A DNA stretch of 64,000 bases, from positions 806,001-870,000 of the forward strand of contig NC_009616.1 of assembly GCF_000016905.1 (NCBI RefSeq), in the 5' to 3' direction. Below, piece after piece: positions 1 through 64,000 of this stretch. Positions within the stretch are counted from its first letter, which is position 1; every line of letters begins with the position of its first letter. A model generated the notes under the pieces. It was not told the DNA's origin. It saw nothing but the letters and a program-made list of their open reading frames with translations, and ran no database searches. Source of the stretch: Thermosipho melanesiensis BI429 (lineage in GTDB: Bacteria; Thermotogota; Thermotogae; Thermotogales; Fervidobacteriaceae). The position numbers were made by a program, and so were the translations under genes.

Positions 1-117
1 GATGAAATGGGGTCACTTGCAGCCAAAAGAATATATGAGCTTTTAGTTGGACACGATGTTCATCCTATTTTAATATCTCTTTTTACAAAATTTATTAAAA
101 GAAAAAGTTCTATATAA
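1..117 (+). CDS. LacI-family transcriptional regulator, C-terminal fragment
   Basis: The window opens inside an open frame that ends with TAA at 115-117. The 38 visible residues (DEMGSLAAKRIYELL near the start, FTKFIKRKSSI at the end) match the last helix and strand of LacI/GalR regulators, where a G-LAA-LL segment precedes a conserved T-L--R-S ending. Only the extreme C-terminus of the sugar-binding domain is present, so effector and operator cannot be read. It lies 13 bp upstream of the GH130-GH4 pair on the same strand, so it probably controls that sugar operon. The family call rests on a short stretch and is moderate. Confidence 0.6.
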   Translation, partial: DEMGSLAAKRIYELLVGHDVHPILISLFTKFIKRKSSI

Positions 118-130
118 AGGGGGGGTTTTT

Positions 131-2444
<2,314 letters not shown>

Positions 2445-2489
2445 CGAGTTTGTAAAACAATTAACTAGCTTTTATCACAATCAATTATC

Positions 2490-2516
2490 TCCACCTTGTA
2501 AGAGGTGGAATTTCTT
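2490..2516 (+). terminator. Rho-independent terminator after GH4
   Basis: CCACCT at 2491-2496 pairs with AGGTGG at 2503-2508, extended by a T-A pair, with a 6-nt loop. A T-rich tract (AATTTCTTTATTTTA) follows. It closes the GH130-GH4 transcript. Confidence 0.65.
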
Positions 2517-2530
2517 TATTTTATTCTTCA

Positions 2531-2559
2531 TTGATTTATATTTTGTATCATATTATAAT
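2531..2559 (+). promoter_or_regulatory. Sigma-A type promoter of the dead arsR-acr3 locus
   Basis: TTGATT at 2531-2536 and TATAAT at 2554-2559 are separated by exactly 17 bp. The boxes sit 42 bp upstream of the arsR remnant ATG, with an AAGGTG SD between. The promoter looks functional although both downstream reading frames are broken. Confidence 0.6.
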
Positions 2560-2567
2560 TATATTAC

Positions 2568-2581
2568 TATATGGTCATATA
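2568..2581. promoter_or_regulatory. ArsR-type operator candidate
   Basis: TATATG at 2568-2573 and CATATA at 2576-2581 form a perfect inverted repeat with a 2-bp spacer, placed 9 bp after the -10 box. Position and TATATG core resemble the quasi-palindrome at 63560-63577 in front of the intact arsR-linked permease, which supports an ArsR/SmtB operator. Binding is inferred. Confidence 0.45.
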
Positions 2582-2600
2582 TTCTTATTAAGGTGAAAAA

Positions 2601-2873
2601 ATGATTGAAGTAATTGAAATTATAAAACTTTTTTCAAATGAAACACGGGCAAGAATATTATTTTTACTCTCAAATTCAGAACTTTGTAATTGTGATATTG
2701 AAAATATCCTTAACATAAAGCAATCCAATATTTCAAAACATCTTTCAAAACATCTTAAACAAGCTGAATTTTTGAAATTAGTTAATAAAAGAAAAAATTC
2801 CTATTGAACTTATTATTCTTTATAATTTGGAAAGGTATTAAAAAAATCCAGGCCGATGTGAAAGAGGGTAAAA
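2601..2873 (+). pseudogene. arsR-family arsenic-sensing repressor, decayed
   Basis: The open part (68 codons, to 2807) is a clear ArsR/SmtB winged helix: FSNETRARILFLL, then ELCNCDI in the place of the As(III)-binding ELCVCDL motif, then a recognition helix QSNISKHLSKHLKQ. The frame stops at a TGA where relatives have Trp: the codons read Tyr-TGA-Thr-Tyr-Tyr-Ser-Leu, matching the usual YWTYYSL strand. A TAA and a frame change follow, so the C-terminal helix is lost. An in-frame CAT inserted in the recognition helix gives the abnormal SKHLSKHLK. It precedes a broken acr3, as in ordinary ars operons. The truncated product would lack part of the dimerisation surface. Confidence 0.75.
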
Positions 2874-2875
2874 GG

Positions 2876-3905
2876 GTGAAAAAGAAAATGAAATTTTTTG
2901 AAAAGTATCTAAGTGTTTGGGTTGCACTTTGTATACTAGGTGGAGTTTTACTTGGCAAAATCCTACCACAAGTTCCAAAGACTTTAAGCAAATGGGAATA
3001 TGCAAATGTATCAATTCCAATAGCAGTTTTTATTTGGCTAATGATTTATCCCATGATGTTAAAAATAGATTCCTCAAGTATTAAGAACGTAGGAAGAAAT
3101 CCTAAGGGATTAATAATCACTTTAGTTGTAAATTGGTTAATTAAACCTTTTACAATGTATTTCATAGCTTATTTCTTTTTGGAAATATAATCGGTTCTGA
3201 AATAGCATCTAAATACGTTGCTGGAGCAGTTTTGCTTGGAGCTGCTTTATGTATAGTTGTGGTATTTGTTTGAAGTTATTTAACAAATGGAGATCCATTA
3301 TATACTCTGGTTCAGGTTGCAATAAACGATCTTACTATATTATTCGCTTTTGCTCCTATAGTTTCTTTTCTTTTGAAAGTGGAAAATATTTCCGTACCTT
3401 TTAATACACTTTTGTTCTCCATATTTATTTTTGTTCTTATTCCATTAATAGCTGCAATTATCACAAGGCAACAAGTTATCAAGAAAAAAGGTAAAAATTA
3501 TTTTGAAAGAAAATTTATACCCAATTTTTCAACAATTTCTATTATTGGTCTACTTCTTACACTAGTACTACTTTTCTCATTCCAAGGTAAAACAATTGAA
3601 AAAAATTTCGTCCATATCTTACTTATTTCAGTTCCTCTGATAATTCAAACTTTTTTATTTTCTTTATTGGTTATTTTTGGGCATATTTTTGGAAAGTTCC
3701 TCATTCAATTGCAGCTCCAGCTGCTATGATAGGTGCAAGTAATTTTTTCGAACTTGCTGTTGCAATTTCATTATTTGGTTTAAATTCAAAAGCAGCACTA
3801 GCAACTGTTGTTGGTGTACTGGTAGAGGTTCCCATTATGCTTACCTTAGTGAAAATTGCAAATGCAACTAGAAAAAAACTTGTGAAGGAAGGTGTAAGTA
3901 TATGA
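2876..3905 (+). pseudogene. ACR3-family arsenite efflux permease, decayed
   Basis: Three reading frames together give a nearly full ACR3 (bile/arsenite/riboflavin family) permease: FEKYLSVWVALCILGGVLLG and IPIAVFIWLMIYPMMLKID at the N-terminus, IGSEIASKYVAGAVLLGAA in the middle, and [24 protein letters not shown] at the C-terminus. Damage visible: a frameshift near 3181-3190, a TGA at 3271-3273 replacing the Trp of the conserved FVWSYLT segment, and a second frameshift near 3655-3663 in a T-rich run. The Cys of the family's AAPCTAM motif survives in an altered context (AALCIVV). The likely original start is GTG 2876. The end of the last frame (TGA 3903-3905) overlaps the next gene's ATG. No functional permease can be made. 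Confidence 0.85.
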
Positions 3906-4681
3906 AAAAAATAGCGTTTATTTCAGATATCCATTCAAATCTTGAAGCATTGGAAAGCGTGCTAAAAGATATAGAAAAAGAAAATGTCGATCAAACATAT
4001 TGTCTAGGCGATCTAGTTGGGTACGGCCCAAATCCAAATGAGATAATTGAACTCATTAGAAAAAAAAATATTATTACAGTTATGGGAAATTACGACGATG
4101 CAGTAGGTTATGAAAAAGAAAGCTGTGGTTGCTCATATAATCCAGGTAGGGAAACTGAAGTAGGTGATGAATCACTTTCATGGACAATTAAAAATACAAC
4201 AAAAGAAAACAAAAATTTCCTAAAATTACTACTAAAAAAATTGGTAATTGAAATAGAAGATGTAAAGATTTTACTTGTACATGGAAGTCCATTAAATTAC
4301 TTACTTGAATATGTAAAACCAGAAACAAACTCCGAAAGGTTAAAAATAATTGCAAAATCAATTGATGAAGATATAGTAATAAATGGGCATACTCATTTAA
4401 TGATGGCAAAACATTTACTTGGAAAAACTATTCTAAATCCCGGAAGTGTGGGAAGAACGAAAGATGGAAAGCCTGGAGCTACGTATTTAATATTAGAAGT
4501 AGATAAAGATGTTTTTAGTTATAGATTCAAATTTGTTGAGTACAATATAAAGAAAACAATTGAGAAAATAATAAAAGTTGGTCTTCCAGTTGAACTTGCC
4601 ACAGTGCTTGCACTTGGTAAAACTCTTGACATGGGAAAAGCAAAAAATAAAACTAATGATATAGGTTCATTTAAGGTTTAA
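3902..4681 (+). CDS. Calcineurin-like metallophosphoesterase
   Basis: This 259-residue cytoplasmic protein has all metallophosphoesterase motifs: [11 protein letters not shown] (D-x-H), [10 protein letters not shown] (GD), MGNYDDA (GN-D), LVHGSP and INGHTHLMM (GHTH). Such enzymes coordinate two metals and hydrolyse phosphodiesters or phosphomonoesters; the substrate here is unknown. About 45 residues after the fold ([14 protein letters not shown] onward) are typical of one bacterial subgroup. The ATG at 3902 overlaps the stop of the decayed acr3 frame (ATGA), so the gene was the third cistron of an ars operon and may still be driven by that promoter. Its last codons overlap the convergent mutL by 4 bp. 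Confidence 0.85.
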
Positions 4682-6333
4682 GTTCTTTCAAAAAAACTAT
4701 CCAACTCTTTATATGTAATTTTTAAAAACAAAGGTCTTCCATGGGGACAGGTTGTAAGTCCTCTTTTTAATACCTCTTCAACTAATTGTTTCGCTTCACT
4801 TTCTAAGATATCATAACCCGTCTTCACCGCTTTTTTACAAGCTTTATCTGCTATTATATGTTTCATACTTTTTGGATTTTCTCCCAGAATTCTGTATTCA
4901 TCCAATATTTCCATTAAAACTTCCACAACATCAGAAGGTTTAATAAAAGACGGTATTGATAGAACAATTATCTTTTCTTTATCTATCTTAATATTAAACC
5001 CAAATCGTTTAAAATCTTCCTTTCTTCCTTCTGCTATCTGCAAAAAACTTTTCCCAATCTTTATTTCAATGGGTATCATTAAATCTAATCTTTCAACCTT
5101 TTCATCTAATTGTTTAATAATATTATCGTACAATATCCTTTCATGAGCGGCATGAAAATCCATAATATATATTCCATCATTAGATTCAAATAACACATAC
5201 CTTTTTTTTAACACAACAATATCTCTTTTTACTTCTAATTGCTTTTTTTCCACATTAAACAACATATTCTTTTCTATATTAGTTTGAAAGGGCTTACTTT
5301 TGGGTCCATAAGCATAATTTAATTTATTCTCATTAACTGTATTTTGCTCCTTTTTAACAAATATCTTTTTTGAAACAAATTTTTTTATTCCTTCTCTAAC
5401 TGTTCTTGTAATATCAGAATAAATTACATTGGGATTAGAAAATTTTACTTCCAATTTCTGTGGATGCACGTTAACATCTACAAACCTAGGTGGAACCTCT
5501 ATAAATAAAACACCATATGGATGTTTTAAGAGTGCTTCTCCATATCCCGTTTCAAAAATATAGTAAAGCATTTTATCTATAACAAACCTTTTTTGGACAA
5601 AAAATATCTGCCCAGTACGATTATTTCTATAATAACTTGGTGAAGATATAATCCCCTTTACATACTTTCCTGAAACTTCTGTAAATTCTCTGACTTCTGG
5701 AAATATTAACCTAAACCTATCTTCTAGATTACCTTTAACTGCATTGTATACAACTTCACCATCAGACTTTAAAACAATTTCCACATCGGGATTTCCAAGT
5801 AGAAATTTCTCAACATATTCCACCACATATCTTTTTTCCACATTATCTGACTTTAAAAATTTTCTACGTGCAGGAACGTTGAAAAACAGGTCATATACCT
5901 CAACAATTGTTCCTTTTTCACTAGTTGGATATTCTTTTATATCCTTTATCTTTCCACCTATTACTTCTAATCTATTTGATTCTTTACCATCATTGGAAGT
6001 AATCACTAATTTACTCACTTTCGAAATAGAAGAAAGTGCTTCTCCTCTAAATCCAAAAGAGTACAAGTTATATATATCTTCAAAATCTTCTATCTTACTA
6101 GTTGTATGCTCTTCAATAGAAAGGAGAAGGTCGTCTCTTGACATACCTTCTCCATTATCTTTCACTTTTATATAACTTTTTCCTCCATTCAAAATTTCAA
6201 TTTCTATCTTTGTTGCGCTTGCATCCAATGCATTTTCAACCAATTCCTTTACAACCGAAAATGGCCCTGCAACGGCCTCTCCAGCAGCAATACGTGAAAC
6301 TACATTTTTATCCAGTTTCTTTATTTTTCCCAT
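4678..6333 (-). CDS. mutL: DNA mismatch repair protein MutL
   Basis: This 551-residue protein has the N-terminal GHKL ATPase motifs of MutL: ELVENALDASAT, KVKDNGEGM, TTSKI and GFRGEALSSIS. A C-terminal dimerisation/endonuclease domain follows a short charged linker. The C-terminus carries metal-site motifs of nicking MutL proteins: DFHAAHERILYD, ACKKAVK and CPHGRP. The canonical DQHA-x2-E-x4-E motif ends here with Asp instead of Glu. MutL couples MutS mismatch recognition to strand incision. It is the last gene of the minus-strand run and its ATG lies directly after the GH13 stop. Its end overlaps the convergent phosphoesterase gene. Confidence 0.95.
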   Translation of the reverse strand: MGKIKKLDKNVVSRIAAGEAVAGPFSVVKELVENALDASATKIEIEILNGGKSYIKVKDNGEGMSRDDLLLSIEEHTTSKIEDFEDIYNLYSFGFRGEALSSISKVSKLVITSNDGKESNRLEVIGGKIKDIKEYPTSEKGTIVEVYDLFFNVPARRKFLKSDNVEKRYVVEYVEKFLLGNPDVEIVLKSDGEVVYNAVKGNLEDRFRLIFPEVREFTEVSGKYVKGIISSPSYYRNNRTGQIFFVQKRFVIDKMLYYIFETGYGEALLKHPYGVLFIEVPPRFVDVNVHPQKLEVKFSNPNVIYSDITRTVREGIKKFVSKKIFVKKEQNTVNENKLNYAYGPKSKPFQTNIEKNMLFNVEKKQLEVKRDIVVLKKRYVLFESNDGIYIMDFHAAHERILYDNIIKQLDEKVERLDLMIPIEIKIGKSFLQIAEGRKEDFKRFGFNIKIDKEKIIVLSIPSFIKPSDVVEVLMEILDEYRILGENPKSMKHIIADKACKKAVKTGYDILESEAKQLVEEVLKRGLTTCPHGRPLFLKITYKELDSFFERT

Positions 6334-7701
6334 TTAAAACACCTTAGACTCAAATGGTTTTAACTTTATTCCTTCAAATTCCTCCTTATGGCCAGCTACA
6401 TTATGATAAACCCTGAACGCCTTGTTTCCATTGGTTACTGTGTATGCTACAACAAATTCGCTTGTTTTTAAATCTTCAATCCATGAGTTTGTTAACCAAC
6501 TATTTTCTTTTCTAAATCTTATCCAACCCTTTACTGTATTTAATAAACTATCTTCTCTTTTTAATTGTTCCTCAACAGATACTCCCGTAAATGCACGGTT
6601 AAAACCCACAGATTTCCAAAGTGTCTGACCATCACCTGAAAGTGAAGCATACCATGGCATAGGTTCTATAACACTTTCGGTAAAATATGGATCGTATATA
6701 CCTTTCATTCCAATTTCATCACCGTAGTATATAAATGGAATGCCAGGAGTTGTAAGAAGCATCGCAAAAAATACTTTTCTTTGTTCTTGTGATGTTATTG
6801 CAGAAGCTAATCTTGTCATATCGTGATTTCCCGAAAAATTGGAAGGAATATATAAATTTCTATTATCCGTAAGTGTTCTAGAAAAACAATCCCATATCTT
6901 GTGTGTGTATCCGTTAGTTATAGATTCCCTTAAAGCCTCAGTAAAGTAAAAATTAAAAGAACAACCTATAACCTTCGCATATTCCATAACTATCTCTGGA
7001 TCATCCCACACCTCAGTCACGGCAAATACATCTTCTTTTATATTCCTTGCCTTTTCCATTACCTTTTTCCAAAATTGTATATTCTTTTCATGGTTGTAAG
7101 AAAATCTTTTTTTATCTAAATCATAATCATAAATATGTTTTGCAGCATCAAATCTAAATCCATCGACTCCCAAGTTAAGCCAGAACTCTATTATTTTTAG
7201 TGCTTCCTCTATAACTTCCTCATTTTCATAATTTAAATCAGGCGAAGAACCTCCAAAGACACCATAATACCATTCTCCCTTGTATGGATGCCATATAACT
7301 TCTTCGTCCCAAGGTCTTTTCTCGTTTAAATCCACATCTTTATCTGCCCATAAAAAATAATCTTTGTACTTTCTATCACCTTCTAAAGCAGCTTTAAACC
7401 AAGGATGTCTAGAAGATACGTGATTTAAAGGTAAATCAATAGCAATCCTTATCCCATTTTCATGTAAAACATTAACCATCTCTTTAAACTCTTTTTGTGT
7501 TCCATAAGATAAATTTGTATCGTAAAAATCGATAATGTCATATCCATGGTAACTTGGCGCTTTAAAATGCGGCATAATCCAAATAAGGTCAACTCCCAAA
7601 TCTTTCAAATAAGAAACAGAATTTGTAATCCCTTTAAAATCACCTATTCCATCCTCATTTGAATCGTAAAAAGAGCGGATATAAATTTCATAACCTATCA
7701 T
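6334..7701 (-). CDS. GH13 family alpha-glucosidase / alpha-amylase, cytoplasmic
   Basis: The protein has about 455 residues and no signal peptide. The (beta/alpha)8 barrel shows GH13 regions I-IV: IDLPLNHVS, DGFRFDAAKHI with the nucleophile Asp, AVTEVWD with the acid/base Glu, and FSGNHDMTR with the transition-state Asp. The start at 7701 was chosen because AAGGAGGAG lies 4 bp upstream; an in-frame ATG at 7725 would overlap the upstream gene and has no SD. The SD overlaps the stop of the phosphoesterase gene, so translation is probably coupled. It likely cleaves maltooligosaccharides brought into the cell. Placement between a phosphoesterase and mutL suggests operon packing and no clear functional link. 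Confidence 0.85.
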   Translation of the reverse strand: MIGYEIYIRSFYDSNEDGIGDFKGITNSVSYLKDLGVDLIWIMPHFKAPSYHGYDIIDFYDTNLSYGTQKEFKEMVNVLHENGIRIAIDLPLNHVSSRHPWFKAALEGDRKYKDYFLWADKDVDLNEKRPWDEEVIWHPYKGEWYYGVFGGSSPDLNYENEEVIEEALKIIEFWLNLGVDGFRFDAAKHIYDYDLDKKRFSYNHEKNIQFWKKVMEKARNIKEDVFAVTEVWDDPEIVMEYAKVIGCSFNFYFTEALRESITNGYTHKIWDCFSRTLTDNRNLYIPSNFSGNHDMTRLASAITSQEQRKVFFAMLLTTPGIPFIYYGDEIGMKGIYDPYFTESVIEPMPWYASLSGDGQTLWKSVGFNRAFTGVSVEEQLKREDSLLNTVKGWIRFRKENSWLTNSWIEDLKTSEFVVAYTVTNGNKAFRVYHNVAGHKEEFEGIKLKPFESKVF

Positions 7702-7702
7702 C

Positions 7703-8170
7703 TTACTCCTCCTTAAAAACTTCAAATTTTAATGTATCACCAATATCAATTATACCGTAAGTTTCCATGGCTGTCCCTGGATTTATGAAACGCTTTCCAT
7801 GGAAAAACCTATCCTCAGGAACATGACTATGTCCAAATAATACAACATTAACATCTTCACTAAACCAATTTACAATCCTTTCAGGAATTCCCACATGTGA
7901 ACCACTACCATGGGTAAGTCCAATTACAAATTTCCCAATCTTTACCACACGTTGTGGTGGTAAATACCCCTTTACATCATATTCATCCATATTCCCCGAA
8001 ACAGCGAAAAAACTTCTATTTAACGATTGAAGAAAAAGAACAGTTTCTAAATCAACAAAATCTCCCAAAGCAAAAACGCCATCACATACTTTTGCAAGTT
8101 CAATTATCTTCGGATGAATTTCCCTATTTCGAGTGGGAATATGCAAATCAGAAATTACTAAAAACTTCAC
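7703..8170 (-). CDS. YfcE/MJ0936-like metallophosphodiesterase
   Basis: This compact metallophosphoesterase of about 155 residues has the motifs ISDLHIP, ALGDFVD, SGNMDEYD, LTHGSGSHVG and FGHSHVPE. It belongs to the short YfcE/MJ0936 group, whose members hydrolyse phosphodiesters with Mn2+ or Ni2+. The natural substrate is not known for most of them. The start GTG at 8170 is preferred because AGGGAG lies 8 bp upstream; a GTG three codons earlier sits too close to that SD. It lies between the HD-GYP and GH13 genes in one transcription unit. Proximity to two cyclic-di-GMP genes makes a linear dinucleotide substrate imaginable, but nothing in the sequence shows it. Confidence 0.85.
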   Translation of the reverse strand: MKFLVISDLHIPTRNREIHPKIIELAKVCDGVFALGDFVDLETVLFLQSLNRSFFAVSGNMDEYDVKGYLPPQRVVKIGKFVIGLTHGSGSHVGIPERIVNWFSEDVNVVLFGHSHVPEDRFFHGKRFINPGTAMETYGIIDIGDTLKFEVFKEE

Positions 8171-8182
8171 ACAATCCACTCC

Positions 8183-9409
8183 CTATATAGTTATTCCCCT
8201 TACAAATTGATCTATATTTTTCTGAACATCTGAAACATAAGATATATTCTTAAAATCAATATCTTTTTTTATTACCTCACTTAACACATCAACCGCTTCT
8301 TTACTTAGTACACCCTTTTTAGCTGTTTCATAAGTTATTTCAAAAGCTTTTTCTTTTGAAAACCCTTCTCTGTAAGGCCTATCTTCCAAAAGTGCAGAAA
8401 AATAATCTGCAACCTGCAAAATCTTATCTTCAAAGCTAAAATCATCTTCTTTTAACTTCAACGGATATCCTGAACCATCTATTCTTTCCTGATGCCTTAC
8501 AGCAGGTTTAAACCAATTTTTATCCGAATAATTTCTCAAAATTATCATAGAATAATACACATGTTTTTTCATTATTTTCATTTCGTTATCATTCAATTTC
8601 CCTTTTTTTTCTAAAATACTTACCGGTGTAGTAATTTTCCCAATGTCATGAAACAATCCCGCTAAAAATAAATTTTCATCATCCAAAGAAGCAATCTTAG
8701 CCATTTCACGAGCAACAGTTGCCACTCTCCAAGAATGATCTTTTGTAAACTTGCTTTTAGTATCAACAATAAAAGAGATCAAAATTCCTATATCAACAAA
8801 ATTTCTTTCAGCGGTTTCTATCATAAATTCTTCTATTAACTCTTCTTTTAATACTCTATTTTTTATATCATCCAACATCCAAATTACAAATTCTTTTTTT
8901 ATGCAATTTATTGCTGCATCGAATACTTTTTCAAAAAAACGGTTTTTTATAGACAAAATGGGAAAAAATAGATCTTCAAAATCAACATTTTCGTTTATAA
9001 AATGATACTTAGATATTTCTTCCGAAATTGATATAATATTAGCATAAATATCGCTTTCTACCCTTTCATCTAAAAATTTTGGAACAGCATGGTGTTTCAA
9101 AATAATATCAGAATATTCTTTTAAAAATTCTATTTGGCTAATAATAAAGCTTCCAATAATAGTATGCATCCTTGTAAGTTCATCCAAACTTGATACATCA
9201 TGCATAACTAAATACGAGGAATTAATGTCATCTAACACAAATCCCTCATGAGGAACCAAAACTCCTATATCATGCAAATATCCAGCAATAAAAGCTTTTT
9301 TGTAATCAAGCAACAATTCCCTAGCAATTTCCGAAGAGAGAAAGGCAACTTGAAGAGAATGAACTCCAAAATTTGGAATTAAATTTATTGTGTTAAAAAG
9401 TATTCTCAT
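8183..9409 (-). CDS. HD-GYP domain protein (c-di-GMP phosphodiesterase type)
   Basis: This 408-residue protein has two HD-type halves. The N-terminal half has a partial HD site (YLHDIGVL and LKHHAVP). The C-terminal half has the full HD-GYP set: FLAGLFHDIGKI, KKHVYYSM, RHQERIDGSGYP and ILQVADYFSAL. HD-GYP enzymes bind two or three metals and cleave c-di-GMP to GMP. No membrane segment or receiver domain is visible, so it is a soluble enzyme. It starts at ATG 9409 behind GGGAG, 3 bp after the diguanylate cyclase gene ends. Synthesis and degradation of the second messenger are therefore probably co-expressed. The N-terminal HD half may be a sensor or a degenerate duplicate. Confidence 0.85.
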   Translation of the reverse strand: MRILFNTINLIPNFGVHSLQVAFLSSEIARELLLDYKKAFIAGYLHDIGVLVPHEGFVLDDINSSYLVMHDVSSLDELTRMHTIIGSFIISQIEFLKEYSDIILKHHAVPKFLDERVESDIYANIISISEEISKYHFINENVDFEDLFFPILSIKNRFFEKVFDAAINCIKKEFVIWMLDDIKNRVLKEELIEEFMIETAERNFVDIGILISFIVDTKSKFTKDHSWRVATVAREMAKIASLDDENLFLAGLFHDIGKITTPVSILEKKGKLNDNEMKIMKKHVYYSMIILRNYSDKNWFKPAVRHQERIDGSGYPLKLKEDDFSFEDKILQVADYFSALLEDRPYREGFSKEKAFEITYETAKKGVLSKEAVDVLSEVIKKDIDFKNISYVSDVQKNIDQFVRGITI

Positions 9410-9412
9410 TCT

Positions 9413-10387
9413 TTACTCCCTTTTTACCCCTTTGTCCCTGTACATTCTAAGGTCGGCTATATGGAGTATTTCCCATAAACTATCTCCTTCATCTGGAAAA
9501 ATAGCATATCCACAAGAAATACCTATGTTTATCCTCTTTCCTTCAATTATTATATCATATTTTTTTATAATTTCTTTAACTCTATTTAATATTGTATCAA
9601 CTTTATCCACATTTTTCGTAATAATTATAAATTCATCCCCACCATACCGTGCTATCTCATCTTCGTTTTTTAAAACATTCTTCATACGTTTTGCCACTAT
9701 TTTTATTACTTTATCACCGAACTTATGACCATAATTATCATTTACCTCTTTAAACTTATCTAAATCACAAAATATGACTCCTACCCTATTTTTATTTTCC
9801 TCAAAGAATTCCTCTATAAAATGTCTATTTTTTAATCCTGTTAATTGGTCAATATACTTTTGATAAAATAATTCCCTAAGCTGCTTAAAATCCGAAGAAA
9901 ATCTTGAAAAATTCTCTTGAAATTTATCCAAAAATAGTTTTTCTTTAAATGTAAGTTTTTTTGTTCTAAAGTAATCCAAATTTAAAACTCCATATATCTT
10001 TGAATCAAAAAATAGTGGAACTCCTATCCAAGAAGTAATTTTTAAGTTTGGAAACCACGCACTTGTCTTTGAAACATCTTTTACATATTTCCATTTTTTT
10101 GTTTTCATAACAACGTTGTAAAGAGCAAACGGTTGGTTAGACAATTTTTTTTCGATACTTTTAATATCGTATTTATTGTAAAAATTAGATAAAACAACAT
10201 ATTTTGGTCTATCTTCTTCCACCTCTAGAACAGACCATGCGTCAAATTTTAAAAATGGCTGAGTCTTAGTCATAAGTTTATGAAAAAACTCATTTACCTT
10301 TCCATTTTTTAAAACTTCTACACTAGTTTCCAAAATAATTTTAGCTGTTAAAAGATCGGAATACTTTAAAAAATAATTAAACAACAT
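9413..10387 (-). CDS. GAF-GGDEF diguanylate cyclase, soluble
   Basis: Residues of about 25-165 form a GAF sensor (ending SWIGVPLFFDSKIYGVLNLDYF). A GGDEF domain follows, with DQLTGLKNRHF, FCDLDKFKEVND and an intact active site RYGGDEF. The usual RxxD product-inhibition site five residues before GGDEF reads KxxD, so feedback by c-di-GMP may be weakened. No membrane segment is seen. The start is uncertain: ATG 10387 is only 3 bp after a GGAGG, while the next codon, TTG 10384, has better spacing. Both lie just past the radical SAM stop. With the HD-GYP gene it forms a make/break pair. It is the only undamaged GGDEF gene in the window. Confidence 0.85.
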   Translation of the reverse strand: MLFNYFLKYSDLLTAKIILETSVEVLKNGKVNEFFHKLMTKTQPFLKFDAWSVLEVEEDRPKYVVLSNFYNKYDIKSIEKKLSNQPFALYNVVMKTKKWKYVKDVSKTSAWFPNLKITSWIGVPLFFDSKIYGVLNLDYFRTKKLTFKEKLFLDKFQENFSRFSSDFKQLRELFYQKYIDQLTGLKNRHFIEEFFEENKNRVGVIFCDLDKFKEVNDNYGHKFGDKVIKIVAKRMKNVLKNEDEIARYGGDEFIIITKNVDKVDTILNRVKEIIKKYDIIIEGKRINIGISCGYAIFPDEGDSLWEILHIADLRMYRDKGVKRE

Positions 10388-11924
10388 CCCCCTCCAACAT
10401 TTCAACCAACAATTTTTCGGAAAACTTTTCCTTTAACTCCTTTGCTTTTGATTTACCAATGCCCGGAATCTTTATCAAATCCGAGATCGAATACTCCCCT
10501 ACTCTTTTCTTTACCTCAACAGCAGTTAAAGAACGTAAACCATAATCAACCACGTAAACATCAGATTTCTTTGTTATTTCTCCAATTACTCCAACTAATA
10601 TGGGATACGTACCCAACGGTCTTGCAAAAGTTATATTTCCTTCTCTATATTCTGGTATAACTCCCCTAATAACGGTACCTTTTGGAAATACCTTTCTCAA
10701 CATCTTATTATCTATATTGTTCCTTATTAAATACTTATAATGATTAAATAATTTTTTATTGACCTTAATCTTTTTTCTTTGACTTAAAAACCAAAGAGGT
10801 GTATTGGGAACTACATATATCTGCCTAAGATTAATTCTTCTAACAAGCATATCCTTTTCAAGGTATTCTCTCAACTTTTTATACAATATCTCATATGACC
10901 TTTTTGTTTCTCCATATAGTCCAAATACAAAGTTTAGTCCAGGCAACAATTTTGGTACTCCATCTATTCTTTTTCCGCCTATTTCATTTACAAGCTTAAC
11001 AGCAAAATCTATATCTTTAACACTACCTTGGATATTGTTTTTCTTTCTTACAACCTCATCAAAACTCTCTACTCCAAATGACAGAATATCTCCCGGTGTA
11101 TTATACCTTACTATCATTTCAATAGCTTTAGCGCTTTCTGGATAATATTTTGCAATAAACCCGGGATTTGCATTATCCGTATGTAATACCTCAAGGTCTG
11201 GAGCTACACTCCTAATTCCATTGTACAACTCATTTATTAATATAACATTAACATTAGATGAATTTTTATCAAATCCATATGCAAGTATATTCGCACTTCT
11301 TCCTAATCTAAACGCCTTTATTCCTTCCTTATATAGGGTTTCCACTTCATCTACTATATCCTTAACAGGTCTACTTGAAAAGAAGGGATGTAAAATGGGT
11401 TCACTACAAAACGTACAATATGTTTTTCTTTCACAACCTGTTGACACTTCAACTTCACAAATAACATCTGGATATCTAGGATGTTGTTTTACAATTGATG
11501 CTCCTTTTATAGAAACAACTCTAATTATTTGGTAATCTACTTTTTCAAATGCATACTCCAAAAAATCAACAGTCATATCATCTGCTTCAACATTTTCTGC
11601 AAACTCAACAATTGCACCTGTTAAAATTCTAAAAGGTTTTTTATTTAATGTGAATATTTTTTTTATCTCATCTACCGTAATAGGTGTTCCACCTATATAC
11701 TTTCCAGGTACAGTAACAGAAGATAATATCACCAAAACGTTGTAATCATTAAAATCTTTCCATTTATTTTTTTGTCTTATTTGGTCTATCGTAATATACG
11801 AAACATCAAATCCTTTTAATAACAAAGTACCCGCTATATAGCGGGCATACGTACTAATATATGGTGGAACACCTAAAACCGCAGGTTCATCAACATAACC
11901 GTCAATTAAGATTGCCGATTTCAT
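10377..11924 (-). CDS. Radical SAM protein with B12-binding-like N-terminus and C-terminal HhH
   Basis: This 515-residue protein has an N-terminal Rossmann-like region of about 150 residues that resembles a cobalamin-binding fold. A radical SAM domain follows, whose cysteines are spaced CX5CX2C (GCERKTYCTFCSEP) instead of the usual CX3CX2C. A glycine-rich SAM-binding stretch and DILSFGVESFDE follow. The last 60 residues contain a helix-hairpin-helix (DLIKIPGIGKSKAKELKEKF), usually a nucleic-acid-binding motif. Related uncharacterised archaeal and thermophile proteins share this layout. The reaction is unknown; methylation or radical chemistry on RNA or DNA is only a guess. The N-terminus overlaps the preceding exported-protein gene by 23 bp. 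Confidence 0.8.
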   Translation of the reverse strand: MKSAILIDGYVDEPAVLGVPPYISTYARYIAGTLLLKGFDVSYITIDQIRQKNKWKDFNDYNVLVILSSVTVPGKYIGGTPITVDEIKKIFTLNKKPFRILTGAIVEFAENVEADDMTVDFLEYAFEKVDYQIIRVVSIKGASIVKQHPRYPDVICEVEVSTGCERKTYCTFCSEPILHPFFSSRPVKDIVDEVETLYKEGIKAFRLGRSANILAYGFDKNSSNVNVILINELYNGIRSVAPDLEVLHTDNANPGFIAKYYPESAKAIEMIVRYNTPGDILSFGVESFDEVVRKKNNIQGSVKDIDFAVKLVNEIGGKRIDGVPKLLPGLNFVFGLYGETKRSYEILYKKLREYLEKDMLVRRINLRQIYVVPNTPLWFLSQRKKIKVNKKLFNHYKYLIRNNIDNKMLRKVFPKGTVIRGVIPEYREGNITFARPLGTYPILVGVIGEITKKSDVYVVDYGLRSLTAVEVKKRVGEYSISDLIKIPGIGKSKAKELKEKFSEKLLVEMLEGDVV

Positions 11925-12621
11925 TTTCTATTTCCTCTCGCGTACTTTTACTTGCTTTTTTTATAGTCAAGTAAAAATCATTTATTTTGTAAGTTCCTTT
12001 TTTCTTTGAAAGAAGTAATATGACCTCTTCACCATTTTTATCAACTGCATAAATCTCCAAGTCATCTTCTAAAACCTTTGGTGAAAACCACAAAAAGTTG
12101 TCCAATATATTGTATATCTTTAATGGAATATCGCTTTTATTAATCAACTGAAAGGTTGATAAAACCTTTTCAAATGTCAAGTTTGATGGTAAATACACAA
12201 AATGCATTTCAGTTAAAATATCGTTAAACTTTCTAATTATTTTTTTTATCATACCATCTTTTTTTTCCGCTTTTATCGTAAACAACTTTTCAGAAATCGT
12301 TATTTCTCCATCAAAATCTTCTGATATTTTGTGTGTATACAGATACTTGTAAAATATATCTTCTAGATCGTTTATAGGAGGTGAAAGTTTTAAAGTTCTA
12401 TTAGTTCCTATATAATACTTTCCCTCAAACTTTACCCACGTTACCTTTTTTGGAACTTTTACAAAGACTATCTTATTTCCATCTTCACAAAATACTTCTT
12501 CATATCTTACAATCTGTAATTGGTCTTTGTAATATTCAAAAATTAACCTAAATGCATGATAAGACTGAGAAAATAAAAAAATCGGAGTGATTAATAAAGT
12601 AGCATATAAAAATTTTTTCAC
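11902..12621 (-). CDS. Exported protein, RseB/LolA-like, of the ECF sigma cassette
   Basis: This 239-residue protein has an N-terminal signal sequence (MKKFLYATLLITPIFLFSQS), so it should be exported. The rest is beta-rich with a pattern loosely like MucB/RseB or LolA: an early R-F-Y--G---I--VP---W-K--GK-Y region, then a FNDILTEMHFVYLPSNL segment. I do not recognise a catalytic motif. It lies directly after the small membrane protein and the ECF sigma gene, the position RseB-like regulators take in sigma-E operons. A role in signalling envelope state to the anti-sigma factor is an inference from order and topology. Confidence 0.55.
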   Translation of the reverse strand: MKKFLYATLLITPIFLFSQSYHAFRLIFEYYKDQLQIVRYEEVFCEDGNKIVFVKVPKKVTWVKFEGKYYIGTNRTLKLSPPINDLEDIFYKYLYTHKISEDFDGEITISEKLFTIKAEKKDGMIKKIIRKFNDILTEMHFVYLPSNLTFEKVLSTFQLINKSDIPLKIYNILDNFLWFSPKVLEDDLEIYAVDKNGEEVILLLSKKKGTYKINDFYLTIKKASKSTREEIENEIGNLN

Positions 12622-12633
12622 TGTTTCACCTTC

Positions 12634-12930
12634 TCAAAATCCATCACTTACTAAAGTTATATTGTATATGGATTCAAAATCTTCTATAGTACTATTAATA
12701 TGTGTTTGATTATCTGCAAAAAGCTCAGTTTTTGGTTTGTCAAAATTCAATAGGAAAAGTGAAGAAACAACACCAATACTTAACACTAAGATCAAAACTT
12801 TTCCAAGATTTGATATCTTTTTTCTTTTTTGAATAATCTTAATTACCTTTTCTTCTAATATCTCTCCTGGTTTATAACAGGTTGTATGTTTTAAAGCATT
12901 CAAAATTTTTTCGTACTTTTCATCAGTCAT
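12634..12930 (-). CDS. Small single-pass membrane protein, probable anti-sigma factor
   Basis: The protein has 98 residues, with about 40 charged cytoplasmic residues, one transmembrane helix (LGKVLILVLSIGVVSSLFLLNF) and a short outside tail of 30 residues. The start overlaps the ECF sigma stop by 4 bp (ATGA), the usual arrangement for an anti-sigma factor. The N-terminal part has a single Cys (TTCYKPG) and lacks the HxxxCxxC zinc motif of ZAS-type anti-sigma factors. Identity is inferred from position, size and topology and is not based on sequence similarity. Confidence 0.6.
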   Translation of the reverse strand: MTDEKYEKILNALKHTTCYKPGEILEEKVIKIIQKRKKISNLGKVLILVLSIGVVSSLFLLNFDKPKTELFADNQTHINSTIEDFESIYNITLVSDGF

Positions 12931-13517
12931 ACTATACCTTCCTCCTTAAGTATCTTTTGGAATAATTTTCTTGCATTGTGAAGTCTACTTTTTACAGTGC
13001 CCTCTGGAATATTTAAAATATCAGCTATTTCCTGGTAGGACAGCTCATCGATATCCCTAAGTTTTATTAAAACTCTATCTCTTTCTGGCAACTTCTCTAG
13101 TGCTTTATTTATTTTTTCATATAATATCTCTGATTCCACTTCTTTTTGTACATCTGTCTCTTTGTCCGGAATATCCACTTCTATATCTTCTGTATCATCT
13201 GTTTCCACACTAAATACCTTTTCGTTTTTCTTTTTGTATTTTTCATAATATGTATTACAGACATTCATAGTTATCCTATATATCCAAGTAGATAAAGAAG
13301 AATTTCCCTTAAATTTTTTAATCCCTTTAAATACCCTAAACATAACCTCTTGAACTATATCATCTACATCGTCAGTTCCAAAATAAGTCTTTGCAAAAGA
13401 ACCAATTTTCGGTGCAAAATCTCTATATAGCCTCCTATAAGCCCACTCATCACCTTTTTTGAGGGCTTTTATAAACTTTTTTTCGTTTTTCCAACTAATT
13501 TGACCATCTTCATTCAT
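12927..13517 (-). CDS. ECF-type RNA polymerase sigma factor
   Basis: The protein has about 196 residues and a clear two-domain ECF sigma. Region 2 contains DVDDIVQEVMFRVFKGIKKFKGNSSLSTWIYRITMNVC, read across residues 50-90. Region 4 contains LPERDRVLIKLRDIDELSYQEIADIL, then a helix-turn-helix ending GTVKSRLHNARK. ECF factors direct RNA polymerase to stress or envelope promoters. ATG 13517 was chosen because it follows the DUF72 stop by 1 bp; TTG and GTG codons further upstream lie inside DUF72 without a better SD. The next gene, a membrane protein, overlaps its stop. The target promoters cannot be read from the window. Confidence 0.9.
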   Translation of the reverse strand: MNEDGQISWKNEKKFIKALKKGDEWAYRRLYRDFAPKIGSFAKTYFGTDDVDDIVQEVMFRVFKGIKKFKGNSSLSTWIYRITMNVCNTYYEKYKKKNEKVFSVETDDTEDIEVDIPDKETDVQKEVESEILYEKINKALEKLPERDRVLIKLRDIDELSYQEIADILNIPEGTVKSRLHNARKLFQKILKEEGIV

Positions 13518-13518
13518 T

Positions 13519-14271
13519 TTATGTTCTAAAGAGCTCAAGTTCTTCACCACCAATTATCTTTCTAAATTCAAGTGCATTAAGTAGTGCGTATCCGTTGTAG
13601 CAATTGTTAAAATATATATATTTTTCTCCTTTAAATTCTTTTATCTCATTGTATATAGTTAAAAGTTCTTCCCTTTTATACTTGTAATTATACCTTGTCT
13701 TAGCATTTGATTCAAACCATTTTGTGTTTCTTCCATGAAGTCGGACGTATAACCTTTTATTTGCATTCATTTGAAAAGGATAAAAATCTTTTAGTTTTGG
13801 TTGATCTATTGTTATTATTTCAAAATCATCTGTTTTGAAGTCTTTCCATGAAACATGTCTAAATTCAACAAATAGATTGTTTATCTTTTTAGAAAGTTTA
13901 TACAAAAACATTTCGTTATCTTTATTTCTTTTAAATGAAAATGGAAATTGAGCAAGATACCCAACAAGTCTTTTTTCTTTTTCAATTTCCTTTGTTGCTT
14001 TTAGAAAATTTTCTACGTAATCTATTTCCCTTTCATGGGTTATGCCACCAAACAATTTGACGGAAAAAAGAAAATTGTTGGGGGTATTTCTAAGAAGCGA
14101 TACTATACTCTTATACGATGGCATTCGGTAGAATGTGTAGTTAAGTTCAACTGTGTTGAACCGGTATTTCCAAACATAGAACCTTAACATATTACTTTTC
14201 TTTATATTGTTTGGATAAACCTTTCCTATCCAATCGTCAAATTGAAAACCACTTGTTCCAATGTAGGTCAT
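13519..14271 (-). CDS. DUF72 (YecE-like) TIM-barrel protein
   Basis: This 250-residue protein has the DUF72 signatures: YIGTSGFQFDDWIG at the N-terminus, FNTVELNYTFYRMPS, FLFSVKLFGGITH and VRLHGRN, with a YIYFNNCYNGYALLNA ending. Members adopt a TIM barrel like AP-endonuclease folds; the function is unknown, with a suspected role in DNA or nucleotide metabolism. It overlaps the uvrD stop by 4 bp and directly precedes the ECF sigma gene. Co-transcription with uvrD fits a repair role but proves nothing. Confidence 0.85.
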   Translation of the reverse strand: MTYIGTSGFQFDDWIGKVYPNNIKKSNMLRFYVWKYRFNTVELNYTFYRMPSYKSIVSLLRNTPNNFLFSVKLFGGITHEREIDYVENFLKATKEIEKEKRLVGYLAQFPFSFKRNKDNEMFLYKLSKKINNLFVEFRHVSWKDFKTDDFEIITIDQPKLKDFYPFQMNANKRLYVRLHGRNTKWFESNAKTRYNYKYKREELLTIYNEIKEFKGEKYIYFNNCYNGYALLNALEFRKIIGGEELELFRT

Positions 14272-16160
14272 TTTTCAACACCATACTCAAGATGTTCTAC
14301 TAGATGGAAAGGAATATCATCAATAAAACTTTTTCCTCGTCTTAATATATAATCATTTCCGTAAAATATTCTTGATGAACCTCCCACACTGTGTATTATG
14401 TACAAATAATCTTTAGCCCTTGTAATAGCTACATAAAAAAGCCTTTCTTCTTCATCTAGGTTGTTTTCTCTAAAGCTCATAATATGTGGAAAATCGCCAG
14501 GATTAACACTTAGTATGAATACCACTTTCCATTCTAACCCTTTTGCCTGATGAACAGTTGTAAGTGTTACTTTTTCCTTTTCAGAGTTTTCGCTTTCTAT
14601 TTCGTAGCTTTCACTTACCAGTATATCATTTAAGAATAATTCTGGTATTTTGTAAAATGTTGCCATCTCTATTAATCTTTCGATATCCTCTTTTCTTTCT
14701 CTATAATCTTCAAATTTTTCTTCCATCTTTTTGTTGTAAAAGTTTATGTAAAAGAGTTTTATCCTTTCGCCTGGGTTTTGTATATCAATTGCTTCTTTTA
14801 TTGTGTCTCTTAATATGTGGAAATCTTTGCTTTTTTCCTTTATCTCATTGAATGCGTCATATCCATGTTTTGATAGTTTTTCGGCATAATTTTCTGCCTT
14901 TATATTTCCAATTCCAGTTGCGAGTTTTAATATTCTTATCCAAGAGATTTTTTCTTCAAAATTTACCGTTGTCTTTAGAAATGCAAGACAATCCTTTACG
15001 TGCGCTGTTTCGGTAAAACGTAATCCAGAATAGAGTTTGAATGGGATGTTGTGTTTTGAAAGTGCTAATTGTAGTTCGAGGGAATGGGCATGTGCTCGAT
15101 ACAGGACAGCTATTTCATTTAAGGATATACCGTTGTGTTGGAAGTTTAGTATTTCATTTGCTACAAAGTCTGCTTCATCGTAGTGATCAAAGACTTGAAC
15201 AAGAAATGGCTTTATTCCCGTTGTTCTTGTTGCTTTAAGTTTCTTTTTTATTGACTTTTTGGGGAGCATTTCATTTATAAAATTAACTATTTCTTGTGAG
15301 CTTCTATAGTTTGTTTGTATTTTAAACGTAGTAGCTTCTTTTTGAAAATCTATTACATTTTCAAAACGAGCTCCCCTAAAGGAATAAATACTTTGTGCAT
15401 CATCTCCTACTACCATTAGGTTTTTGTGTACTGTGGATAAAAGTTCTACGATTTTGAATTGTACAATGTTTGTGTCTTGAAATTCATCTACCAGTATCCA
15501 TTTGTATTTTTCCGATTCTTTTAGTCTTATTGCTTTGTTAGTTGACAATATTTGTAATGTGTGTATCAGTAGATCATCGTAATCAACGGCATTTTGATTT
15601 TGTTTTTCTTGTTGGTACCTGACCAATATTTGTTCTATTGTATGTTCTTGTTCTAAATATCTTGGGTTGTATTTTACAATTGCTTCTCTAAGGGATGTAA
15701 GTGTATTGTTCATGTATGAAGCGATGGAAAGTAGTTGTTTTGCCGTTGGGATAGTTTTTCTTTCTGATTTTGGTATGAGTTGGCTTCTTGTGCTTTCCAT
15801 AAGATCTTTTGCATCTTCGCTGTCCAGTATGGTAAAATTTGATTTTAATCCTATTAGTCTACCATATCGCCTTAAGAATAAGTTACATACATGGTGAAAG
15901 GTACCTGCTGTTATTCCGTTTAGATTTGATTTTGAGACTACTTTTGCGCGTTGAAGCATTTCCCTTGCTGCGGCTTTTGTGAATGTTACGAGCATTATTT
16001 CGTTTGGTTTTATTCCAGAATCTATTAGATGTGCTATCTTGTAAGTTATTACCCTTGTTTTTCCGCTTCCTGGACCTGCAATTACAAGTGTTTTCCCGCT
16101 TGATTCTACAACCGCTTTATATTGTTCTTCATCAAGTTTGAGCTTTAAGTCTTCTATCAT
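14268..16160 (-). CDS. UvrD/PcrA-type superfamily 1 DNA helicase
   Basis: This 630-residue protein has the SF1A motifs in order: AGPGSGKTRVITYK (Walker A), TAGTFHHVC, VDEFQDTN (Walker B), VVGDDAQSIYSFRGA, QTNYRSSQEIV, TTVHQAKGLEWKVVFIL and YVAITRAKDYLYI. These enzymes translocate 3'-5' on single-stranded DNA in nucleotide excision and mismatch repair. It is slightly shorter than typical PcrA (about 720). It is the first gene of the eleven-gene minus-strand run that ends with mutL, so two repair genes bracket the unit. Its promoter must lie in the structured 373-bp gap upstream. Confidence 0.92.
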   Translation of the reverse strand: MIEDLKLKLDEEQYKAVVESSGKTLVIAGPGSGKTRVITYKIAHLIDSGIKPNEIMLVTFTKAAAREMLQRAKVVSKSNLNGITAGTFHHVCNLFLRRYGRLIGLKSNFTILDSEDAKDLMESTRSQLIPKSERKTIPTAKQLLSIASYMNNTLTSLREAIVKYNPRYLEQEHTIEQILVRYQQEKQNQNAVDYDDLLIHTLQILSTNKAIRLKESEKYKWILVDEFQDTNIVQFKIVELLSTVHKNLMVVGDDAQSIYSFRGARFENVIDFQKEATTFKIQTNYRSSQEIVNFINEMLPKKSIKKKLKATRTTGIKPFLVQVFDHYDEADFVANEILNFQHNGISLNEIAVLYRAHAHSLELQLALSKHNIPFKLYSGLRFTETAHVKDCLAFLKTTVNFEEKISWIRILKLATGIGNIKAENYAEKLSKHGYDAFNEIKEKSKDFHILRDTIKEAIDIQNPGERIKLFYINFYNKKMEEKFEDYRERKEDIERLIEMATFYKIPELFLNDILVSESYEIESENSEKEKVTLTTVHQAKGLEWKVVFILSVNPGDFPHIMSFRENNLDEEERLFYVAITRAKDYLYIIHSVGGSSRIFYGNDYILRRGKSFIDDIPFHLVEHLEYGVEK

Positions 16161-16298
16161 AGTTTCATCCTTTCTTTTTTAATATTTCTAATAGTAATAA
16201 TAATATGAGGTTTAAAAGTGGAAAGTTGTGAGTTTAGATATTTGGTAAAGTCCTTTGAATATTTAATTTTTTTGCTTTCCATTTTTTTAACTGATAAC

Positions 16299-16315
16299 TA
16301 ACCAGGAGTTGGTTA
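16299..16315. repeat. Short inverted repeat
   Basis: TAACCA at 16299-16304 pairs with TGGTTA at 16310-16315 around the 5-nt loop GGAGT. No T-run follows on either strand, so it is not a plain terminator. Confidence 0.5.
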
Positions 16316-16350
16316 TATGTGTAAAAGATATTTAAAGTAGCTATTTTTTG

Positions 16351-16364
16351 TGGAAAGTTTTCCA
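16351..16364. promoter_or_regulatory. TGGAAA palindrome, operator candidate
   Basis: TGGAAAGTTTTCCA is an inverted repeat with arms TGGAAA and TTTCCA. It contains the same TGGAA-N4-TTCCA core seen near the amylopullulanase promoter and resembles the site near cinA. Confidence 0.4.
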
Positions 16365-16410
16365 AAAAGCCTTTTAAAATGGGATATTTTTAAATTTATT
16401 GTTTTTTTCA

Positions 16411-16451
16411 TGGTAAGAAACATAGTGTTTTGGAAAGCAAAATTCTTACCA
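16411..16451. repeat. Nine-bp inverted repeat
   Basis: TGGTAAGAA at 16411-16419 and TTCTTACCA at 16443-16451 are perfect complements, separated by 23 nt that contain another TGGAAAG. It could fold in RNA or bind a dimeric protein. Confidence 0.55.
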
Positions 16452-16464
16452 CGTGGTTAGAAAT

Positions 16465-16507
16465 CAATATATAGTACTAATATATTTCCAAAGTACAATA
16501 TATAGTA
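16465..16507. repeat. Twelve-bp direct repeat
   Basis: CAATATATAGTA occurs at 16465-16476 and 16496-16507, 31 bp apart start to start, about three helical turns. The phasing is compatible with protein binding on one DNA face. Confidence 0.5.
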
Positions 16508-16533
16508 TGGTAACTTTCCAATAAACTTTCCAA

Positions 16534-16974
16534 TTAAAGTAATATTACATTTTTTTCCAAATACGCCTTTGCAAGTGTGAGCATTTGTCCCCAACCAAAT
16601 GCACAACCATACCTTATGTCTATTTCATCTAGTGTTTTTATCAACGTATGATCTATAATGCTTATCCAAGTTCCACCTTCTATATTTTCCTGAAATTTCA
16701 TTGTAACCTTTGATCGAAATCCATCTTCGTATTCATACCACCAAAATTCCCATAGTTTATATGGTATTATTTCCACGGTATATCCTTTGTCAGTTACTAC
16801 TTCCTTTGTTAACCTTTCCCATCTAAAAAATATTTCTCCACCATCCTTTAGTTCCATTTTCATACCATCTGTAAACCATGGATCCCATCCATTTTTATTT
16901 ACAAACGTATTCCATACTTTTTTCAAAGGTGCATCTATGTACTCTATAAATTTCATAGGTGTTAGTTTTAACAT
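16534..16974 (-). CDS. SRPBCC (AHSA1/START-like) domain protein
   Basis: The protein has about 146 residues. FIEYIDAPLKKVWNTFVNKNGWDPWFTDGMKMELKDGG near the N-terminus and WEFWWYEYEDGFRSKVTMKF in the middle match the helix-grip fold of AHSA1-like SRPBCC proteins, which bind hydrophobic ligands. The ligand is unknown. ATG 16974 follows the SD AAAGGGG; an upstream in-frame start would overlap the membrane protein gene. It is the last gene of the cinA-lacI operon. Pairing with a LacI regulator and an Mpv17-like membrane protein is unusual and gives no clear function. Confidence 0.75.
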   Translation of the reverse strand: MLKLTPMKFIEYIDAPLKKVWNTFVNKNGWDPWFTDGMKMELKDGGEIFFRWERLTKEVVTDKGYTVEIIPYKLWEFWWYEYEDGFRSKVTMKFQENIEGGTWISIIDHTLIKTLDEIDIRYGCAFGWGQMLTLAKAYLEKNVILL

Positions 16975-16978
16975 TATT

Positions 16979-17626
16979 TTACCCCTTTCTAATTGATAAA
17001 AGAATTCCAAGGGCTATTGAAAGCATAGCAGCTGTAAGTACTCTATATTGAGATGGCAGAAGAAAAGTAAATGTATGAGCAGGTATCCAAAAAAATGGAA
17101 TGGTTTTTAACACGACAAATCCTACGTATTTGTTCCAATCAATGGTATTTACAACATCGGATAGCTTAATAGAAAGTATTTTTGAAATTTTCCCATCTCC
17201 CAGGTCTATAAATGTATCTGTTATCCTATGAAAAGCCATAAAAGTAGGTGCAAAAATAAGGTTCATAAGTATACTGGTAAAAAATGCGTGGACAAACTTA
17301 CCGTTCCCTGGAAGAAGATCTTTTTCCATTACCACATATGTGCCACTTGCAAATAATTCAAATACGAGTACAAAACACATTCCGAGAAATCCCCAAACAA
17401 TAAATCTATATACTATTCCTTTTGGAATGATATATCTTCTCTTTTGAAGTCTAATGGATAAAATTTCACCCATGGTTGCAAGTACAGAAACCTTTAAAAA
17501 CCCCATTAGATATGGATGTGTTTTATTTAATGATATGTAGATATCATGTGTGGGTTTAAATATAAGTAAAAATACAATAAAAAGAAATGTTGATATCCAT
17601 ATTATGTCTCCTTTTTTCATTTTCAT
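16979..17626 (-). CDS. Mpv17/PMP22-like integral membrane protein
   Basis: This 215-residue protein has four to five hydrophobic helices. The C-terminal helix pair (FFWIPAHTFTFLLPSQYRVLTAAML) parallels the Mpv17/PMP22 signature, where a Pro-Phe-x-x-x-x-Phe run is followed by a P-x-x-x-R-V motif. The upstream HAFFTSILMNLIFAPTFMAFHRI matches the paired helix. Mpv17 proteins are best known from mitochondria and peroxisomes; bacterial members are few and uncharacterised. The call is by pattern only. It begins 6 bp after the lacI stop, so the two are co-transcribed. Confidence 0.55.
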   Translation of the reverse strand: MKMKKGDIIWISTFLFIVFLLIFKPTHDIYISLNKTHPYLMGFLKVSVLATMGEILSIRLQKRRYIIPKGIVYRFIVWGFLGMCFVLVFELFASGTYVVMEKDLLPGNGKFVHAFFTSILMNLIFAPTFMAFHRITDTFIDLGDGKISKILSIKLSDVVNTIDWNKYVGFVVLKTIPFFWIPAHTFTFLLPSQYRVLTAAMLSIALGILLSIRKG

Positions 17627-17632
17627 ACCTCC

Positions 17633-18616
17633 TTATGTATCTCTTTCAATTAATTCAGGTTTAAAAACAGCGGTGTGTTTTTTACGAACGTACCCTTTAA
17701 TTTTTTTTAGTAATATTTCACCTGCGGTTCTTCCCATTTCTTTTATTGGTTGTTTAATTGTGGTTATGTTTAATATATTTGAAAGTGTTAGATTATCAAA
17801 TCCACATAGGTAGAAGTCTTCTTTCGGTTCAAACCCCTTTACCCGTGCAAATTCAATGACCGGGAATGCAAAGTAATCTGTTGTTGTAAATATTAGTGCT
17901 TTTTTTGCTATGGTAAATATTGTTTTTGCAGTTTTAAATGCATCTAACCAATCGAGTTCTATTTCAAATATTTTTTTTACTTTTCTACCTTTTCTTTCAA
18001 TTGATTCTATAAATCCATTTACCCTTTCTTCGAAGACTGTACTTTCAAGTTTTGATTTTCTGCTATGGGTTATTACAAAAAGCTCACCATCAAAATTTGA
18101 AAGGTAGTCTCCTGCAATCATACCACCGTAAAAATTATCCACAATTACAGAGTCGTATTTTTCTGAATCAAATTCTACTGAAACCACTGGCATATTTTTT
18201 GGTATGTATTGTTTAAGCAACTTATCCACATTTAGTGCATCTACTATTAACCCATCTGTTCCCAATACAAAATCTGAGCTTTCCCTTACAAATCTGTACC
18301 TGTTTTCGCTGTAAAGAGGATATACAAAAGATGTATATCCTTCTTTTTCAAATACTTCGTCTATTCCAGAAAGAAGGAGTTGATGAAATTCTCCAACCAT
18401 TTGTGGGAAGATGGTGGTGATGATCTTTGTATGACCACTTGATAATCTCCTTGCATGTGGATTTGGCATATACCCCAATTCTTCTATAATCTTTAATACG
18501 TGTTCTTTTGTTTTTGGATTTACATGTGGACTGTTGTTTATAACCCTTGAAACAGTTCCAACCCCTACTCCTGCTTTTCTAGCAACGTCTTTTATGGTAA
18601 CAGTCTTTTTTTTCAT
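17633..18616 (-). CDS. LacI-family transcriptional repressor
   Basis: This 327-residue protein has an N-terminal LacI helix-turn-helix (TIKDVARKAGVGVGTVSRVINN) and hinge helix (HARRLSSGHT), then a periplasmic-binding-protein-like sensor domain with DGLIVDAL and DFYLCGFDNLTLS. Such repressors usually respond to a sugar. It overlaps the cinA stop by 4 bp, so it is transcribed from the cinA promoter, where TTTGGAAACGTTCCAAA (minus strand) lies just after the -10 box. Autoregulation is therefore plausible. The final four codons (LIERDT) match the usual LacI ending. Confidence 0.92.
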   Translation of the reverse strand: MKKKTVTIKDVARKAGVGVGTVSRVINNSPHVNPKTKEHVLKIIEELGYMPNPHARRLSSGHTKIITTIFPQMVGEFHQLLLSGIDEVFEKEGYTSFVYPLYSENRYRFVRESSDFVLGTDGLIVDALNVDKLLKQYIPKNMPVVSVEFDSEKYDSVIVDNFYGGMIAGDYLSNFDGELFVITHSRKSKLESTVFEERVNGFIESIERKGRKVKKIFEIELDWLDAFKTAKTIFTIAKKALIFTTTDYFAFPVIEFARVKGFEPKEDFYLCGFDNLTLSNILNITTIKQPIKEMGRTAGEILLKKIKGYVRKKHTAVFKPELIERDT

Positions 18617-19818
18617 GATAAAATCCTCCTCAATAAATTAAATGCGTTTAGTGCAGATTTTTCCCTTATTATTTCTCTATTACCTCTAAAGAAAAATTTT
18701 TCTACCAGATAGTAATCATTTTCTCTTTTATATGCACATATCCAAACTGTTCCAACGGGTTTCTCTTTCGTTCCACCTGTAGGGCCAGCGATACCTGATA
18801 CGGCAACAGCATAATCTGTATCTAGAAAATAACTTACTTCCTTTGCCATTTCCATAACGCATTCTTTACTAACTGCTCCATATTTTTGGATAGTGTTTTT
18901 GTTTACATTTAATACTTTTTCTTTTACTTTGTTTGAATATGCAACAATTGCGCCTTTAAAGACTTTTGAAATACCGGGTATACTAACAAATTTTGCTGAA
19001 ATAAGTCCACCTGTACAAGATTCAGCAAAAGATACAGATTTTCCTTCTAACTTTTTAAAAACGACTTCTTCAATAGTTTCATTGTCAAGAGCGTAAATGT
19101 GGTCTGAAAGTTTTTCTTTTAGTAACTTTACTATTTCATCTACTTTTTCTTTTTTACCGGTAAACCTTAGCTCTACCCCTGAAATATGACTTGCTAGAGT
19201 TGCCACATTTACGTCCTTGTATTTGTAAATTATGTCTTTGTATTTTTCCACTAAAATAGCTTCTGGGATTCCTAAAGTTTTTATTCTTTTTTGATAAATT
19301 TTTTCAAATTTTTCTAAAAACTTTAATGATTCTTCGAAAATGGGTTTCATTTCAACAGGTGGACCTGGCAAGATTATTATTTGTTTTTCACCGATTTGTA
19401 AAATTTGTCCTGGAGCAGTTCCAACTGGATTTTCTATTATCCTTGCACCGTTTATTACCCATGCTTGTTTTTCTATGTTTTTTGGTATTTCACTATGGAA
19501 TTCTTTAACTTTTTTCAAAATGGAATTGTATAGTTTTTCATTAAAAATTAGTTCTTTTCCAACAGTTTTGGAAATTGCCTCTCTAGTTAAGTCATCTTCT
19601 GTGGGGCCAAGTCCCCCTGTTGTAATTAACAGATCAGCTTTTTTTAATGAATCTCTAATTTCTTCCACCAATATTTCTAAATCATCAGGCAAGGTATTAA
19701 TTGCAACGGTTTTGTAGCCAATTTCTAAAAGCTTTTTTGATATGTATTTTGAGTTTGTATCTATGATAATTCCTTCAACTAATTCGTTCCCAATTGCCAA
19801 AATTATAGATTTTTTCAC
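18613..19818 (-). CDS. cinA: CinA, nicotinamide-nucleotide amidohydrolase family
   Basis: This 401-residue two-domain protein has an N-terminal MoCF/COG1058 domain (ILAIGNELVEGIIIDTNSKY, TTGGLGPTEDDLTREA, LPGPPVEMKP) and a C-terminal PncC/CinA-C domain (FAESCTGGLISAKFVSIPGIS, AVSGIAGPTGGTKEKPVGTVW). CinA hydrolyses ADP-ribose and deamidates nicotinamide mononucleotide, recycling pyridine nucleotides. The start is GTG 19818 behind AGAGGTGAA. It leads an operon with lacI, the Mpv17-like gene and the SRPBCC gene, a combination I do not recognise from elsewhere. It is divergent from pyrG. Confidence 0.93.
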   Translation of the reverse strand: MKKSIILAIGNELVEGIIIDTNSKYISKKLLEIGYKTVAINTLPDDLEILVEEIRDSLKKADLLITTGGLGPTEDDLTREAISKTVGKELIFNEKLYNSILKKVKEFHSEIPKNIEKQAWVINGARIIENPVGTAPGQILQIGEKQIIILPGPPVEMKPIFEESLKFLEKFEKIYQKRIKTLGIPEAILVEKYKDIIYKYKDVNVATLASHISGVELRFTGKKEKVDEIVKLLKEKLSDHIYALDNETIEEVVFKKLEGKSVSFAESCTGGLISAKFVSIPGISKVFKGAIVAYSNKVKEKVLNVNKNTIQKYGAVSKECVMEMAKEVSYFLDTDYAVAVSGIAGPTGGTKEKPVGTVWICAYKRENDYYLVEKFFFRGNREIIREKSALNAFNLLRRILS

Positions 19819-19841
19819 AAAAATTCACCTCTTTTGATTTT

Positions 19842-19867
19842 TTTGGAACGTTTCCAAATATATGATA
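19842..19867 (-). promoter_or_regulatory. cinA-lacI promoter -10 box with LacI-type operator
   Basis: On the minus strand TATCAT (19862-19867) is followed 3 bp later by TTTGGAAACGTTCCAAA (19842-19858), an inverted repeat with arms TTTGGAA and TTCCAAA around a 3-bp centre. The palindrome covers the expected start of transcription, as expected for repression by the LacI protein encoded in this operon. A possible -35 (TTACAG) lies 17 bp upstream and is weak. Confidence 0.55.
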
Positions 19868-19920
19868 CCACAAAAAATTTAAAGCTGTAACTTTAAAGAA
19901 ACACGAAATATAACAAAAAA

Positions 19921-19936
19921 TAGTAAAATTTTACTA
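19921..19936. promoter_or_regulatory. Perfect 16-bp palindrome in the pyrG leader
   Basis: TAGTAAAATTTTACTA is a perfect palindrome immediately followed by the pyrG SD (AAAAGGAGG at 19936-19944). It could be an operator or an RNA element that affects access to the SD. Confidence 0.55.
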
Positions 19937-19950
19937 AAAGGAGGGATAAC

Positions 19951-21528
19951 ATGCCTCAAAAGTTTATTGTTGTCACAGGTGGGGTTTTAAGTGGAATAGG
20001 GAAAGGGATTTTTTCAGCATCCCTTGCAAGACTTTTAAAAGATAGTGGAATAAATGTAAGTATATTAAAAATTGACCCATATCTTAATGTTGATGCAGGT
20101 ACAATGAATCCAAACCAACACGGAGAGGTTTTTGTTACAGAAGACGGGTATGAAGCTGATCTCGACTTGGGACATTACGAAAGATTTTTGGGAATAAATG
20201 TTTCGAGAAAAAATAATATAACGGCGGGACAGATATATTTTTCAGTAATTCAAAGAGAAAGAGATGGAAAGTATTTAGGCTCTACTGTTCAAATAGTTCC
20301 ACATGTTACATCTGAGATAAAAGATAGGATAAAGTCAATGGATGGAGATCTTTTGGTAATCGAGATAGGAGGTACAGTAGGAGATATAGAAGGTGAAGTA
20401 TTTTTAGAAGCCGTAAGAGAACTTGCATTTGAGGTTGGGAGAGAAAACTTTCATTTTGTCCATGTAACTTATGTTCCTTATTTAAGGACCACAAATGAGT
20501 TTAAGACAAAACCTACACAGCAATCTGTACAGCTTTTAAGGAGAATAGGTATCCATCCAGATACTATAGTAGTTAGAACGGAAATGCCTATAGACGCAAA
20601 TAGTTTATTTAAAGTAGCACTTTTTAGCGGTGTTCCGAAAAATCGAGTAATCAATTTACCCGATGTTTCTAACGTTTATGAGGTTCCCGACGTATTACAT
20701 TCTTTAGGCATTCATAGATTAATATCTGAGAAATTGGGGTTAAATATTTATGATAAATTTTCGTGGAGTTATCCAAAGTCATTTGAACTTTTGAAGATAG
20801 GAATTGTTGGGAAATACTTAGGAACCGATGATGCGTACAAGAGCATAATTGAGTCTGTTTACCTTTCAGGAGCACAAAAACCAGTGGTAATCGATGCACA
20901 AGAATTAGAAGACATGACAGAGGAGCAGGTAAAAGATTATTTAGATGATTTTGATGCATTAATAATCCCCGGTGGATTTGGAAGAAGGGGAATTGAAGGA
21001 AAGATAAAGGCAATAAAGTATGCACGAGAAAATAGAAAACCAATACTTGGAATATGTCTTGGAATGCAACTTATGGCCATTGAATTTGCAAGGAATGTTG
21101 GAGGATATAAAGGGGCAAATTCAACGGAGTTTGATGCAGATACACCTTATCCTGTGGTTAACATGATGGAATCTCAAAAGGAGATTTTAAAACTTGGAGG
21201 TACAATGAGACTTGGAGCTCAAAAAACCAATATTTTGAAAAATACACTTTTAAGCAAAATATATGAAGACCAGGAAGTAGTCTATGAAAGACATAGACAT
21301 AGATATGAGGTGGATGCAGAGGCGTTTTCCGATATCTTTAAAAAACCAGGTGAGGAAGGATATAAACTAACAATTTCTGCAGTATCTGATTTTGTTGAAG
21401 CAGTAGAATTGGATGATCATCCATTTTTCTTGGGAGTGCAATATCACCCAGAGTATAGATCAAAAGTTGGAAATCCACATCCAATATTTAAATGGTTGGT
21501 AAAAGCTGCAGGAGGAAATGTTAGATGA
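19951..21528 (+). CDS. pyrG: CTP synthase
   Basis: This 525-residue protein has an N-terminal synthetase domain (VTGGVLSGIGKGIFSASLA P-loop, KIDPYLNVDAGTMNP, IEIGGTVGDIE) and a C-terminal class I glutamine amidotransferase domain with the nucleophile Cys in GICLGMQL and the catalytic HPEY near the end. It converts UTP, ATP and glutamine to CTP. The length is normal. The PHP gene overlaps its stop by 4 bp, and tsf follows, so the three form an operon. The leader holds the 16-bp palindrome. Confidence 0.97.
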   Translation: MPQKFIVVTGGVLSGIGKGIFSASLARLLKDSGINVSILKIDPYLNVDAGTMNPNQHGEVFVTEDGYEADLDLGHYERFLGINVSRKNNITAGQIYFSVIQRERDGKYLGSTVQIVPHVTSEIKDRIKSMDGDLLVIEIGGTVGDIEGEVFLEAVRELAFEVGRENFHFVHVTYVPYLRTTNEFKTKPTQQSVQLLRRIGIHPDTIVVRTEMPIDANSLFKVALFSGVPKNRVINLPDVSNVYEVPDVLHSLGIHRLISEKLGLNIYDKFSWSYPKSFELLKIGIVGKYLGTDDAYKSIIESVYLSGAQKPVVIDAQELEDMTEEQVKDYLDDFDALIIPGGFGRRGIEGKIKAIKYARENRKPILGICLGMQLMAIEFARNVGGYKGANSTEFDADTPYPVVNMMESQKEILKLGGTMRLGAQKTNILKNTLLSKIYEDQEVVYERHRHRYEVDAEAFSDIFKKPGEEGYKLTISAVSDFVEAVELDDHPFFLGVQYHPEYRSKVGNPHPIFKWLVKAAGGNVR

Positions 21529-22247
21529 TAGATTATCATGTTCACAGTAATTTTTCTGCAGATTCACAATCAAAAATTGATGAAATATTGTTTTTTGCAA
21601 AGAATTTAAATATTATAATCACGGATCATTACGAAGTAGTTGCAGAAGATGAGAAATTTAAGTTTAATGTTGATGTTTATATAGAAGAAATGAAAAAGAG
21701 AGAATTACCTGTTGGAGTCGAATTTGGCTGGGATGGAAAAAGCAAAATAGATATAGAGTTAAAAAAATTTGATTTTGTTATTCTTTCAAACCATCTTGTA
21801 TATAAGGAAGAAAGTACACAGAAAGCATATGAAAAATATTTAATAGATCTGTATGATTTTGTAGACAAAATAGATGATTTTCACGTGCTTGGTCACCTTG
21901 ACTTTCCAAGGAGGTTTTCAAAAAATAACGAACCTTTTTCAAAAGAACTTTACCTAATAATTGAGGATATCTTTAAATTGATTTTAGAAAAGGGAAAGAC
22001 TATAGAGGTAAATGCAGCTGGGATTTTTAGGTATGGAGAACCAAATCCTTCAATTGATATTTTAAAGATTTTTAAGCGTATTGGAGGGAAATATGTTACA
22101 ATAGGTTCTGATGCACATAAGATAGAGGATATTGGAAGGGGAATTGGTAAGGTGATAGACATTCTAAAAGAAGTGGGGATACATTATTTGATGGTGTATA
22201 ATGAGGGAAAATATCTTTTAAAAAATATAAAGGAGGAGATAGTATGA
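21525..22247 (+). CDS. PHP domain phosphatase, HisJ-like
   Basis: This 240-residue protein has PHP motifs: [12 protein letters not shown] (motif I), ITDHYEV (motif II), [11 protein letters not shown] (motif III) and [13 protein letters not shown] (motif IV). PHP enzymes bind three metals and act as phosphoesterases; the closest common type is histidinol-phosphatase HisJ, usually 260-270 residues. No other histidine gene is nearby, so general phosphatase activity is equally possible. ATG overlaps the pyrG stop and the frame overlaps the tsf start, so it is translationally coupled on both sides. Confidence 0.8.
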
Positions 22248-22834
22248 TTAGTGCAAAGCTTGTCAAGGAGTTAAGAGATAGAACAGGTGCAGGAATGATG
22301 GAATGTAAAAAAGCATTGGAAGAAGCGAACGGAGATATTGAAAAAGCCATTGAAGTTTTGAGAAAAAGAGGTATAGCAAAGGCCGCAAAGAAAGCATCAA
22401 GGGAAACCGGCGAGGGAATTATTGCTTCATATGTCCACTTTAACAAGAAAATAGGTGTATTGGTAGAATTAAATTGTGAAACTGACTTTGTTGCAAGAAC
22501 AGAGGAATTTCAAGAACTTGGCAACAAGATAGCAATGCATGTTGCTGCAATGTCCCCAAGATGGGTAAAAAGAGAGGATGTCCCACAAGAGGTTATAGAA
22601 AAAGAAAAGGAAATTTATAGAGAACAGCTTAAGGATTCTGGAAAACCAGAACACGTTATCGAAAAGATAATTGAAGGAAAACTTAACAAGTTTTTTGAAG
22701 AAAATTGTTTGTACGAACAAAAGTTTGCATTTGACGAAGAAAAAATGGTTGAAGATATGATTAAAGAAGCTATTGCAAAGATTGGGGAAAATATAAAAGT
22801 TTCAAGATTTGTCAAATTTACAGTTGGTGAGTAA
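22244..22834 (+). CDS. tsf: Translation elongation factor Ts
   Basis: This 196-residue short form, as in Thermotoga, has an N-terminal UBA-like domain ([35 protein letters not shown], read over residues 5-40) and the nucleotide-exchange core with the [10 protein letters not shown] motif. It recharges EF-Tu with GTP. In most bacteria tsf follows rpsB; here it follows pyrG and a PHP gene, so it has been separated from its usual partner. A GGAGG SD lies inside the PHP gene, and a strong hairpin terminator lies about 50 bp after the stop. Confidence 0.96.
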
Positions 22835-22880
22835 TTAAAAAAATTGTTATGTAGTTTTATCAGCAGAGGTGATATAAATA

Positions 22881-22920
22881 AAAAACATGGCTTCGGTACA
22901 ATACCGAAGCTATGTTTTTT
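22881..22920 (+). terminator. Strong Rho-independent terminator after tsf
   Basis: GCTTCGGTA (22890-22898) pairs perfectly with TACCGAAGC (22902-22910) around CAA. The stem extends outward through ACATG/TATGT, with one G-U pair, to a T6 run. The terminator after lpd (60031-60064) has almost the same sequence with a compensatory base-pair change. Confidence 0.85.
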
Positions 22921-23041
22921 ATCTTAACCTAATACAAGTATAATATGTATTCTTCCATTGATTACTAAGTATGAGCTATAAAGTCAAGGAAAAACATACA
23001 TATTTTTTCGCTTTTGGGAATGTTTATTTGGACAGAGTAAA

Positions 23042-24112
23042 TTAAGAGAGGTTTTTAATTATTACAAGACTTATATCATCTTTTTGGTAATCATCTTTAT
23101 TAAGTTCCATGGCACTTTTATAAATTTCTCTTAAATTTTGAGTTTTTTCGAAAAGTTTTGCAAGTCCTTTTGCTGTGAGCATTTTCTCTTGTGAGATTTT
23201 CATTTCAGTTATACCATCCGAATAAAATAATACCGTGTTTTTACTTAGATCAAGAATTGTCGGAGTTATTTTTGAGTCTATTAATCCCATACCTATGGGA
23301 AATGTACGTGAAACTTTAACTATATTTGCCTTGTTTCCATTAAATACTATTGGATCAGGGTGTCCACAACTTATTATCTTGATTTTATTATCTTCTATTT
23401 TGCCAATAATCGTGGTAAAGTAATTTTCATTACATATATTTTTCGATTTTTCCTCTAGAATTAATGGAAAATCATCTATTTCTATATTTACATTGTTTTC
23501 AAGTATGGCATCTATCATTATTTTAATTGAAGTTGAAAGTAAGGCTGCACCTAATCCGTGGCCACTTACATCAATTAACATAATCCATGGATGATTGTAA
23601 TAGATGAAATCTCCACCAATGACATTTGATGGATAGTAAATAAATTTTACAAACTCATTTTCTTTGGGGAGTAGAAAATTTTGAATATCAAAAGCTTTTT
23701 TAAGCTCAGCATCTATATTAGTTGCATCCTCAAACATTTCAACTGCTCCAATGATTTCTCCAAATTTATTTTTTAAAGGAAAGGCATAAACATTAACAGG
23801 GATTCTTTCTCCTCTTTTTGTTAGAGAATATACAGCAAATGGCACTCTAAAGAACTTTCCACTTCTTATTGACCTTACAAGGGGACAGAGGTCGGTATTA
23901 CATACAATTATTCCATTTCTATCAATATGTTTTAATACGTTATTTGAACAGGAATAACCAACAACTTCTTCTTGTGAATAGCCAATTAGCTTTTCTGCTG
24001 CTTTATTCCAGAATCTAATAATTCTCTTAGTGTCGACAATATAAGATGGAATATTTATATTTTCAAGAAAGTCTATCATGTTATATTTGTTTAAGTTTTC
24101 TTTTAGATTCAT
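23042..24112 (-). CDS. PAS-SpoIIE (PP2C-type) phosphatase
   Basis: This 356-residue protein has a PAS domain in residues 10-130 (IPSYIVDTKRIIRFWNKAAEKLIGYSQEEVVG, then GEIIGAVEMFEDAT). It carries an unusual Cys-rich insert (SCSNNVL, VCNTDLCPL). A PP2C/SpoIIE catalytic domain follows: VIGGDFIYY, LIDVSGHGLGAALLS, CGHPDPIVF and FYSDGITEMK, with the metal-binding Asp residues present. Such enzymes dephosphorylate anti-anti-sigma proteins or similar partners. The partner is not in the window. It begins 5 bp after the DUF47 stop, placing a phosphatase in the phosphate-transport unit. The cysteines could bind heme or a metal, which is speculative. Confidence 0.88.
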   Translation of the reverse strand: MNLKENLNKYNMIDFLENINIPSYIVDTKRIIRFWNKAAEKLIGYSQEEVVGYSCSNNVLKHIDRNGIIVCNTDLCPLVRSIRSGKFFRVPFAVYSLTKRGERIPVNVYAFPLKNKFGEIIGAVEMFEDATNIDAELKKAFDIQNFLLPKENEFVKFIYYPSNVIGGDFIYYNHPWIMLIDVSGHGLGAALLSTSIKIMIDAILENNVNIEIDDFPLILEEKSKNICNENYFTTIIGKIEDNKIKIISCGHPDPIVFNGNKANIVKVSRTFPIGMGLIDSKITPTILDLSKNTVLFYSDGITEMKISQEKMLTAKGLAKLFEKTQNLREIYKSAMELNKDDYQKDDISLVIIKNLS

Positions 24113-24116
24113 AGTT

Positions 24117-24755
24117 TTAAACCTTTCTTTTATAGAGTATTATTTGAATTCTGTCGGAAACATCTTCCGATGTATCTGAAATATCGGCTATTCTATGTAC
24201 TAATTTTTTTAGTTGTATTTTTTCTGCAAGTGAAATATTAAGGGAAAATAATTTCCTTATAGTTTCTCTTTCTATTTCATCTGTTTCATGTTCAAACTTT
24301 TCCGTTTCTACTATCATTTCGCTTGCCTTTTCGAAATCTTTAAACATCTCTTTTGCCGCCTTTTTTAACGCTTGATATGTTTCAAGCGATTTTTCAACTA
24401 ATATAATAATATTTTCTTTAATTTCCTTTGGGATTATAAGATTTTGTAAGTCTATTTCGTCGGCTACGGATTCGGCCTTATTTGCTATTCTATCTAGAGC
24501 TTCTATAGTTCCTAGAAGATCTCCTCTAAAGTTTGGTAAAAAAGCCCCAGAATACATTTCAAGCTCTGCTTTTCTCCTAATTTTATCAGCTTCTGTTTCT
24601 TGCTTTCTTACTCCTTCTGAAAGCTGTTTTCTTTTTTCTAAATTTTCTTCTTCTACTACTTTTGCGAGTTTTTTTATAGTTTCTTCAACGGCATCAAGGT
24701 GTTTTTCAAAAAGTTCTATTACGATTTGTTCTTTTTTACCAAAAAACAAACTCAT
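24117..24755 (-). CDS. DUF47/PhoU-like Pit accessory protein
   Basis: This 212-residue protein is almost wholly helical with long heptad-like charged stretches (KEQIVIELFEKHLDAVEETIKKL; LEMYSGAFLPNFRGDLLGTIEALDRIANKAESVADEI). This is the DUF47 pattern of Pit accessory proteins related to PhoU. These proteins are thought to gate the adjacent low-affinity phosphate transporter. It starts 19 bp after the pit stop, so the pair is the standard Pit module. Confidence 0.85.
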   Translation of the reverse strand: MSLFFGKKEQIVIELFEKHLDAVEETIKKLAKVVEEENLEKRKQLSEGVRKQETEADKIRRKAELEMYSGAFLPNFRGDLLGTIEALDRIANKAESVADEIDLQNLIIPKEIKENIIILVEKSLETYQALKKAAKEMFKDFEKASEMIVETEKFEHETDEIERETIRKLFSLNISLAEKIQLKKLVHRIADISDTSEDVSDRIQIILYKRKV

Positions 24756-24774
24756 ATTATTTCCTCCCTTATAT

Positions 24775-25701
24775 CTATTTCACTAAATAGTATATCAAAA
24801 AAGTTATCGATCCTGCAATAACTGGGGTGTTTACCCAGGCGCTAACTATTTTTAATATTATTTTCTTATTTGAAAGTCTTGAACCTCTTGCATATCCAGC
24901 ACCAATAACGGCACCTACTATTGCTTGAGAAGTAGAAATAGGAATACCAAGTAATGCATATATCCAAACTGTAATGGATTCTCCAAACACTGCAATTGCA
25001 GAGGAATAGTAATCAAGTTCTATGATCTGTACTCCCACTGTGTACATTACTTTGTAGCTGTAAGTCAAAACACCAAAAGCAATACTTATGCCCCCTAATA
25101 GTGCGGCATTTTTAACACCAATTGAATTTGCAAAAACCCCTGTTATATTTGCAACGTTATTTGCGCCAAGAGAATATGAACCATATGCACCTATTATCAA
25201 GGTTGCATAGAAAATTACTTTTTCTCTTATGCTAATGGATTTTATTTTGTTAAATGGTTTTGCAAAAATTTTGTATGTAATATAGCTAAAGAAAATACCA
25301 CCTATTGGAGTTAGAAACCAAGCTAAGAAAAGTTTTAAAAAGATTCTCCATTTTATAGTGCCTTCGATGAAAGATGTCGCAATTATTGATCCTACTATTG
25401 CTTGTGAAGATGAAACTGGGACACCTATATATGTCATAGTTGTCATAGTTATAGCAGAAGCTAAAACTGAGATTGATGCAAGTTTTAAATCACTTGCAGA
25501 AATACTGCTTATTGTTAGAATTCCTTTTTCGCCGCTAATAATTGCACCTAAAATGATGAAAATAGCTGAAATTATAGTTGCCGTTCTGTACTTTATGATT
25601 CTGTTTGAGACTGCTGTTCCAAATATATTGGCTGCATCATTCGCACCAAGAGACCATCCAAAAAATATTGCCGGCAGAAGGTATATAAATATTTGTATCA
25701 C
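24775..25701 (-). CDS. PiT-family inorganic phosphate transporter
   Basis: This integral membrane protein has up to 308 residues and contains the duplicated PiT signature: GWSLGANDAANIFGTAVSNRI near the N-terminus and SLGANNVANITGVF in the second half, each before a G-PxSxSQAIVG segment. It imports phosphate with H+ or Na+. The start is unsettled. The only in-frame standard start, GTG 25701, lies inside the SD (AGGAGGTGATAC), while ATA and CTG codons at workable spacing follow. A shorter protein beginning near the first GAND motif would match the family. DUF47 follows. Confidence 0.88.
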   Translation of the reverse strand: MIQIFIYLLPAIFFGWSLGANDAANIFGTAVSNRIIKYRTATIISAIFIILGAIISGEKGILTISSISASDLKLASISVLASAITMTTMTYIGVPVSSSQAIVGSIIATSFIEGTIKWRIFLKLFLAWFLTPIGGIFFSYITYKIFAKPFNKIKSISIREKVIFYATLIIGAYGSYSLGANNVANITGVFANSIGVKNAALLGGISIAFGVLTYSYKVMYTVGVQIIELDYYSSAIAVFGESITVWIYALLGIPISTSQAIVGAVIGAGYARGSRLSNKKIILKIVSAWVNTPVIAGSITFLIYYLVK

Positions 25702-25774
25702 CTCCTTTTACATGTCTAAAAATCATATCATATTTTTTGTTTTTTTAAAAATAAAGTAAAGAAAGAAAAAGTGG

Positions 25775-25811
25775 TATAATGATTGTAAATGAAAAAATGT
25801 TTCATTAGGAG
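25775..25811 (+). promoter_or_regulatory. -10 box and inverted repeat before the broken binding-protein gene
   Basis: TATAAT lies at 25775-25780. AATGAAA (25788-25794) and TTTCATT (25800-25806) form a 7-bp inverted repeat in the leader, directly before an AGGAG SD. No good -35 is seen. Confidence 0.45.
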
Positions 25812-25819
25812 CTGAAACA

Positions 25820-26695
25820 ATGAAAAAATTTGTATGTATTTTTGTTCTGCTTTCCAGTATATTGTTTGCAAGAACATTCGTGGAAATATTGGATTCAAAG
25901 CAACTTGTAATTGCAACAAGGAATATTCCAAGTGAAAACATATATTTTCCGGAAAATAGTGAAAAACCAGAATTTTGTTATGAACTTTCACGTGGGTTTG
26001 CAAATTATTTAGGAGTTGATATGAAAGTTTATGTGGTTGAAAATTTTGAAGAATATTTTTCACAAAAAATATTTGAAAAGGTGGATGTAATATCAGATAT
26101 TTTAACAGTTACTCCCGAAAGGGAGAAATTAATGATAATGGTTCCATTTGTCAGTAATAACGAGATATTTATCTCAAAATTTGATGTTAATGTAAAATCA
26201 GTTAAGGATTTTATTGGAAAAAGGATAATAACTTATGAATCTTTTTCTTACTATAAAACACTTATAGATGTTTTTCGAAACAATAACATAAAATATGTAA
26301 TTAATAGAGTGATATATGAAGACAATAGATTGAGGTATTTGACAAACAATAAGGTTAAAAGTGATGAAGTGGAGATTTTGTTAATTCCAAAAGGTTATCG
26401 TTATTCACCTTATTTTGTTTTTGTGATTTTGATTGAAAATTTGGCTGATATTTCTATATTTGATTCTTTATCTTTTGCACAGAAGTACTTTAACGCATTA
26501 TTTTTAAAAAACAAGCAAAACCATTGTTTTCTGTAAAAGAAGCTTTTCTTGCTTTTGGGGTTTAAAGAAGAAGTTTTGGCAAAGGAATTTAGAAAATATT
26601 TAAATTTGATCATGGAATTTGGTGAGTATAACAATTTCTTTAAGAAGTACTATAAGATTTCATATGATAAATACCTAAAAATACTGGAGGATTAA
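25820..26695 (+). pseudogene. Extracellular solute-binding protein (family 3 type), frameshifted
   Basis: A signal peptide (MKKFVCIFVLLSSILFAR) leads into an SBP family 3 domain: LVIATRNIPSENI, CYELSRGFANYLGV, DVISDILTVTPEREKLM and VKDFIGKRIITYESFSYYK. The frame opened at 25820 stops at 26536. The missing C-terminus continues in other frames: KPLFSVKEAFLAFG after a shift near 26516-26520 (A-run), then FKEEVLAKEFRKYLNLIMEF after a second shift in the G4 run at 26557-26560, ending at TAA 26693-26695. It is followed 2 bp later by the membrane GGDEF gene, so it probably supplied the ligand-binding part of a c-di-GMP sensor. Sequencing error cannot be excluded. Confidence 0.75.
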
Positions 26696-26697
26696 AC

Positions 26698-28165
26698 GTG
26701 AAGTTACAGACTAGATTTTTTAGAACGTTTTTGATATATAATTTGGTTGTGGTTGTTTCTTTAAGTATTTTTTTCATTATAATGTTGATTAATAATACAA
26801 ATTCAGGAGAAAAAGAAAATTTAAATCTTTTGACGAAAAGGTTTACAGGATGTACTGTTCTTAGATTTTTTGAGAATTTTGATGACTTGATTATGCCGCT
26901 TTTAGAAACTAATGATGTGAGTTTGTTATTTATAGGTAATAACTTATTTCAGAATTTTGTGTATGAAGAAGTTAGGAATGAAATAAAGAAAATAAAAAGT
27001 AAATTTGATTTTTTAGAATCTATTGCTTTAAAGAAAGGTGATAAAGTTTTTTATTTTGAAAAAAAGTTTAATTTAGAAGAAATGTTTGTATCTGGGAAGA
27101 ATAGCTTGAAAATGATTTATAAAATAAAAAGTAAAAATGTAGAGTTGTTTGCACAGATTAATTTTGTAAAGATATTTGAGGAGTTTTTAGAAAATGAAGG
27201 AGCAAAGAATGTGGGATTTTTGAATAAATTACAATGATAAATTTTATTTGTATAATAGTGGAAGGCTTGTGGAAAATCCAAATTTGGCGAATTTCATAAC
27301 ATCGGAAGAATATAAAATCTTTGATTTTTCATTTTTTACTGTTGTTCCAAAAAGTTTATTTTTAAAACCACTATATACTATCATCTTTTTTACAGTTTTT
27401 TTGTTGATGATATTTATTGTGATTTCGTATTTTGTATCTAGGTATATAACAAATAGAATTACAGTTTCACTAAGAAAGTTAAGTGAAAATATGAAAAAAT
27501 TCGAAAAAAAGGAGTTTAAAAATATTAATGTGGATGGTTTTGAGGATGAGATAAAAACGTTTCTTAAAGTGTACAATGATGTTGCAAATGAACTTGAAAG
27601 GTATGTAGAAAACACAGAACTTATTATAAAAAATAAAACGAGGGAAATAGAGATAAAGAACGAAAAATTACGCGAACTTTCAATTAAAGATGAACTTACC
27701 GGATTGTACAACAGAAGGTTTTTTAATGAAAGTTTTCCAAAGGACTGTAGTTTAGCTTTCAGGGAAAAAATGTATGTAAATTTTGCCATTATCGATTTGG
27801 ATGATTTTAAGGTTATAAATGATACTTATGGGCATCAAGCAGGTGATGAATGTTTAAGAGTTTTTTCAAAGATGTTTAAAGAAAGTTTCCATAGAGAATC
27901 AGACAAATATTTTAGGTATGGAGGAGAAGAGTTTGTAGTTTATTATATATCAAAAGAAAAGACAAATTTTTTTGAAAAATTAGAAAAATTCAGAAAAGAA
28001 GTGGAAAGACATATTTTAGAGTATAATGGAGAAAAAATTACTTTTACAATTAGTATAGGGGTAGTGGAAGAAAAACAAGAGACTTCCAGGTATCAAGACA
28101 TAATTTCTAAGGCAGACAAAAATTTATATATAGCCAAAAATAAAGGAAAAAATATAGTAGTATAA
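26698..28165 (+). pseudogene. Membrane diguanylate cyclase (sensor-HAMP-GGDEF), frameshifted
   Basis: GTG 26698 sits 7 bp after GGAGG. The first frame encodes a transmembrane helix (FLIYNLVVVVSLSIFFIIML) and an extracytoplasmic sensor and stops at 27237. The second frame picks up with INYNDKFYLYNSGRLVENP, a second transmembrane helix (TIIFFTVFLLMIFIVISYF), a HAMP-like helix and a GGDEF domain (DELTGLYNRRF, IIDLDDFKVINDTYGH, RYGGEEF with the RESD inhibition site). One indel near 27222-27230 restores a single protein of about 488 residues. The catalytic part is complete, but the shift falls in the sensor, so a full-length protein is not made. The upstream binding-protein gene is broken too. Confidence 0.75.
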
Positions 28166-28166
28166 T

Positions 28167-28195
28167 CCCCCATTCTCAAAAGAATGGGGGAAGTT
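28167..28195. terminator. Bidirectional terminator
   Basis: CCCCCATTCT (28167-28176) and AGAATGGGGG (28181-28190) form a perfect 10-bp stem with a CAAA loop, between the convergent GGDEF and iorB genes. T-rich sequence is modest on both sides. Confidence 0.7.
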
Positions 28196-28196
28196 C

Positions 28197-28802
28197 TTAT
28201 ATCATGCCTTTCGCCTTTTCCAGACCTAGATCGAATGCTTTCATATTTAATTCAATGGCTTTTGGAGGAACACTTACCTTTATTACTTCTTTAATTGTTT
28301 CTGGTGAAATAGGGAATCCCGGTGTTTGGGTAAGTGCACCAATAAGAACTACATTTGTTGTGATAATATTTCCCGCTTCTTTAGCCAATTCTTCTGCTTG
28401 AAAGCTTATAAATTTCGATTTAAATTTTTTTTCTATAATATTTTTAATTTCTTCGGGTTCAGGATAAGTAGCAAGTCCCATGGAAACTTGAACAGGTTGT
28501 ATAGGTCTTGAGTTTGTAAAGACAAGTCCCCCTTCTTTAAGATAATTAATGTATCTAAGTGCTTCAACAGGTTCGAAAGAAAGTATTACATCTGCTTTAC
28601 CTTCGGGAACCATTGCGCCGTATACATTTTCACCAAAGCGCACGTAAGATATGACACTACCAAATCTTTGGCTCATACCGTGAACTTCGCCAACTCTTAC
28701 TTTATATCCTTCTTTTAGAGCGGCCCAACCTAAAAGATTTGCGGCTGTTAATATTCCTTGACCTCCCACGCCGGTAATAATTATATTATATTCTTTAACC
28801 AT
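28197..28802 (-). CDS. iorB: Indolepyruvate ferredoxin oxidoreductase, beta subunit
   Basis: This 201-residue protein begins with [23 protein letters not shown], the gamma/POR-type domain seen in 2-oxoacid:ferredoxin oxidoreductases, and continues with [20 protein letters not shown], diagnostic of IorB. With IorA it oxidises aryl pyruvates from aromatic amino acids to aryl-acetyl-CoA and reduces ferredoxin. The ATG overlaps the iorA stop by 1 bp, and the two are co-transcribed. Confidence 0.93.
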
Positions 28803-30730
28803 TATTTCGCCTCCCTTACAAGTTCAAAGGCTCCAAATGGGCATATTTGGGCACAACTTCCACAACCCCAACACATGGTTGGATCAATTTTCGCTTTTTT
28901 ATTTTCACTATCCCAGAAAATTGCAGGACAACCAAATGTTGTTATACAAACCTTACACCCTGTACATTTTTCTGGATTTACCCTAAACGTTGGTAATTTT
29001 TGCTTTTTCTTTTTTGCCTGCCCAACTCTATGTAACGCACAAACTTGTCTTGAGATAACAACACTTACACCTTCTACTTCAAGTGCTTTTTTAATAACTT
29101 CTGTTGTTTTCTTTATGTTGTATGGATTTACCACTTCAACAAAATCTGCACCCATTGCTTTGACTACATCTTCAATTGGGATTCTTTTACCTAGGCCGTG
29201 TGGTGTATCGCCAGTACCTGGATTTGGTTGGTCTCCCGTCATAGCAGTTATTTCATTGTCTACCACAACTACTAGTATGTTAGATCTATTGTATATTGCG
29301 TTTGCAATAGCAGGAAGTCCTGTATGATAAAATGTTGAATCTCCAATAGTTGCAACTACAACTTCTTTTTTATTGTATATATCTTCGTTTGTGGCACCAT
29401 TTAACGATACGCTCAAACCATGTGCAATGCCAATTGAACCCCCCATTGCAACTGTTGTATCAACAGCGTTTAAAGGAGGTAAAACGCCCAAAGTATAACA
29501 ACCTATATCACTTGGATATATTGCCTTTTTTCCCGTTGCTTTGTTTATGGCAAAGAACGAGTTTCTATGTGGACACGCTGGACATAGTGAAGGTGGTCTT
29601 GGAGGAAGAATACTACTTATTTCTTTATATTTGCTTTCTAATTCCTCAAAGTCAATAGGTGTGTCTATATTCAAGAATCTTGAAATAGCTTTGACTGCAC
29701 GTTTGGTATCCATTTCGTATATTCTGGGGACAATATTTTTTCCGTAAATTGGCAAATTAAAACCTTTGTCGTATACCCATAACTTTATCTGTTCTTCCAC
29801 CACAGGTTCAAGTTCTTCAACAATTAAAACTTTTTCCAGTCCTTTTAAGAATCTTTCCACAAGACCAAATGGTACGGGATATGGTGTGGCAAGTTTTAAT
29901 ACTTTTACATCTTTAAGACCTAACCATGATATAGCTTCTTTAACGTATGCATATGCCAATCCCGATGCGATTATTCCCACTTTTCCTTCTCCTTCTATTT
30001 TATTGAATGGACAATTGTTGAATTCTTCCCTTATTTTTTCTATATTTTCCAATATTTTTGGATGGAAAGTCTTTGAATGAGCTGGTATATCAACAAATCT
30101 TTTTGGATCTTTTTGGAATTTTCCCACACGTCTCTTTTTGTTAACTATTTCATCAGGAAGTTTCCCTAATACTACGTCTCCTCTCATGTGGGAAGATCTG
30201 GTTGTAGTTCTAAGAATAACCATATGTTTGAATTTTTCGCTTATTTCAAACCCATATTTTGTGAGATCTTTTGCTTCTTGGACACTGCATGGTTCAAGTA
30301 CGGGAACATTGGCAAATTTTCCAAATACCCTTGTATCCTGTTCGTTTTGTGATGACCACATACTTGGATCATCTGCAACCATCACAATAAAACCACCTTC
30401 AACACCCATACCTACGGCACTCATAAAAGAATCAGCCGCAACGTTTAAACCAACATGTTTCATTGCAGTCATTGAGCGAAGACCACTCCACGCAGCGGAA
30501 AGAGCCGTTTCAAAAGCAACTTTTTCATTTGTCGAGTATTCCATATATACACCTACATCTTTTGCAACAGATGCCATTGTATCTGTTAACTCAGAGCTTG
30601 GTGTACCAGGATATGCTGCAAAAAGGGCGATCCCCGCTTCAAGAGCTCCTCGTGCAATTGCATGGTTACCTAAAAGAAGAATTTTTTCTCCAGGTTTGTT
30701 TAATAAAACCATGTCGGTAACTTTTGCCAT
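28802..30730 (-). CDS. iorA: Indolepyruvate ferredoxin oxidoreductase, alpha subunit
   Basis: The protein has about 642 residues. The N-terminal half has the pyruvate-oxidoreductase fold ([31 protein letters not shown], read from residue 18). The second half is the thiamine-diphosphate domain ([20 protein letters not shown], with GDS-x-NN-like motif and TGDQPNPG). The C-terminus has two [4Fe-4S] sets: CTGCKVC-x5-CP and [17 protein letters not shown] 30730 is preferred because AAGGGGTGAG lies just upstream; an in-frame ATG at 30757 lacks an SD. The enzyme uses aromatic 2-oxoacids in peptide fermentation. Confidence 0.95.
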
Positions 30731-30803
30731 TTTCTCACCCCTTCTTAGTTTCTTCAATTAAATTTTCATACATAAATCTTAGTTTTGCAAGTTTCCTGTA
30801 AAA

Positions 30804-30832
30804 ATAATATAGCCCATTTTAAGGGATCACAA
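30804..30832 (-). promoter_or_regulatory. Promoter of iorAB
   Basis: Read on the minus strand, TTGTGA (30827-30832) and TATTAT (30804-30809) are 17 bp apart, about 75 bp upstream of the iorA start. Confidence 0.5.
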
Positions 30833-30967
30833 ATGGAATATTTGAATTTTTGATTTTTTTCACAATTGTTAAAGTGTTATCGAAAACTGAAAAGAAGTTA
30901 ACATATAATTTTAACAAGAAAATCAAATTATTGGGAGTATAATAGAATTTGGTGAGGAGGTGGACTT

Positions 30968-32242
30968 GTGGATAAGGTATTTGCCATAGTTGTCGTTGCT
31001 ATTGCATATGGATATATTATTTTTGGAAAAAAGTACAAGGCTCCTATTGTTTTTGGACTTGCTATTTTAGTTGCTGCATTTAGACTTGTAGAAGGTCTTG
31101 AACCTAGTGATATAAGCAAAGTTGTTGATTTTAACACTTTGGGTCTTCTTGCAGGGATGACTGTTATTGTTGAATTTTTGAAAAAGACAGGATTTTTTCA
31201 ATTTTTGGCAATTAGAATTGTAAAGATAGGCGGGAAACGCTTTTTCTTAACAATAGCAGGTTTGATGGTTTTAGTGGCTATTTCGTCTGCTTTTTTAGAT
31301 AATCTTGTTACTATAATCCTTATTGCCCCTATGATTTTTCTTATTACAGATTCTTTAGGTTTAAATCCTATTCCATTTTTGATGTTAACAATTTTTATAG
31401 ATAACATAGGTGGTATGTCAACGTTAATTGGAAGTCCCTTGAACCTTGTTCTTGGTTCTGTAAGTGGTTTGGGGTTTAATGACTTTTTAAAAAATATGTG
31501 GTTAATTACGATAATATCATTTATTATAACCTTGTTTCTTTTTAAGAAATATACGATTGTTAATAAAGATGTAGAGGAAAAATTGGAAAAGCTCTCAGAG
31601 ATAGATGAAAGTAGAGCAATAACAAATAAAAAATCTTTAAAATTCACACTAGCAGTGTTTTTTGTCGTATTATCTTTGTTTGGATTACATCAAGTAATTG
31701 AAGTAGATTTGTCTTTTGTTGCTCTTTTGGGGGCGATAGTTGTAATGTTGTTTCATAAAAAAGAGTTTAATGATATAAGTAGTGAGATAGATTGGGATAC
31801 TCTATTCTTTTATGCAGGGTTATATATTTTATCTTATGCGTTAGAAGAAGTGGGAATTACTAGCCTTTTGGCAAATCTATTTTTACCACTTTCAGGCCGT
31901 TTGTTTTTCTCTATATTAGCTATTTTTGCATTTACTTCTTTTTCTATTCCATGGCTTAGTGCAGTTCCAGGTACTTTAATTATTGCTCCGGTAATAAAGA
32001 TTTTGGTAAATGCCGGCTTTTCCAGTACTTTTTGGTGGGTATATGCGGTAAGTGCAAACCTTGCAACTAATTTAACGCCACTTGGTGCGGTACAGAATAT
32101 AGTTGGAGTAAACTTACTTTCCAAGCAAATTGGTAGGAATTTTAGTTTTGGAGAATACATGAAATGGGCTTTTAAACCATTTCTTGCAACAAGTTTGGCG
32201 GGTTTTGTTTTTGTGATTGCAAAACTTTATTTTGGAGGTTAG
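30968..32242 (+). CDS. ArsB/NhaD-superfamily ion permease
   Basis: This 424-residue protein has about eleven hydrophobic helices in two repeats. The signatures SAFLDNLVTIILIAPMIF and FIDNIGGMSTLIGSPLNLVLGS in the first half, and a related GAVQNIVGVNLL in the second, match the ion transporter superfamily that includes ArsB, NhaD, CitM and SLC13 transporters. The substrate cannot be decided; sodium/proton exchange or anion transport are both possible. GTG 30968 follows GGTGAGGAGGTG, and TATAAT lies at 30938-30943. It precedes yqeH by 2 bp. Confidence 0.8.
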   Translation: MDKVFAIVVVAIAYGYIIFGKKYKAPIVFGLAILVAAFRLVEGLEPSDISKVVDFNTLGLLAGMTVIVEFLKKTGFFQFLAIRIVKIGGKRFFLTIAGLMVLVAISSAFLDNLVTIILIAPMIFLITDSLGLNPIPFLMLTIFIDNIGGMSTLIGSPLNLVLGSVSGLGFNDFLKNMWLITIISFIITLFLFKKYTIVNKDVEEKLEKLSEIDESRAITNKKSLKFTLAVFFVVLSLFGLHQVIEVDLSFVALLGAIVVMLFHKKEFNDISSEIDWDTLFFYAGLYILSYALEEVGITSLLANLFLPLSGRLFFSILAIFAFTSFSIPWLSAVPGTLIIAPVIKILVNAGFSSTFWWVYAVSANLATNLTPLGAVQNIVGVNLLSKQIGRNFSFGEYMKWAFKPFLATSLAGFVFVIAKLYFGG

Positions 32243-32244
32243 GT

Positions 32245-33318
32245 ATGAAGTGTAAAGGTTGTGGTGTCGAATTACAGACTGTTGATCCAAAAAAACCCGG
32301 ATATGTGCCTGAGCATATACTTTTGGAGGAAGAAGAGCCTCTTTGTCAAAGATGTTATAGGATAATCCATTATGGAAAATTAACAGTTCCGGTAGAAGAA
32401 GAAATTTTTTTAGATAAGTTGAATAAGGTATTAAAAGATTTTAATAAGGTAATATACGTTGTTGATATAACAGATTTTGAAGGAACATTTAGAAAAGAAA
32501 TAATGGAAAAACTGAAAAATAAAGAAGTGTATTTTGCTGTTACAAAATTTGATTTGCTTCCTAGTTTTCTTTCCTCAATAGAAGCGCAAGAATGGTTAAA
32601 GAAACGGTTAGGTGTTTCATCTGAGTATATTTTTCTGCTGAGTAGTGTAAATAAATTTGGATTGAGAAAAATTGAAAAGTTTTTGAAAAATTTAAAAGAA
32701 GATATTCTTATTTTGGGGGTCACCAACGTTGGTAAATCATCTCTTATATCACATTTTACAGATGCTAACCCCACTATCTCACCTTTTCCAGGAACAACAT
32801 TAGGTATTATGAAAAGAAGGATTTTTGGAATAAACCTTTATGATACCCCAGGAATTTTAACGCATGATAGGATAATAGACTTGCTTTCCCCAGATTGTCA
32901 GGCAAAGATTTTAAATACAAAAAGACTCACTAGAAAGACATTTAAAATAGATAGTACACGGGCAGTTTTGGTAAGTGCGTATTGTAAAATTGAGGTAGAA
33001 TACGATATGGGCAAAAAACCCATTTTTCAGATATTTACTCCGGAAAAGGTAACATTTCATGAAACAAAAAAGGAAAGGGCAGATGAATTGATGAGAAATA
33101 GAGCGGGAGATCTCTTAGTTCCTCCGTGTAAAAAAGAAAAATTGGATTTTGAATTTGTTACCCATGAAATTGAAGTAGATGAGGAAAAGGAAGTGGCAAT
33201 TACGGGATTGGGATTTTTAAATGTAAAAAGGGGACCGTTCTTACTTAAAATTACCGTTCCGAAAGGGATAAGGATAATAAAAAGAAATAGATTATTAAAA
33301 CCAAGAAGAGGAGGTTAA
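32245..33318 (+). CDS. yqeH: YqeH, circularly permuted ribosome-biogenesis GTPase
   Basis: This 357-residue protein has an N-terminal zinc-binding domain (CKGCGVELQ and LCQRCYRIIHYGK). The permuted G domain has motif order G4 (TKFDLLP), G5 (SSVNKFG), G1 (LGVTNVGKSSLI), G2 (PGTTLG) and G3 (DTPGI). This order defines YqeH, needed for 30S subunit assembly. The C-terminal part fits the YqeH/TRAP-like extension. It sits between a permease and pduL without a known functional tie. Confidence 0.93.
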   Translation: MKCKGCGVELQTVDPKKPGYVPEHILLEEEEPLCQRCYRIIHYGKLTVPVEEEIFLDKLNKVLKDFNKVIYVVDITDFEGTFRKEIMEKLKNKEVYFAVTKFDLLPSFLSSIEAQEWLKKRLGVSSEYIFLLSSVNKFGLRKIEKFLKNLKEDILILGVTNVGKSSLISHFTDANPTISPFPGTTLGIMKRRIFGINLYDTPGILTHDRIIDLLSPDCQAKILNTKRLTRKTFKIDSTRAVLVSAYCKIEVEYDMGKKPIFQIFTPEKVTFHETKKERADELMRNRAGDLLVPPCKKEKLDFEFVTHEIEVDEEKEVAITGLGFLNVKRGPFLLKITVPKGIRIIKRNRLLKPRRGG

Positions 33319-33321
33319 AGG

Positions 33322-33909
33322 ATGAAGTTAAAACAGCCTGGAATTGTAGCTGGTGTAAGTAACAGACACGTACATTTGTCAAGGGAAGATGTTGAAGTAC
33401 TTTTTGGAAAAGGCTATACTTTAACACCGATAAAAGATTTAGGACAACCAGGACAATTTGCTTGTCAAGAAACAGTTATCATCGTTGGTCCAAAAGGTGC
33501 TATTGAAAAAGTAAGGGTACTTGGTCCTGAAAGAAAGGAAACACAAGTGGAAATCTCCCTTACAGATGCCTTTAAACTTGGTGTAAAACCTCCAGTAAGG
33601 GATTCTGGAGATTTGGATAACACTCCGGGAATAGTTATCGTTGGTCCTAAAGGAAGTGTTATAAAAGACAGAGGTGTAATTATTGCAAAAAGGCATATAC
33701 ATATGCACACAAGTAATGCCGAAAAATATGGTGTAAAAGATAAACAAATAGTAAAGGTATTGGTTGAAAAAGAGGGGAGAAGATTGATATTTGACGATGT
33801 TCTCATAAGGGTTAGTGAAAAATATGCGCTTGAATTTCACGTGGATACAGATGAGGCAAACGCAGCGCTTTTAAAAACAGGAGATTTGGTATATATAATA
33901 GAAGAATAA
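33322..33909 (+). CDS. PduL-like phosphate propanoyl/acetyltransferase
   Basis: This 195-residue protein has the PduL signatures: VSNRHVHLSREDVEVLFG at the N-terminus and IIAKRHIHMHTSNAEKYGVKD in the second half, both supplying zinc-binding histidines. PduL converts acyl-CoA and phosphate to acyl phosphate. In organisms without Pta it feeds acetate kinase and gives ATP. No microcompartment gene is nearby and no encapsulation peptide is visible, so a housekeeping phosphotransacetylase role is likely. A strong terminator follows. Confidence 0.9.
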   Translation: MKLKQPGIVAGVSNRHVHLSREDVEVLFGKGYTLTPIKDLGQPGQFACQETVIIVGPKGAIEKVRVLGPERKETQVEISLTDAFKLGVKPPVRDSGDLDNTPGIVIVGPKGSVIKDRGVIIAKRHIHMHTSNAEKYGVKDKQIVKVLVEKEGRRLIFDDVLIRVSEKYALEFHVDTDEANAALLKTGDLVYIIEE

Positions 33910-33927
33910 GATTCTTAAAATGTAAAG

Positions 33928-33957
33928 TCCCGCTTCTAATTTTGAAGCGGGATTTTT
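33928..33957 (+). terminator. Terminator after pduL
   Basis: TCCCGCTTC (33928-33936) and GAAGCGGGA (33944-33952) form a 9-bp stem with a 7-nt loop, followed by TTTTT. Confidence 0.85.
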
Positions 33958-33997
33958 GTAATTATTATAAAATTATAGTTAACAATATAATTTAAAG

Positions 33998-34214
33998 AGA
34001 TGGAAATCAGAAAATCTTGATTCTAAAAGAGGAGAAAATATTTAAAAAATTAAATGAAGATGGAATAACAATTGTTATAGTTACACATGTTCCCGAATTT
34101 GAAAGCTTAGGCAATTATTATAATGTATATTTGAGGGATGGATTAATACAAGAGGAAGGTTTTTATGATTGTTGGGATGATAAAAGAAGCTTTAAGATTG
34201 TTACTTTGCGATAA
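33998..34214 (+). pseudogene. LolD/MacB-type ABC ATPase, C-terminal relic
   Basis: The stretch reads KKLNEDGITIVIVTHVPEF and then YLRDGLIQEE, the H-loop and end of an exporter-type ABC ATPase. Just upstream, in a different frame, AATCTTGATTCTAAAAGAGG encodes NLDSKRG of the D-loop. Walker A, the Q-loop and the signature motif are absent; the sequence before 33998 is the pduL terminator region. It is a deletion remnant and cannot bind ATP. Confidence 0.75.
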
Positions 34215-34832
34215 AACAAGGTCTTTTTTTATCTATGTTGGGTATAATAATAGAAGTTTTGACTGTTATCATAGTATTGTTTTTAGGTAATGGTGCAATT
34301 TGCTCGGTAAAAAGCGAAATAGAATCTATAGGTTCAAACATTTTTTACGTAGTTGTAAAAGGTTCTAGATATGCAACATTATCAATGTCTGATTTAAAGA
34401 GTTTAAAAATGAATTCACAATTTTTGACTAATATAAATCCAAGTTTTTCTATTGTCGGTAACTTTAAATATGAAGCAAATGAAATATCTGCTCAATATTT
34501 ATAGTTTTTATAAATATGTTCAATTTAAATAGAAAGGGTAGGATGATAAATGATATAGATAATAAGTGTATTTTAAAGGTAGCTGTAATAGGTAGTTCTA
34601 TTACAAAACAACTTTTTGGAGAAAAAACTCCAAAACAGCGGGAATAGTAGGTGTTTTTTTGAAGCTATATTGCCAAATTAATCGGGAAATGTATCAATAT
34701 AAATCCTTTTTTGATTTAAATCAAATAATATTATCGTTTATTGTTTCAGGTGCAATAGGTCTGTTTTTCGGTGTCTATCCAGCTGTGAAGGCTTCCAGAC
34801 TAAATCCAGTAGATGCCTTAAGATATGAATAA
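34165..34832 (+). pseudogene. MacB/FtsX-type ABC permease, collapsed relic
   Basis: ATG 34177 opens MIKEALRLLLCDKTRSFF, the standard MacB N-terminus. A frameshift in the T7 run near 34224-34231 leads into LGIIIEVLTVIIVLFLGNGA and IESIGSNIFYVVVKG. The frame stops at 34504. KVAVIGSSITKQLFGEKTP follows near 34576-34635, then IVSGAIGLFFGVYPAVKASRLNPVDALRYE ends at TAA 34830-34832. Intact MacB permeases have about 400 residues; this relic spans only about 220 codons, so much of the periplasmic domain and one or two helices are gone. With the ATPase relic it is a fossil exporter. Confidence 0.8.
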
Positions 34833-34837
34833 GAAAA

Positions 34838-34870
34838 AACCCGCTTTTAGGGATAACCTAAAAGCGGGTT
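34838..34870 (-). terminator. Terminator of the amylopullulanase gene
   Basis: AACCCGCTTTTAGG (34838-34851) pairs over 14 bp with CCTAAAAGCGGGTT (34857-34870), loop GATAA. On the minus strand it ends in a T6 run, so it serves the minus-strand gene. Confidence 0.85.
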
Positions 34871-34892
34871 AATAGTTTATCGAAAAGCTATT

Positions 34893-37800
34893 TTATTTAA
34901 TCTTAACAGGTTTTAATACTGCATAATTTGTTTTTGTAAACGAAGAAAGAATTTCTCTTTGATCTTTACCACTTTCCACTAAAATATCCAAAACATAAGG
35001 AGCCATATCATTGGAATCTTTTGGATATCCTCCCAAAGTCCATTGAGAAGGTTCTGGGGTAACAGGTCTAAAGTTATCTGGGCCATATCCATCTTGGCTT
35101 CCTACTAAGATATAAGCGTATATGCCTGTTTCAATATTAATGTATTTCTTCAACAGGATAACATTAATAACTTTTTTGCCTGGATTTGCTTCAACTCTTA
35201 CCGCATCTGATATTTCATTACCATCACTTGTTGCGAAAAATTGTCCATAAGATGGCCATCCTGCAACCTTTATAAAATAATCCCAAGAATGCTGTGGGTC
35301 AAATGCAACCCTTGCCCCTTCTTTATAGGTATCTGTTCTTCCTCCTTCCTTGGTATCGAGGTATATATTTATAAGTTGGTGAGAAAAACCTTTTGGTGCA
35401 CCCCAGGGGTTTGTCATTTCAGCAAACTTTATTTGGAATATAAACGATTTTTCATTTTCTAGAACAACTACTTTTATCATATCAAATAACCCTTTAAATG
35501 GTTTGAATGCTTGATCTTTTGGATAGACATAACTTCCAGGTCCATATTCATCTCCCAATGGATCTTCAAATATTTTAATTACATTTCCGGAAATCGCCGC
35601 CGGAATAATAACCTTTATTGGACCGTTATTAGGTCCAAAATCTTTATCTTGCCTGTTTTCTGACACAACTACTGCAAGATTAAAATCTTGACCAGATTTT
35701 ACATTTATCAGATCGTATGGTATTTCAATTTCAACGATATCATCAATAACTCCTGAAATATTTCCAGTTGTAAGTATCCATTTATCACTACCATTTGCCT
35801 TATAGAAACTTACTTTTGGTCTTTTGTTCCATGTTTTTAGGTTTACCACAAATCTATGAGATAGAGGAAAGCCCAAAAAAGTAATGTTTTCGTTTGAGTA
35901 ATAGGTTTTGGCGTTAAATGTTTTTGCCGTAGGGCTTTCAACGTAAACTTCTACTTTTATATCTTTTCCCAATAGACTTTTTGCACTGTTATTAAGTTCT
36001 ACACCTACATAGATACCAGAATCTCCACGTGCGACAAAAACGTTGTTGAGTAAATTACCATCCAAAGTATCTTCAAAAACAGCTATGTCATTTTCTTTTA
36101 TTCCATCAATTTTGTATTCAACCTTCTTAATTACGCCTTTGTCTGGATTTACAGGTCTTTTGTTTACTATATAAAGATAACTTGGTGGAACTTTCCCTGC
36201 TTTTTTGTACATTTCAATCAATAATTTTTTAAATTGCATATCGAAAAGGTATTCATTGTTACCTGCATCCTGGTCTGTTCCGTACCACCAGAACCAATCA
36301 CTACCCTCCGCTGCCATTAAAAGATGTTTGGAAATGTCATCCAGGCCTTTTTCCAGAAGAACTTTCCTTGCATCTTTCAACCTTTTCCATGCTTGATTTT
36401 CTTCGGTTTCACCTATCCAAGTATCCAATGAACCAGATACCCAAGAGCCTTTTGCAATTTTATCAAGAGTATTTTTTACACCAAATTTTTCAATGTATTC
36501 TGAGAGGGTTACAAGGTTTATCAAAGGATCTTCTGATAGTTTTTTGTAAAGTAGTTTTCTAAAATCATTTCCGTTATTTGGATAATGTTCCCATGCATTT
36601 TCGCCATCTAATGCTATGGTAATTACAAGGTTGCCGTCTTTGTTTAACTTTTGGTACTGATGTAGTGTTTCTATAAAATCTTTTACGGCACTTTCTGCAT
36701 GCATTTGAGAATATTTAAAGCCAATTCTATCTGATAGGTCTGTATCTCTGAAAAATACGACTACATCTCCTTTGGAAGTCTTTACCTTGTAAGGTCTTAA
36801 GAAATTTTCCACTTTTCCAATATCAATTCCAGATTTTTGTAAAATTTGTTTATCTGTTACAATCCACTTTATGTTATTTTCCGCTATGATTTCCAGTACT
36901 TCTTGAGATACAGCTTGTTCAGAAGGCCACATTCCAACAGGTCTTTTTCCAAAGATTTTTTCAAAATAGGATAAACCTTCCTTTATTTGTATAACTGCAT
37001 CATCTTTCCAACCCATGTCAACTAATATTGGTAATATGGGGTGGTAAAATGGAGTGGTAATTAGTTCTACTTTGTCATTATCCCAAAGCGTTTTGTATTT
37101 TTCAACAATTTCACTTAAAAGCTTTTTATGATAATCAAGTACGTATATTAAATCTTCTTTTGTGTAGTGTTTTTTGCTGGTCAAAGATTTTAATCTTTCA
37201 TCTTGATTTATATATTCAATATTTATCCAATAGAGATTCCAACAGACCTTTAAGTCTAGTAAATCTTGATCTGTGAATTCTTCTCCTGAAACCTTCTTTT
37301 CCATCAACTCTTTATACCTTTCATGTGCGTTGACAAATTGTGGATTAATATCAAAAAAGTGATTTATAAGAAATTGTTTTTCTTGTTTTGTGAGATTTTC
37401 GTTTAAAGATAATCTTTGGTATTCATCTAATTGCCCTTTCAGATAATCTTCTATTTGTAAAAGCAAACTTGGAACAAGATTAAAAGTGACTTTTCCTGTT
37501 TTTAGATATTTTACTAAATCTGCCATGTAAGGATAATCATTTACTCCATGAGTTCTAACCCATGGCATCATAAATTGTTCTTCTCCAGGAATTTTGTACA
37601 ATGGTTGATGATGATGCCAAATTATAGCTACATTCAAAGGTTTGGCTTTAGTGCTTTCTTCTTTTAAACCTATTGTTAGTTTTCCATTAACTTTGAATAC
37701 TTGGAAAAAGCCGTTTTTTCCGCCAAATCCATCATCTACAAATGCCAGAGCATTAGGATCGGTTACCCAATCTTTTCCATTAACGACAAATTTATATTGA

Positions 37801-38381
37801 TAATCCCCTTCCTCAAGTTCTAAAACCGCTTCCCATATGCCATCATCAATTTCATAACATTCTGTGTCTTCTGCATTCCAATTGTTAAAATTACCTGCAA
37901 TTGTAACGTAATCTGCTCCTTTATACTCAAACCTTATCACCACATAACCTTCTTCATCAATAAACATTTTACCCTTATCAAATTTTTCATTTTTTTCATA
38001 ACTACTTTCACTTTTTTTCGTTTCACTCTTCAGTATTATTAACTCTCCATCTTTTTTTGCCAAAGTAAAAATACCATTTTTTCCACCAAATCCATCGTCA
38101 ACATAACCAGGAGCTTCTGGATCTTCTTTCCAATTTGTCCCTTCTATTACATATTTGTACTGATATGTACCTGGCTCTAGTTTCAAAGAAATTTTCCATA
38201 CATTTCCCTCTTTTTCCATTGCTAAAGAGTTTGGTGACCAGTTGTTAAAAGTTCCTGCAAGATAAACAACCTTTGCATCCAATGCTTTTTTAAATGTGAA
38301 AATAACTTCACCGTTTTCAACAAATACAGAAGAAAAACTAAAAATTGAAAAAATGAGTAAAATAAAAACAACTTTTTTCAT
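34893..38381 (-). CDS. Secreted GH57 amylopullulanase with two CBM48-like modules
   Basis: The protein has about 1162 residues. It has a signal peptide (MKKVVFILLIFSIFSFSSVF), two similar starch-binding modules at about 20-110 and 150-245 (AGTFNNWSPNS and AGNFNNWNAED, each ending VDDGFGGKNG-F), a GH57 barrel from about 250 (IIWHHHQPLYK; GMWPSEQAVS with the nucleophile Glu; ALDGENAWEHY with the acid Asp), then beta-sandwich and glucodextranase-like C-terminal modules (GDEYGPGSYVYP). It should cut alpha-1,4 and alpha-1,6 links in starch or pullulan outside the cell. ATG 38381 follows AAGGAGG; an open stretch upstream has no SD. No cell-wall anchor is visible. Confidence 0.92.
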   Translation of the reverse strand: MKKVVFILLIFSIFSFSSVFVENGEVIFTFKKALDAKVVYLAGTFNNWSPNSLAMEKEGNVWKISLKLEPGTYQYKYVIEGTNWKEDPEAPGYVDDGFGGKNGIFTLAKKDGELIILKSETKKSESSYEKNEKFDKGKMFIDEEGYVVIRFEYKGADYVTIAGNFNNWNAEDTECYEIDDGIWEAVLELEEGDYQYKFVVNGKDWVTDPNALAFVDDGFGGKNGFFQVFKVNGKLTIGLKEESTKAKPLNVAIIWHHHQPLYKIPGEEQFMMPWVRTHGVNDYPYMADLVKYLKTGKVTFNLVPSLLLQIEDYLKGQLDEYQRLSLNENLTKQEKQFLINHFFDINPQFVNAHERYKELMEKKVSGEEFTDQDLLDLKVCWNLYWINIEYINQDERLKSLTSKKHYTKEDLIYVLDYHKKLLSEIVEKYKTLWDNDKVELITTPFYHPILPILVDMGWKDDAVIQIKEGLSYFEKIFGKRPVGMWPSEQAVSQEVLEIIAENNIKWIVTDKQILQKSGIDIGKVENFLRPYKVKTSKGDVVVFFRDTDLSDRIGFKYSQMHAESAVKDFIETLHQYQKLNKDGNLVITIALDGENAWEHYPNNGNDFRKLLYKKLSEDPLINLVTLSEYIEKFGVKNTLDKIAKGSWVSGSLDTWIGETEENQAWKRLKDARKVLLEKGLDDISKHLLMAAEGSDWFWWYGTDQDAGNNEYLFDMQFKKLLIEMYKKAGKVPPSYLYIVNKRPVNPDKGVIKKVEYKIDGIKENDIAVFEDTLDGNLLNNVFVARGDSGIYVGVELNNSAKSLLGKDIKVEVYVESPTAKTFNAKTYYSNENITFLGFPLSHRFVVNLKTWNKRPKVSFYKANGSDKWILTTGNISGVIDDIVEIEIPYDLINVKSGQDFNLAVVVSENRQDKDFGPNNGPIKVIIPAAISGNVIKIFEDPLGDEYGPGSYVYPKDQAFKPFKGLFDMIKVVVLENEKSFIFQIKFAEMTNPWGAPKGFSHQLINIYLDTKEGGRTDTYKEGARVAFDPQHSWDYFIKVAGWPSYGQFFATSDGNEISDAVRVEANPGKKVINVILLKKYINIETGIYAYILVGSQDGYGPDNFRPVTPEPSQWTLGGYPKDSNDMAPYVLDILVESGKDQREILSSFTKTNYAVLKPVKIK

Positions 38382-38395
38382 AAACTTTCCTCCTT

Positions 38396-38421
38396 TTGGA
38401 AATAATTCCAATATAATTATA
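38396..38421 (-). promoter_or_regulatory. Amylopullulanase -10 box and TTGGAA palindrome
   Basis: On the minus strand TATAAT (38416-38421) is followed 4 bp later by TTGGAATTATTTCCAA (38396-38411), an inverted repeat with 6-bp arms and a 4-bp centre. The arrangement copies that at the cinA-lacI promoter. No convincing -35 is seen. Confidence 0.5.
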
Positions 38422-38464
38422 CAAAAATACCAACGAGAAAAAAATGAGATGGAAAATTTCCATT

Positions 38465-38788
38465 TCATTTTTTTTTCTCTATTTCGTTTAAATCCTTTTT
38501 TCTTTTTTTCTCTACAATAATCATAGAAACCGAAAGTAGCAGGGAAATTGTGGCAAAACCTACAACTATGGAAGTAATAATAACGGCTTGTGGGAATGGA
38601 TCTACATAACTTCCTTGTCCTTTTATAGGAGGAGCAGTTCCAAGTTTTGATGAAATTACGACAAAGAGAAATACAATCCCTGTATTCAAGACATCAAGGG
38701 CAATTATTTTAGAAATAATGTGTTTTTTAAATAAAAGCCCGTAAATGGATAAGATGATAATAATAAATGGTGCAATGAAATCTACCAT
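38465..38788 (-). CDS. MrpC/MnhC-like (NuoK-type) antiporter subunit
   Basis: The protein has 107 residues and three transmembrane helices. YVDPFPQAVIITSIVVGFATISLLLS matches the MrpC/NuoK conserved segment (DPLPQALVLTAIVIG in relatives). MrpC is a small membrane subunit of multisubunit Na+/H+ antiporters and related hydrogenase or Mbx complexes. It overlaps the stop of the MrpD-like gene by 7 bp. No MrpA, B, E, F or G gene is near, so how it assembles is unclear. Confidence 0.8.
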   Translation of the reverse strand: MVDFIAPFIIIILSIYGLLFKKHIISKIIALDVLNTGIVFLFVVISSKLGTAPPIKGQGSYVDPFPQAVIITSIVVGFATISLLLSVSMIIVEKKRKKDLNEIEKKK

Positions 38789-39987
38789 ATATACCCTCCA
38801 AACAGAGTGGAAAAAGCAATAGAAAATACCATAAATGTTAAAATTGTTTCTGTAGTGTACGAAAATTCAAAATATATCTTTAAAAAATAACCAATTACCA
38901 ATCCTAAAAAGATAATTGCCGATGATGTTAGATTAATATATGGATAGGTGAGCAAAAGGGAAAAAATAAGTAATAACACATGTTTTCTTGTCGCTTTTAG
39001 TTTGACATTAAGTACTTTACCAGCGTATACAGCACTTAAGAAACTAATAAAATATTTCAAGGTTCCAGACAATATTTTTGATTTTAGGTATCCCAAAGAT
39101 GTAAAAGAAAAGCCAGAAATAGATAAAAATGATATTAACATTGCAAAAAACAAAAATATATCCATTTCCCTTTTTTTTGATAGGTCTCTACTGGTATATT
39201 TTGTACTCAAAAACAAGATACTTTTTGCAATTCCATGGTAAAGTACATATACAGAAGTAAAAGCAGGATTTAAAATCATTATCCCCAATTGAGACATAGA
39301 GCTGTATGCGAGTACTTTTTTTAGATCTTTTGAAACAATTGCAAAAAATACTCCATAAAAAAATGCAAAAATTCCGAAAATATACAATTTTCCCATACCA
39401 ATTCTAAGTAACGGCAACAAAACAGATTGTGTATAAATACTTGATAACATGGCAGAGATTTCAGGTTCTGATTTGGAATGTACTTCTGGAAGCCATAATC
39501 CAAATAAGAAAAAACCTCCTTTTGCAAGTAAAGAAAATCTCATTAAATTTCCTGAAAGACCTGATACATTTACTATATCAAAAGTTCCTTTCTGATAATA
39601 ATGAATTCCTACACCTATTAAGTAAAGACTCATGGCAAGCGAACTTGCAAAAATATACTTTATCACAGTCAATTTATATTCAAATTTTTCATTTGAAAGG
39701 ATTAATAAAGAGATGAGTAGTGTAGAAGTTTCAAGAAGCACATATATATTAAACAAATCATTCGAGATAAAAAGAAGGTTTAAAGCACTGTGCAAAAGTG
39801 AGAAAAAAAGATAAATATTGTCATTTTTGCTTTTAAACAAAAAGTAAGATACTAAAAGGCTGCAGATAATATTAGTAAGGACAAAATAAAATGAATTAGA
39901 ATCAAAGATTATATGTACCCCACCATAACCAGAAAGAAAAATATCAAATCGATCGAATAATAAAAAAAAGGAGGAAACAGGTACCAA
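38782..39987 (-). CDS. MrpD/NuoM-like proton-channel subunit
   Basis: This multi-helix membrane protein has the Proton_antipo_M pattern: FNIYVLLETSTLLISLL with the conserved Glu, LLAKGGFFLFGLWLPEVHS with the conserved Lys, and KKVLAYSSMSQLGI. The TTG at 39987 is the first standard start codon but has no SD. The frame stays open without a stop up to GTA at 40074-40072, encoding a plausible extra first helix (IFFVIFSISQIILSFIFYLF). An AAGGAGG lies 7 bp before that GTA, inside the end of the PFK gene. The true start is probably there, at a non-standard codon. A length of about 430 residues would still be on the short side for MrpD. Confidence 0.8.
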   Translation of the reverse strand: MVPVSSFFLLFDRFDIFLSGYGGVHIIFDSNSFYFVLTNIICSLLVSYFLFKSKNDNIYLFFSLLHSALNLLFISNDLFNIYVLLETSTLLISLLILSNEKFEYKLTVIKYIFASSLAMSLYLIGVGIHYYQKGTFDIVNVSGLSGNLMRFSLLAKGGFFLFGLWLPEVHSKSEPEISAMLSSIYTQSVLLPLLRIGMGKLYIFGIFAFFYGVFFAIVSKDLKKVLAYSSMSQLGIMILNPAFTSVYVLYHGIAKSILFLSTKYTSRDLSKKREMDIFLFFAMLISFLSISGFSFTSLGYLKSKILSGTLKYFISFLSAVYAGKVLNVKLKATRKHVLLLIFSLLLTYPYINLTSSAIIFLGLVIGYFLKIYFEFSYTTETILTFMVFSIAFSTLFGGYIW

Positions 39988-40070
39988 AAATGGTAAAACT
40001 TTTGATTTTTTAAAAAGATAAAAGATAAAAGATAGGATAATTTGAGAAATTGAAAAAATTACGAAGAAAA

Positions 40071-41255
40071 TTACCCGTCAACCTCCTTAAAAATTGTGTA
40101 GTTTGGCAAACCATTTTTAAATTCAGGGAACAATTCACCTTCTATTAAGGGTTTTGCATATTTAAAGTATTTCTCTGTAACTTCAAAATCTTTGTGAAAC
40201 TCCTCTGGAAGATATTTTGTTTTATCTGCAACTTTATTCAGTTCGATAGTGCTGTATTCTATTTTGTAAGGATTATCGCTAATTCTGTTTATGGTAACCA
40301 TTACACCAGATATACCGTCAAGTGCTAATTTTACAGCTTGTCTTCCCACACCTTCAGCTTCTTCTATATCCGTTCTACTTGCAATATGTCTTCCACTTCT
40401 TTGTAAATAATCTGGGATTGCAACGTGTGTTTTTAAGGACAGCTCAGATCTAATCATACCTGCAATGGTAAAGCCCACACCACCTAGTTGTCTATTTCCA
40501 AAACTATCGGTATATCCCATATCTGCTACAAAGAAACCATCTGGATATCTAATTCCTTCTGATACGGCTATGGAGCAATACCCTTTTTTTCTTATTGTTT
40601 CATCTACCTTATCCAAAAACTTTTCCTTGTTGAAAGGTACTTCAGGGAACAAAATTATATCTGCTCCTATTCCATTTAACCAACCTAAACCTGCAGCTGC
40701 CACAAGCCATCCGGCATGTCTTCCCATTATTTCCATGACAAAAACCCTTGTGGAATCTACATACATACTCCTCAAATCTAATGTTGCTTCCATAATAGCA
40801 ATTGCGACATATTTTGCTGCAGAACCATATCCCGGACAATGATCGGTATATGGTAAATCATTATCTATTGTTTTTGGTACACCAATAACTTTTAGGGGTG
40901 TATTTCTTTTTTTTGCTTCGGTATATAATTTCCAAGCGGTATCCATAGAATCGTTACCGCCATTATAAAAGAAATATTCTATTTCATATTTTTCAAAAAT
41001 TTCAAAAAGCTTATTAATATCTTCTTGACTTTTTAATTTTCTTCTACATGAACCGAAAGCAGCAGAAGGTGTGTATTTTAACCCGTCGATGCTTTTTCCG
41101 TTAATTTTTAAAAGATTTTCTTTTAATACCCCAGAAATACCGTGAATTCCCACATAAACTTCTAAACCTGCCTTTTGTGCCTCATCAAGAATACCATAAG
41201 CAGATGCGTTAATTACACTTGTAACACCACCAGATTGTGCGTATAGAACTTTCAT
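40071..41255 (-). CDS. 6-phosphofructokinase, pyrophosphate-dependent type
   Basis: The protein has about 394 residues: VLYAQSGGVTSVINASA at the N-terminus, the phosphoryl-donor motif YNGGNDSMDT, the catalytic PKTIDNDLPYTDHCPGYGSAAKY, and MEIMGRHAGWL. The Lys in PKTIDND and the Asp in GGND are features of PPi-using enzymes; ATP-PFKs have GGDGS and PGTIDND. It makes fructose 1,6-bisphosphate from fructose 6-phosphate reversibly. ATG 41255 follows AAGGGGG; upstream codons are rejected for lack of an SD. TATAAT lies at 41284-41289 on the minus strand. Confidence 0.92.
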   Translation of the reverse strand: MKVLYAQSGGVTSVINASAYGILDEAQKAGLEVYVGIHGISGVLKENLLKINGKSIDGLKYTPSAAFGSCRRKLKSQEDINKLFEIFEKYEIEYFFYNGGNDSMDTAWKLYTEAKKRNTPLKVIGVPKTIDNDLPYTDHCPGYGSAAKYVAIAIMEATLDLRSMYVDSTRVFVMEIMGRHAGWLVAAAGLGWLNGIGADIILFPEVPFNKEKFLDKVDETIRKKGYCSIAVSEGIRYPDGFFVADMGYTDSFGNRQLGGVGFTIAGMIRSELSLKTHVAIPDYLQRSGRHIASRTDIEEAEGVGRQAVKLALDGISGVMVTINRISDNPYKIEYSTIELNKVADKTKYLPEEFHKDFEVTEKYFKYAKPLIEGELFPEFKNGLPNYTIFKEVDG

Positions 41256-41300
41256 ATCATACCCCCTTAACTTTGCTAAAACAATTATAACATACAAAAA

Positions 41301-41322
41301 AGTTCCAGCTTGCGCTGGAACT
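41301..41322 (-). terminator. Terminator after the alcohol dehydrogenase gene
   Basis: AGTTCCAGC (41301-41309) and GCTGGAACT (41314-41322) form a 9-bp stem with a TTGC loop. On the minus strand a T7 run follows. It overlaps the last codon of the dehydrogenase gene and separates it from PFK. Confidence 0.85.
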
Positions 41323-42460
41323 AGAATGCTATCTCTAAAATTTTCTTTATATCTTCTCTTTCCAATTTTTTCAATCTTCCCATAGGAGCCATTTTAGAAG
41401 CAATATCGGTAAGTTTTTCTATGTCATTTTTTTCAAATCCAAGTTCTCTCAAATTTACAGGTGCACCTATTTTTTTGTACCATTCTTTTAGGGCATTAAT
41501 ACCATCTTCTATACCAAATACCTCTACACCAAATTTGGCTAATTTGTCGGAAATTAAATCTTTCACGTAAGTAAGCCAGGCTGGGAAGACAACGGCAAGT
41601 CCTGCACCATGTGCAACGTCTGGATTAAGGGCACTTAATGCATGCTCTATTGCATGAGAGGACCAATCTCCTCCACTATGTCCCAACCCTGAAATACCGT
41701 TTAGTGCTAAAGTTGTTGAAAGTGCAAAGTTAGCCCTTGCTTCATAATCATGAGGATCTTTAAGCAATTTTTCAGTTGTTTCAACAAGTGTTTTCACTAT
41801 ACTTTCATCTATCCTATCTGCTAATTGTGTATTTGAAGTTCCATCAAAGTAATATTCCATTACATGGCTGATCGCATCCACAGCACCGTTTACTGTTTGG
41901 TTGGCAGGGAGTGTAAATTGAATTTCTGGGTCAACGATGGAGATCTTTGGATATACATGTATTGAGCTGAAAGAATATTTTTCCAATGTATCTTCGTTGG
42001 TAACGACACTATTTCCGTTCATTTCAGTTCCCGTTGCAGAAAGTGTTAAGATGGTGTAAAGAGGAATAGCTTCTTTTACCTTTATTTTTCCAATGTAAAA
42101 ATCCCAAACGTTACCTTCGTACTTTGTTCCTGCTGCTACAGCCTTTGCACTATCTATAACACTTCCTCCACCTACTGCTAAAATGGCGTCTACTTTTTCT
42201 TTCCTTGCTATTTCTATTGCTTCTTTTACCTTTGACAAGACGGGGTTAGGTCTTACTCCCCATACTTCCACCTTTTCTATGGAATGTTCAAATAACGATC
42301 TTACAACTTTTTCATAAACCCCATTTTTCTTTATGGAACCGCCACCTGCGAGTAATAAAACTTTTTTGATTTTATCCTTTTTTAAGTATTCTCCTATCTT
42401 TTCTACTGTGTTTCTTCCAAATACCAATTTTGTAGGGTTGTAAAAGACAAAATTATTCAT
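41321..42460 (-). CDS. Iron-containing alcohol dehydrogenase (BDH-like)
   Basis: This 379-residue protein has the type III ADH pattern: FYNPTKLVFGRNTVEKIGEYL, the nucleotide-binding AVGGGSVIDSAKAVAAG, and metal-ligand segments DAISHVMEYYFD and HALSALNPDVAHGAGLAVVFPAW. It reduces aldehydes such as butyraldehyde or acetaldehyde with NAD(P)H and can dispose of reductant in fermentation. The exact substrate is not readable. It follows era by 4 bp at the 3' end of the long minus-strand run. Confidence 0.92.
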   Translation of the reverse strand: MNNFVFYNPTKLVFGRNTVEKIGEYLKKDKIKKVLLLAGGGSIKKNGVYEKVVRSLFEHSIEKVEVWGVRPNPVLSKVKEAIEIARKEKVDAILAVGGGSVIDSAKAVAAGTKYEGNVWDFYIGKIKVKEAIPLYTILTLSATGTEMNGNSVVTNEDTLEKYSFSSIHVYPKISIVDPEIQFTLPANQTVNGAVDAISHVMEYYFDGTSNTQLADRIDESIVKTLVETTEKLLKDPHDYEARANFALSTTLALNGISGLGHSGGDWSSHAIEHALSALNPDVAHGAGLAVVFPAWLTYVKDLISDKLAKFGVEVFGIEDGINALKEWYKKIGAPVNLRELGFEKNDIEKLTDIASKMAPMGRLKKLEREDIKKILEIAF

Positions 42461-42464
42461 GAAT

Positions 42465-43364
42465 TCACCTCCTTATATCATCTTTCATACCTATCTCATT
42501 TAATATGATAAAGTCTTTGTCTCTCCAATTTCTTTTTACTTTTACGTGTAGATCTAAAAATACTTTTCCACCAACTAGATATTCTATTTCTTGTCTGGCA
42601 TTTTGTCCTATTTTTTTTATCATGGTTCCTTTGTTACCGATTATTATACCTTTCTGACTGTTTCTATCTACGTAAATATTTGCTCTGATGTATAGAATAC
42701 CATTATCCCGTTCTTTGATCTCTTCCACAATAACTGCAACAGAATGTGGTATTTCCTCGTACGTAAAATGGAATATTTTTTCCCTTACAATTTCTGAGAC
42801 CATGAAAGAAAGAGGTCTATCCGTTACCATATCTTCGGGATAGTATTGAGGACCTTCCGGTAGATTCTCGATAATTAAATCAAGCAGTTCTTTTGTACCT
42901 TCATTTCTAGTTGCTGAAGTTTTTACAATTGAAATGCAATTTGTTAATTTTTCTTCCATTATCTTTTGGAGAGTTTCTACTTTTTCTGTACCTACAAGAT
43001 CAATTTTATTTATAACTCCAATGGTTTTTGTATTTGATTGGTTTACATAATCAAATACAAAAGCTTCAGGTTTTCCTATTCCTTCTTTTGCATCAATAAC
43101 TGTGAGTATAAGATCTACGCCTTTTAATGCGCTCACTGCAGCCTTAACCATATATTCTCCTAGTCTATATAGTGGTTTATGGATACCAGGAGTATCTACA
43201 AATATCACTTGAAAATCATTTGTTGTGTGAATAACGTTTATTCTGTTTCTAGTAGTTTGTGGTTTGTCAGAAACGATGAGTACTTTCCTACCAACAATTG
43301 CATTAACGAGCGAGGATTTTCCCACATTAGGCTTTCCAGCAAGCGCAACAAACCCTGTTTTCAT
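42465..43364 (-). CDS. era: GTPase Era
   Basis: The protein has 299 residues with the G domain motifs [33 protein letters not shown] and NKIDL, and a C-terminal KH domain ([19 protein letters not shown]) that binds the 3' end of 16S rRNA. Era is required for 30S maturation. ATG 43364 was chosen because GAGGAGGT lies just upstream; a TTG at 43379 is inside that SD. The gene begins 1 bp after the pheT stop. Confidence 0.96.
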
Positions 43365-43365
43365 G

Positions 43366-45702
43366 TTAAACCTCCTCAAATCTCAACTTTAATGGATATT
43401 TATATACCAAATCTTTCTTAATCTTTTCCCAGATTTTATTTACTTCTTCTTCTTTTAACGTTCTATCTTTTGCCCTAAAAACACAGTAAATTGTTATACT
43501 CTTGTATCCTTTTTCTATACCCTTTCCTTTATAGATATCTGAAATTCCCACTTCTTCAACGTATTGGTATTTAAACAAGCTATTGATTACATCTCCTAGC
43601 AAGAAATTGTCTGGAACTAAAATGGAAACATCTCTTCTTACAGATGGGAATTGTGCACTTTCTTTATACTCTGGTATTTCAACGAAATTTTCGTAAACAA
43701 AGTCAGTTGATAACTCAAATGCATAAACTTCATCCTTTACGTCGAAGTATTTGTCCATAAAATCAGGATCGAACATACCTATGATTCCCACTTCCTCATT
43801 GTTTACAATTATTTTCGCAAGTCTGGTGGGTACAAAACCTTCTAAGTTATGTGGAATAAAACTTGCAGAGATGTTGAATTCATTAAGTACATTTTCCACC
43901 ATCCCTTTAAATGTGTAGAAATCAATTTTTCTAGGATCTGTATAGTCATTCTTGTTAAGTTTTCCCGTTGCAACCGCTGCTACTTTCTCCACATCAAAAG
44001 GCTTTCCATCTTTTTCCATAAATACTTTTCCAACTTCAAATAACTTTATATCTCTAATTTGTCTTTTGTAGTTGTAGGCAAGGGATTCAAGAAGACCATT
44101 GAGTAAAGAAGGTCTCATGACACTTAACTCTTCGTTAATGGGATTTGATATTTTTACTTTTTGCCCGTTTATACTCCACTTTCTGGATACAAAGGACAAA
44201 TTCATTGCTTCCAAAAAACCTTCATTTTTCAAAGCATCTTTCAACATATATCTGAGTTTTTGTTCTTTACTTCTCGAGTTACTGTTAGTTGTTATTTTAA
44301 ATGGTTCACCGTTTATATTTTCCATACCATATATTCTTGAAATTTCCTCTACCAAATCGATGGATCTTGTAATGTCAAAATATCTAAAGGTTGGAACCTT
44401 TACTTTATTCTCATTTACCTCAAATCCAAGACGATTTAATATTTTGATTTGTCTTTCTTTTGGTATTTCAATACCAATGATTTTTTTCGTCATTGAGAAG
44501 TCAAAGTCAATTATTGTACTTTCGATTTTTTTATTAACAACATCTTTAATTTCAGATGGTATTCCACCTGCAAGTTCTAAAACAAGTTCTGTTAACCTGT
44601 TTATCACACGCAAAGAATCATTTGGGTCCATGCCTCTTTCAAATCTATACGAAGAATCGGTAATGATGCCGTGGTATTTTGAAGCTTTTCTTATTCTAAC
44701 GGGATCAAACATTGCAACTTCTAGTAAGATTTCAGTAGTGTCTTCTTTAACTCCAGATTCTTCTCCCCCCATAATACCTCCAAGAGCGAGGATTTTTTCA
44801 CCGTCAGTTATTAGTACTTCATTTCCCATTAGTTTATAAGTCTTACCATCTAAGAGTAAAATTTCTTCGCCACCCTTTGCGTCTTTTACCACTATTTTTG
44901 GGGTGTTTCTAAGGTCAAACGCATGAACTGGATGACCCATTTCTAGCATAACGTAATTGGTAATATCAACTATGTTGTTTATGGGTCTAATACCAGATGC
45001 TATAAGTCTTTTTTGTAGCCACATGGGACTTTCTTTTATCTTTACCCCTTTTATAATCCGGGAGGTATATCTGTAACATCCATCACTTTCTATACGGATT
45101 TCAATGTTATGCTCATCTTTTGAATTTATTTCTTTTTCTTTGAGGTTCAAATCTACATCGTAAATAGCAGAAACTTCTCTTGCAATTCCCAAAACACTTA
45201 AACAATCTGATCTGTTAGGTGTTATTTCTATATCAAGTACTTTGTCTCTGAGTTTAAAGTATTCAATTACATCTGTTCCCACGGGAACGTCATCTTTAAA
45301 TTTGTACACGCCACTTGATTTTTCTTCAAGACCAAGTTCTTGAAGTGAACACAACATTCCTTCTGAAAGAATACCTCTCATTTTTCTTGGTTTAATTATT
45401 AATTTGCCAAGTCTTGTGTTTTCAAGGGCAAGTGGAACCAAATCATCTTTTGAAACAGAAAGATCACCTGTAACAATTGTTCTTACTTCATTTCCAATAT
45501 CAACTTTACATACAATTAATCTATCCGCATTTGGATGCTTTTCTATTTCTAAAACCTTTCCAACTACGATTTTCCCATCAACGTCAAATGGATTTATTAT
45601 TTCCTCAACATTTGTACCAGTTAAACTTAGTTTTTCGGCTACTTCCTCTGCTGTTTTATCTATATTTACGAAATCTTTTAACCATTCAAAGGATAACTTC
45701 AA
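43366..45702 (-). CDS. pheT: Phenylalanyl-tRNA synthetase beta subunit
   Basis: This 778-residue full-length protein has an EMAP/OB tRNA-binding domain near the N-terminus ([25 protein letters not shown]), B3/B4 editing domains with [12 protein letters not shown]5 ([18 protein letters not shown]) and a C-terminal anticodon-binding FDX-ACB domain ([12 protein letters not shown]). It needs PheS for charging tRNA-Phe. The start is TTG 45702, 8 bp after GGAGGTG. pheS is not upstream as in most bacteria; a small membrane protein gene is there instead. Confidence 0.96.
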
Positions 45703-45720
45703 AACACTCCACCTCCATGT

Positions 45721-46338
45721 TTATTCTTTCTCTTTTTTGAAATTAATGACAAAACCTATGACTACTAAAGTGAGAAAAATAACTATAAATATAGATGAAT
45801 ACAAAATTGTTGATAAAAATTTTTCTCCTGAAATAAATTTCATAGTAACAGCTGCTAAAGTACCAGCTCCAATTAATATGGAAAGTACACCTATTACCTC
45901 TGAACTTTTTTTATAAGTTAAAATCCCGCCAATTATACCGAGAACAATTCCTACACCTAAATTTATATATAAAGAATCAAAATTAAAAGAAATGCTTAGA
46001 GATTTAATTATAACATCTGAAATATAATATCCTAATATTCCTATTATTCCAAAACCAAAGATAAAAGTAATAGATTTGTAAAAGGCATATAAAACTGCAG
46101 CGGAAACTATCCCAACTATTATCATTGCAACTTGATAGTAATTGGAAATAAAATCATTAAATTGCTGGAATTTTTCCACTAGGACGGGGAAAATCATATT
46201 TATACCAGCTAAAAATCCAAGAATTGCTATTGCTATTTTTTCTACAAATTTTGCCGCAAATAGCAAAAACAATCCTGCAATTAAGGAATAATACCAATAA
46301 TTAAGTAAAGGCTTAAGATAAAATTCTAAATTTTCCAC
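45721..46338 (-). CDS. Polytopic membrane protein of unknown function
   Basis: The protein has 205 residues and about six to seven hydrophobic helices with short loops (SLIAGLFLLFAAKFVEKIAIAILGFLAG; INLGVGIVLGIIGGILTYKK). The Gly-rich repeated helices resemble TMEM198/DUF4203-type proteins, but I cannot assign it firmly. It starts 1 bp after the TPR gene stop and is followed by pheT after 18 bp. Confidence 0.65.
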   Translation of the reverse strand: MENLEFYLKPLLNYWYYSLIAGLFLLFAAKFVEKIAIAILGFLAGINMIFPVLVEKFQQFNDFISNYYQVAMIIVGIVSAAVLYAFYKSITFIFGFGIIGILGYYISDVIIKSLSISFNFDSLYINLGVGIVLGIIGGILTYKKSSEVIGVLSILIGAGTLAAVTMKFISGEKFLSTILYSSIFIVIFLTLVVIGFVINFKKEKE

Positions 46339-46339
46339 A

Positions 46340-46759
46340 CTATCCCTCCTCTATATATTTTAACACCTCCGTTTTTACTTTTTCATCTTTCATCTTTTCT
46401 TTGGCTTTTCTTTTGTTTCCAACTGCCAAGTAGCATAGTGAAAGTTGTACGTCTAAATCGAAATTTTTTAGTCCTAATTTTTCTGCTTTTTCCAAGCTAA
46501 AAATGGCTAGCGAATAATTTTCAATTTCCATATACGCACATCCTAGATTGAAATAACATTCTGCAAAATCTGGTTTTATCTCAATGGCTTTTTTGTAACA
46601 TTCTATTGCTCTTGCGATTAAACCTTTTTTTCTGTATATATTTCCAAGGTTATTGTATGCCTCTGGGATGTCTTGTTTTACCAACTCTTTGTATATTTTT
46701 TCCGCCTCATCAAATTTTCCGTTTTTTGTAAGTTCAATCGCCTTTAGAAGTCTTTCCAC
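46340..46759 (-). CDS. Tetratricopeptide repeat protein
   Basis: The protein has about 140 residues and three to four TPR units: AIELTKNGKFDEAEKIYKELV, AYNNLGNIYRKKGLIARAIE with CYKKAIEIKPD, and CYFNLGCAYMEIENYSLAIFSLEKA. TPR proteins act as protein-binding scaffolds. The start GTG 46759 is chosen because GGAGGAG lies 7 bp before it; upstream codons lack an SD. It overlaps the end of the beta-propeller gene by 26 bp and has no signal peptide. Confidence 0.75.
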   Translation of the reverse strand: MERLLKAIELTKNGKFDEAEKIYKELVKQDIPEAYNNLGNIYRKKGLIARAIECYKKAIEIKPDFAECYFNLGCAYMEIENYSLAIFSLEKAEKLGLKNFDLDVQLSLCYLAVGNKRKAKEKMKDEKVKTEVLKYIEEG

Positions 46760-48221
46760 CAACGATCTCCTCCGTGTAAAGGATGATATCACTGTATTTT
46801 TCGTTAAGTATTTCAAATTTTACAGCAACTCTTACAAGTGGTATGGGAAAGATTTTTGCATAGTTATATGTTATCTTCCATATGTATTTTCCCTTTTCTT
46901 TAAATGCATTCATTGAACCGCCAGTGTATTTCCAGCTTTTACTTCCATATACAATTTTTCCTAAAAATCTATCCGTTAAAATGTTGTTTGACGATACATT
47001 AGTAGCATCTTTTGTTTGTACATATCCCTTTATATCTATATATTCTCTTACATCTTCTTCATAGAGATTTAGAAAATCAGATGCGAGGTATATATCATTT
47101 CCAAAGAAGTCTTCTACAGAGACATTTAGTGTCAAAGTGGCATCTGAGGTTTCAAATTTTTCTATTTTTACAAAAATAGGAAGATCATCTTTGAGGATAT
47201 ACCTGTTTATCTTGTTTTCTTTCCAATCAATTACAAACAAATGAGGATAAAAGTATTCAATAAACATAGGAAAAGAATTAATTTCAAAGGTGACATTTCC
47301 AACGAAGATATTTTTACCATCAAAATATATTAATTCACCTGCAGGTGTTACTTCGAAACTCCAAATTTTTGTTTTCAAAGGAATTTCATCTTTTTTGTTT
47401 AATGTGAACAAATCATATACTATGATTTTGTTGGAATAGGCATCTAATATGTAAAGATTTTCATAATTTATGTCACAATCGATTGTTACAGTGGGAATGG
47501 GGAGCATTTTTTCGATCTTTTCACTACCAAAAATATAGATTTTAGTCGCATCAACCACGATAAGTCTTCCCGATCTGTCAATTCCTGCTATTATAGGAGA
47601 TCTAAGATCTGAATAAATCATTTCATTATTTTTGTAGATGGAATTTTCGGAGGATATATATACATTACCAAAAGAATCCACTGCAATACTTTTTGGGGTA
47701 TACGCTAATTTTTCAATGTAGGTCATTTTTCCTTTTGTATATTCTATCAATCTTTTATTTTCTTTATCGATTACAAAAATTTTATCTCCAAGGATTGCAA
47801 TTCCAACTGGGGAATAGAAATACTCAGTTAACCCATTTTTTCCCGTATAACTTTCAACAAACTTGAAATTATATTTTTTTACTTCAATATCTTCAGGTTG
47901 ATTGAAAGTTTGAATTTTGTCGTACAGTTCTCTAATTACGTCAAAATTTGTAAAGGTTAGAAGGGTCTCCAAATTTTCTTTTGCTTCATTAACGTTATCG
48001 TTATAAATATCAACCTTGGCTTTGAAGTACCAAAACCAGGGTATTTCCCTTGCAGAAATACTACCTGTAATGGCATCTTCCATCTTTTTACTTGCGGCTT
48101 GAAAATCTCCAATACTCCACAACTTTATTGCTTCACTCAAAAATGCCCTACTTTGTTCTTCGGTTAGAATTGCAAAAGATGAAATGGTCAATATTAGAAA
48201 AAATACTATAAACTTTTTCAA
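46734..48221 (-). CDS. Exported NHL-type beta-propeller protein with TPR-like N-terminus
   Basis: The protein has 495 residues with a signal peptide (MKKFIVFFLILTISSFA). The next 100 residues are helical and TPR-like (SEAIKLWSIGDFQAASKKMEDA). Then come propeller blades: SPVGIAILGDKIFVIDKENKRLIEY, PKSIAVDSFGNVYISSENSIY and ENLYILDAYSNKIIVYD. A beta-sandwich end follows. NHL propellers bind ligands or proteins; here it would be outside the membrane. With the neighbouring TPR and membrane genes it may form an envelope complex, which is inferred. Confidence 0.75.
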   Translation of the reverse strand: MKKFIVFFLILTISSFAILTEEQSRAFLSEAIKLWSIGDFQAASKKMEDAITGSISAREIPWFWYFKAKVDIYNDNVNEAKENLETLLTFTNFDVIRELYDKIQTFNQPEDIEVKKYNFKFVESYTGKNGLTEYFYSPVGIAILGDKIFVIDKENKRLIEYTKGKMTYIEKLAYTPKSIAVDSFGNVYISSENSIYKNNEMIYSDLRSPIIAGIDRSGRLIVVDATKIYIFGSEKIEKMLPIPTVTIDCDINYENLYILDAYSNKIIVYDLFTLNKKDEIPLKTKIWSFEVTPAGELIYFDGKNIFVGNVTFEINSFPMFIEYFYPHLFVIDWKENKINRYILKDDLPIFVKIEKFETSDATLTLNVSVEDFFGNDIYLASDFLNLYEEDVREYIDIKGYVQTKDATNVSSNNILTDRFLGKIVYGSKSWKYTGGSMNAFKEKGKYIWKITYNYAKIFPIPLVRVAVKFEILNEKYSDIILYTEEIVGGKTSKGD

Positions 48222-48820
48222 TTTTTCTTCCCCTTCCCAAAAAAATATCCTATAACATCTGTCTTTCTTTCGTTGCCGTTTATTAATCTTTGTATATTAT
48301 CCTTATGCCTTAATATGGAAAATAGGGAAAGAGCCAAAAAAATTACCCAAAAATCCTTTCCCGCAAAGAATACAAATATTGAAGCAAATATTAAACCAAT
48401 CATGGAAGCAAGTGAAACATATTTTGTGACTGCAACGATAAATAGCCAGACTCCAAAAAACACCAAGCCACTCCAGGGATATACTGCTAAAAAAACACCA
48501 AAAGTACTTGCAACACCTTTACCACCTTTAAATTTCAGAAATATAGAATAGCAATGTCCAAGGACAGCCATAGTTCCCGCTATTAACATAAATTTTATTC
48601 CAAAGCCTTTGACCAAAAAAACCGCGATATATGCTTTAAAAATGTCAAAAAAGAATGCAAGAGCCCCATAAAATGCCCCAGCATTTCTCAATACGTTTGT
48701 TCCTCCTACATTTCCACTGCCAGTTTTTCTAATGTCTATTCCTTTTAATTTTGCGATAAAAAAACTAAATGGTATTGCTCCAAAAAAATATCCTATAAAA
48801 ATAGAGTAGATATACTCCAC
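48218..48820 (-). CDS. plsY: Acyl-phosphate glycerol-3-phosphate acyltransferase
   Basis: This 200-residue membrane protein has the PlsY motifs IPFSFFIAKLKGIDIRKTGSGNVGGTNVLRNAG (read from residue 16; motif 1), GHCYSIFLKFKGGKGVAS (motif 2) and KYVSLAS (motif 3). PlsY makes lysophosphatidic acid from acyl phosphate at the membrane. It overlaps both neighbours by 1-4 bp. Confidence 0.95.
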   Translation of the reverse strand: MEYIYSIFIGYFFGAIPFSFFIAKLKGIDIRKTGSGNVGGTNVLRNAGAFYGALAFFFDIFKAYIAVFLVKGFGIKFMLIAGTMAVLGHCYSIFLKFKGGKGVASTFGVFLAVYPWSGLVFFGVWLFIVAVTKYVSLASMIGLIFASIFVFFAGKDFWVIFLALSLFSILRHKDNIQRLINGNERKTDVIGYFFGKGKKN

Positions 48821-49620
48821 TATTTTGCCTCCCTAAATACGAACAAGATTAGTTTATTTGATGTTTTATAGTATAAACCCCTGTATCTTCCATCTTTTAG
48901 TCTTGCATTTCTTAATAAATATAAAATAGGTGCTTTTTCTTTTGCATTTATTTTTCCATTAACTACTTCTAAAGTAATAACATCACCGATCTTTTTTGCT
49001 CTTTCAAATTCCTGTCGAATACTTTCAAAATTATCAATTTTTACGTTTTTTATAACGCTTCTTGTTTCCAAATCAATTACGATATGGTACAATTCTTGCT
49101 TTTTTTTCTGCTCTTTTACAAATGTATTAAATAAATCTGGGTCATAATATACAAGTACGTGGTATTCGAAAACACCCTTCCCTTGTGGGACTTTCCATTT
49201 AGCTATTATTTTAGAGCTTGAAACGAAGTTATTTACCACTATATTTACATCTTGGGAATATCCAAAAGCTTCTCTTATTCCCGACATTTTTTCTTTTAGG
49301 TTGGCATCAGAGGAGATTTTTGCTCCCAAAAAAGTTGAGAGTTCTTGTCTTGCTTTATTTGCAGCTTGTTGAAATGCTTCATTTTCGTGTTTTTGATTTG
49401 TAACATAAATTCCTTCAAACACAAACAGTTGTCCTTCATTATACAACTGTTTTATTCTTTTGGAAACGCTTATATCTTTTTCAACGATTATAGCGTTTGA
49501 TGGTAACTCTCTTAGTACAATGTCATCAAATTCCAAGATCTTTTTACCAGAAAACAAAAACAAAAAACTTCCTATTACAAGAACTGCTAACAACGCGGAA
49601 ATGAGTATTGTTTTTTCCAT
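48820..49620 (-). CDS. Membrane-anchored protein of unknown function
   Basis: The protein has 266 residues with one N-terminal helix (ILISALLAVLVIGSFLFLFSG) and a periplasmic-side remainder. A segment EAFQQAANKARQELSTFLGAKISS is like LPP20-type lipoproteins, though no lipobox Cys is present. I cannot name a function. It lies between wecB and plsY in the long minus-strand unit. Confidence 0.6.
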   Translation of the reverse strand: MEKTILISALLAVLVIGSFLFLFSGKKILEFDDIVLRELPSNAIIVEKDISVSKRIKQLYNEGQLFVFEGIYVTNQKHENEAFQQAANKARQELSTFLGAKISSDANLKEKMSGIREAFGYSQDVNIVVNNFVSSSKIIAKWKVPQGKGVFEYHVLVYYDPDLFNTFVKEQKKKQELYHIVIDLETRSVIKNVKIDNFESIRQEFERAKKIGDVITLEVVNGKINAKEKAPILYLLRNARLKDGRYRGLYYKTSNKLILFVFREAK

Positions 49621-49647
49621 ACTTCCCCTCCAATCGAAATTATATCA

Positions 49648-50712
49648 TCATTCAATTAGGGAAACTATTCTTTCCGATGCCAAGCCGTCTCCAAATGGAT
49701 TTTTATTTTCAAGTTTTTTACTACTTCCTTCTATCAAAGCTTTGTATACTCCTTCTTCAGAAGTTCCCGCAAGTATTCCAAACCCTTCTTTTATTAGTTC
49801 AGGTCTTTCTGTAGTATTTCTACAAACTACAACAAATTTACCAAAACTTGGTGCTTCTTCTTGAATTCCTCCACTATCAGATGCAACGATTGATGCATCG
49901 GAAAGTATACTGAGAAATTCTACGTAATTTAATGGCTCTATCAAGATTGCATTTTTGAAGTTTTCTAACTCTTCAAAGACTACCTTTCTTACTTTTGGAT
50001 TCATATGGACAGGGAATACTATTTTTTTCCCAGTTTCTTTGGAAAATCTTTTAATACCCTTTAAGATATTAATCATTTTTTCTCCCCAATTTTCTCTTCT
50101 ATGTAAAGTAACCAGTATATAGTCTTTTTCTCTTACAATCTTTTTTCTGATATTTTCCAAATCAAATTTTTCTTTGATGTACATTAAAGCGTCTACCACC
50201 GTATTTCCCGTTACCTTTATTCTTTCTTTGCTATGTCCTTCTTTTTCAAGGTTTTCAGCTGCTCGTTTTGTTGGTGCAAACATTAAATCAGATACTTGAT
50301 CTATTACACGTCTATTCATTTCCTCTGGGAATGGATCTTTTAGATTGTTACTCCTTAGTCCCGCTTCAATGTGTCCAACCTTAACTTCTCTGTTAAAGGC
50401 ACAAATAGCACCTGCCATTGCGGTGGATGTATCTCCTTGAACTAATATCCAATCACTTTGTTCTTTTACAATTATGTCATCTAGTTTGGTAAATACAGAA
50501 GCACAGACGTGGTTTAAAGATTGATTTGTTTTCATAATATTCATGTCGTAATCTGGTGTAATGTCAAAGACATTTAGCATCATATCCATCATTTCTCTGT
50601 GTTGTGCAGTTGCTATCATCTTTACATTTATACCTTTTTCTTTGGCTTTCAAATAGACTGTTGCAACTTTAATAACTTCAGGCCTTGTACCGAAAACTAT
50701 TGCTAAATTCAC
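49648..50712 (-). CDS. wecB: UDP-N-acetylglucosamine 2-epimerase (non-hydrolysing)
   Basis: This 354-residue protein has the epimerase motifs FGTRPEVIK, VQGDTSTAMAGA, VGHIEAGLRS, VTLHRRENWG and SDSGGIQEEAPSFG. It interconverts UDP-GlcNAc and UDP-ManNAc for surface polysaccharides. No dehydrogenase or glycosyltransferase gene is adjacent. It starts 2 bp after the MFS gene stop. Confidence 0.94.
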   Translation of the reverse strand: MNLAIVFGTRPEVIKVATVYLKAKEKGINVKMIATAQHREMMDMMLNVFDITPDYDMNIMKTNQSLNHVCASVFTKLDDIIVKEQSDWILVQGDTSTAMAGAICAFNREVKVGHIEAGLRSNNLKDPFPEEMNRRVIDQVSDLMFAPTKRAAENLEKEGHSKERIKVTGNTVVDALMYIKEKFDLENIRKKIVREKDYILVTLHRRENWGEKMINILKGIKRFSKETGKKIVFPVHMNPKVRKVVFEELENFKNAILIEPLNYVEFLSILSDASIVASDSGGIQEEAPSFGKFVVVCRNTTERPELIKEGFGILAGTSEEGVYKALIEGSSKKLENKNPFGDGLASERIVSLIE

Positions 50713-50714
50713 CT

Positions 50715-51788
50715 TTAAACCTCCTTTTTTTGTAGTGCGAATACTAGAATTAAACCTATTGCTGGTAATAAAAACATAAAAGGTATACTGTATTTTGAAA
50801 CGTATCCCATTAAAGCAATAAAGAGCAAAGCACCTATTCCCGTTGCTGAATATGTAACTCCATTCAGAAATCCCACTTCATCTTTACTTAAACGTATATT
50901 AGCTTTTCTTTGCATAAGCGGGAAGATGGATCCCATGAAAAATCCAAAAACAAAGAAAAGAACAGGTGTTTTCAAAAAAACGGTTAATATTAATAATATA
51001 GCCGAGGAAATGGAAAAGAATGTAATAAGTGTGTTTTCAGTGAAAAATTTTAGGAATATCTCCATCATGAATCTTGAAAGTGTAAATAAAAACCAAAAAA
51101 TTCCCAAAAATAGTGAAGCACTTTCTTTTGAGTATCCAAAATTTAGAAACAAGTTCGAAGCCCATGTTACTGTACTTATTTCACTTCCTGAGTAGAGTAA
51201 AAACGAAATTATTGAAATAATAAAAATGGGTTTTAGTATTGTTGTAGATATTTTAATATTTTTTGATATTTTTGGAAAGTCTTTAAAAAAGCTCCAAACA
51301 AGTAGTATTAAAATCAGTAATAAGTAGATAAAATAAAGCAATCTATATGAAATGTTATTTTTTAAAAAAATAGAGACAAAAAAAGGAGAAAGGATGCCAC
51401 CAAGCCCAAAAAATGCATGTAAAATGCCAAATTTTGGATTTTTAAAATGAGCTAGAATAGTTGTTGATGTTGTAAATATAATAGTAACTCCCGCACCAAT
51501 TAGAAAAAATGAAAGTAGAACTATTTCTAAACTTTTAAAAAAAGTTAAGAAAAATAAGGCTAATAAAATGAAAGTATAAGATAATAGGTTTAACAACCTT
51601 AATCCCGATTTGTTAATAATTAAAGAAGCGGCAAATGAAAAGAAAATATTTCCTAAAGTGTTTAAAATTGGAATGAAAGAAGATAAAGACACAGAAAGAC
51701 TAAACTCCTCTTGAAAAATTGGCATTAGAGGAGCAATGGAATTAACAATTAGTGAACCAAAAAAGATATTTAAAACAACGTAATACAC
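50715..51788 (-). CDS. Major facilitator superfamily transporter
   Basis: The protein has 357 residues and about eleven or twelve transmembrane helices in the MFS two-bundle arrangement (MPIFQEEFSLSVSLSSFIPILNTLGNI near the start; FFGLGGILSPFFVSIFL; FGFFMGSIFPLMQRKA). Sugar or drug substrates are both possible. The start codon is GTG. It follows the ferritin-like gene by 2 bp. Confidence 0.8.
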   Translation of the reverse strand: MYYVVLNIFFGSLIVNSIAPLMPIFQEEFSLSVSLSSFIPILNTLGNIFFSFAASLIINKSGLRLLNLLSYTFILLALFFLTFFKSLEIVLLSFFLIGAGVTIIFTTSTTILAHFKNPKFGILHAFFGLGGILSPFFVSIFLKNNISYRLLYFIYLLLILILLVWSFFKDFPKISKNIKISTTILKPIFIISIISFLLYSGSEISTVTWASNLFLNFGYSKESASLFLGIFWFLFTLSRFMMEIFLKFFTENTLITFFSISSAILLILTVFLKTPVLFFVFGFFMGSIFPLMQRKANIRLSKDEVGFLNGVTYSATGIGALLFIALMGYVSKYSIPFMFLLPAIGLILVFALQKKEV

Positions 51789-51790
51789 GT

Positions 51791-52096
51791 TTAACCTCCC
51801 AATTTTTTAATTTCTTCTTCGACTTCTTTTGCTCCTTCTTCATAAAATTTTTCCTCTTCGGGATCTAGTTCTTTCAGTAATCTCAAAAACTCACCTGCAT
51901 GAACTCTTTCCTCGTTTGCAATATCGATAAGTACTTCTTTTGCTAGCTTATTATCCGTAGATTCCGCAAGTTGCATGTAAAGTTGTATAGCTTCATACTC
52001 TGCAGCAATCATGTATCTAATTGCTCTAACTAATTCTTCGTCGGATAATTTTCTTTTATGTTTTAAGCCACTAAATGGATTTGAAAATTCTGGCAT
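51791..52096 (-). CDS. Encapsulin-type ferritin-like protein
   Basis: This 101-residue helical hairpin has the metal-binding pair AAEYEAIQLY and ANEERVHAGEFLRLL (E-x-x-H). The ending LDPEEEKFYEEGAKEVEEEI closely parallels the ferritin-like module fused to encapsulin in Pyrococcus furiosus. Such small proteins dimerise to build a ferroxidase site and are often loaded into encapsulin shells. No shell gene lies next to it and the C-terminus (KKLGG) has no obvious cargo-loading peptide. GGAGG precedes ATG 52096. Confidence 0.8.
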   Translation of the reverse strand: MPEFSNPFSGLKHKRKLSDEELVRAIRYMIAAEYEAIQLYMQLAESTDNKLAKEVLIDIANEERVHAGEFLRLLKELDPEEEKFYEEGAKEVEEEIKKLGG

Positions 52097-52285
52097 AACT
52101 TCACCTCCTTTTTTAAATTATTTTACCATAACTTTGTAAGTACATAATCTTCGAATTTTTTGGATTTTTTTAAAATATGAAAAAAATACTGTTTTTTTCT
52201 TTTAATATCTTTAAAATATAGATTAAATGTTTTGAAATAATTTAATATATAATTGTTGAAGAACCAAATTAAGGAGGTGAGTAAG

Positions 52286-53533
52286 GTGAAAAAGTTTATT
52301 ATTTTCTTTTTAGCTATTTTACTTACATTAAGTGTGTTTGCACAAGAAAATGCATTGGAAATATTTAGTTGGTGGACTGGTGGAGGGGAAGAAGAAGGTT
52401 TGCTTGCTTTATTTAAACTATTCAACGAACATTATCCTGATGTAAAAATAATAAACGCTGCAGTTGCAGGAGGAGCAGGTACAAATGCAAAAGCTGTATT
52501 GAAGACGAGAATGCTTGGTGGAAATCCTCCCGATTCCTTCCAAGTTCATGCAGGAATGGAATTGACGGATACATACGTAATACCAGGACTTATGGAACCC
52601 ATTACTTGGATTTTAAAAGAGATTGATGCGTATGATAAGTTTCCAAAAGATTTGATAGATATAGTAAGCTATGAAGGAGAAGTTTATTCAATACCTGTCA
52701 ATGTTCACAGGGCAAATGTTGTGTTTTATAACAAGGAAATAGCCAAGAAAATTGGGATGACAAAAGAACCAACTACTTGGACAGAATTTTTGACATATTT
52801 GGATAAAGCTCAGAAAATGGGATATGCGGGGATATCTCTTGGAGATAAAAATAAGTGGACTTCGTTGCATTTGTTTGAAAGTATAATGCTTTCACAATTA
52901 GGTCCTGAAAAGTATAACAAGCTCTGGAAAGGGGAAGCTTCATTTAATGATCCAGCAATTAAACAAGCGTTAATTATATTGAAAGATGTACTAAACTATG
53001 TAAATTCAGATCATTCTGCCTTAACTTGGCAAGATGCAACGAGAATGGTATTTGAAGGAAAGGCATTTTGTAACATGATGGGAGATTGGGCAGAAGGTTA
53101 TCTAAAAACATTAGGTTGGAAACCAGGTGTCGAATTTGGTTGGTTTGCTTTGCCTGGTACCCAAAATGCATTTATGCTTGTTTCTGATACATTTGGATTA
53201 CCCAAGAACGCACCTCATAGAGAAAATGCAATAAAGTGGCTCAAATTTTTGGCAACAGTTGAGGCACAAGATACATTTAATCCTATAAAAGGATCTATAC
53301 CTGCAAGGATAGATGCTGATAAATCAAAGTATGATTCATACTTAAAATGGTCAATGAATGATTTTTCTACAAAAGTCATTTCACCTTCTATTATCCACGG
53401 TTCAGCTGCACCTGAATCGTTTGCAACGGCTTTAATGGATGCAATTAATATATTTGTCACTGAGAAAAACGTTGATAAAACATTTAAGGAAATTTTGTGG
53501 ATAGCAGAAGATAATGGTTATGTAACAGATTAA
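52286..53533 (+). CDS. ABC transporter glucose/mannose-type sugar-binding protein
   Basis: The protein has about 415 residues with a signal peptide (KKFIIFFLAILLTLSVFAQ). The mature part shares long stretches with Thermus glucose/galactose-binding protein: LEIFSWWTGGGEEEGLLAL, VAGGAGTNAKAVLKTRMLGG, PPDSFQVHAGMEL and DTFNPIKGSIPAR. It should bind glucose, galactose or mannose outside the membrane. GTG 52286 follows AAGGAGGT at 7 bp; an in-frame upstream codon at 52253 lacks an SD. Two permease genes follow after a small hairpin. TATAAT lies at 52248-52253. Confidence 0.9.
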   Translation: MKKFIIFFLAILLTLSVFAQENALEIFSWWTGGGEEEGLLALFKLFNEHYPDVKIINAAVAGGAGTNAKAVLKTRMLGGNPPDSFQVHAGMELTDTYVIPGLMEPITWILKEIDAYDKFPKDLIDIVSYEGEVYSIPVNVHRANVVFYNKEIAKKIGMTKEPTTWTEFLTYLDKAQKMGYAGISLGDKNKWTSLHLFESIMLSQLGPEKYNKLWKGEASFNDPAIKQALIILKDVLNYVNSDHSALTWQDATRMVFEGKAFCNMMGDWAEGYLKTLGWKPGVEFGWFALPGTQNAFMLVSDTFGLPKNAPHRENAIKWLKFLATVEAQDTFNPIKGSIPARIDADKSKYDSYLKWSMNDFSTKVISPSIIHGSAAPESFATALMDAINIFVTEKNVDKTFKEILWIAEDNGYVTD

Positions 53534-53534
53534 C

Positions 53535-53557
53535 GGGGCATACAAGCCCCATTTTTT
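53535..53557 (+). terminator. Hairpin between binding protein and permease genes
   Basis: GGGGC (53535-53539) and GCCCC (53546-53550) form a 5-bp stem with an ATACAA loop, then a T6 run. A weak terminator at this place would give more binding protein than permease. Confidence 0.65.
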
Positions 53558-53569
53558 GGAGGGAAAAAT

Positions 53570-54490
53570 GTGAGGAAAAAGAATTTAATAATTGGTATAT
53601 CAATTATTTTACCCTCTATTATTGCAATAGCAGTTTTTGTTTATGGGTTTATAAGCTGGACTGTTAGAACTTCTTTTTCAAATTGGAATAGTTTTTCTGC
53701 TTTACTTAGAGGAACGTATAAATTTGTTGGACTTAGAAATTATATACGTTTATTCCAAGATAGTAGGTTCCAAATTGATCTATGGAACACTTTGTTTTTC
53801 ACCGTTTTCTTTTTGCTGGGAACAATTACCCTTGGTGTTGTAATGGCAATATTAGTAGATAAAGGACTAAAGGGTTCAAGAATATTTCAAAATCTATTTT
53901 TATTTCCCATGGCCATCTCTTTTGTGGTTACGGGAACAGTTTGGAGTTGGATTTTTGCACCAGGGAATATCCCGTCAAATCCTCAGGGAATAAATTTGTT
54001 ATTTCAAAAATTGGGCTTGGAAAAGTTAATGTGGGGATGGTATACAAGCACGTATTCTATTGGCAAGTTTAATGTTGCGTTGATCCCGGTAATCATTGCT
54101 GCAATTTGGCAGCTTTCTGGATATACTATGGCAATGTATTTAGCAGGTTTAAGGGGAATTCCAAATGATATTATAGAAGCGGCAAAGGTAGATGGAGCAT
54201 CTGAATGGAAAATATTTTGGAAAATAAAGATGCCACTTTTAACACCTATTACATTGAGTGCATTGATAATACTGGGGCATATTTCACTAAAAATATTCGA
54301 TTTGGTATTTTCCATGACGGGAAGTGGACCTAATTTTGTTACAGATGTGCCGGCAATTTATATGTTTGAATTGACATTTAGAAGTAATAGATACGCAATG
54401 GGTTCAGCAATAGCTATTGTAATGCTTTTGTTTGTTACGGTAGTTATCATACCATATCTTATAACTAGCTTGAGAGGTGAAAGGAGATGA
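53570..54490 (+). CDS. Sugar ABC transporter permease, MalF-like
   Basis: The protein has 306 residues with six helices. The EAA loop (IPNDIIEAAKVDGASEWKIFWKIKMPLL) that docks the ATPase is intact. GTG 53570 follows GGAGGG. The next permease gene overlaps its stop by 4 bp. With the upstream binding protein it forms a carbohydrate uptake importer of the CUT1 type. The ATPase is absent and must come from another locus. Confidence 0.92.
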   Translation: MRKKNLIIGISIILPSIIAIAVFVYGFISWTVRTSFSNWNSFSALLRGTYKFVGLRNYIRLFQDSRFQIDLWNTLFFTVFFLLGTITLGVVMAILVDKGLKGSRIFQNLFLFPMAISFVVTGTVWSWIFAPGNIPSNPQGINLLFQKLGLEKLMWGWYTSTYSIGKFNVALIPVIIAAIWQLSGYTMAMYLAGLRGIPNDIIEAAKVDGASEWKIFWKIKMPLLTPITLSALIILGHISLKIFDLVFSMTGSGPNFVTDVPAIYMFELTFRSNRYAMGSAIAIVMLLFVTVVIIPYLITSLRGERR

Positions 54491-55296
54491 AAAAGTTCTT
54501 TTCCTACTTTTTCTTGATAATAATAGCAATTTATATTATTATCCCTCTCTATGTGTTACTTGCAACTACTTTTAAACCTCTCGGTGAAATTGGGATTTCA
54601 GATATGTGGAAATTACCAAGGAACTGGTCTTTAAACGGGTTTATAAAAGCGTTTAATAAACTTTCTCCAAACTTAAAAAATAGTTTTTATCTTACTATTC
54701 CAGCAACTATAGTGTCGGCATTGATTGGTTCTATTAATGGTTATGTATTTTCTAAAATAAGATTTAAAAGTGCAAATATTATTTTTGCCATTATACTTTT
54801 TGGTATGTTTATTCCATACCAAAGTATATTATTTCCGTTAATCCGTTTTTTGCAAAAAATAAATCTTTATGGTACTATTACAGGGCTTATCGTGGTCCAT
54901 ATAGTATATGGAATACCCATAACTACGTTAGTTTTCAGAAATTATTATAGTGAGGTACCAGATGAATTAGTGGAAGCGGCGTATATGGATGGAGCAGGAT
55001 TTTTTAAAACATATTCCAAAGTTTTGTTTCCCATATCTATTCCCGCGTTTGTGGTTGTTATAATATGGCAATTTACAAATATTTGGAATGAGTTTTTATT
55101 TGCAGTAACTGTTACTAGTAATCCTGCCAAACAGCCTATTACGGTAGCCCTCGTAAATCTTGCGGGTAGTCAGGTAGTTGAATGGAATGTGCAAATGGCC
55201 GGTGCAATAATTACTGCATTACCCACCTTAGTTGTTTACATTTTACTTGGAAAATATTTTATAAGAGGATTGCTTGCAGGTTCGGTAAAAGGATGA
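54487..55296 (+). CDS. Sugar ABC transporter permease, MalG-like
   Basis: The protein has 269 residues with six helices, YVLLATTFKPLGEI near the N-terminus and an EAA loop (VPDELVEAAYMDGAGFFKTYSKVLFPIS). It pairs with the MalF-like permease. It is translationally coupled by an ATGA overlap. The next gene, a broken membrane GGDEF, begins 34 bp later. Confidence 0.92.
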   Translation: MKKFFSYFFLIIIAIYIIIPLYVLLATTFKPLGEIGISDMWKLPRNWSLNGFIKAFNKLSPNLKNSFYLTIPATIVSALIGSINGYVFSKIRFKSANIIFAIILFGMFIPYQSILFPLIRFLQKINLYGTITGLIVVHIVYGIPITTLVFRNYYSEVPDELVEAAYMDGAGFFKTYSKVLFPISIPAFVVVIIWQFTNIWNEFLFAVTVTSNPAKQPITVALVNLAGSQVVEWNVQMAGAIITALPTLVVYILLGKYFIRGLLAGSVKG

Positions 55297-55329
55297 TATA
55301 CTGAAAAAAGGCTCTTTTTAGGTGGGAAA

Positions 55330-56892
55330 ATGTTAAAAAGTATTAAAAGTGATTTTTTTCTAATTTCGTTATTTTTAACTATTGGAGTAATAACGTTTTT
55401 TGGGTTAATTATCTCTTTCGTACTATTTAATTTGGAGCTTCATAACACTGAAAAGTTTATAATCCAAAAAAATCTTGCTATATCTAACTATATAGAAGGT
55501 TATTTTCAAAAATTTTTAGTTGTTCTTAACACCCTATCTGAGATTGATGAAGTAAAAAATCCAAATACAGAAGAAGCTAAACAAAAGGTGTTGGAAAAGT
55601 TTAAAAAAATAGAAGATTTTGATAAAGATATAAATTACATTTACGCTGGTTATGAAGATGGTGGTTTGCTTATAAATGGTTATGAGCCTCCCATAGGTTT
55701 TGATCCTCGTGTTCGTCCTTGGTATGTAGAAGCCAAAGTAAACGCTCCTAGTGTATCAAAAGGTATACCATATAAAGAAATTAAAACAGGTGAATGGTTA
55801 ATTTCAATGAGTAAGGCTATTTATTTTAATGATAAAATTTCGGGTGTAATATCAATTGATACAAGTCTAGATAAGATAAATATGCTAATAAACAAAACTG
55901 ATGAGAAGTTTAAAAGTCTTTATAGTTACATTGTAAAAGATGGAATAATAATATTTCATCCAAATAAAGAGTTTCTTTTTAAAAAACTTAGCCAATTGAT
56001 AAAAAAGGATGTAAAATTTCTACCACCTTCCGGAAAATTTAGTTATAATTTTCAAAATCAAGCAAAAGTTGCATATTATAGAAATCTTCCAACAGTTGGT
56101 TGGACAGTTGTTACTATTGTGGATAAGAAAGAAATACTGTTTAATATATTTAAAAACATTTCTTTTTCTTTTATCTTAGTGATAATTGTTTCGGTGATTT
56201 TGGGGGCTTGGGTAAGTTCTTTTGCTGGTAAGAAAATAATAACGCCTTTGCTTAATCTAAAGGAAAATGTTATTAAAATAACGAATGGAGAGTTATGTGA
56301 AAAAGTGAAATATCCGGAAAATGAAATAGGTGTTATTTCAGAAGAGATTGAAAAAATAACACATACGGAGTTGTATAAGAAAAATTTAGAACTTTTAAAA
56401 CTAAACAAGAGACTGAAAGAAATGTCTATAAGAGATAAACTAACTAGTCTGTATAACAGACATAAAATGGACGAGGAATTAAAAAAGCGTATTATGATTG
56501 GAAACGTTATGGAAATTTGTTTTCCATTTTGATTGTAGATATTGATAGGTTTAAACGAATAAATGATACATATGGACATTTAATAAGTGATAATGTCCTT
56601 CAAAAAATATATTTTTAAAAAAGTGCTTAGAAAAACAGATATAATATCGAGATGGGGTGGTGAAGAATTTTTAATTCTTCTTCCACAAACCGATATAGAA
56701 GAAGCGTATAAAGTGGCTGAAAAAATAAGGAATTTTGTTGAAAAAGAAGTCTTTGGGGATGGTATAAAAGTAACAATTAGTATTGGAGTTGGAAGTATAA
56801 AGGAAGGTGTTGAGGTTAGAGATTTGTTAACTAAGATAGATAAAAAATTATATGAGGCAAAAAATATGGGAAGAAACAGGGTAATCAAGTAA
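55330..56892 (+). pseudogene. dCache-HAMP-GGDEF diguanylate cyclase, two frameshifts
   Basis: The first frame (to 56532) carries a transmembrane helix, a dCache sensor (GFDPRVRPWYVEAK, GEWLISMSKAIYF, GVISIDTSLDKI), a second helix (FILVIIVSVILGAWVSSFAG) and a HAMP segment, then the start of GGDEF ([16 protein letters not shown]). It shifts near 56484-56490 (A-run). [24 protein letters not shown] continues in a second frame. A further shift near 56610-56618 (T5A6) leads to KVLRKTDIISRWGGEEFLILL with RxxD, ending at TAA 56890-56892. Each break is repaired by adding one base to a homopolymer. The sensor is intact but the catalytic domain is cut. It follows the sugar ABC genes and may have sensed the same sugar. 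Confidence 0.8.
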
Positions 56893-57987
56893 TTAAAATA
56901 TTATTTGAAAAATTGAAATTAAGATTCCAAGAGGAATACCAAAAATTTCCACATATCTTAATTCCCTTTTTGCAAGTTCTAAGGTTACTTTTTCCATTTC
57001 TTCTATAGAATAGCTTTCTATTTTTTCCCTTACAATATCTTTAAAGGAGATTTTTTGAAGCAACTTTTCCGCAATGTCAATTATATTCTTTTCATACCTA
57101 TCTATCAGATGAGTTATTATTTCTTTAACATTTAAAATGTTAAGTATATATTTAACATTTATTTCCTGGTTGAATAGATTTAAAATTATACTTTTAAAAA
57201 AATCTTTACTTTTAGTGTTTAGAAAATCAACTAGATGAAAAAAATCATCTTTTTCAATTATATCTTTTACTTTTAAAGTATCACATTTTTCTTTCAAGTA
57301 CTCGATTAATTTATGATATTCGTCACCTTTTAACTTTAAGGTGTAAGTTATGTTATTTAAAAATTTATCTACGATGTTTGCTATGATACTATCAACTGGT
57401 AGCAATGGAATTTTTACTTGTTTTGCCACCTGATGTTTTGTAAAATTTACAAATTCTTCATTTTCAAGAATCTTTAGGATAAAATTTATCAACATTTCAG
57501 GTGAACAAAAAGCGGATATGCTTTTATTCTTTAAATTTTCCCATAAACTGTCTTTATTATCTAATTTTAATTTTTCCGCCATTTTCTCTGCAACTTCCGC
57601 TGTTTTATTTTGGAAGATTTTTGAAATGGGTGGAATTACTTTGTTACCTTGTTTTTCTACAAAATCAAATAACATTTCAGCAAAAATTTCTTTGTTGTTT
57701 TCAATAAACTGTCTTATGCTTTTTGCGTTTATAAACTCATTTTCTATTATTTTTGAAGTGTTTAATGCTATTTCATCTCTCTTTTTAGGGATTACACCTT
57801 GAAACCCAAAAAATTTCTTTTTTGGATTGAATAGCATCCAAATTGCCAAAACATTTGTTATGTATCCCACTAAGGCACCGATGGAAGTAACTTTAATTAT
57901 GTTTAATGTGAAGATATGTGATATCAGTAAAAGAAAAACTAAAATCCAAAAAATAATATCTTTGGACAATTTTATTAGAATATTCAA
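56893..57987 (-). CDS. DUF445 family membrane protein
   Basis: The protein has about 364 residues. An N-terminal hydrophobic pair (DIIFWILVFLLLISHIFTLNIIKVTSIGALVGYITNVLAIWMLFNP) contains the G-Y-TN-A--MLF-P pattern of DUF445. A long helical middle has repeated LxxFLNxxxKD-like elements, and a C-terminal helix (ETREVEIFGIPLGILISI type) is last. The function is unknown; relatives are bacterial inner-membrane proteins. TTG 57987 follows GCGAGGTG; an ATG at 58017 overlaps mnmG and has no SD. The stop abuts the broken GGDEF gene's end. Confidence 0.8.
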   Translation of the reverse strand: MNILIKLSKDIIFWILVFLLLISHIFTLNIIKVTSIGALVGYITNVLAIWMLFNPKKKFFGFQGVIPKKRDEIALNTSKIIENEFINAKSIRQFIENNKEIFAEMLFDFVEKQGNKVIPPISKIFQNKTAEVAEKMAEKLKLDNKDSLWENLKNKSISAFCSPEMLINFILKILENEEFVNFTKHQVAKQVKIPLLPVDSIIANIVDKFLNNITYTLKLKGDEYHKLIEYLKEKCDTLKVKDIIEKDDFFHLVDFLNTKSKDFFKSIILNLFNQEINVKYILNILNVKEIITHLIDRYEKNIIDIAEKLLQKISFKDIVREKIESYSIEEMEKVTLELAKRELRYVEIFGIPLGILISIFQIIF

Positions 57988-58006
57988 AATAACACCTCGC
58001 TCGAAA

Positions 58007-59881
58007 TTATTTTTCAATATAACTAATTATATTTGCAATATCGGCAGGAGTGACTCCTGGTATCCTCATAGCTTGGCCTATAGAGCGTGGCATTACTTTT
58101 TTCAACTTTTCCCTTGCCTCTGTTGAAAGATTTGGTACCTTATCAAGGTTTATTTTTGATATATCTACTGATTCGTATTCTTCGAAGATTTTTACTTCTT
58201 CAAGCATTTTTTCTATATACCCCTCGTATTTTATGTATATCTCAATTTGTTCCAAAAGTTCTTTGTCCGTTATGCGTTCACTATCAAGTTCTTCTATATC
58301 GTTATAACTAATTTCTGGTCTTTTTAAGAGATTGTATAGTTTTGTACCTTCCTTTAGAGGAGTTGAACCTAGTTTTACCAAAATGTCATTCACTCTATCG
58401 GAAACTGGTACTTTAACATTTTTGAGTCTTTCAATTTGTAGTTTAATATTTTTTTCTAAATTCAAAACTTTTTCGTAAAACCATTTTGGAATTAATCCAA
58501 CTCTATATCCGTATTTTGCAAGTCTTATATGTGCGTTGTCGTGTCTCAATAAAAGTCTGTATTCTGCCCTAGAAGTAAGAAGTCTATATGGTTCATCAAC
58601 GCCCTTTGTAGTTAAATCATCGATTAGTATTCCAATATAACTTTCAGAACGTTTTAAGATAAGTGGTTTTTCGCCAAGTATTTTCATAGCTGCGTTTATT
58701 CCAGCAACAAGTCCTTGTCCCGCTGCTTCTTCGTATCCGCTTGTACCATTTATTTGACCTGCAAAATAAAGTCCTTCGATTAACTTCGATTCAAGTGTTT
58801 GATATAGTTGAAGAGGATCTATATAGTCATATTCTATGGCATATGCAGGTCTTACTATTACAACATTTTCAAGGCCTGGAATAGTTCTAAGCATTTTTAT
58901 CTGTGCAGCATAAGGTAGACTTGTTGAAAGGCCATTTAGATAATATTCTTGTGAATTTTTTCCTTCTGGTTCCACAAAAACCTGATGAGAATCTCTGTTA
59001 AATTTTACTACTTTATCCTCAATAGAAGGACAATACCTTGGGCCTACACTCTGTATTAATTTCACTTTACCGTAAAGAGGAGAGTATACCAAATAATCTC
59101 TTATTATTTTGTGAGTTTTTTCGTTAGTATGTGTTAACCAACATGGATGATCTTTAGGTAAAACTTTTGGTTCACTAAAATGAGAAAAAGCCCTAGGCTC
59201 ATCGTCTGTGTCTTGTCTAATCATTTTGGAGAAGTTTATGCTACTTTTTAAAACTCTTGAGGGGGTTCCTGTTTTAAAACGTGAGAGTTTGAATCCAATG
59301 TCCATTAAGCTTTTGCTTAAACCTTTTGCGGGAAGATCACCCATTCTTCCTGCTTCCATGGTATCTCTTCCTATAAATATTTTTCCTCTTAAAAAAGTGC
59401 CTGTTGTTAAAATCACGGCTTTTGCACGATAATCTATACCAAAAGAATCAACAACTCCATAAACTTTTCCATCTTTAACCAATATCTTCTCAACTAAACC
59501 AAACCTCAAAACAAGATTTTCTTGGCTTTGAAGTTTGTTTTTCATCATTTGTGAATATGCATATTTATCTATTTGAGCCCTTAGGGCTCTAACAGCAGGT
59601 CCTTTTCCCGTATTTAACATCCTTACATTTATCATGGTTTCATCTGTGGTTTTTGCCATTTCTCCACCTAATACATCTATTTCTCTTACAACTATTCCTT
59701 TTGCAGGTCCACCTATTGCTGGATTACAAGGAGCCCAGCCAACGTTATCCAAGTTGGTTGTTAGAATAAGCGTTCTTAATCCAAGTCTTGCAGGAGCAAG
59801 TGCTGCTTCAATCCCAGCATGACCTGTTCCAACAACTATAACATCAAATTCTATGTCATCTTTTGGCCTTTCAAAAAACAT
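58007..59881 (-). CDS. mnmG: tRNA uridine-5-carboxymethylaminomethyl modification enzyme MnmG
   Basis: This 624-residue protein has the FAD-binding [65 protein letters not shown], and a C-terminal helical domain ending [15 protein letters not shown]. With MnmE it modifies U34 of certain tRNAs using methylene-tetrahydrofolate and glycine or ammonium. ATG follows AAAGGAGG. MnmE is not in the window. Confidence 0.97.
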
Positions 59882-60030
59882 TTCAAACCTCCTTTTTTGT
59901 TTATAACTTATTTTATCACAATTTATTTGATAGGACAGGAATGAAAATGTTAAAAATTTAAAACACTTAATATAACTTTTGGTTGAGTTTAATATTTAAT
60001 AAGGATTTAAGTTTGAAAGTAATAATTAAA

Positions 60031-60064
60031 AAACATGGCTTTGGTAAAAACCAAAGCCATGTTT
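60031..60064 (-). terminator. Strong terminator after lpd
   Basis: AAACATGGCTTTGGT (60031-60045) and ACCAAAGCCATGTTT (60050-60064) form a perfect 15-bp stem with an AAAA loop. On the minus strand it ends in T6. It shares the ACATGGCTTYGGT arm with the tsf terminator. Confidence 0.85.
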
Positions 60065-60079
60065 GTAGGTCTATATATT

Positions 60080-61420
60080 TTATATATGAATTGCCCATTT
60101 TCCTTCAAATGCCCCAAGTAGTGTTTCTGTTAAAGTGGGATGAGGATGTATTGCTTCGCTAACTTGGTGAGAAGTCATACCATATTTCACTGCTAATACT
60201 CCTTCCATAATCATATCAGTTGCACTTGGAGATACAACGGTAACACCTAAAACTTTTCCTGTTTTTTTGTCTTCTATTACTTTTGCAAAACCTGCTCTTT
60301 CTTCCATTGTTCTTGCCCTTCCATTTGCTGAAACGGGGAACTTCCAAACATTTATTTTATCTGCTTCTATGTCTTTTTCTCTCAAACCAACGGATGCAAT
60401 TTCTGGGGTTGAAAAGATTATAGCCGGAACTGCGGAATAATCCATTTCTATTTCTTTTCCAGCAATATTATGTGCGGCAATTATACCTTCATACATTGCA
60501 ACGTGTGCAAGCATTATTTGCCCTCTTATATCACCGATTGCGTATATATTATCAATGTTTGTTTTCATTTTTTTGTCAGTTATAACCCCTCTATCAATTT
60601 TTACTCCAAGTTCCTTTATATCATCTGTTATATTTGGCCTTCTTCCTACTGCAAGTAGGACTTTCTCAGCTTCTATTGTTTCACCATCCACAATTGCAAT
60701 GTAATTTAATTCTTTTTTTATTTCTTCAACTTTTTTTCCTTCTAGTACATTAACTTTTTTCTTTTTTAATTCTTTTTTTATTTCTTCAGCTACGTCTTTA
60801 TCTTCATTTGGTAAAATATGGTCAGCAAGTTCCACAATAGTGACATCAACACCAAAAGAGGAAAAGAACGTTGCAAACTCAACGCCGATAACTCCTCCAC
60901 CTATAATAAGTAAACTTTTTGGAAATTCTTTGATTTTAAACACATCATCACTGGTCCATATTCCTTCAAGTTTGTCAAAAGGTGGAAAAACAGAAGGGAT
61001 AGAACCTTGTGCAAGGATGAGATATCTTCCCTTTATTTCTTTCCCTTCATTTTCCAACAAGACAGTCTCATTATCTTTGATTATACCTTTATCCTTAAAC
61101 ACATCTATTTTATTTTTTTTCATTAGAAATTCAATACCTTTTCTTGACATTGTTACAGCTTTTTGCATGTGTTTCATAATACCAGAAAGCTCAAAATCTA
61201 CACTATCTACTTTTATACCAAATTTTGATGCTTTTTCTTTTATATCCCTGTACAGATGTGCGCTTGTAAGAAGTGCTTTTGTTGGTATACATCCCTTATT
61301 TGTACAAGTTCCACCTAATTCTTCCTTTTCAATAATTGCAACTTTTTTTCCAAGTTGCGAAAGCCTTATCGACGCTATATAGCCCCCAGGACCTCCTCCG
61401 ATAACCACCACATCATACAT
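60080..61420 (-). CDS. lpd: Dihydrolipoamide dehydrogenase
   Basis: The protein has 446 residues: FAD-binding VVIGGGPGGYIASIRLSQLG, the redox disulfide GGTCTNKGCIPTKALL, NAD-binding IIGGGVIGVEFATFFSSFG, and the C-terminal HPHPTLTE with the catalytic His-Glu pair. It reoxidises lipoamide in 2-oxoacid dehydrogenases or the glycine cleavage system. None of these partners is in the window, so its complex cannot be named. The start follows GGAGGG. Confidence 0.93.
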   Translation of the reverse strand: MYDVVVIGGGPGGYIASIRLSQLGKKVAIIEKEELGGTCTNKGCIPTKALLTSAHLYRDIKEKASKFGIKVDSVDFELSGIMKHMQKAVTMSRKGIEFLMKKNKIDVFKDKGIIKDNETVLLENEGKEIKGRYLILAQGSIPSVFPPFDKLEGIWTSDDVFKIKEFPKSLLIIGGGVIGVEFATFFSSFGVDVTIVELADHILPNEDKDVAEEIKKELKKKKVNVLEGKKVEEIKKELNYIAIVDGETIEAEKVLLAVGRRPNITDDIKELGVKIDRGVITDKKMKTNIDNIYAIGDIRGQIMLAHVAMYEGIIAAHNIAGKEIEMDYSAVPAIIFSTPEIASVGLREKDIEADKINVWKFPVSANGRARTMEERAGFAKVIEDKKTGKVLGVTVVSPSATDMIMEGVLAVKYGMTSHQVSEAIHPHPTLTETLLGAFEGKWAIHI

Positions 61421-61477
61421 ATTCTTCCCTCCTTGTCGAGAAATCTCACTTTAATTATATATTCAAAGTAAAAAGAG

Positions 61478-62149
61478 TCAACCATCAAATATTAGTTGGA
61501 TTTCCCTTTTAAAAACTATCCAATTGTTTTCTAATGAGAATAACAGAGGAACTATTTTAACACCTAAGCTATATGCTTCTTCAAGTTTTTTTGAAAAAGA
61601 TAGGTCTGTTTCGTAATTAGGAGAAAAATAATTTGCATTTGCAAAAATTAAAAAATAAATAAAAGTGTCAAATCCTTGCTTTTTTAATTCCATCAAGTCT
61701 TCTAAATGTTTTGTCCCGCGTTTGGTAGGAGCGTCTGGAAATCTTGCCATATTTCCATCGGATAGGGTACATCCTTTTATTTCAATCCAAAATTTATCTT
61801 CTGCTAGAAAATCTATTCTACTATTTTTGTATTTTACTTCCGCTTTTAAATGTGTGTATTTTTTTCTTAATATTTTTTCGGCTATATACCTATGATACAT
61901 TGAATGTACCAAAACGTATTCTTTTTCCTTTTTTGCTGCAATCAAATCGTATTTTGTTTTTCTATTGGTTGAATTTACTTTTTTAACTAAAACTTTGTTG
62001 TTTTTGAATAATAATTCTTTAAGTCTACCTGGATCATGAACATGTACATCTACTACATTCTCGTTTAAATATATTTTTGCAAGGTATTTGTTTATTCTTT
62101 CAAGAAAAATACCACTTTGAGTATTATCAATTTTTATTATATTCATCAT
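61478..62149 (-). CDS. sfsA: SfsA family sugar fermentation stimulation protein
   Basis: The protein has 223 residues: VHDPGRLKELLF near the N-terminus, and DFLAEDKFWIEIKGCTLSDGNMARFPDAPTKRGTKHLEDLMELKKQG, read across residues 115-165, the nuclease-like core of SfsA. In E. coli SfsA affects maltose metabolism; the biochemical role is unclear and nucleic-acid binding is suspected. No SD precedes the ATG; a TATAAT lies only 6 bp upstream, which suggests a leaderless message. Confidence 0.9.
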   Translation of the reverse strand: MMNIIKIDNTQSGIFLERINKYLAKIYLNENVVDVHVHDPGRLKELLFKNNKVLVKKVNSTNRKTKYDLIAAKKEKEYVLVHSMYHRYIAEKILRKKYTHLKAEVKYKNSRIDFLAEDKFWIEIKGCTLSDGNMARFPDAPTKRGTKHLEDLMELKKQGFDTFIYFLIFANANYFSPNYETDLSFSKKLEEAYSLGVKIVPLLFSLENNWIVFKREIQLIFDG

Positions 62150-62155
62150 AATTAC

Positions 62156-62161
62156 ATTATA
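62156..62161 (-). promoter_or_regulatory. sfsA -10 box
   Basis: TATAAT on the minus strand ends 6 bp before the sfsA ATG (62149), so transcription would begin at or next to the start codon. The -35 region overlaps the hairpin at 62167-62189 and is poor. Confidence 0.5.
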
Positions 62162-62166
62162 GCATT

Positions 62167-62189
62167 ACCCCATCCAACTTGGATGGGGT
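62167..62189. terminator. Hairpin between the thioredoxin gene and sfsA
   Basis: ACCCCATCC (62167-62175) pairs with GGATGGGGT (62181-62189), loop AACTT. No T-run follows on the minus strand, so it may be an imperfect terminator or an mRNA-stabilising hairpin. Confidence 0.5.
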
Positions 62190-62193
62190 TATC

Positions 62194-62430
62194 TTAATTA
62201 TTTAATAATTCTTTAGCTTCTTCTAGTGTAGGTATTTTTCCGGAAATTACCACTTTTCCATCAATTGCTACTGCAGGTGTTGCAACTACTCCTCGTGAGA
62301 TTATTTCATCAATATCCGTTACTTTTTCTATTTTTGCGTCAATTTCCAAATCTTTTACAGCAATTTTCATAATCTTTTCTGTCTGTTTGCATTTTGGACA
62401 TCCACTCCCTAAAATTTCAATCTTTTTCAT
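62194..62430 (-). CDS. Small redox-active thioredoxin-like protein (MTH895 type)
   Basis: This 78-residue protein has a CPKC active site (ILGSGCPKCKQTEKIM) and a cis-Pro segment (GVVATPAVAIDGKVVISG). This is the glutaredoxin-like MTH895 family, smaller than normal thioredoxins. It starts 11 bp after the permease stop. In related genomes such proteins accompany UPF0718 permeases and ArsR regulators, pointing to redox handling of a metal or metalloid. Confidence 0.88.
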   Translation of the reverse strand: MKKIEILGSGCPKCKQTEKIMKIAVKDLEIDAKIEKVTDIDEIISRGVVATPAVAIDGKVVISGKIPTLEEAKELLNN

Positions 62431-62441
62431 ATTCTCCCTCC

Positions 62442-63527
62442 TTAAATATGGCCATATATGATGCCGAAGATTGTGGAAAATAAAACTACTAATGAAAAAT
62501 AAGAAAATGCTTTTTTCCTACCGAAAAGCTTAGTTATTACTATCATACTTGGAAGACTTAAAGAATTCCCAGCCATCAATAGGGCTAGTGTTGGACCTTT
62601 TGCCATTCCTAGTTCTCTTAAAGCTTGAACTATGGGAACTTCTGTGAGTGTTGCAAAATACATAAACATACCAATAATTGACGCAAAGAGGTTAGATAAA
62701 ATACCGTTGTTTCCTAAAAATTTTGTTACAATCTCTTGAGGTAAAAGTTTTGTAAGGATTCCAGAAAAAAATACACCTATAAATAAGTATGGTAATATTT
62801 TTTTTGCAAAATCCCATGTTTCTTCCAACCAACTCTTTGTTTCTTCTTTTTTAAAAAAGAATACCGCCATAATGACAACTGATAGGGATGTAAGAGACAT
62901 TAATGAGTATTTGACCAAATAATTTATTTTTAAACCACTAATTATTAAAAATGAAAGTTGTAATGAGAAAAAGATTAATACTTTGGTACCATTTTTTGAT
63001 TCTTCCTGTATGTGAAAGCCTCCTTCTCCTTTTTCTTGGAACAAAGATTCCATAATTAATCCTATTAAAATTGCCGCTGTAATTGTAGCAAAAAGCCTTG
63101 CAAGCCCAAGGTTCCATCCTAGTACCCTTGCGGTTAAAAAGATAGCAGCAATATTAATGGCAGGGCCGCTAAATAAGAATGTTGTTGCAGGTCCTATTCC
63201 CGCACCTTTTTTGTATATTCCGCCAAATAGAGGAAGTATGGTACATGAACACACGGCTAATATACCACCGCTTATGGCTGCTACTGGATATGAAATAATC
63301 TTTTTTGCCTTTGGACCAAGTAGTTTCAAAACAGCACTTTTGTTTAACATTACAGATATTGTACCCGCAATAAAGAATGCAGGTACTAAACAAAGAAGTA
63401 CATGCTCTCTTGCGTATTCTTGAAGCATTAAAAAACCATTTAAAATACTATTTTGTACAATGTTTGTGTTAAATGGCACAAAGTAGAAGATTAAAAATAT
63501 AACCAGTACTAATACAAATTCTTTCAC
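62442..63527 (-). CDS. UPF0718/ArsP-like permease
   Basis: This 361-residue permease has about nine or ten helices. It has two repeated signatures: AAISGGILAVCSCTILPLFGGIYKKGAGIGPATTFLFSGPAIN (residues 85-130) and FFSGILTKLLPQEIVTKFLGNNG with FATLTEVPIVQALRELGMAKGPTLALLMAGNSLSLPSM. The Cys pair in AVCSCTILP is typical of ArsP and UPF0718 proteins; ArsP exports trivalent organoarsenicals. Trivalent arsenicals or related metalloids are likely but not proven. GTG 63527 follows GGAGGTGG. Confidence 0.85.
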   Translation of the reverse strand: MKEFVLVLVIFLIFYFVPFNTNIVQNSILNGFLMLQEYAREHVLLCLVPAFFIAGTISVMLNKSAVLKLLGPKAKKIISYPVAAISGGILAVCSCTILPLFGGIYKKGAGIGPATTFLFSGPAINIAAIFLTARVLGWNLGLARLFATITAAILIGLIMESLFQEKGEGGFHIQEESKNGTKVLIFFSLQLSFLIISGLKINYLVKYSLMSLTSLSVVIMAVFFFKKEETKSWLEETWDFAKKILPYLFIGVFFSGILTKLLPQEIVTKFLGNNGILSNLFASIIGMFMYFATLTEVPIVQALRELGMAKGPTLALLMAGNSLSLPSMIVITKLFGRKKAFSYFSLVVLFSTIFGIIYGHI

Positions 63528-63559
63528 TTTGCCACCTCCTCCGTTGTTTTCGACTTCTT

Positions 63560-63596
63560 CGTATATGATTATATGCGAAAATTCTTATATTATCAA
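63560..63596 (-). promoter_or_regulatory. Promoter and ArsR operator candidate of the permease operon
   Basis: On the minus strand TTGATA (63591-63596) and TATAAT (63568-63573) are exactly 17 bp apart. The quasi-palindrome CGTATATGATTATATGCG (63560-63577), with 7 of 9 base pairs Watson-Crick, overlaps the -10 box, so ArsR binding would block the polymerase. Confidence 0.6.
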
Positions 63597-63603
63597 CAAA
63601 AAA

Positions 63604-63867
63604 TTAATCTAATAAAGATAGTACTTTTTTTACAAATTCATTTTCTAGACTATAGAAAACCATATTTGCTTTTCTTTCATCCTTTATTATTCCCATATTT
63701 CTAAGTAATGCTAAGTGTTGTGAAAGATTGGGTTGACTTACTTTGAGTATATCTAGAAGTTCACATACACAATGTGGTTTTTTATTAAGCAGATACAAAA
63801 TTTTTAATCTTGTGGGATGTCCCATTGCTTTTAATATGTTTGCTGTGGATATTATTTTTTCTTCCAT
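63604..63867 (-). CDS. ArsR/SmtB-family metalloregulator
   Basis: This 87-residue complete winged-helix repressor has ILKAMGHPTRLKILYLL, then HCVCELLDIL with the paired Cys of the ELCVCDL As(III)-sensing site, then the recognition helix SQPNLSQHLALLRNMGII. Metal binding releases DNA. It is transcribed from its own promoter (63889-63918) and precedes the permease by 76 bp, where a palindrome overlaps the -10. It is the intact counterpart of the dead arsR at 2601. Confidence 0.93.
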   Translation of the reverse strand: MEEKIISTANILKAMGHPTRLKILYLLNKKPHCVCELLDILKVSQPNLSQHLALLRNMGIIKDERKANMVFYSLENEFVKKVLSLLD

Positions 63868-63888
63868 CTTTTTCCTCCTTTCTCACTT

Positions 63889-63918
63889 ATTATAACTAAT
63901 TCTTATTATTTTTGTCAA
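63889..63918 (-). promoter_or_regulatory. Consensus promoter of arsR
   Basis: On the minus strand TTGACA (63913-63918) and TATAAT (63889-63894) are perfect consensus boxes with 18-bp spacing, followed by GGAGG before the ATG. Confidence 0.7.
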
Positions 63919-63939
63919 TTTGTTGTTAAAAATTTCTGC

Positions 63940-63960
63940 TAAAATGTTAGTAATCCTAAC
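63940..63960 (+). promoter_or_regulatory. Extended -10 and GTTAG inverted repeat
   Basis: TGC-TAAAAT (-10 at 63940-63945) is followed at once by GTTAG-TAATC-CTAAC (63946-63960), a 5-bp inverted repeat placed over the start of transcription of the rightmost gene. TTAG-N5-CTAA resembles DtxR/MntR-type operators. Identity is tentative. Confidence 0.4.
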
Positions 63961-63975
63961 AAAGGGGGTGGATTT

Positions 63976-64000
63976 GTGGGGATATACAGAGATCTTTTTA
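63976..64000 (+). CDS. Start of an unidentified gene, truncated by the window
   Basis: A GTG at 63976, or a TTG at 63974 in another frame, follows AAAGGGGGTG at 63961. The eight visible codons (VGIYRDLF or LWGYTEIF) do not identify a product. The palindrome at its promoter suggests control by a metal-responsive regulator. Confidence 0.25.

Follow-up and report, generated by a model that had tools for sequence, protein, structure and literature searches.

The chromosomal origin of Thermotoga maritima (tma-oriC) has been described as a TAG-repeat or DnaA-trio unwinding element with a box 1, an inverted box 2 and more boxes, ten in total (PMC10316083), and the BUS module of B. subtilis-type origins combines a DnaA box, a spacer and trinucleotide repeats (PMC8287927). 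NrdR operators at ribonucleotide reductase (RNR) genes are built from a pair of palindromes that share a core and are separated by about three helical turns (PMC9110341, PMC12051234); NrdR requires both boxes, with a spacer of 14–17 or 24–27 bp (PMC12051234), and the form that binds is a tetramer loaded with dATP and ATP (PMC9110341). Work in E. coli has dealt with DnaA and NrdR at nrd promoters (PMC2500167).

The way in which bacteria coordinate replication initiation with dNTP supply is an open question. Origins with transcription-factor sites among the DnaA boxes exist, for example those of CtrA in Caulobacter, and we know of no action of NrdR on replication initiation. Raised dNTPs are reported to delay initiation in Caulobacter by an undefined mechanism (PMC12186491). 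Searches of openly available papers turned up no earlier account of NrdR sites at an origin, although this origin or these sites may have been noticed before, and the T. maritima origin paper mentions no NrdR site (PMC10316083).

The locus considered here is an intergenic gap at positions 16161–16533 (genome 822.16–822.53 kb) of a 64,000-bp window, the whole stretch of DNA analysed, which covers bases 806001–870000 of the single 1,915,238-bp contig of Thermosipho melanesiensis BI429. Like tma-oriC, the gap has a TAG/trio unwinding element, a G-rich spacer, a box 1 at about +29, an inverted box 2 and a noncanonical DnaA box, with dnaA elsewhere, but the box is TGGTAGGT in tma-oriC and TGGWAAG here, and the neighbours are YceD and LUD genes there and helicase and AHSA1 genes here. 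The elements of the BUS module recur in the same relative orientation, whereas the gap has a divergent DnaA box, a longer array and boxes in both orientations. As in RNR-gene NrdR operators, two same-core palindromes lie about three helical turns apart; unlike those operators, the pair lies in a predicted origin, not in front of an RNR gene, and a putative DnaA box occupies its spacer. Regulator sites inside oriC are a likeness to the CtrA origin of Caulobacter, from which the gap differs in that NrdR is a dATP/ATP sensor.

A predicted replication origin and its DnaA-type boxes

The motifs of the gap are genuine and far above chance expectation. A preliminary description of the gap had listed at least six TGGAAAG sites on both strands, and exactly six are present (16219+, 16275−, 16351+, 16431+, 16514− and 16526−), together with the 9-bp inverted repeat (TGGTAAGAA/TTCTTACCA, 16411–16419/16443–16451), the TAACCA/TGGTTA hairpin (about 16299–16315) and the 12-bp direct repeat three turns apart (CAATATATAGTA at 16465 and 16496, offset 31 bp) that it had named. 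Its TGGAAAG cluster stands, but TGGTAAG had not been pooled into the same box family and the 31-bp direct repeat had been left unidentified. Pooled as TGGWAAG, 8 sites fall within 366 bp. This is an excess over chance: when the gap was dinucleotide-shuffled 5000 times, the sites numbered 0.12 on average and never more than 2. The runner-up cluster in the approximately 856 kb of genome sampled holds 4. The statement that no gene explains the gap is borne out in that no long open reading frame (ORF) crosses it; the short ORFs, all that is present, led us to reject a coding gene.

This gap is almost certainly the chromosomal replication origin (oriC), judging from a strand-composition switch, the densest box cluster in the sampled genome, a DnaA-trio unwinding element adjoining a DnaA box, and homology to tma-oriC and to the origins of relatives. 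As raw GC skew was too gene-driven for origin placement, it was replaced by GC skew at four-fold sites, calculated separately for the genes of each strand, which changes from negative on the left side of the gap to positive on the right. A two-breakpoint fit (687 genes) placed this switch at 819 kb, with 820–821 kb trailing by 1.9 log units, and the opposite switch near 1.66–1.68 Mb; the best breakpoint outside 780–880 kb was 129 log units worse. A break placed at 822 kb scores approximately 11 log units under the maximum, the optimum being displaced to the left of the gap by one or two genes, because the helicase gene beside the gap and its neighbour show right-side skew, which we take as single-gene noise. 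The strand-corrected skew switches within approximately 3 kb of the gap, and dnaA lies at the contig start, about 820 kb away.

Homology to the T. maritima boxes points to TGGWAAG as the DnaA box of this genome. The AT-rich unwinding element (16180–16210, + strand) contains a DnaA-trio-like TAG-TAA-TAA-TAA (16192–16205) and GAGG (16207–16210) on the same strand, following the trio/eTrio definition of PMC10316083; its TAGTAGTAATAATA is conserved in relatives, and the T. maritima origin has the same element. Putative DnaA box 1 (TGGAAAGTT, 16219–16227, +) lies 27 bp from the trio start, compared with +27 to +31 in the closest origins and T. maritima, and is followed by a putative inverted box 2 (TGGAAAGCA, 16273–16281, −), whose T. 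maritima counterpart is at +92. Further candidate DnaA boxes, assigned by TGGAAAG match and origin comparison, are TGGAAAGTT at 16351–16359 (+) and 16524–16532 (−) and TGGAAAGCA at 16431–16439 (+), and another TGGAAAGTT at 16512–16520 (−) is kept in relatives. Both arms of the inverted repeat are DnaA-type boxes of the form TGGTAAGAA, the left one (16411–16419, +) invariant in 8 genomes and the right one (16443–16451, −) conserved in relatives, and a variant DnaA-type box, TGGTTAGAA (16454–16462, +), stands where relatives have TGGTAAGAA. The distal repeat was also considered as a second trio element and rejected because trinucleotide periodicity is absent.

The gap is flanked on the left by a UvrD/Rep-type helicase gene (14268–16160, −), which starts at the origin edge, and on the right by an AHSA1/SRPBCC-type gene (16534–17010, −), which has its 3′ end toward the origin. 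Elsewhere in the window (12634–13553), a sigma-70-family-like gene precedes a short ORF for a membrane-anchored product, resembling an extracytoplasmic sigma factor and its regulator as far as the translations can be read.

Conservation in relatives extends to both elements and spacing. Three further genomes of the genus and four of the sister genus share TAGTAGTAATAATA and then G-rich bases, with TGGAAAGTT 27–31 bp further along, as well as TGGTAAGAAA...TTTCTTACC, the palindrome in double copy and the distal TTTCCAA. The trio/box signature located origins in approximately 30 genomes of three families, including a genome (G031) whose origin reads TATTATTAGTAGTAGTAAATAATAGGGGACGCAGGTGGTAGGTTT and matches the published T. 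maritima description; we infer from this origin that the genome is T. maritima. The 31 origins used for the pair scan below include many close relatives and represent eight genera; no origins were located for genera g2, g8, g9, g11, g12 and g14, and the set lies within a single order. The DnaA box is TGGTAGGTT in Thermotoga, TGGAAAGTT with TGGTAAGAA in the host, and TGGTAAGTT, TGGTAAATT or TGGTAGATT in genera that appear Fervidobacterium- and Pseudothermotoga-like. The recognition helix of DnaA domain IV reads SHSSVVQN in the host genus and most of sister genus g4, and SHPTV or SHPVV in most others. A strict pairing of the SHSSVVQN helix with the TGGAAAG box was rejected, as genus g5 has a near-identical helix yet TGGTTAG/TGGTAAG boxes. 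This graded series of origins, together with the diverged DnaA box, allows initiator and box to be set side by side.

Tandem NrdR-type palindromes in the gap and across the order

The 31-bp direct repeat matches a tandem NrdR operator with the core ACWAYATRTWGT. Palindrome 1 (TCAATATATAGT, 16464–16475) has one deviation from the core and palindrome 2 (ACAATATATAGT, 16495–16506), 31 bp from it, is exact; a DnaA-type box with a TTTCCA core (16482–16490, −) lies between them. This 12-bp core, which we take to equal the NrdR box acaCwAtATaTwGtgt of Rodionov and Gelfand (2005), has only four occurrences in the genome. One is in the gap, two form a pair with 32-bp spacing in the promoter of the anaerobic RNR gene nrdD, and the fourth is in the interior of a transporter-like ORF. 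The nrdD promoter pair is near-identical to the gap pair. Measured between 16-mers, the spacer in the gap is 15 bp, within the 14–17 bp range and with the boxes on one helix face; across the order it is 13–15 bp, the 29-bp spacing of family f2 leaving a 13-bp spacer that is just outside the tested 14–17 bp optimum. NrdR itself is encoded in 44 of 45 genomes, and RegPrecise, as quoted in PMC4493059, places nrdD, nrdG and nrdJ of eight Thermotogae under predicted NrdR control.

Given the palindromic core, the two-box spacing, the recurrence of the pair at RNR promoters and the nrdR genes encoded, the gap palindromes are very likely NrdR sites. They do not lie upstream of an RNR or other dNTP gene, the neighbours being helicase and AHSA1-type genes, and for this reason we use the term NrdR-type operator inside oriC rather than RNR operator. 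The earlier suggestion of a multi-site regulatory region or binding array was apt in kind, given a predicted DnaA-box array and NrdR-type tandem operator, but missed the replication origin. The nrdD promoter with its tandem NrdR boxes (locus L175, G000:C1 near 647 kb) adjoins the beginning of a 16S rRNA gene in back-to-back orientation.

When 45 genomes of the order were scanned for core pairs at a spacing of exactly 31 bp, allowing up to 2 mismatches, 25 places were returned, comprising 14 origins and 11 RNR promoters (nrdJ, nrdG-nrdD or nrdD), and the reversed-pattern control returned one. Three of these 11 RNR genes were confirmed by Pfam, one nrdG-type activase matched Fer4_12 and the rest were assigned by reading translations. 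A matrix trained on the RNR promoters found a pair of at least 13 bits in 28 of the 31 origins, located +267 to +403 relative to the trios, and no pair of at least 10 bits in 197,105 flanking positions; the matrix is partly dependent because its training sites came from the same pattern, their identity as RNR promoters being independent. Matrix pair scores in the sampled host genome were 40.4 for nrdD, 22.8 for oriC and 12.4 for the next. The three origins without the pair all belong to one Pseudothermotoga-like genus and have one exact and one degenerate core. T. maritima carries the tandem palindromes in tma-oriC, at +378/+409, and also at nrdJ, 30 bp apart.

A DnaA box is placed between two NrdR boxes in two of the three families: of the 23 f1 and f2 origins, 22 have a DnaA-box core in the stretch separating the palindromes, in one orientation and 1–4 bp from the second palindrome, against approximately 3 expected from random placement of the spacer in the origin. 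In the genus Thermotoga the same nesting is seen in 1 of 7 origins.

Several individual loci have features of their own. Two Fervidobacterium-like origins (L215 and L216) apparently have two pairs, near +297/+327 and +391/+422 or +403/+434. The nrdG-nrdD operator spacer of a g3 genome (L242, approximately 1501–1543) holds a DnaA-box-like TTTTACCAC, which recalls DnaA control of nrdAB in E. coli. In two f9 genomes of another order-level lineage (L274 and L276, approximately 1501), a pair is flanked by deoxynucleoside-kinase-like genes on one side and a hydrolase-like gene on the other, according to their translations; such pairs would widen the NrdR regulon to dNTP salvage.

Alternative readings and a possible role in initiation

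That the gap is an oriC with a tandem NrdR operator inside it seems to us highly probable. That the gap serves the helicase gene as a regulatory region or leader RNA, with no origin involved, would fit its position directly upstream of the helicase start codon and a folding energy somewhat better than that of shuffles, but it is hard to credit given the skew switch at the gap, the recurrence of the layout in origins with very different neighbours, including the experimentally studied tma-oriC, the lack of an Rfam match and a covariation term of −0.17. Neither an Rfam match nor covarying helices were found at the gap, and an RNA gene or leader was rejected on that ground; the untranslated RNA of the preliminary description is not supported, since the predicted conserved helices correspond to inverted protein-binding sites and their covariation term is close to zero. 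It is also improbable that the palindromes of an oriC are bound by another conserved factor, such as a nucleoid protein. The palindrome is AT-rich and its assignment to NrdR comes from sequence, yet all 11 non-origin pair places in the order are RNR promoters, tandem boxes at about three-turn spacing are the known NrdR operator, and NrdR is predicted for Thermotogae RNR genes by RegPrecise.

We consider it unlikely, though less so than the two preceding readings, that NrdR boxes within an oriC control only a promoter there, for a neighbour or for transcription through the origin, without acting directly on DnaA. NrdR is known as a transcriptional repressor; the right gene is co-directional and downstream of the boxes in f2, f3 and g3, and in g1, g4 and g5 the left helicase gene is downstream. 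Against this, the regulated gene would have to differ in identity and side from group to group, no neighbour is a dNTP gene, and promoter-like matches in the gap are no commoner than in shuffles. Genes flanking the origins are, by group, helicase and AHSA1, Mut7-C and a small protein, YceD and LUD, or CBS and a MinD-like or glutamine-synthetase-like gene, and the convergent neighbour is the right one in g1, g4 and g5 and the left one in g3. A shared neighbouring promoter does not account for the pair because the flanks differ and the convergent neighbour is on opposite sides.

We lean towards a direct action of the NrdR pair on initiation, and, with slightly less assurance, towards the fuller proposal that NrdR, as a dATP sensor, directly regulates initiation in Thermotogales through a conserved oriC operator that is astride a DnaA box in most lineages. 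DnaA would occupy the TGGWAAG boxes and, nucleating at box 1, would form an oligomer that opens the DnaA-trio element (16192–16205), the tandem operator sitting in the distal half of the predicted origin. At high dATP, an NrdR tetramer with dATP and ATP would bind both palindromes, as at RNR promoters, and would cover the DnaA box nested between them or compete with it. DnaA assembly in the distal half would then be modulated, and probably hindered because NrdR would span a DnaA box. Surplus dATP would in this way both repress RNR synthesis and restrain new initiation, coupling initiation to dNTP supply. A brake is a tentative choice of sign, favoured only slightly over the opposite, in which NrdR would license initiation when dNTPs are ample.

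An RNR-repressor-type operator that is kept in the origins of a whole order while both neighbour genes are exchanged offers a concrete, testable link, and, if the proposal is true, a single protein governs dNTP synthesis and replication initiation alike. In vitro, opening of the minimal 149-bp tma-oriC (PMC10316083) involves a segment that stops short of the palindrome pair, and a regulatory rather than a core role would therefore fit the pair.
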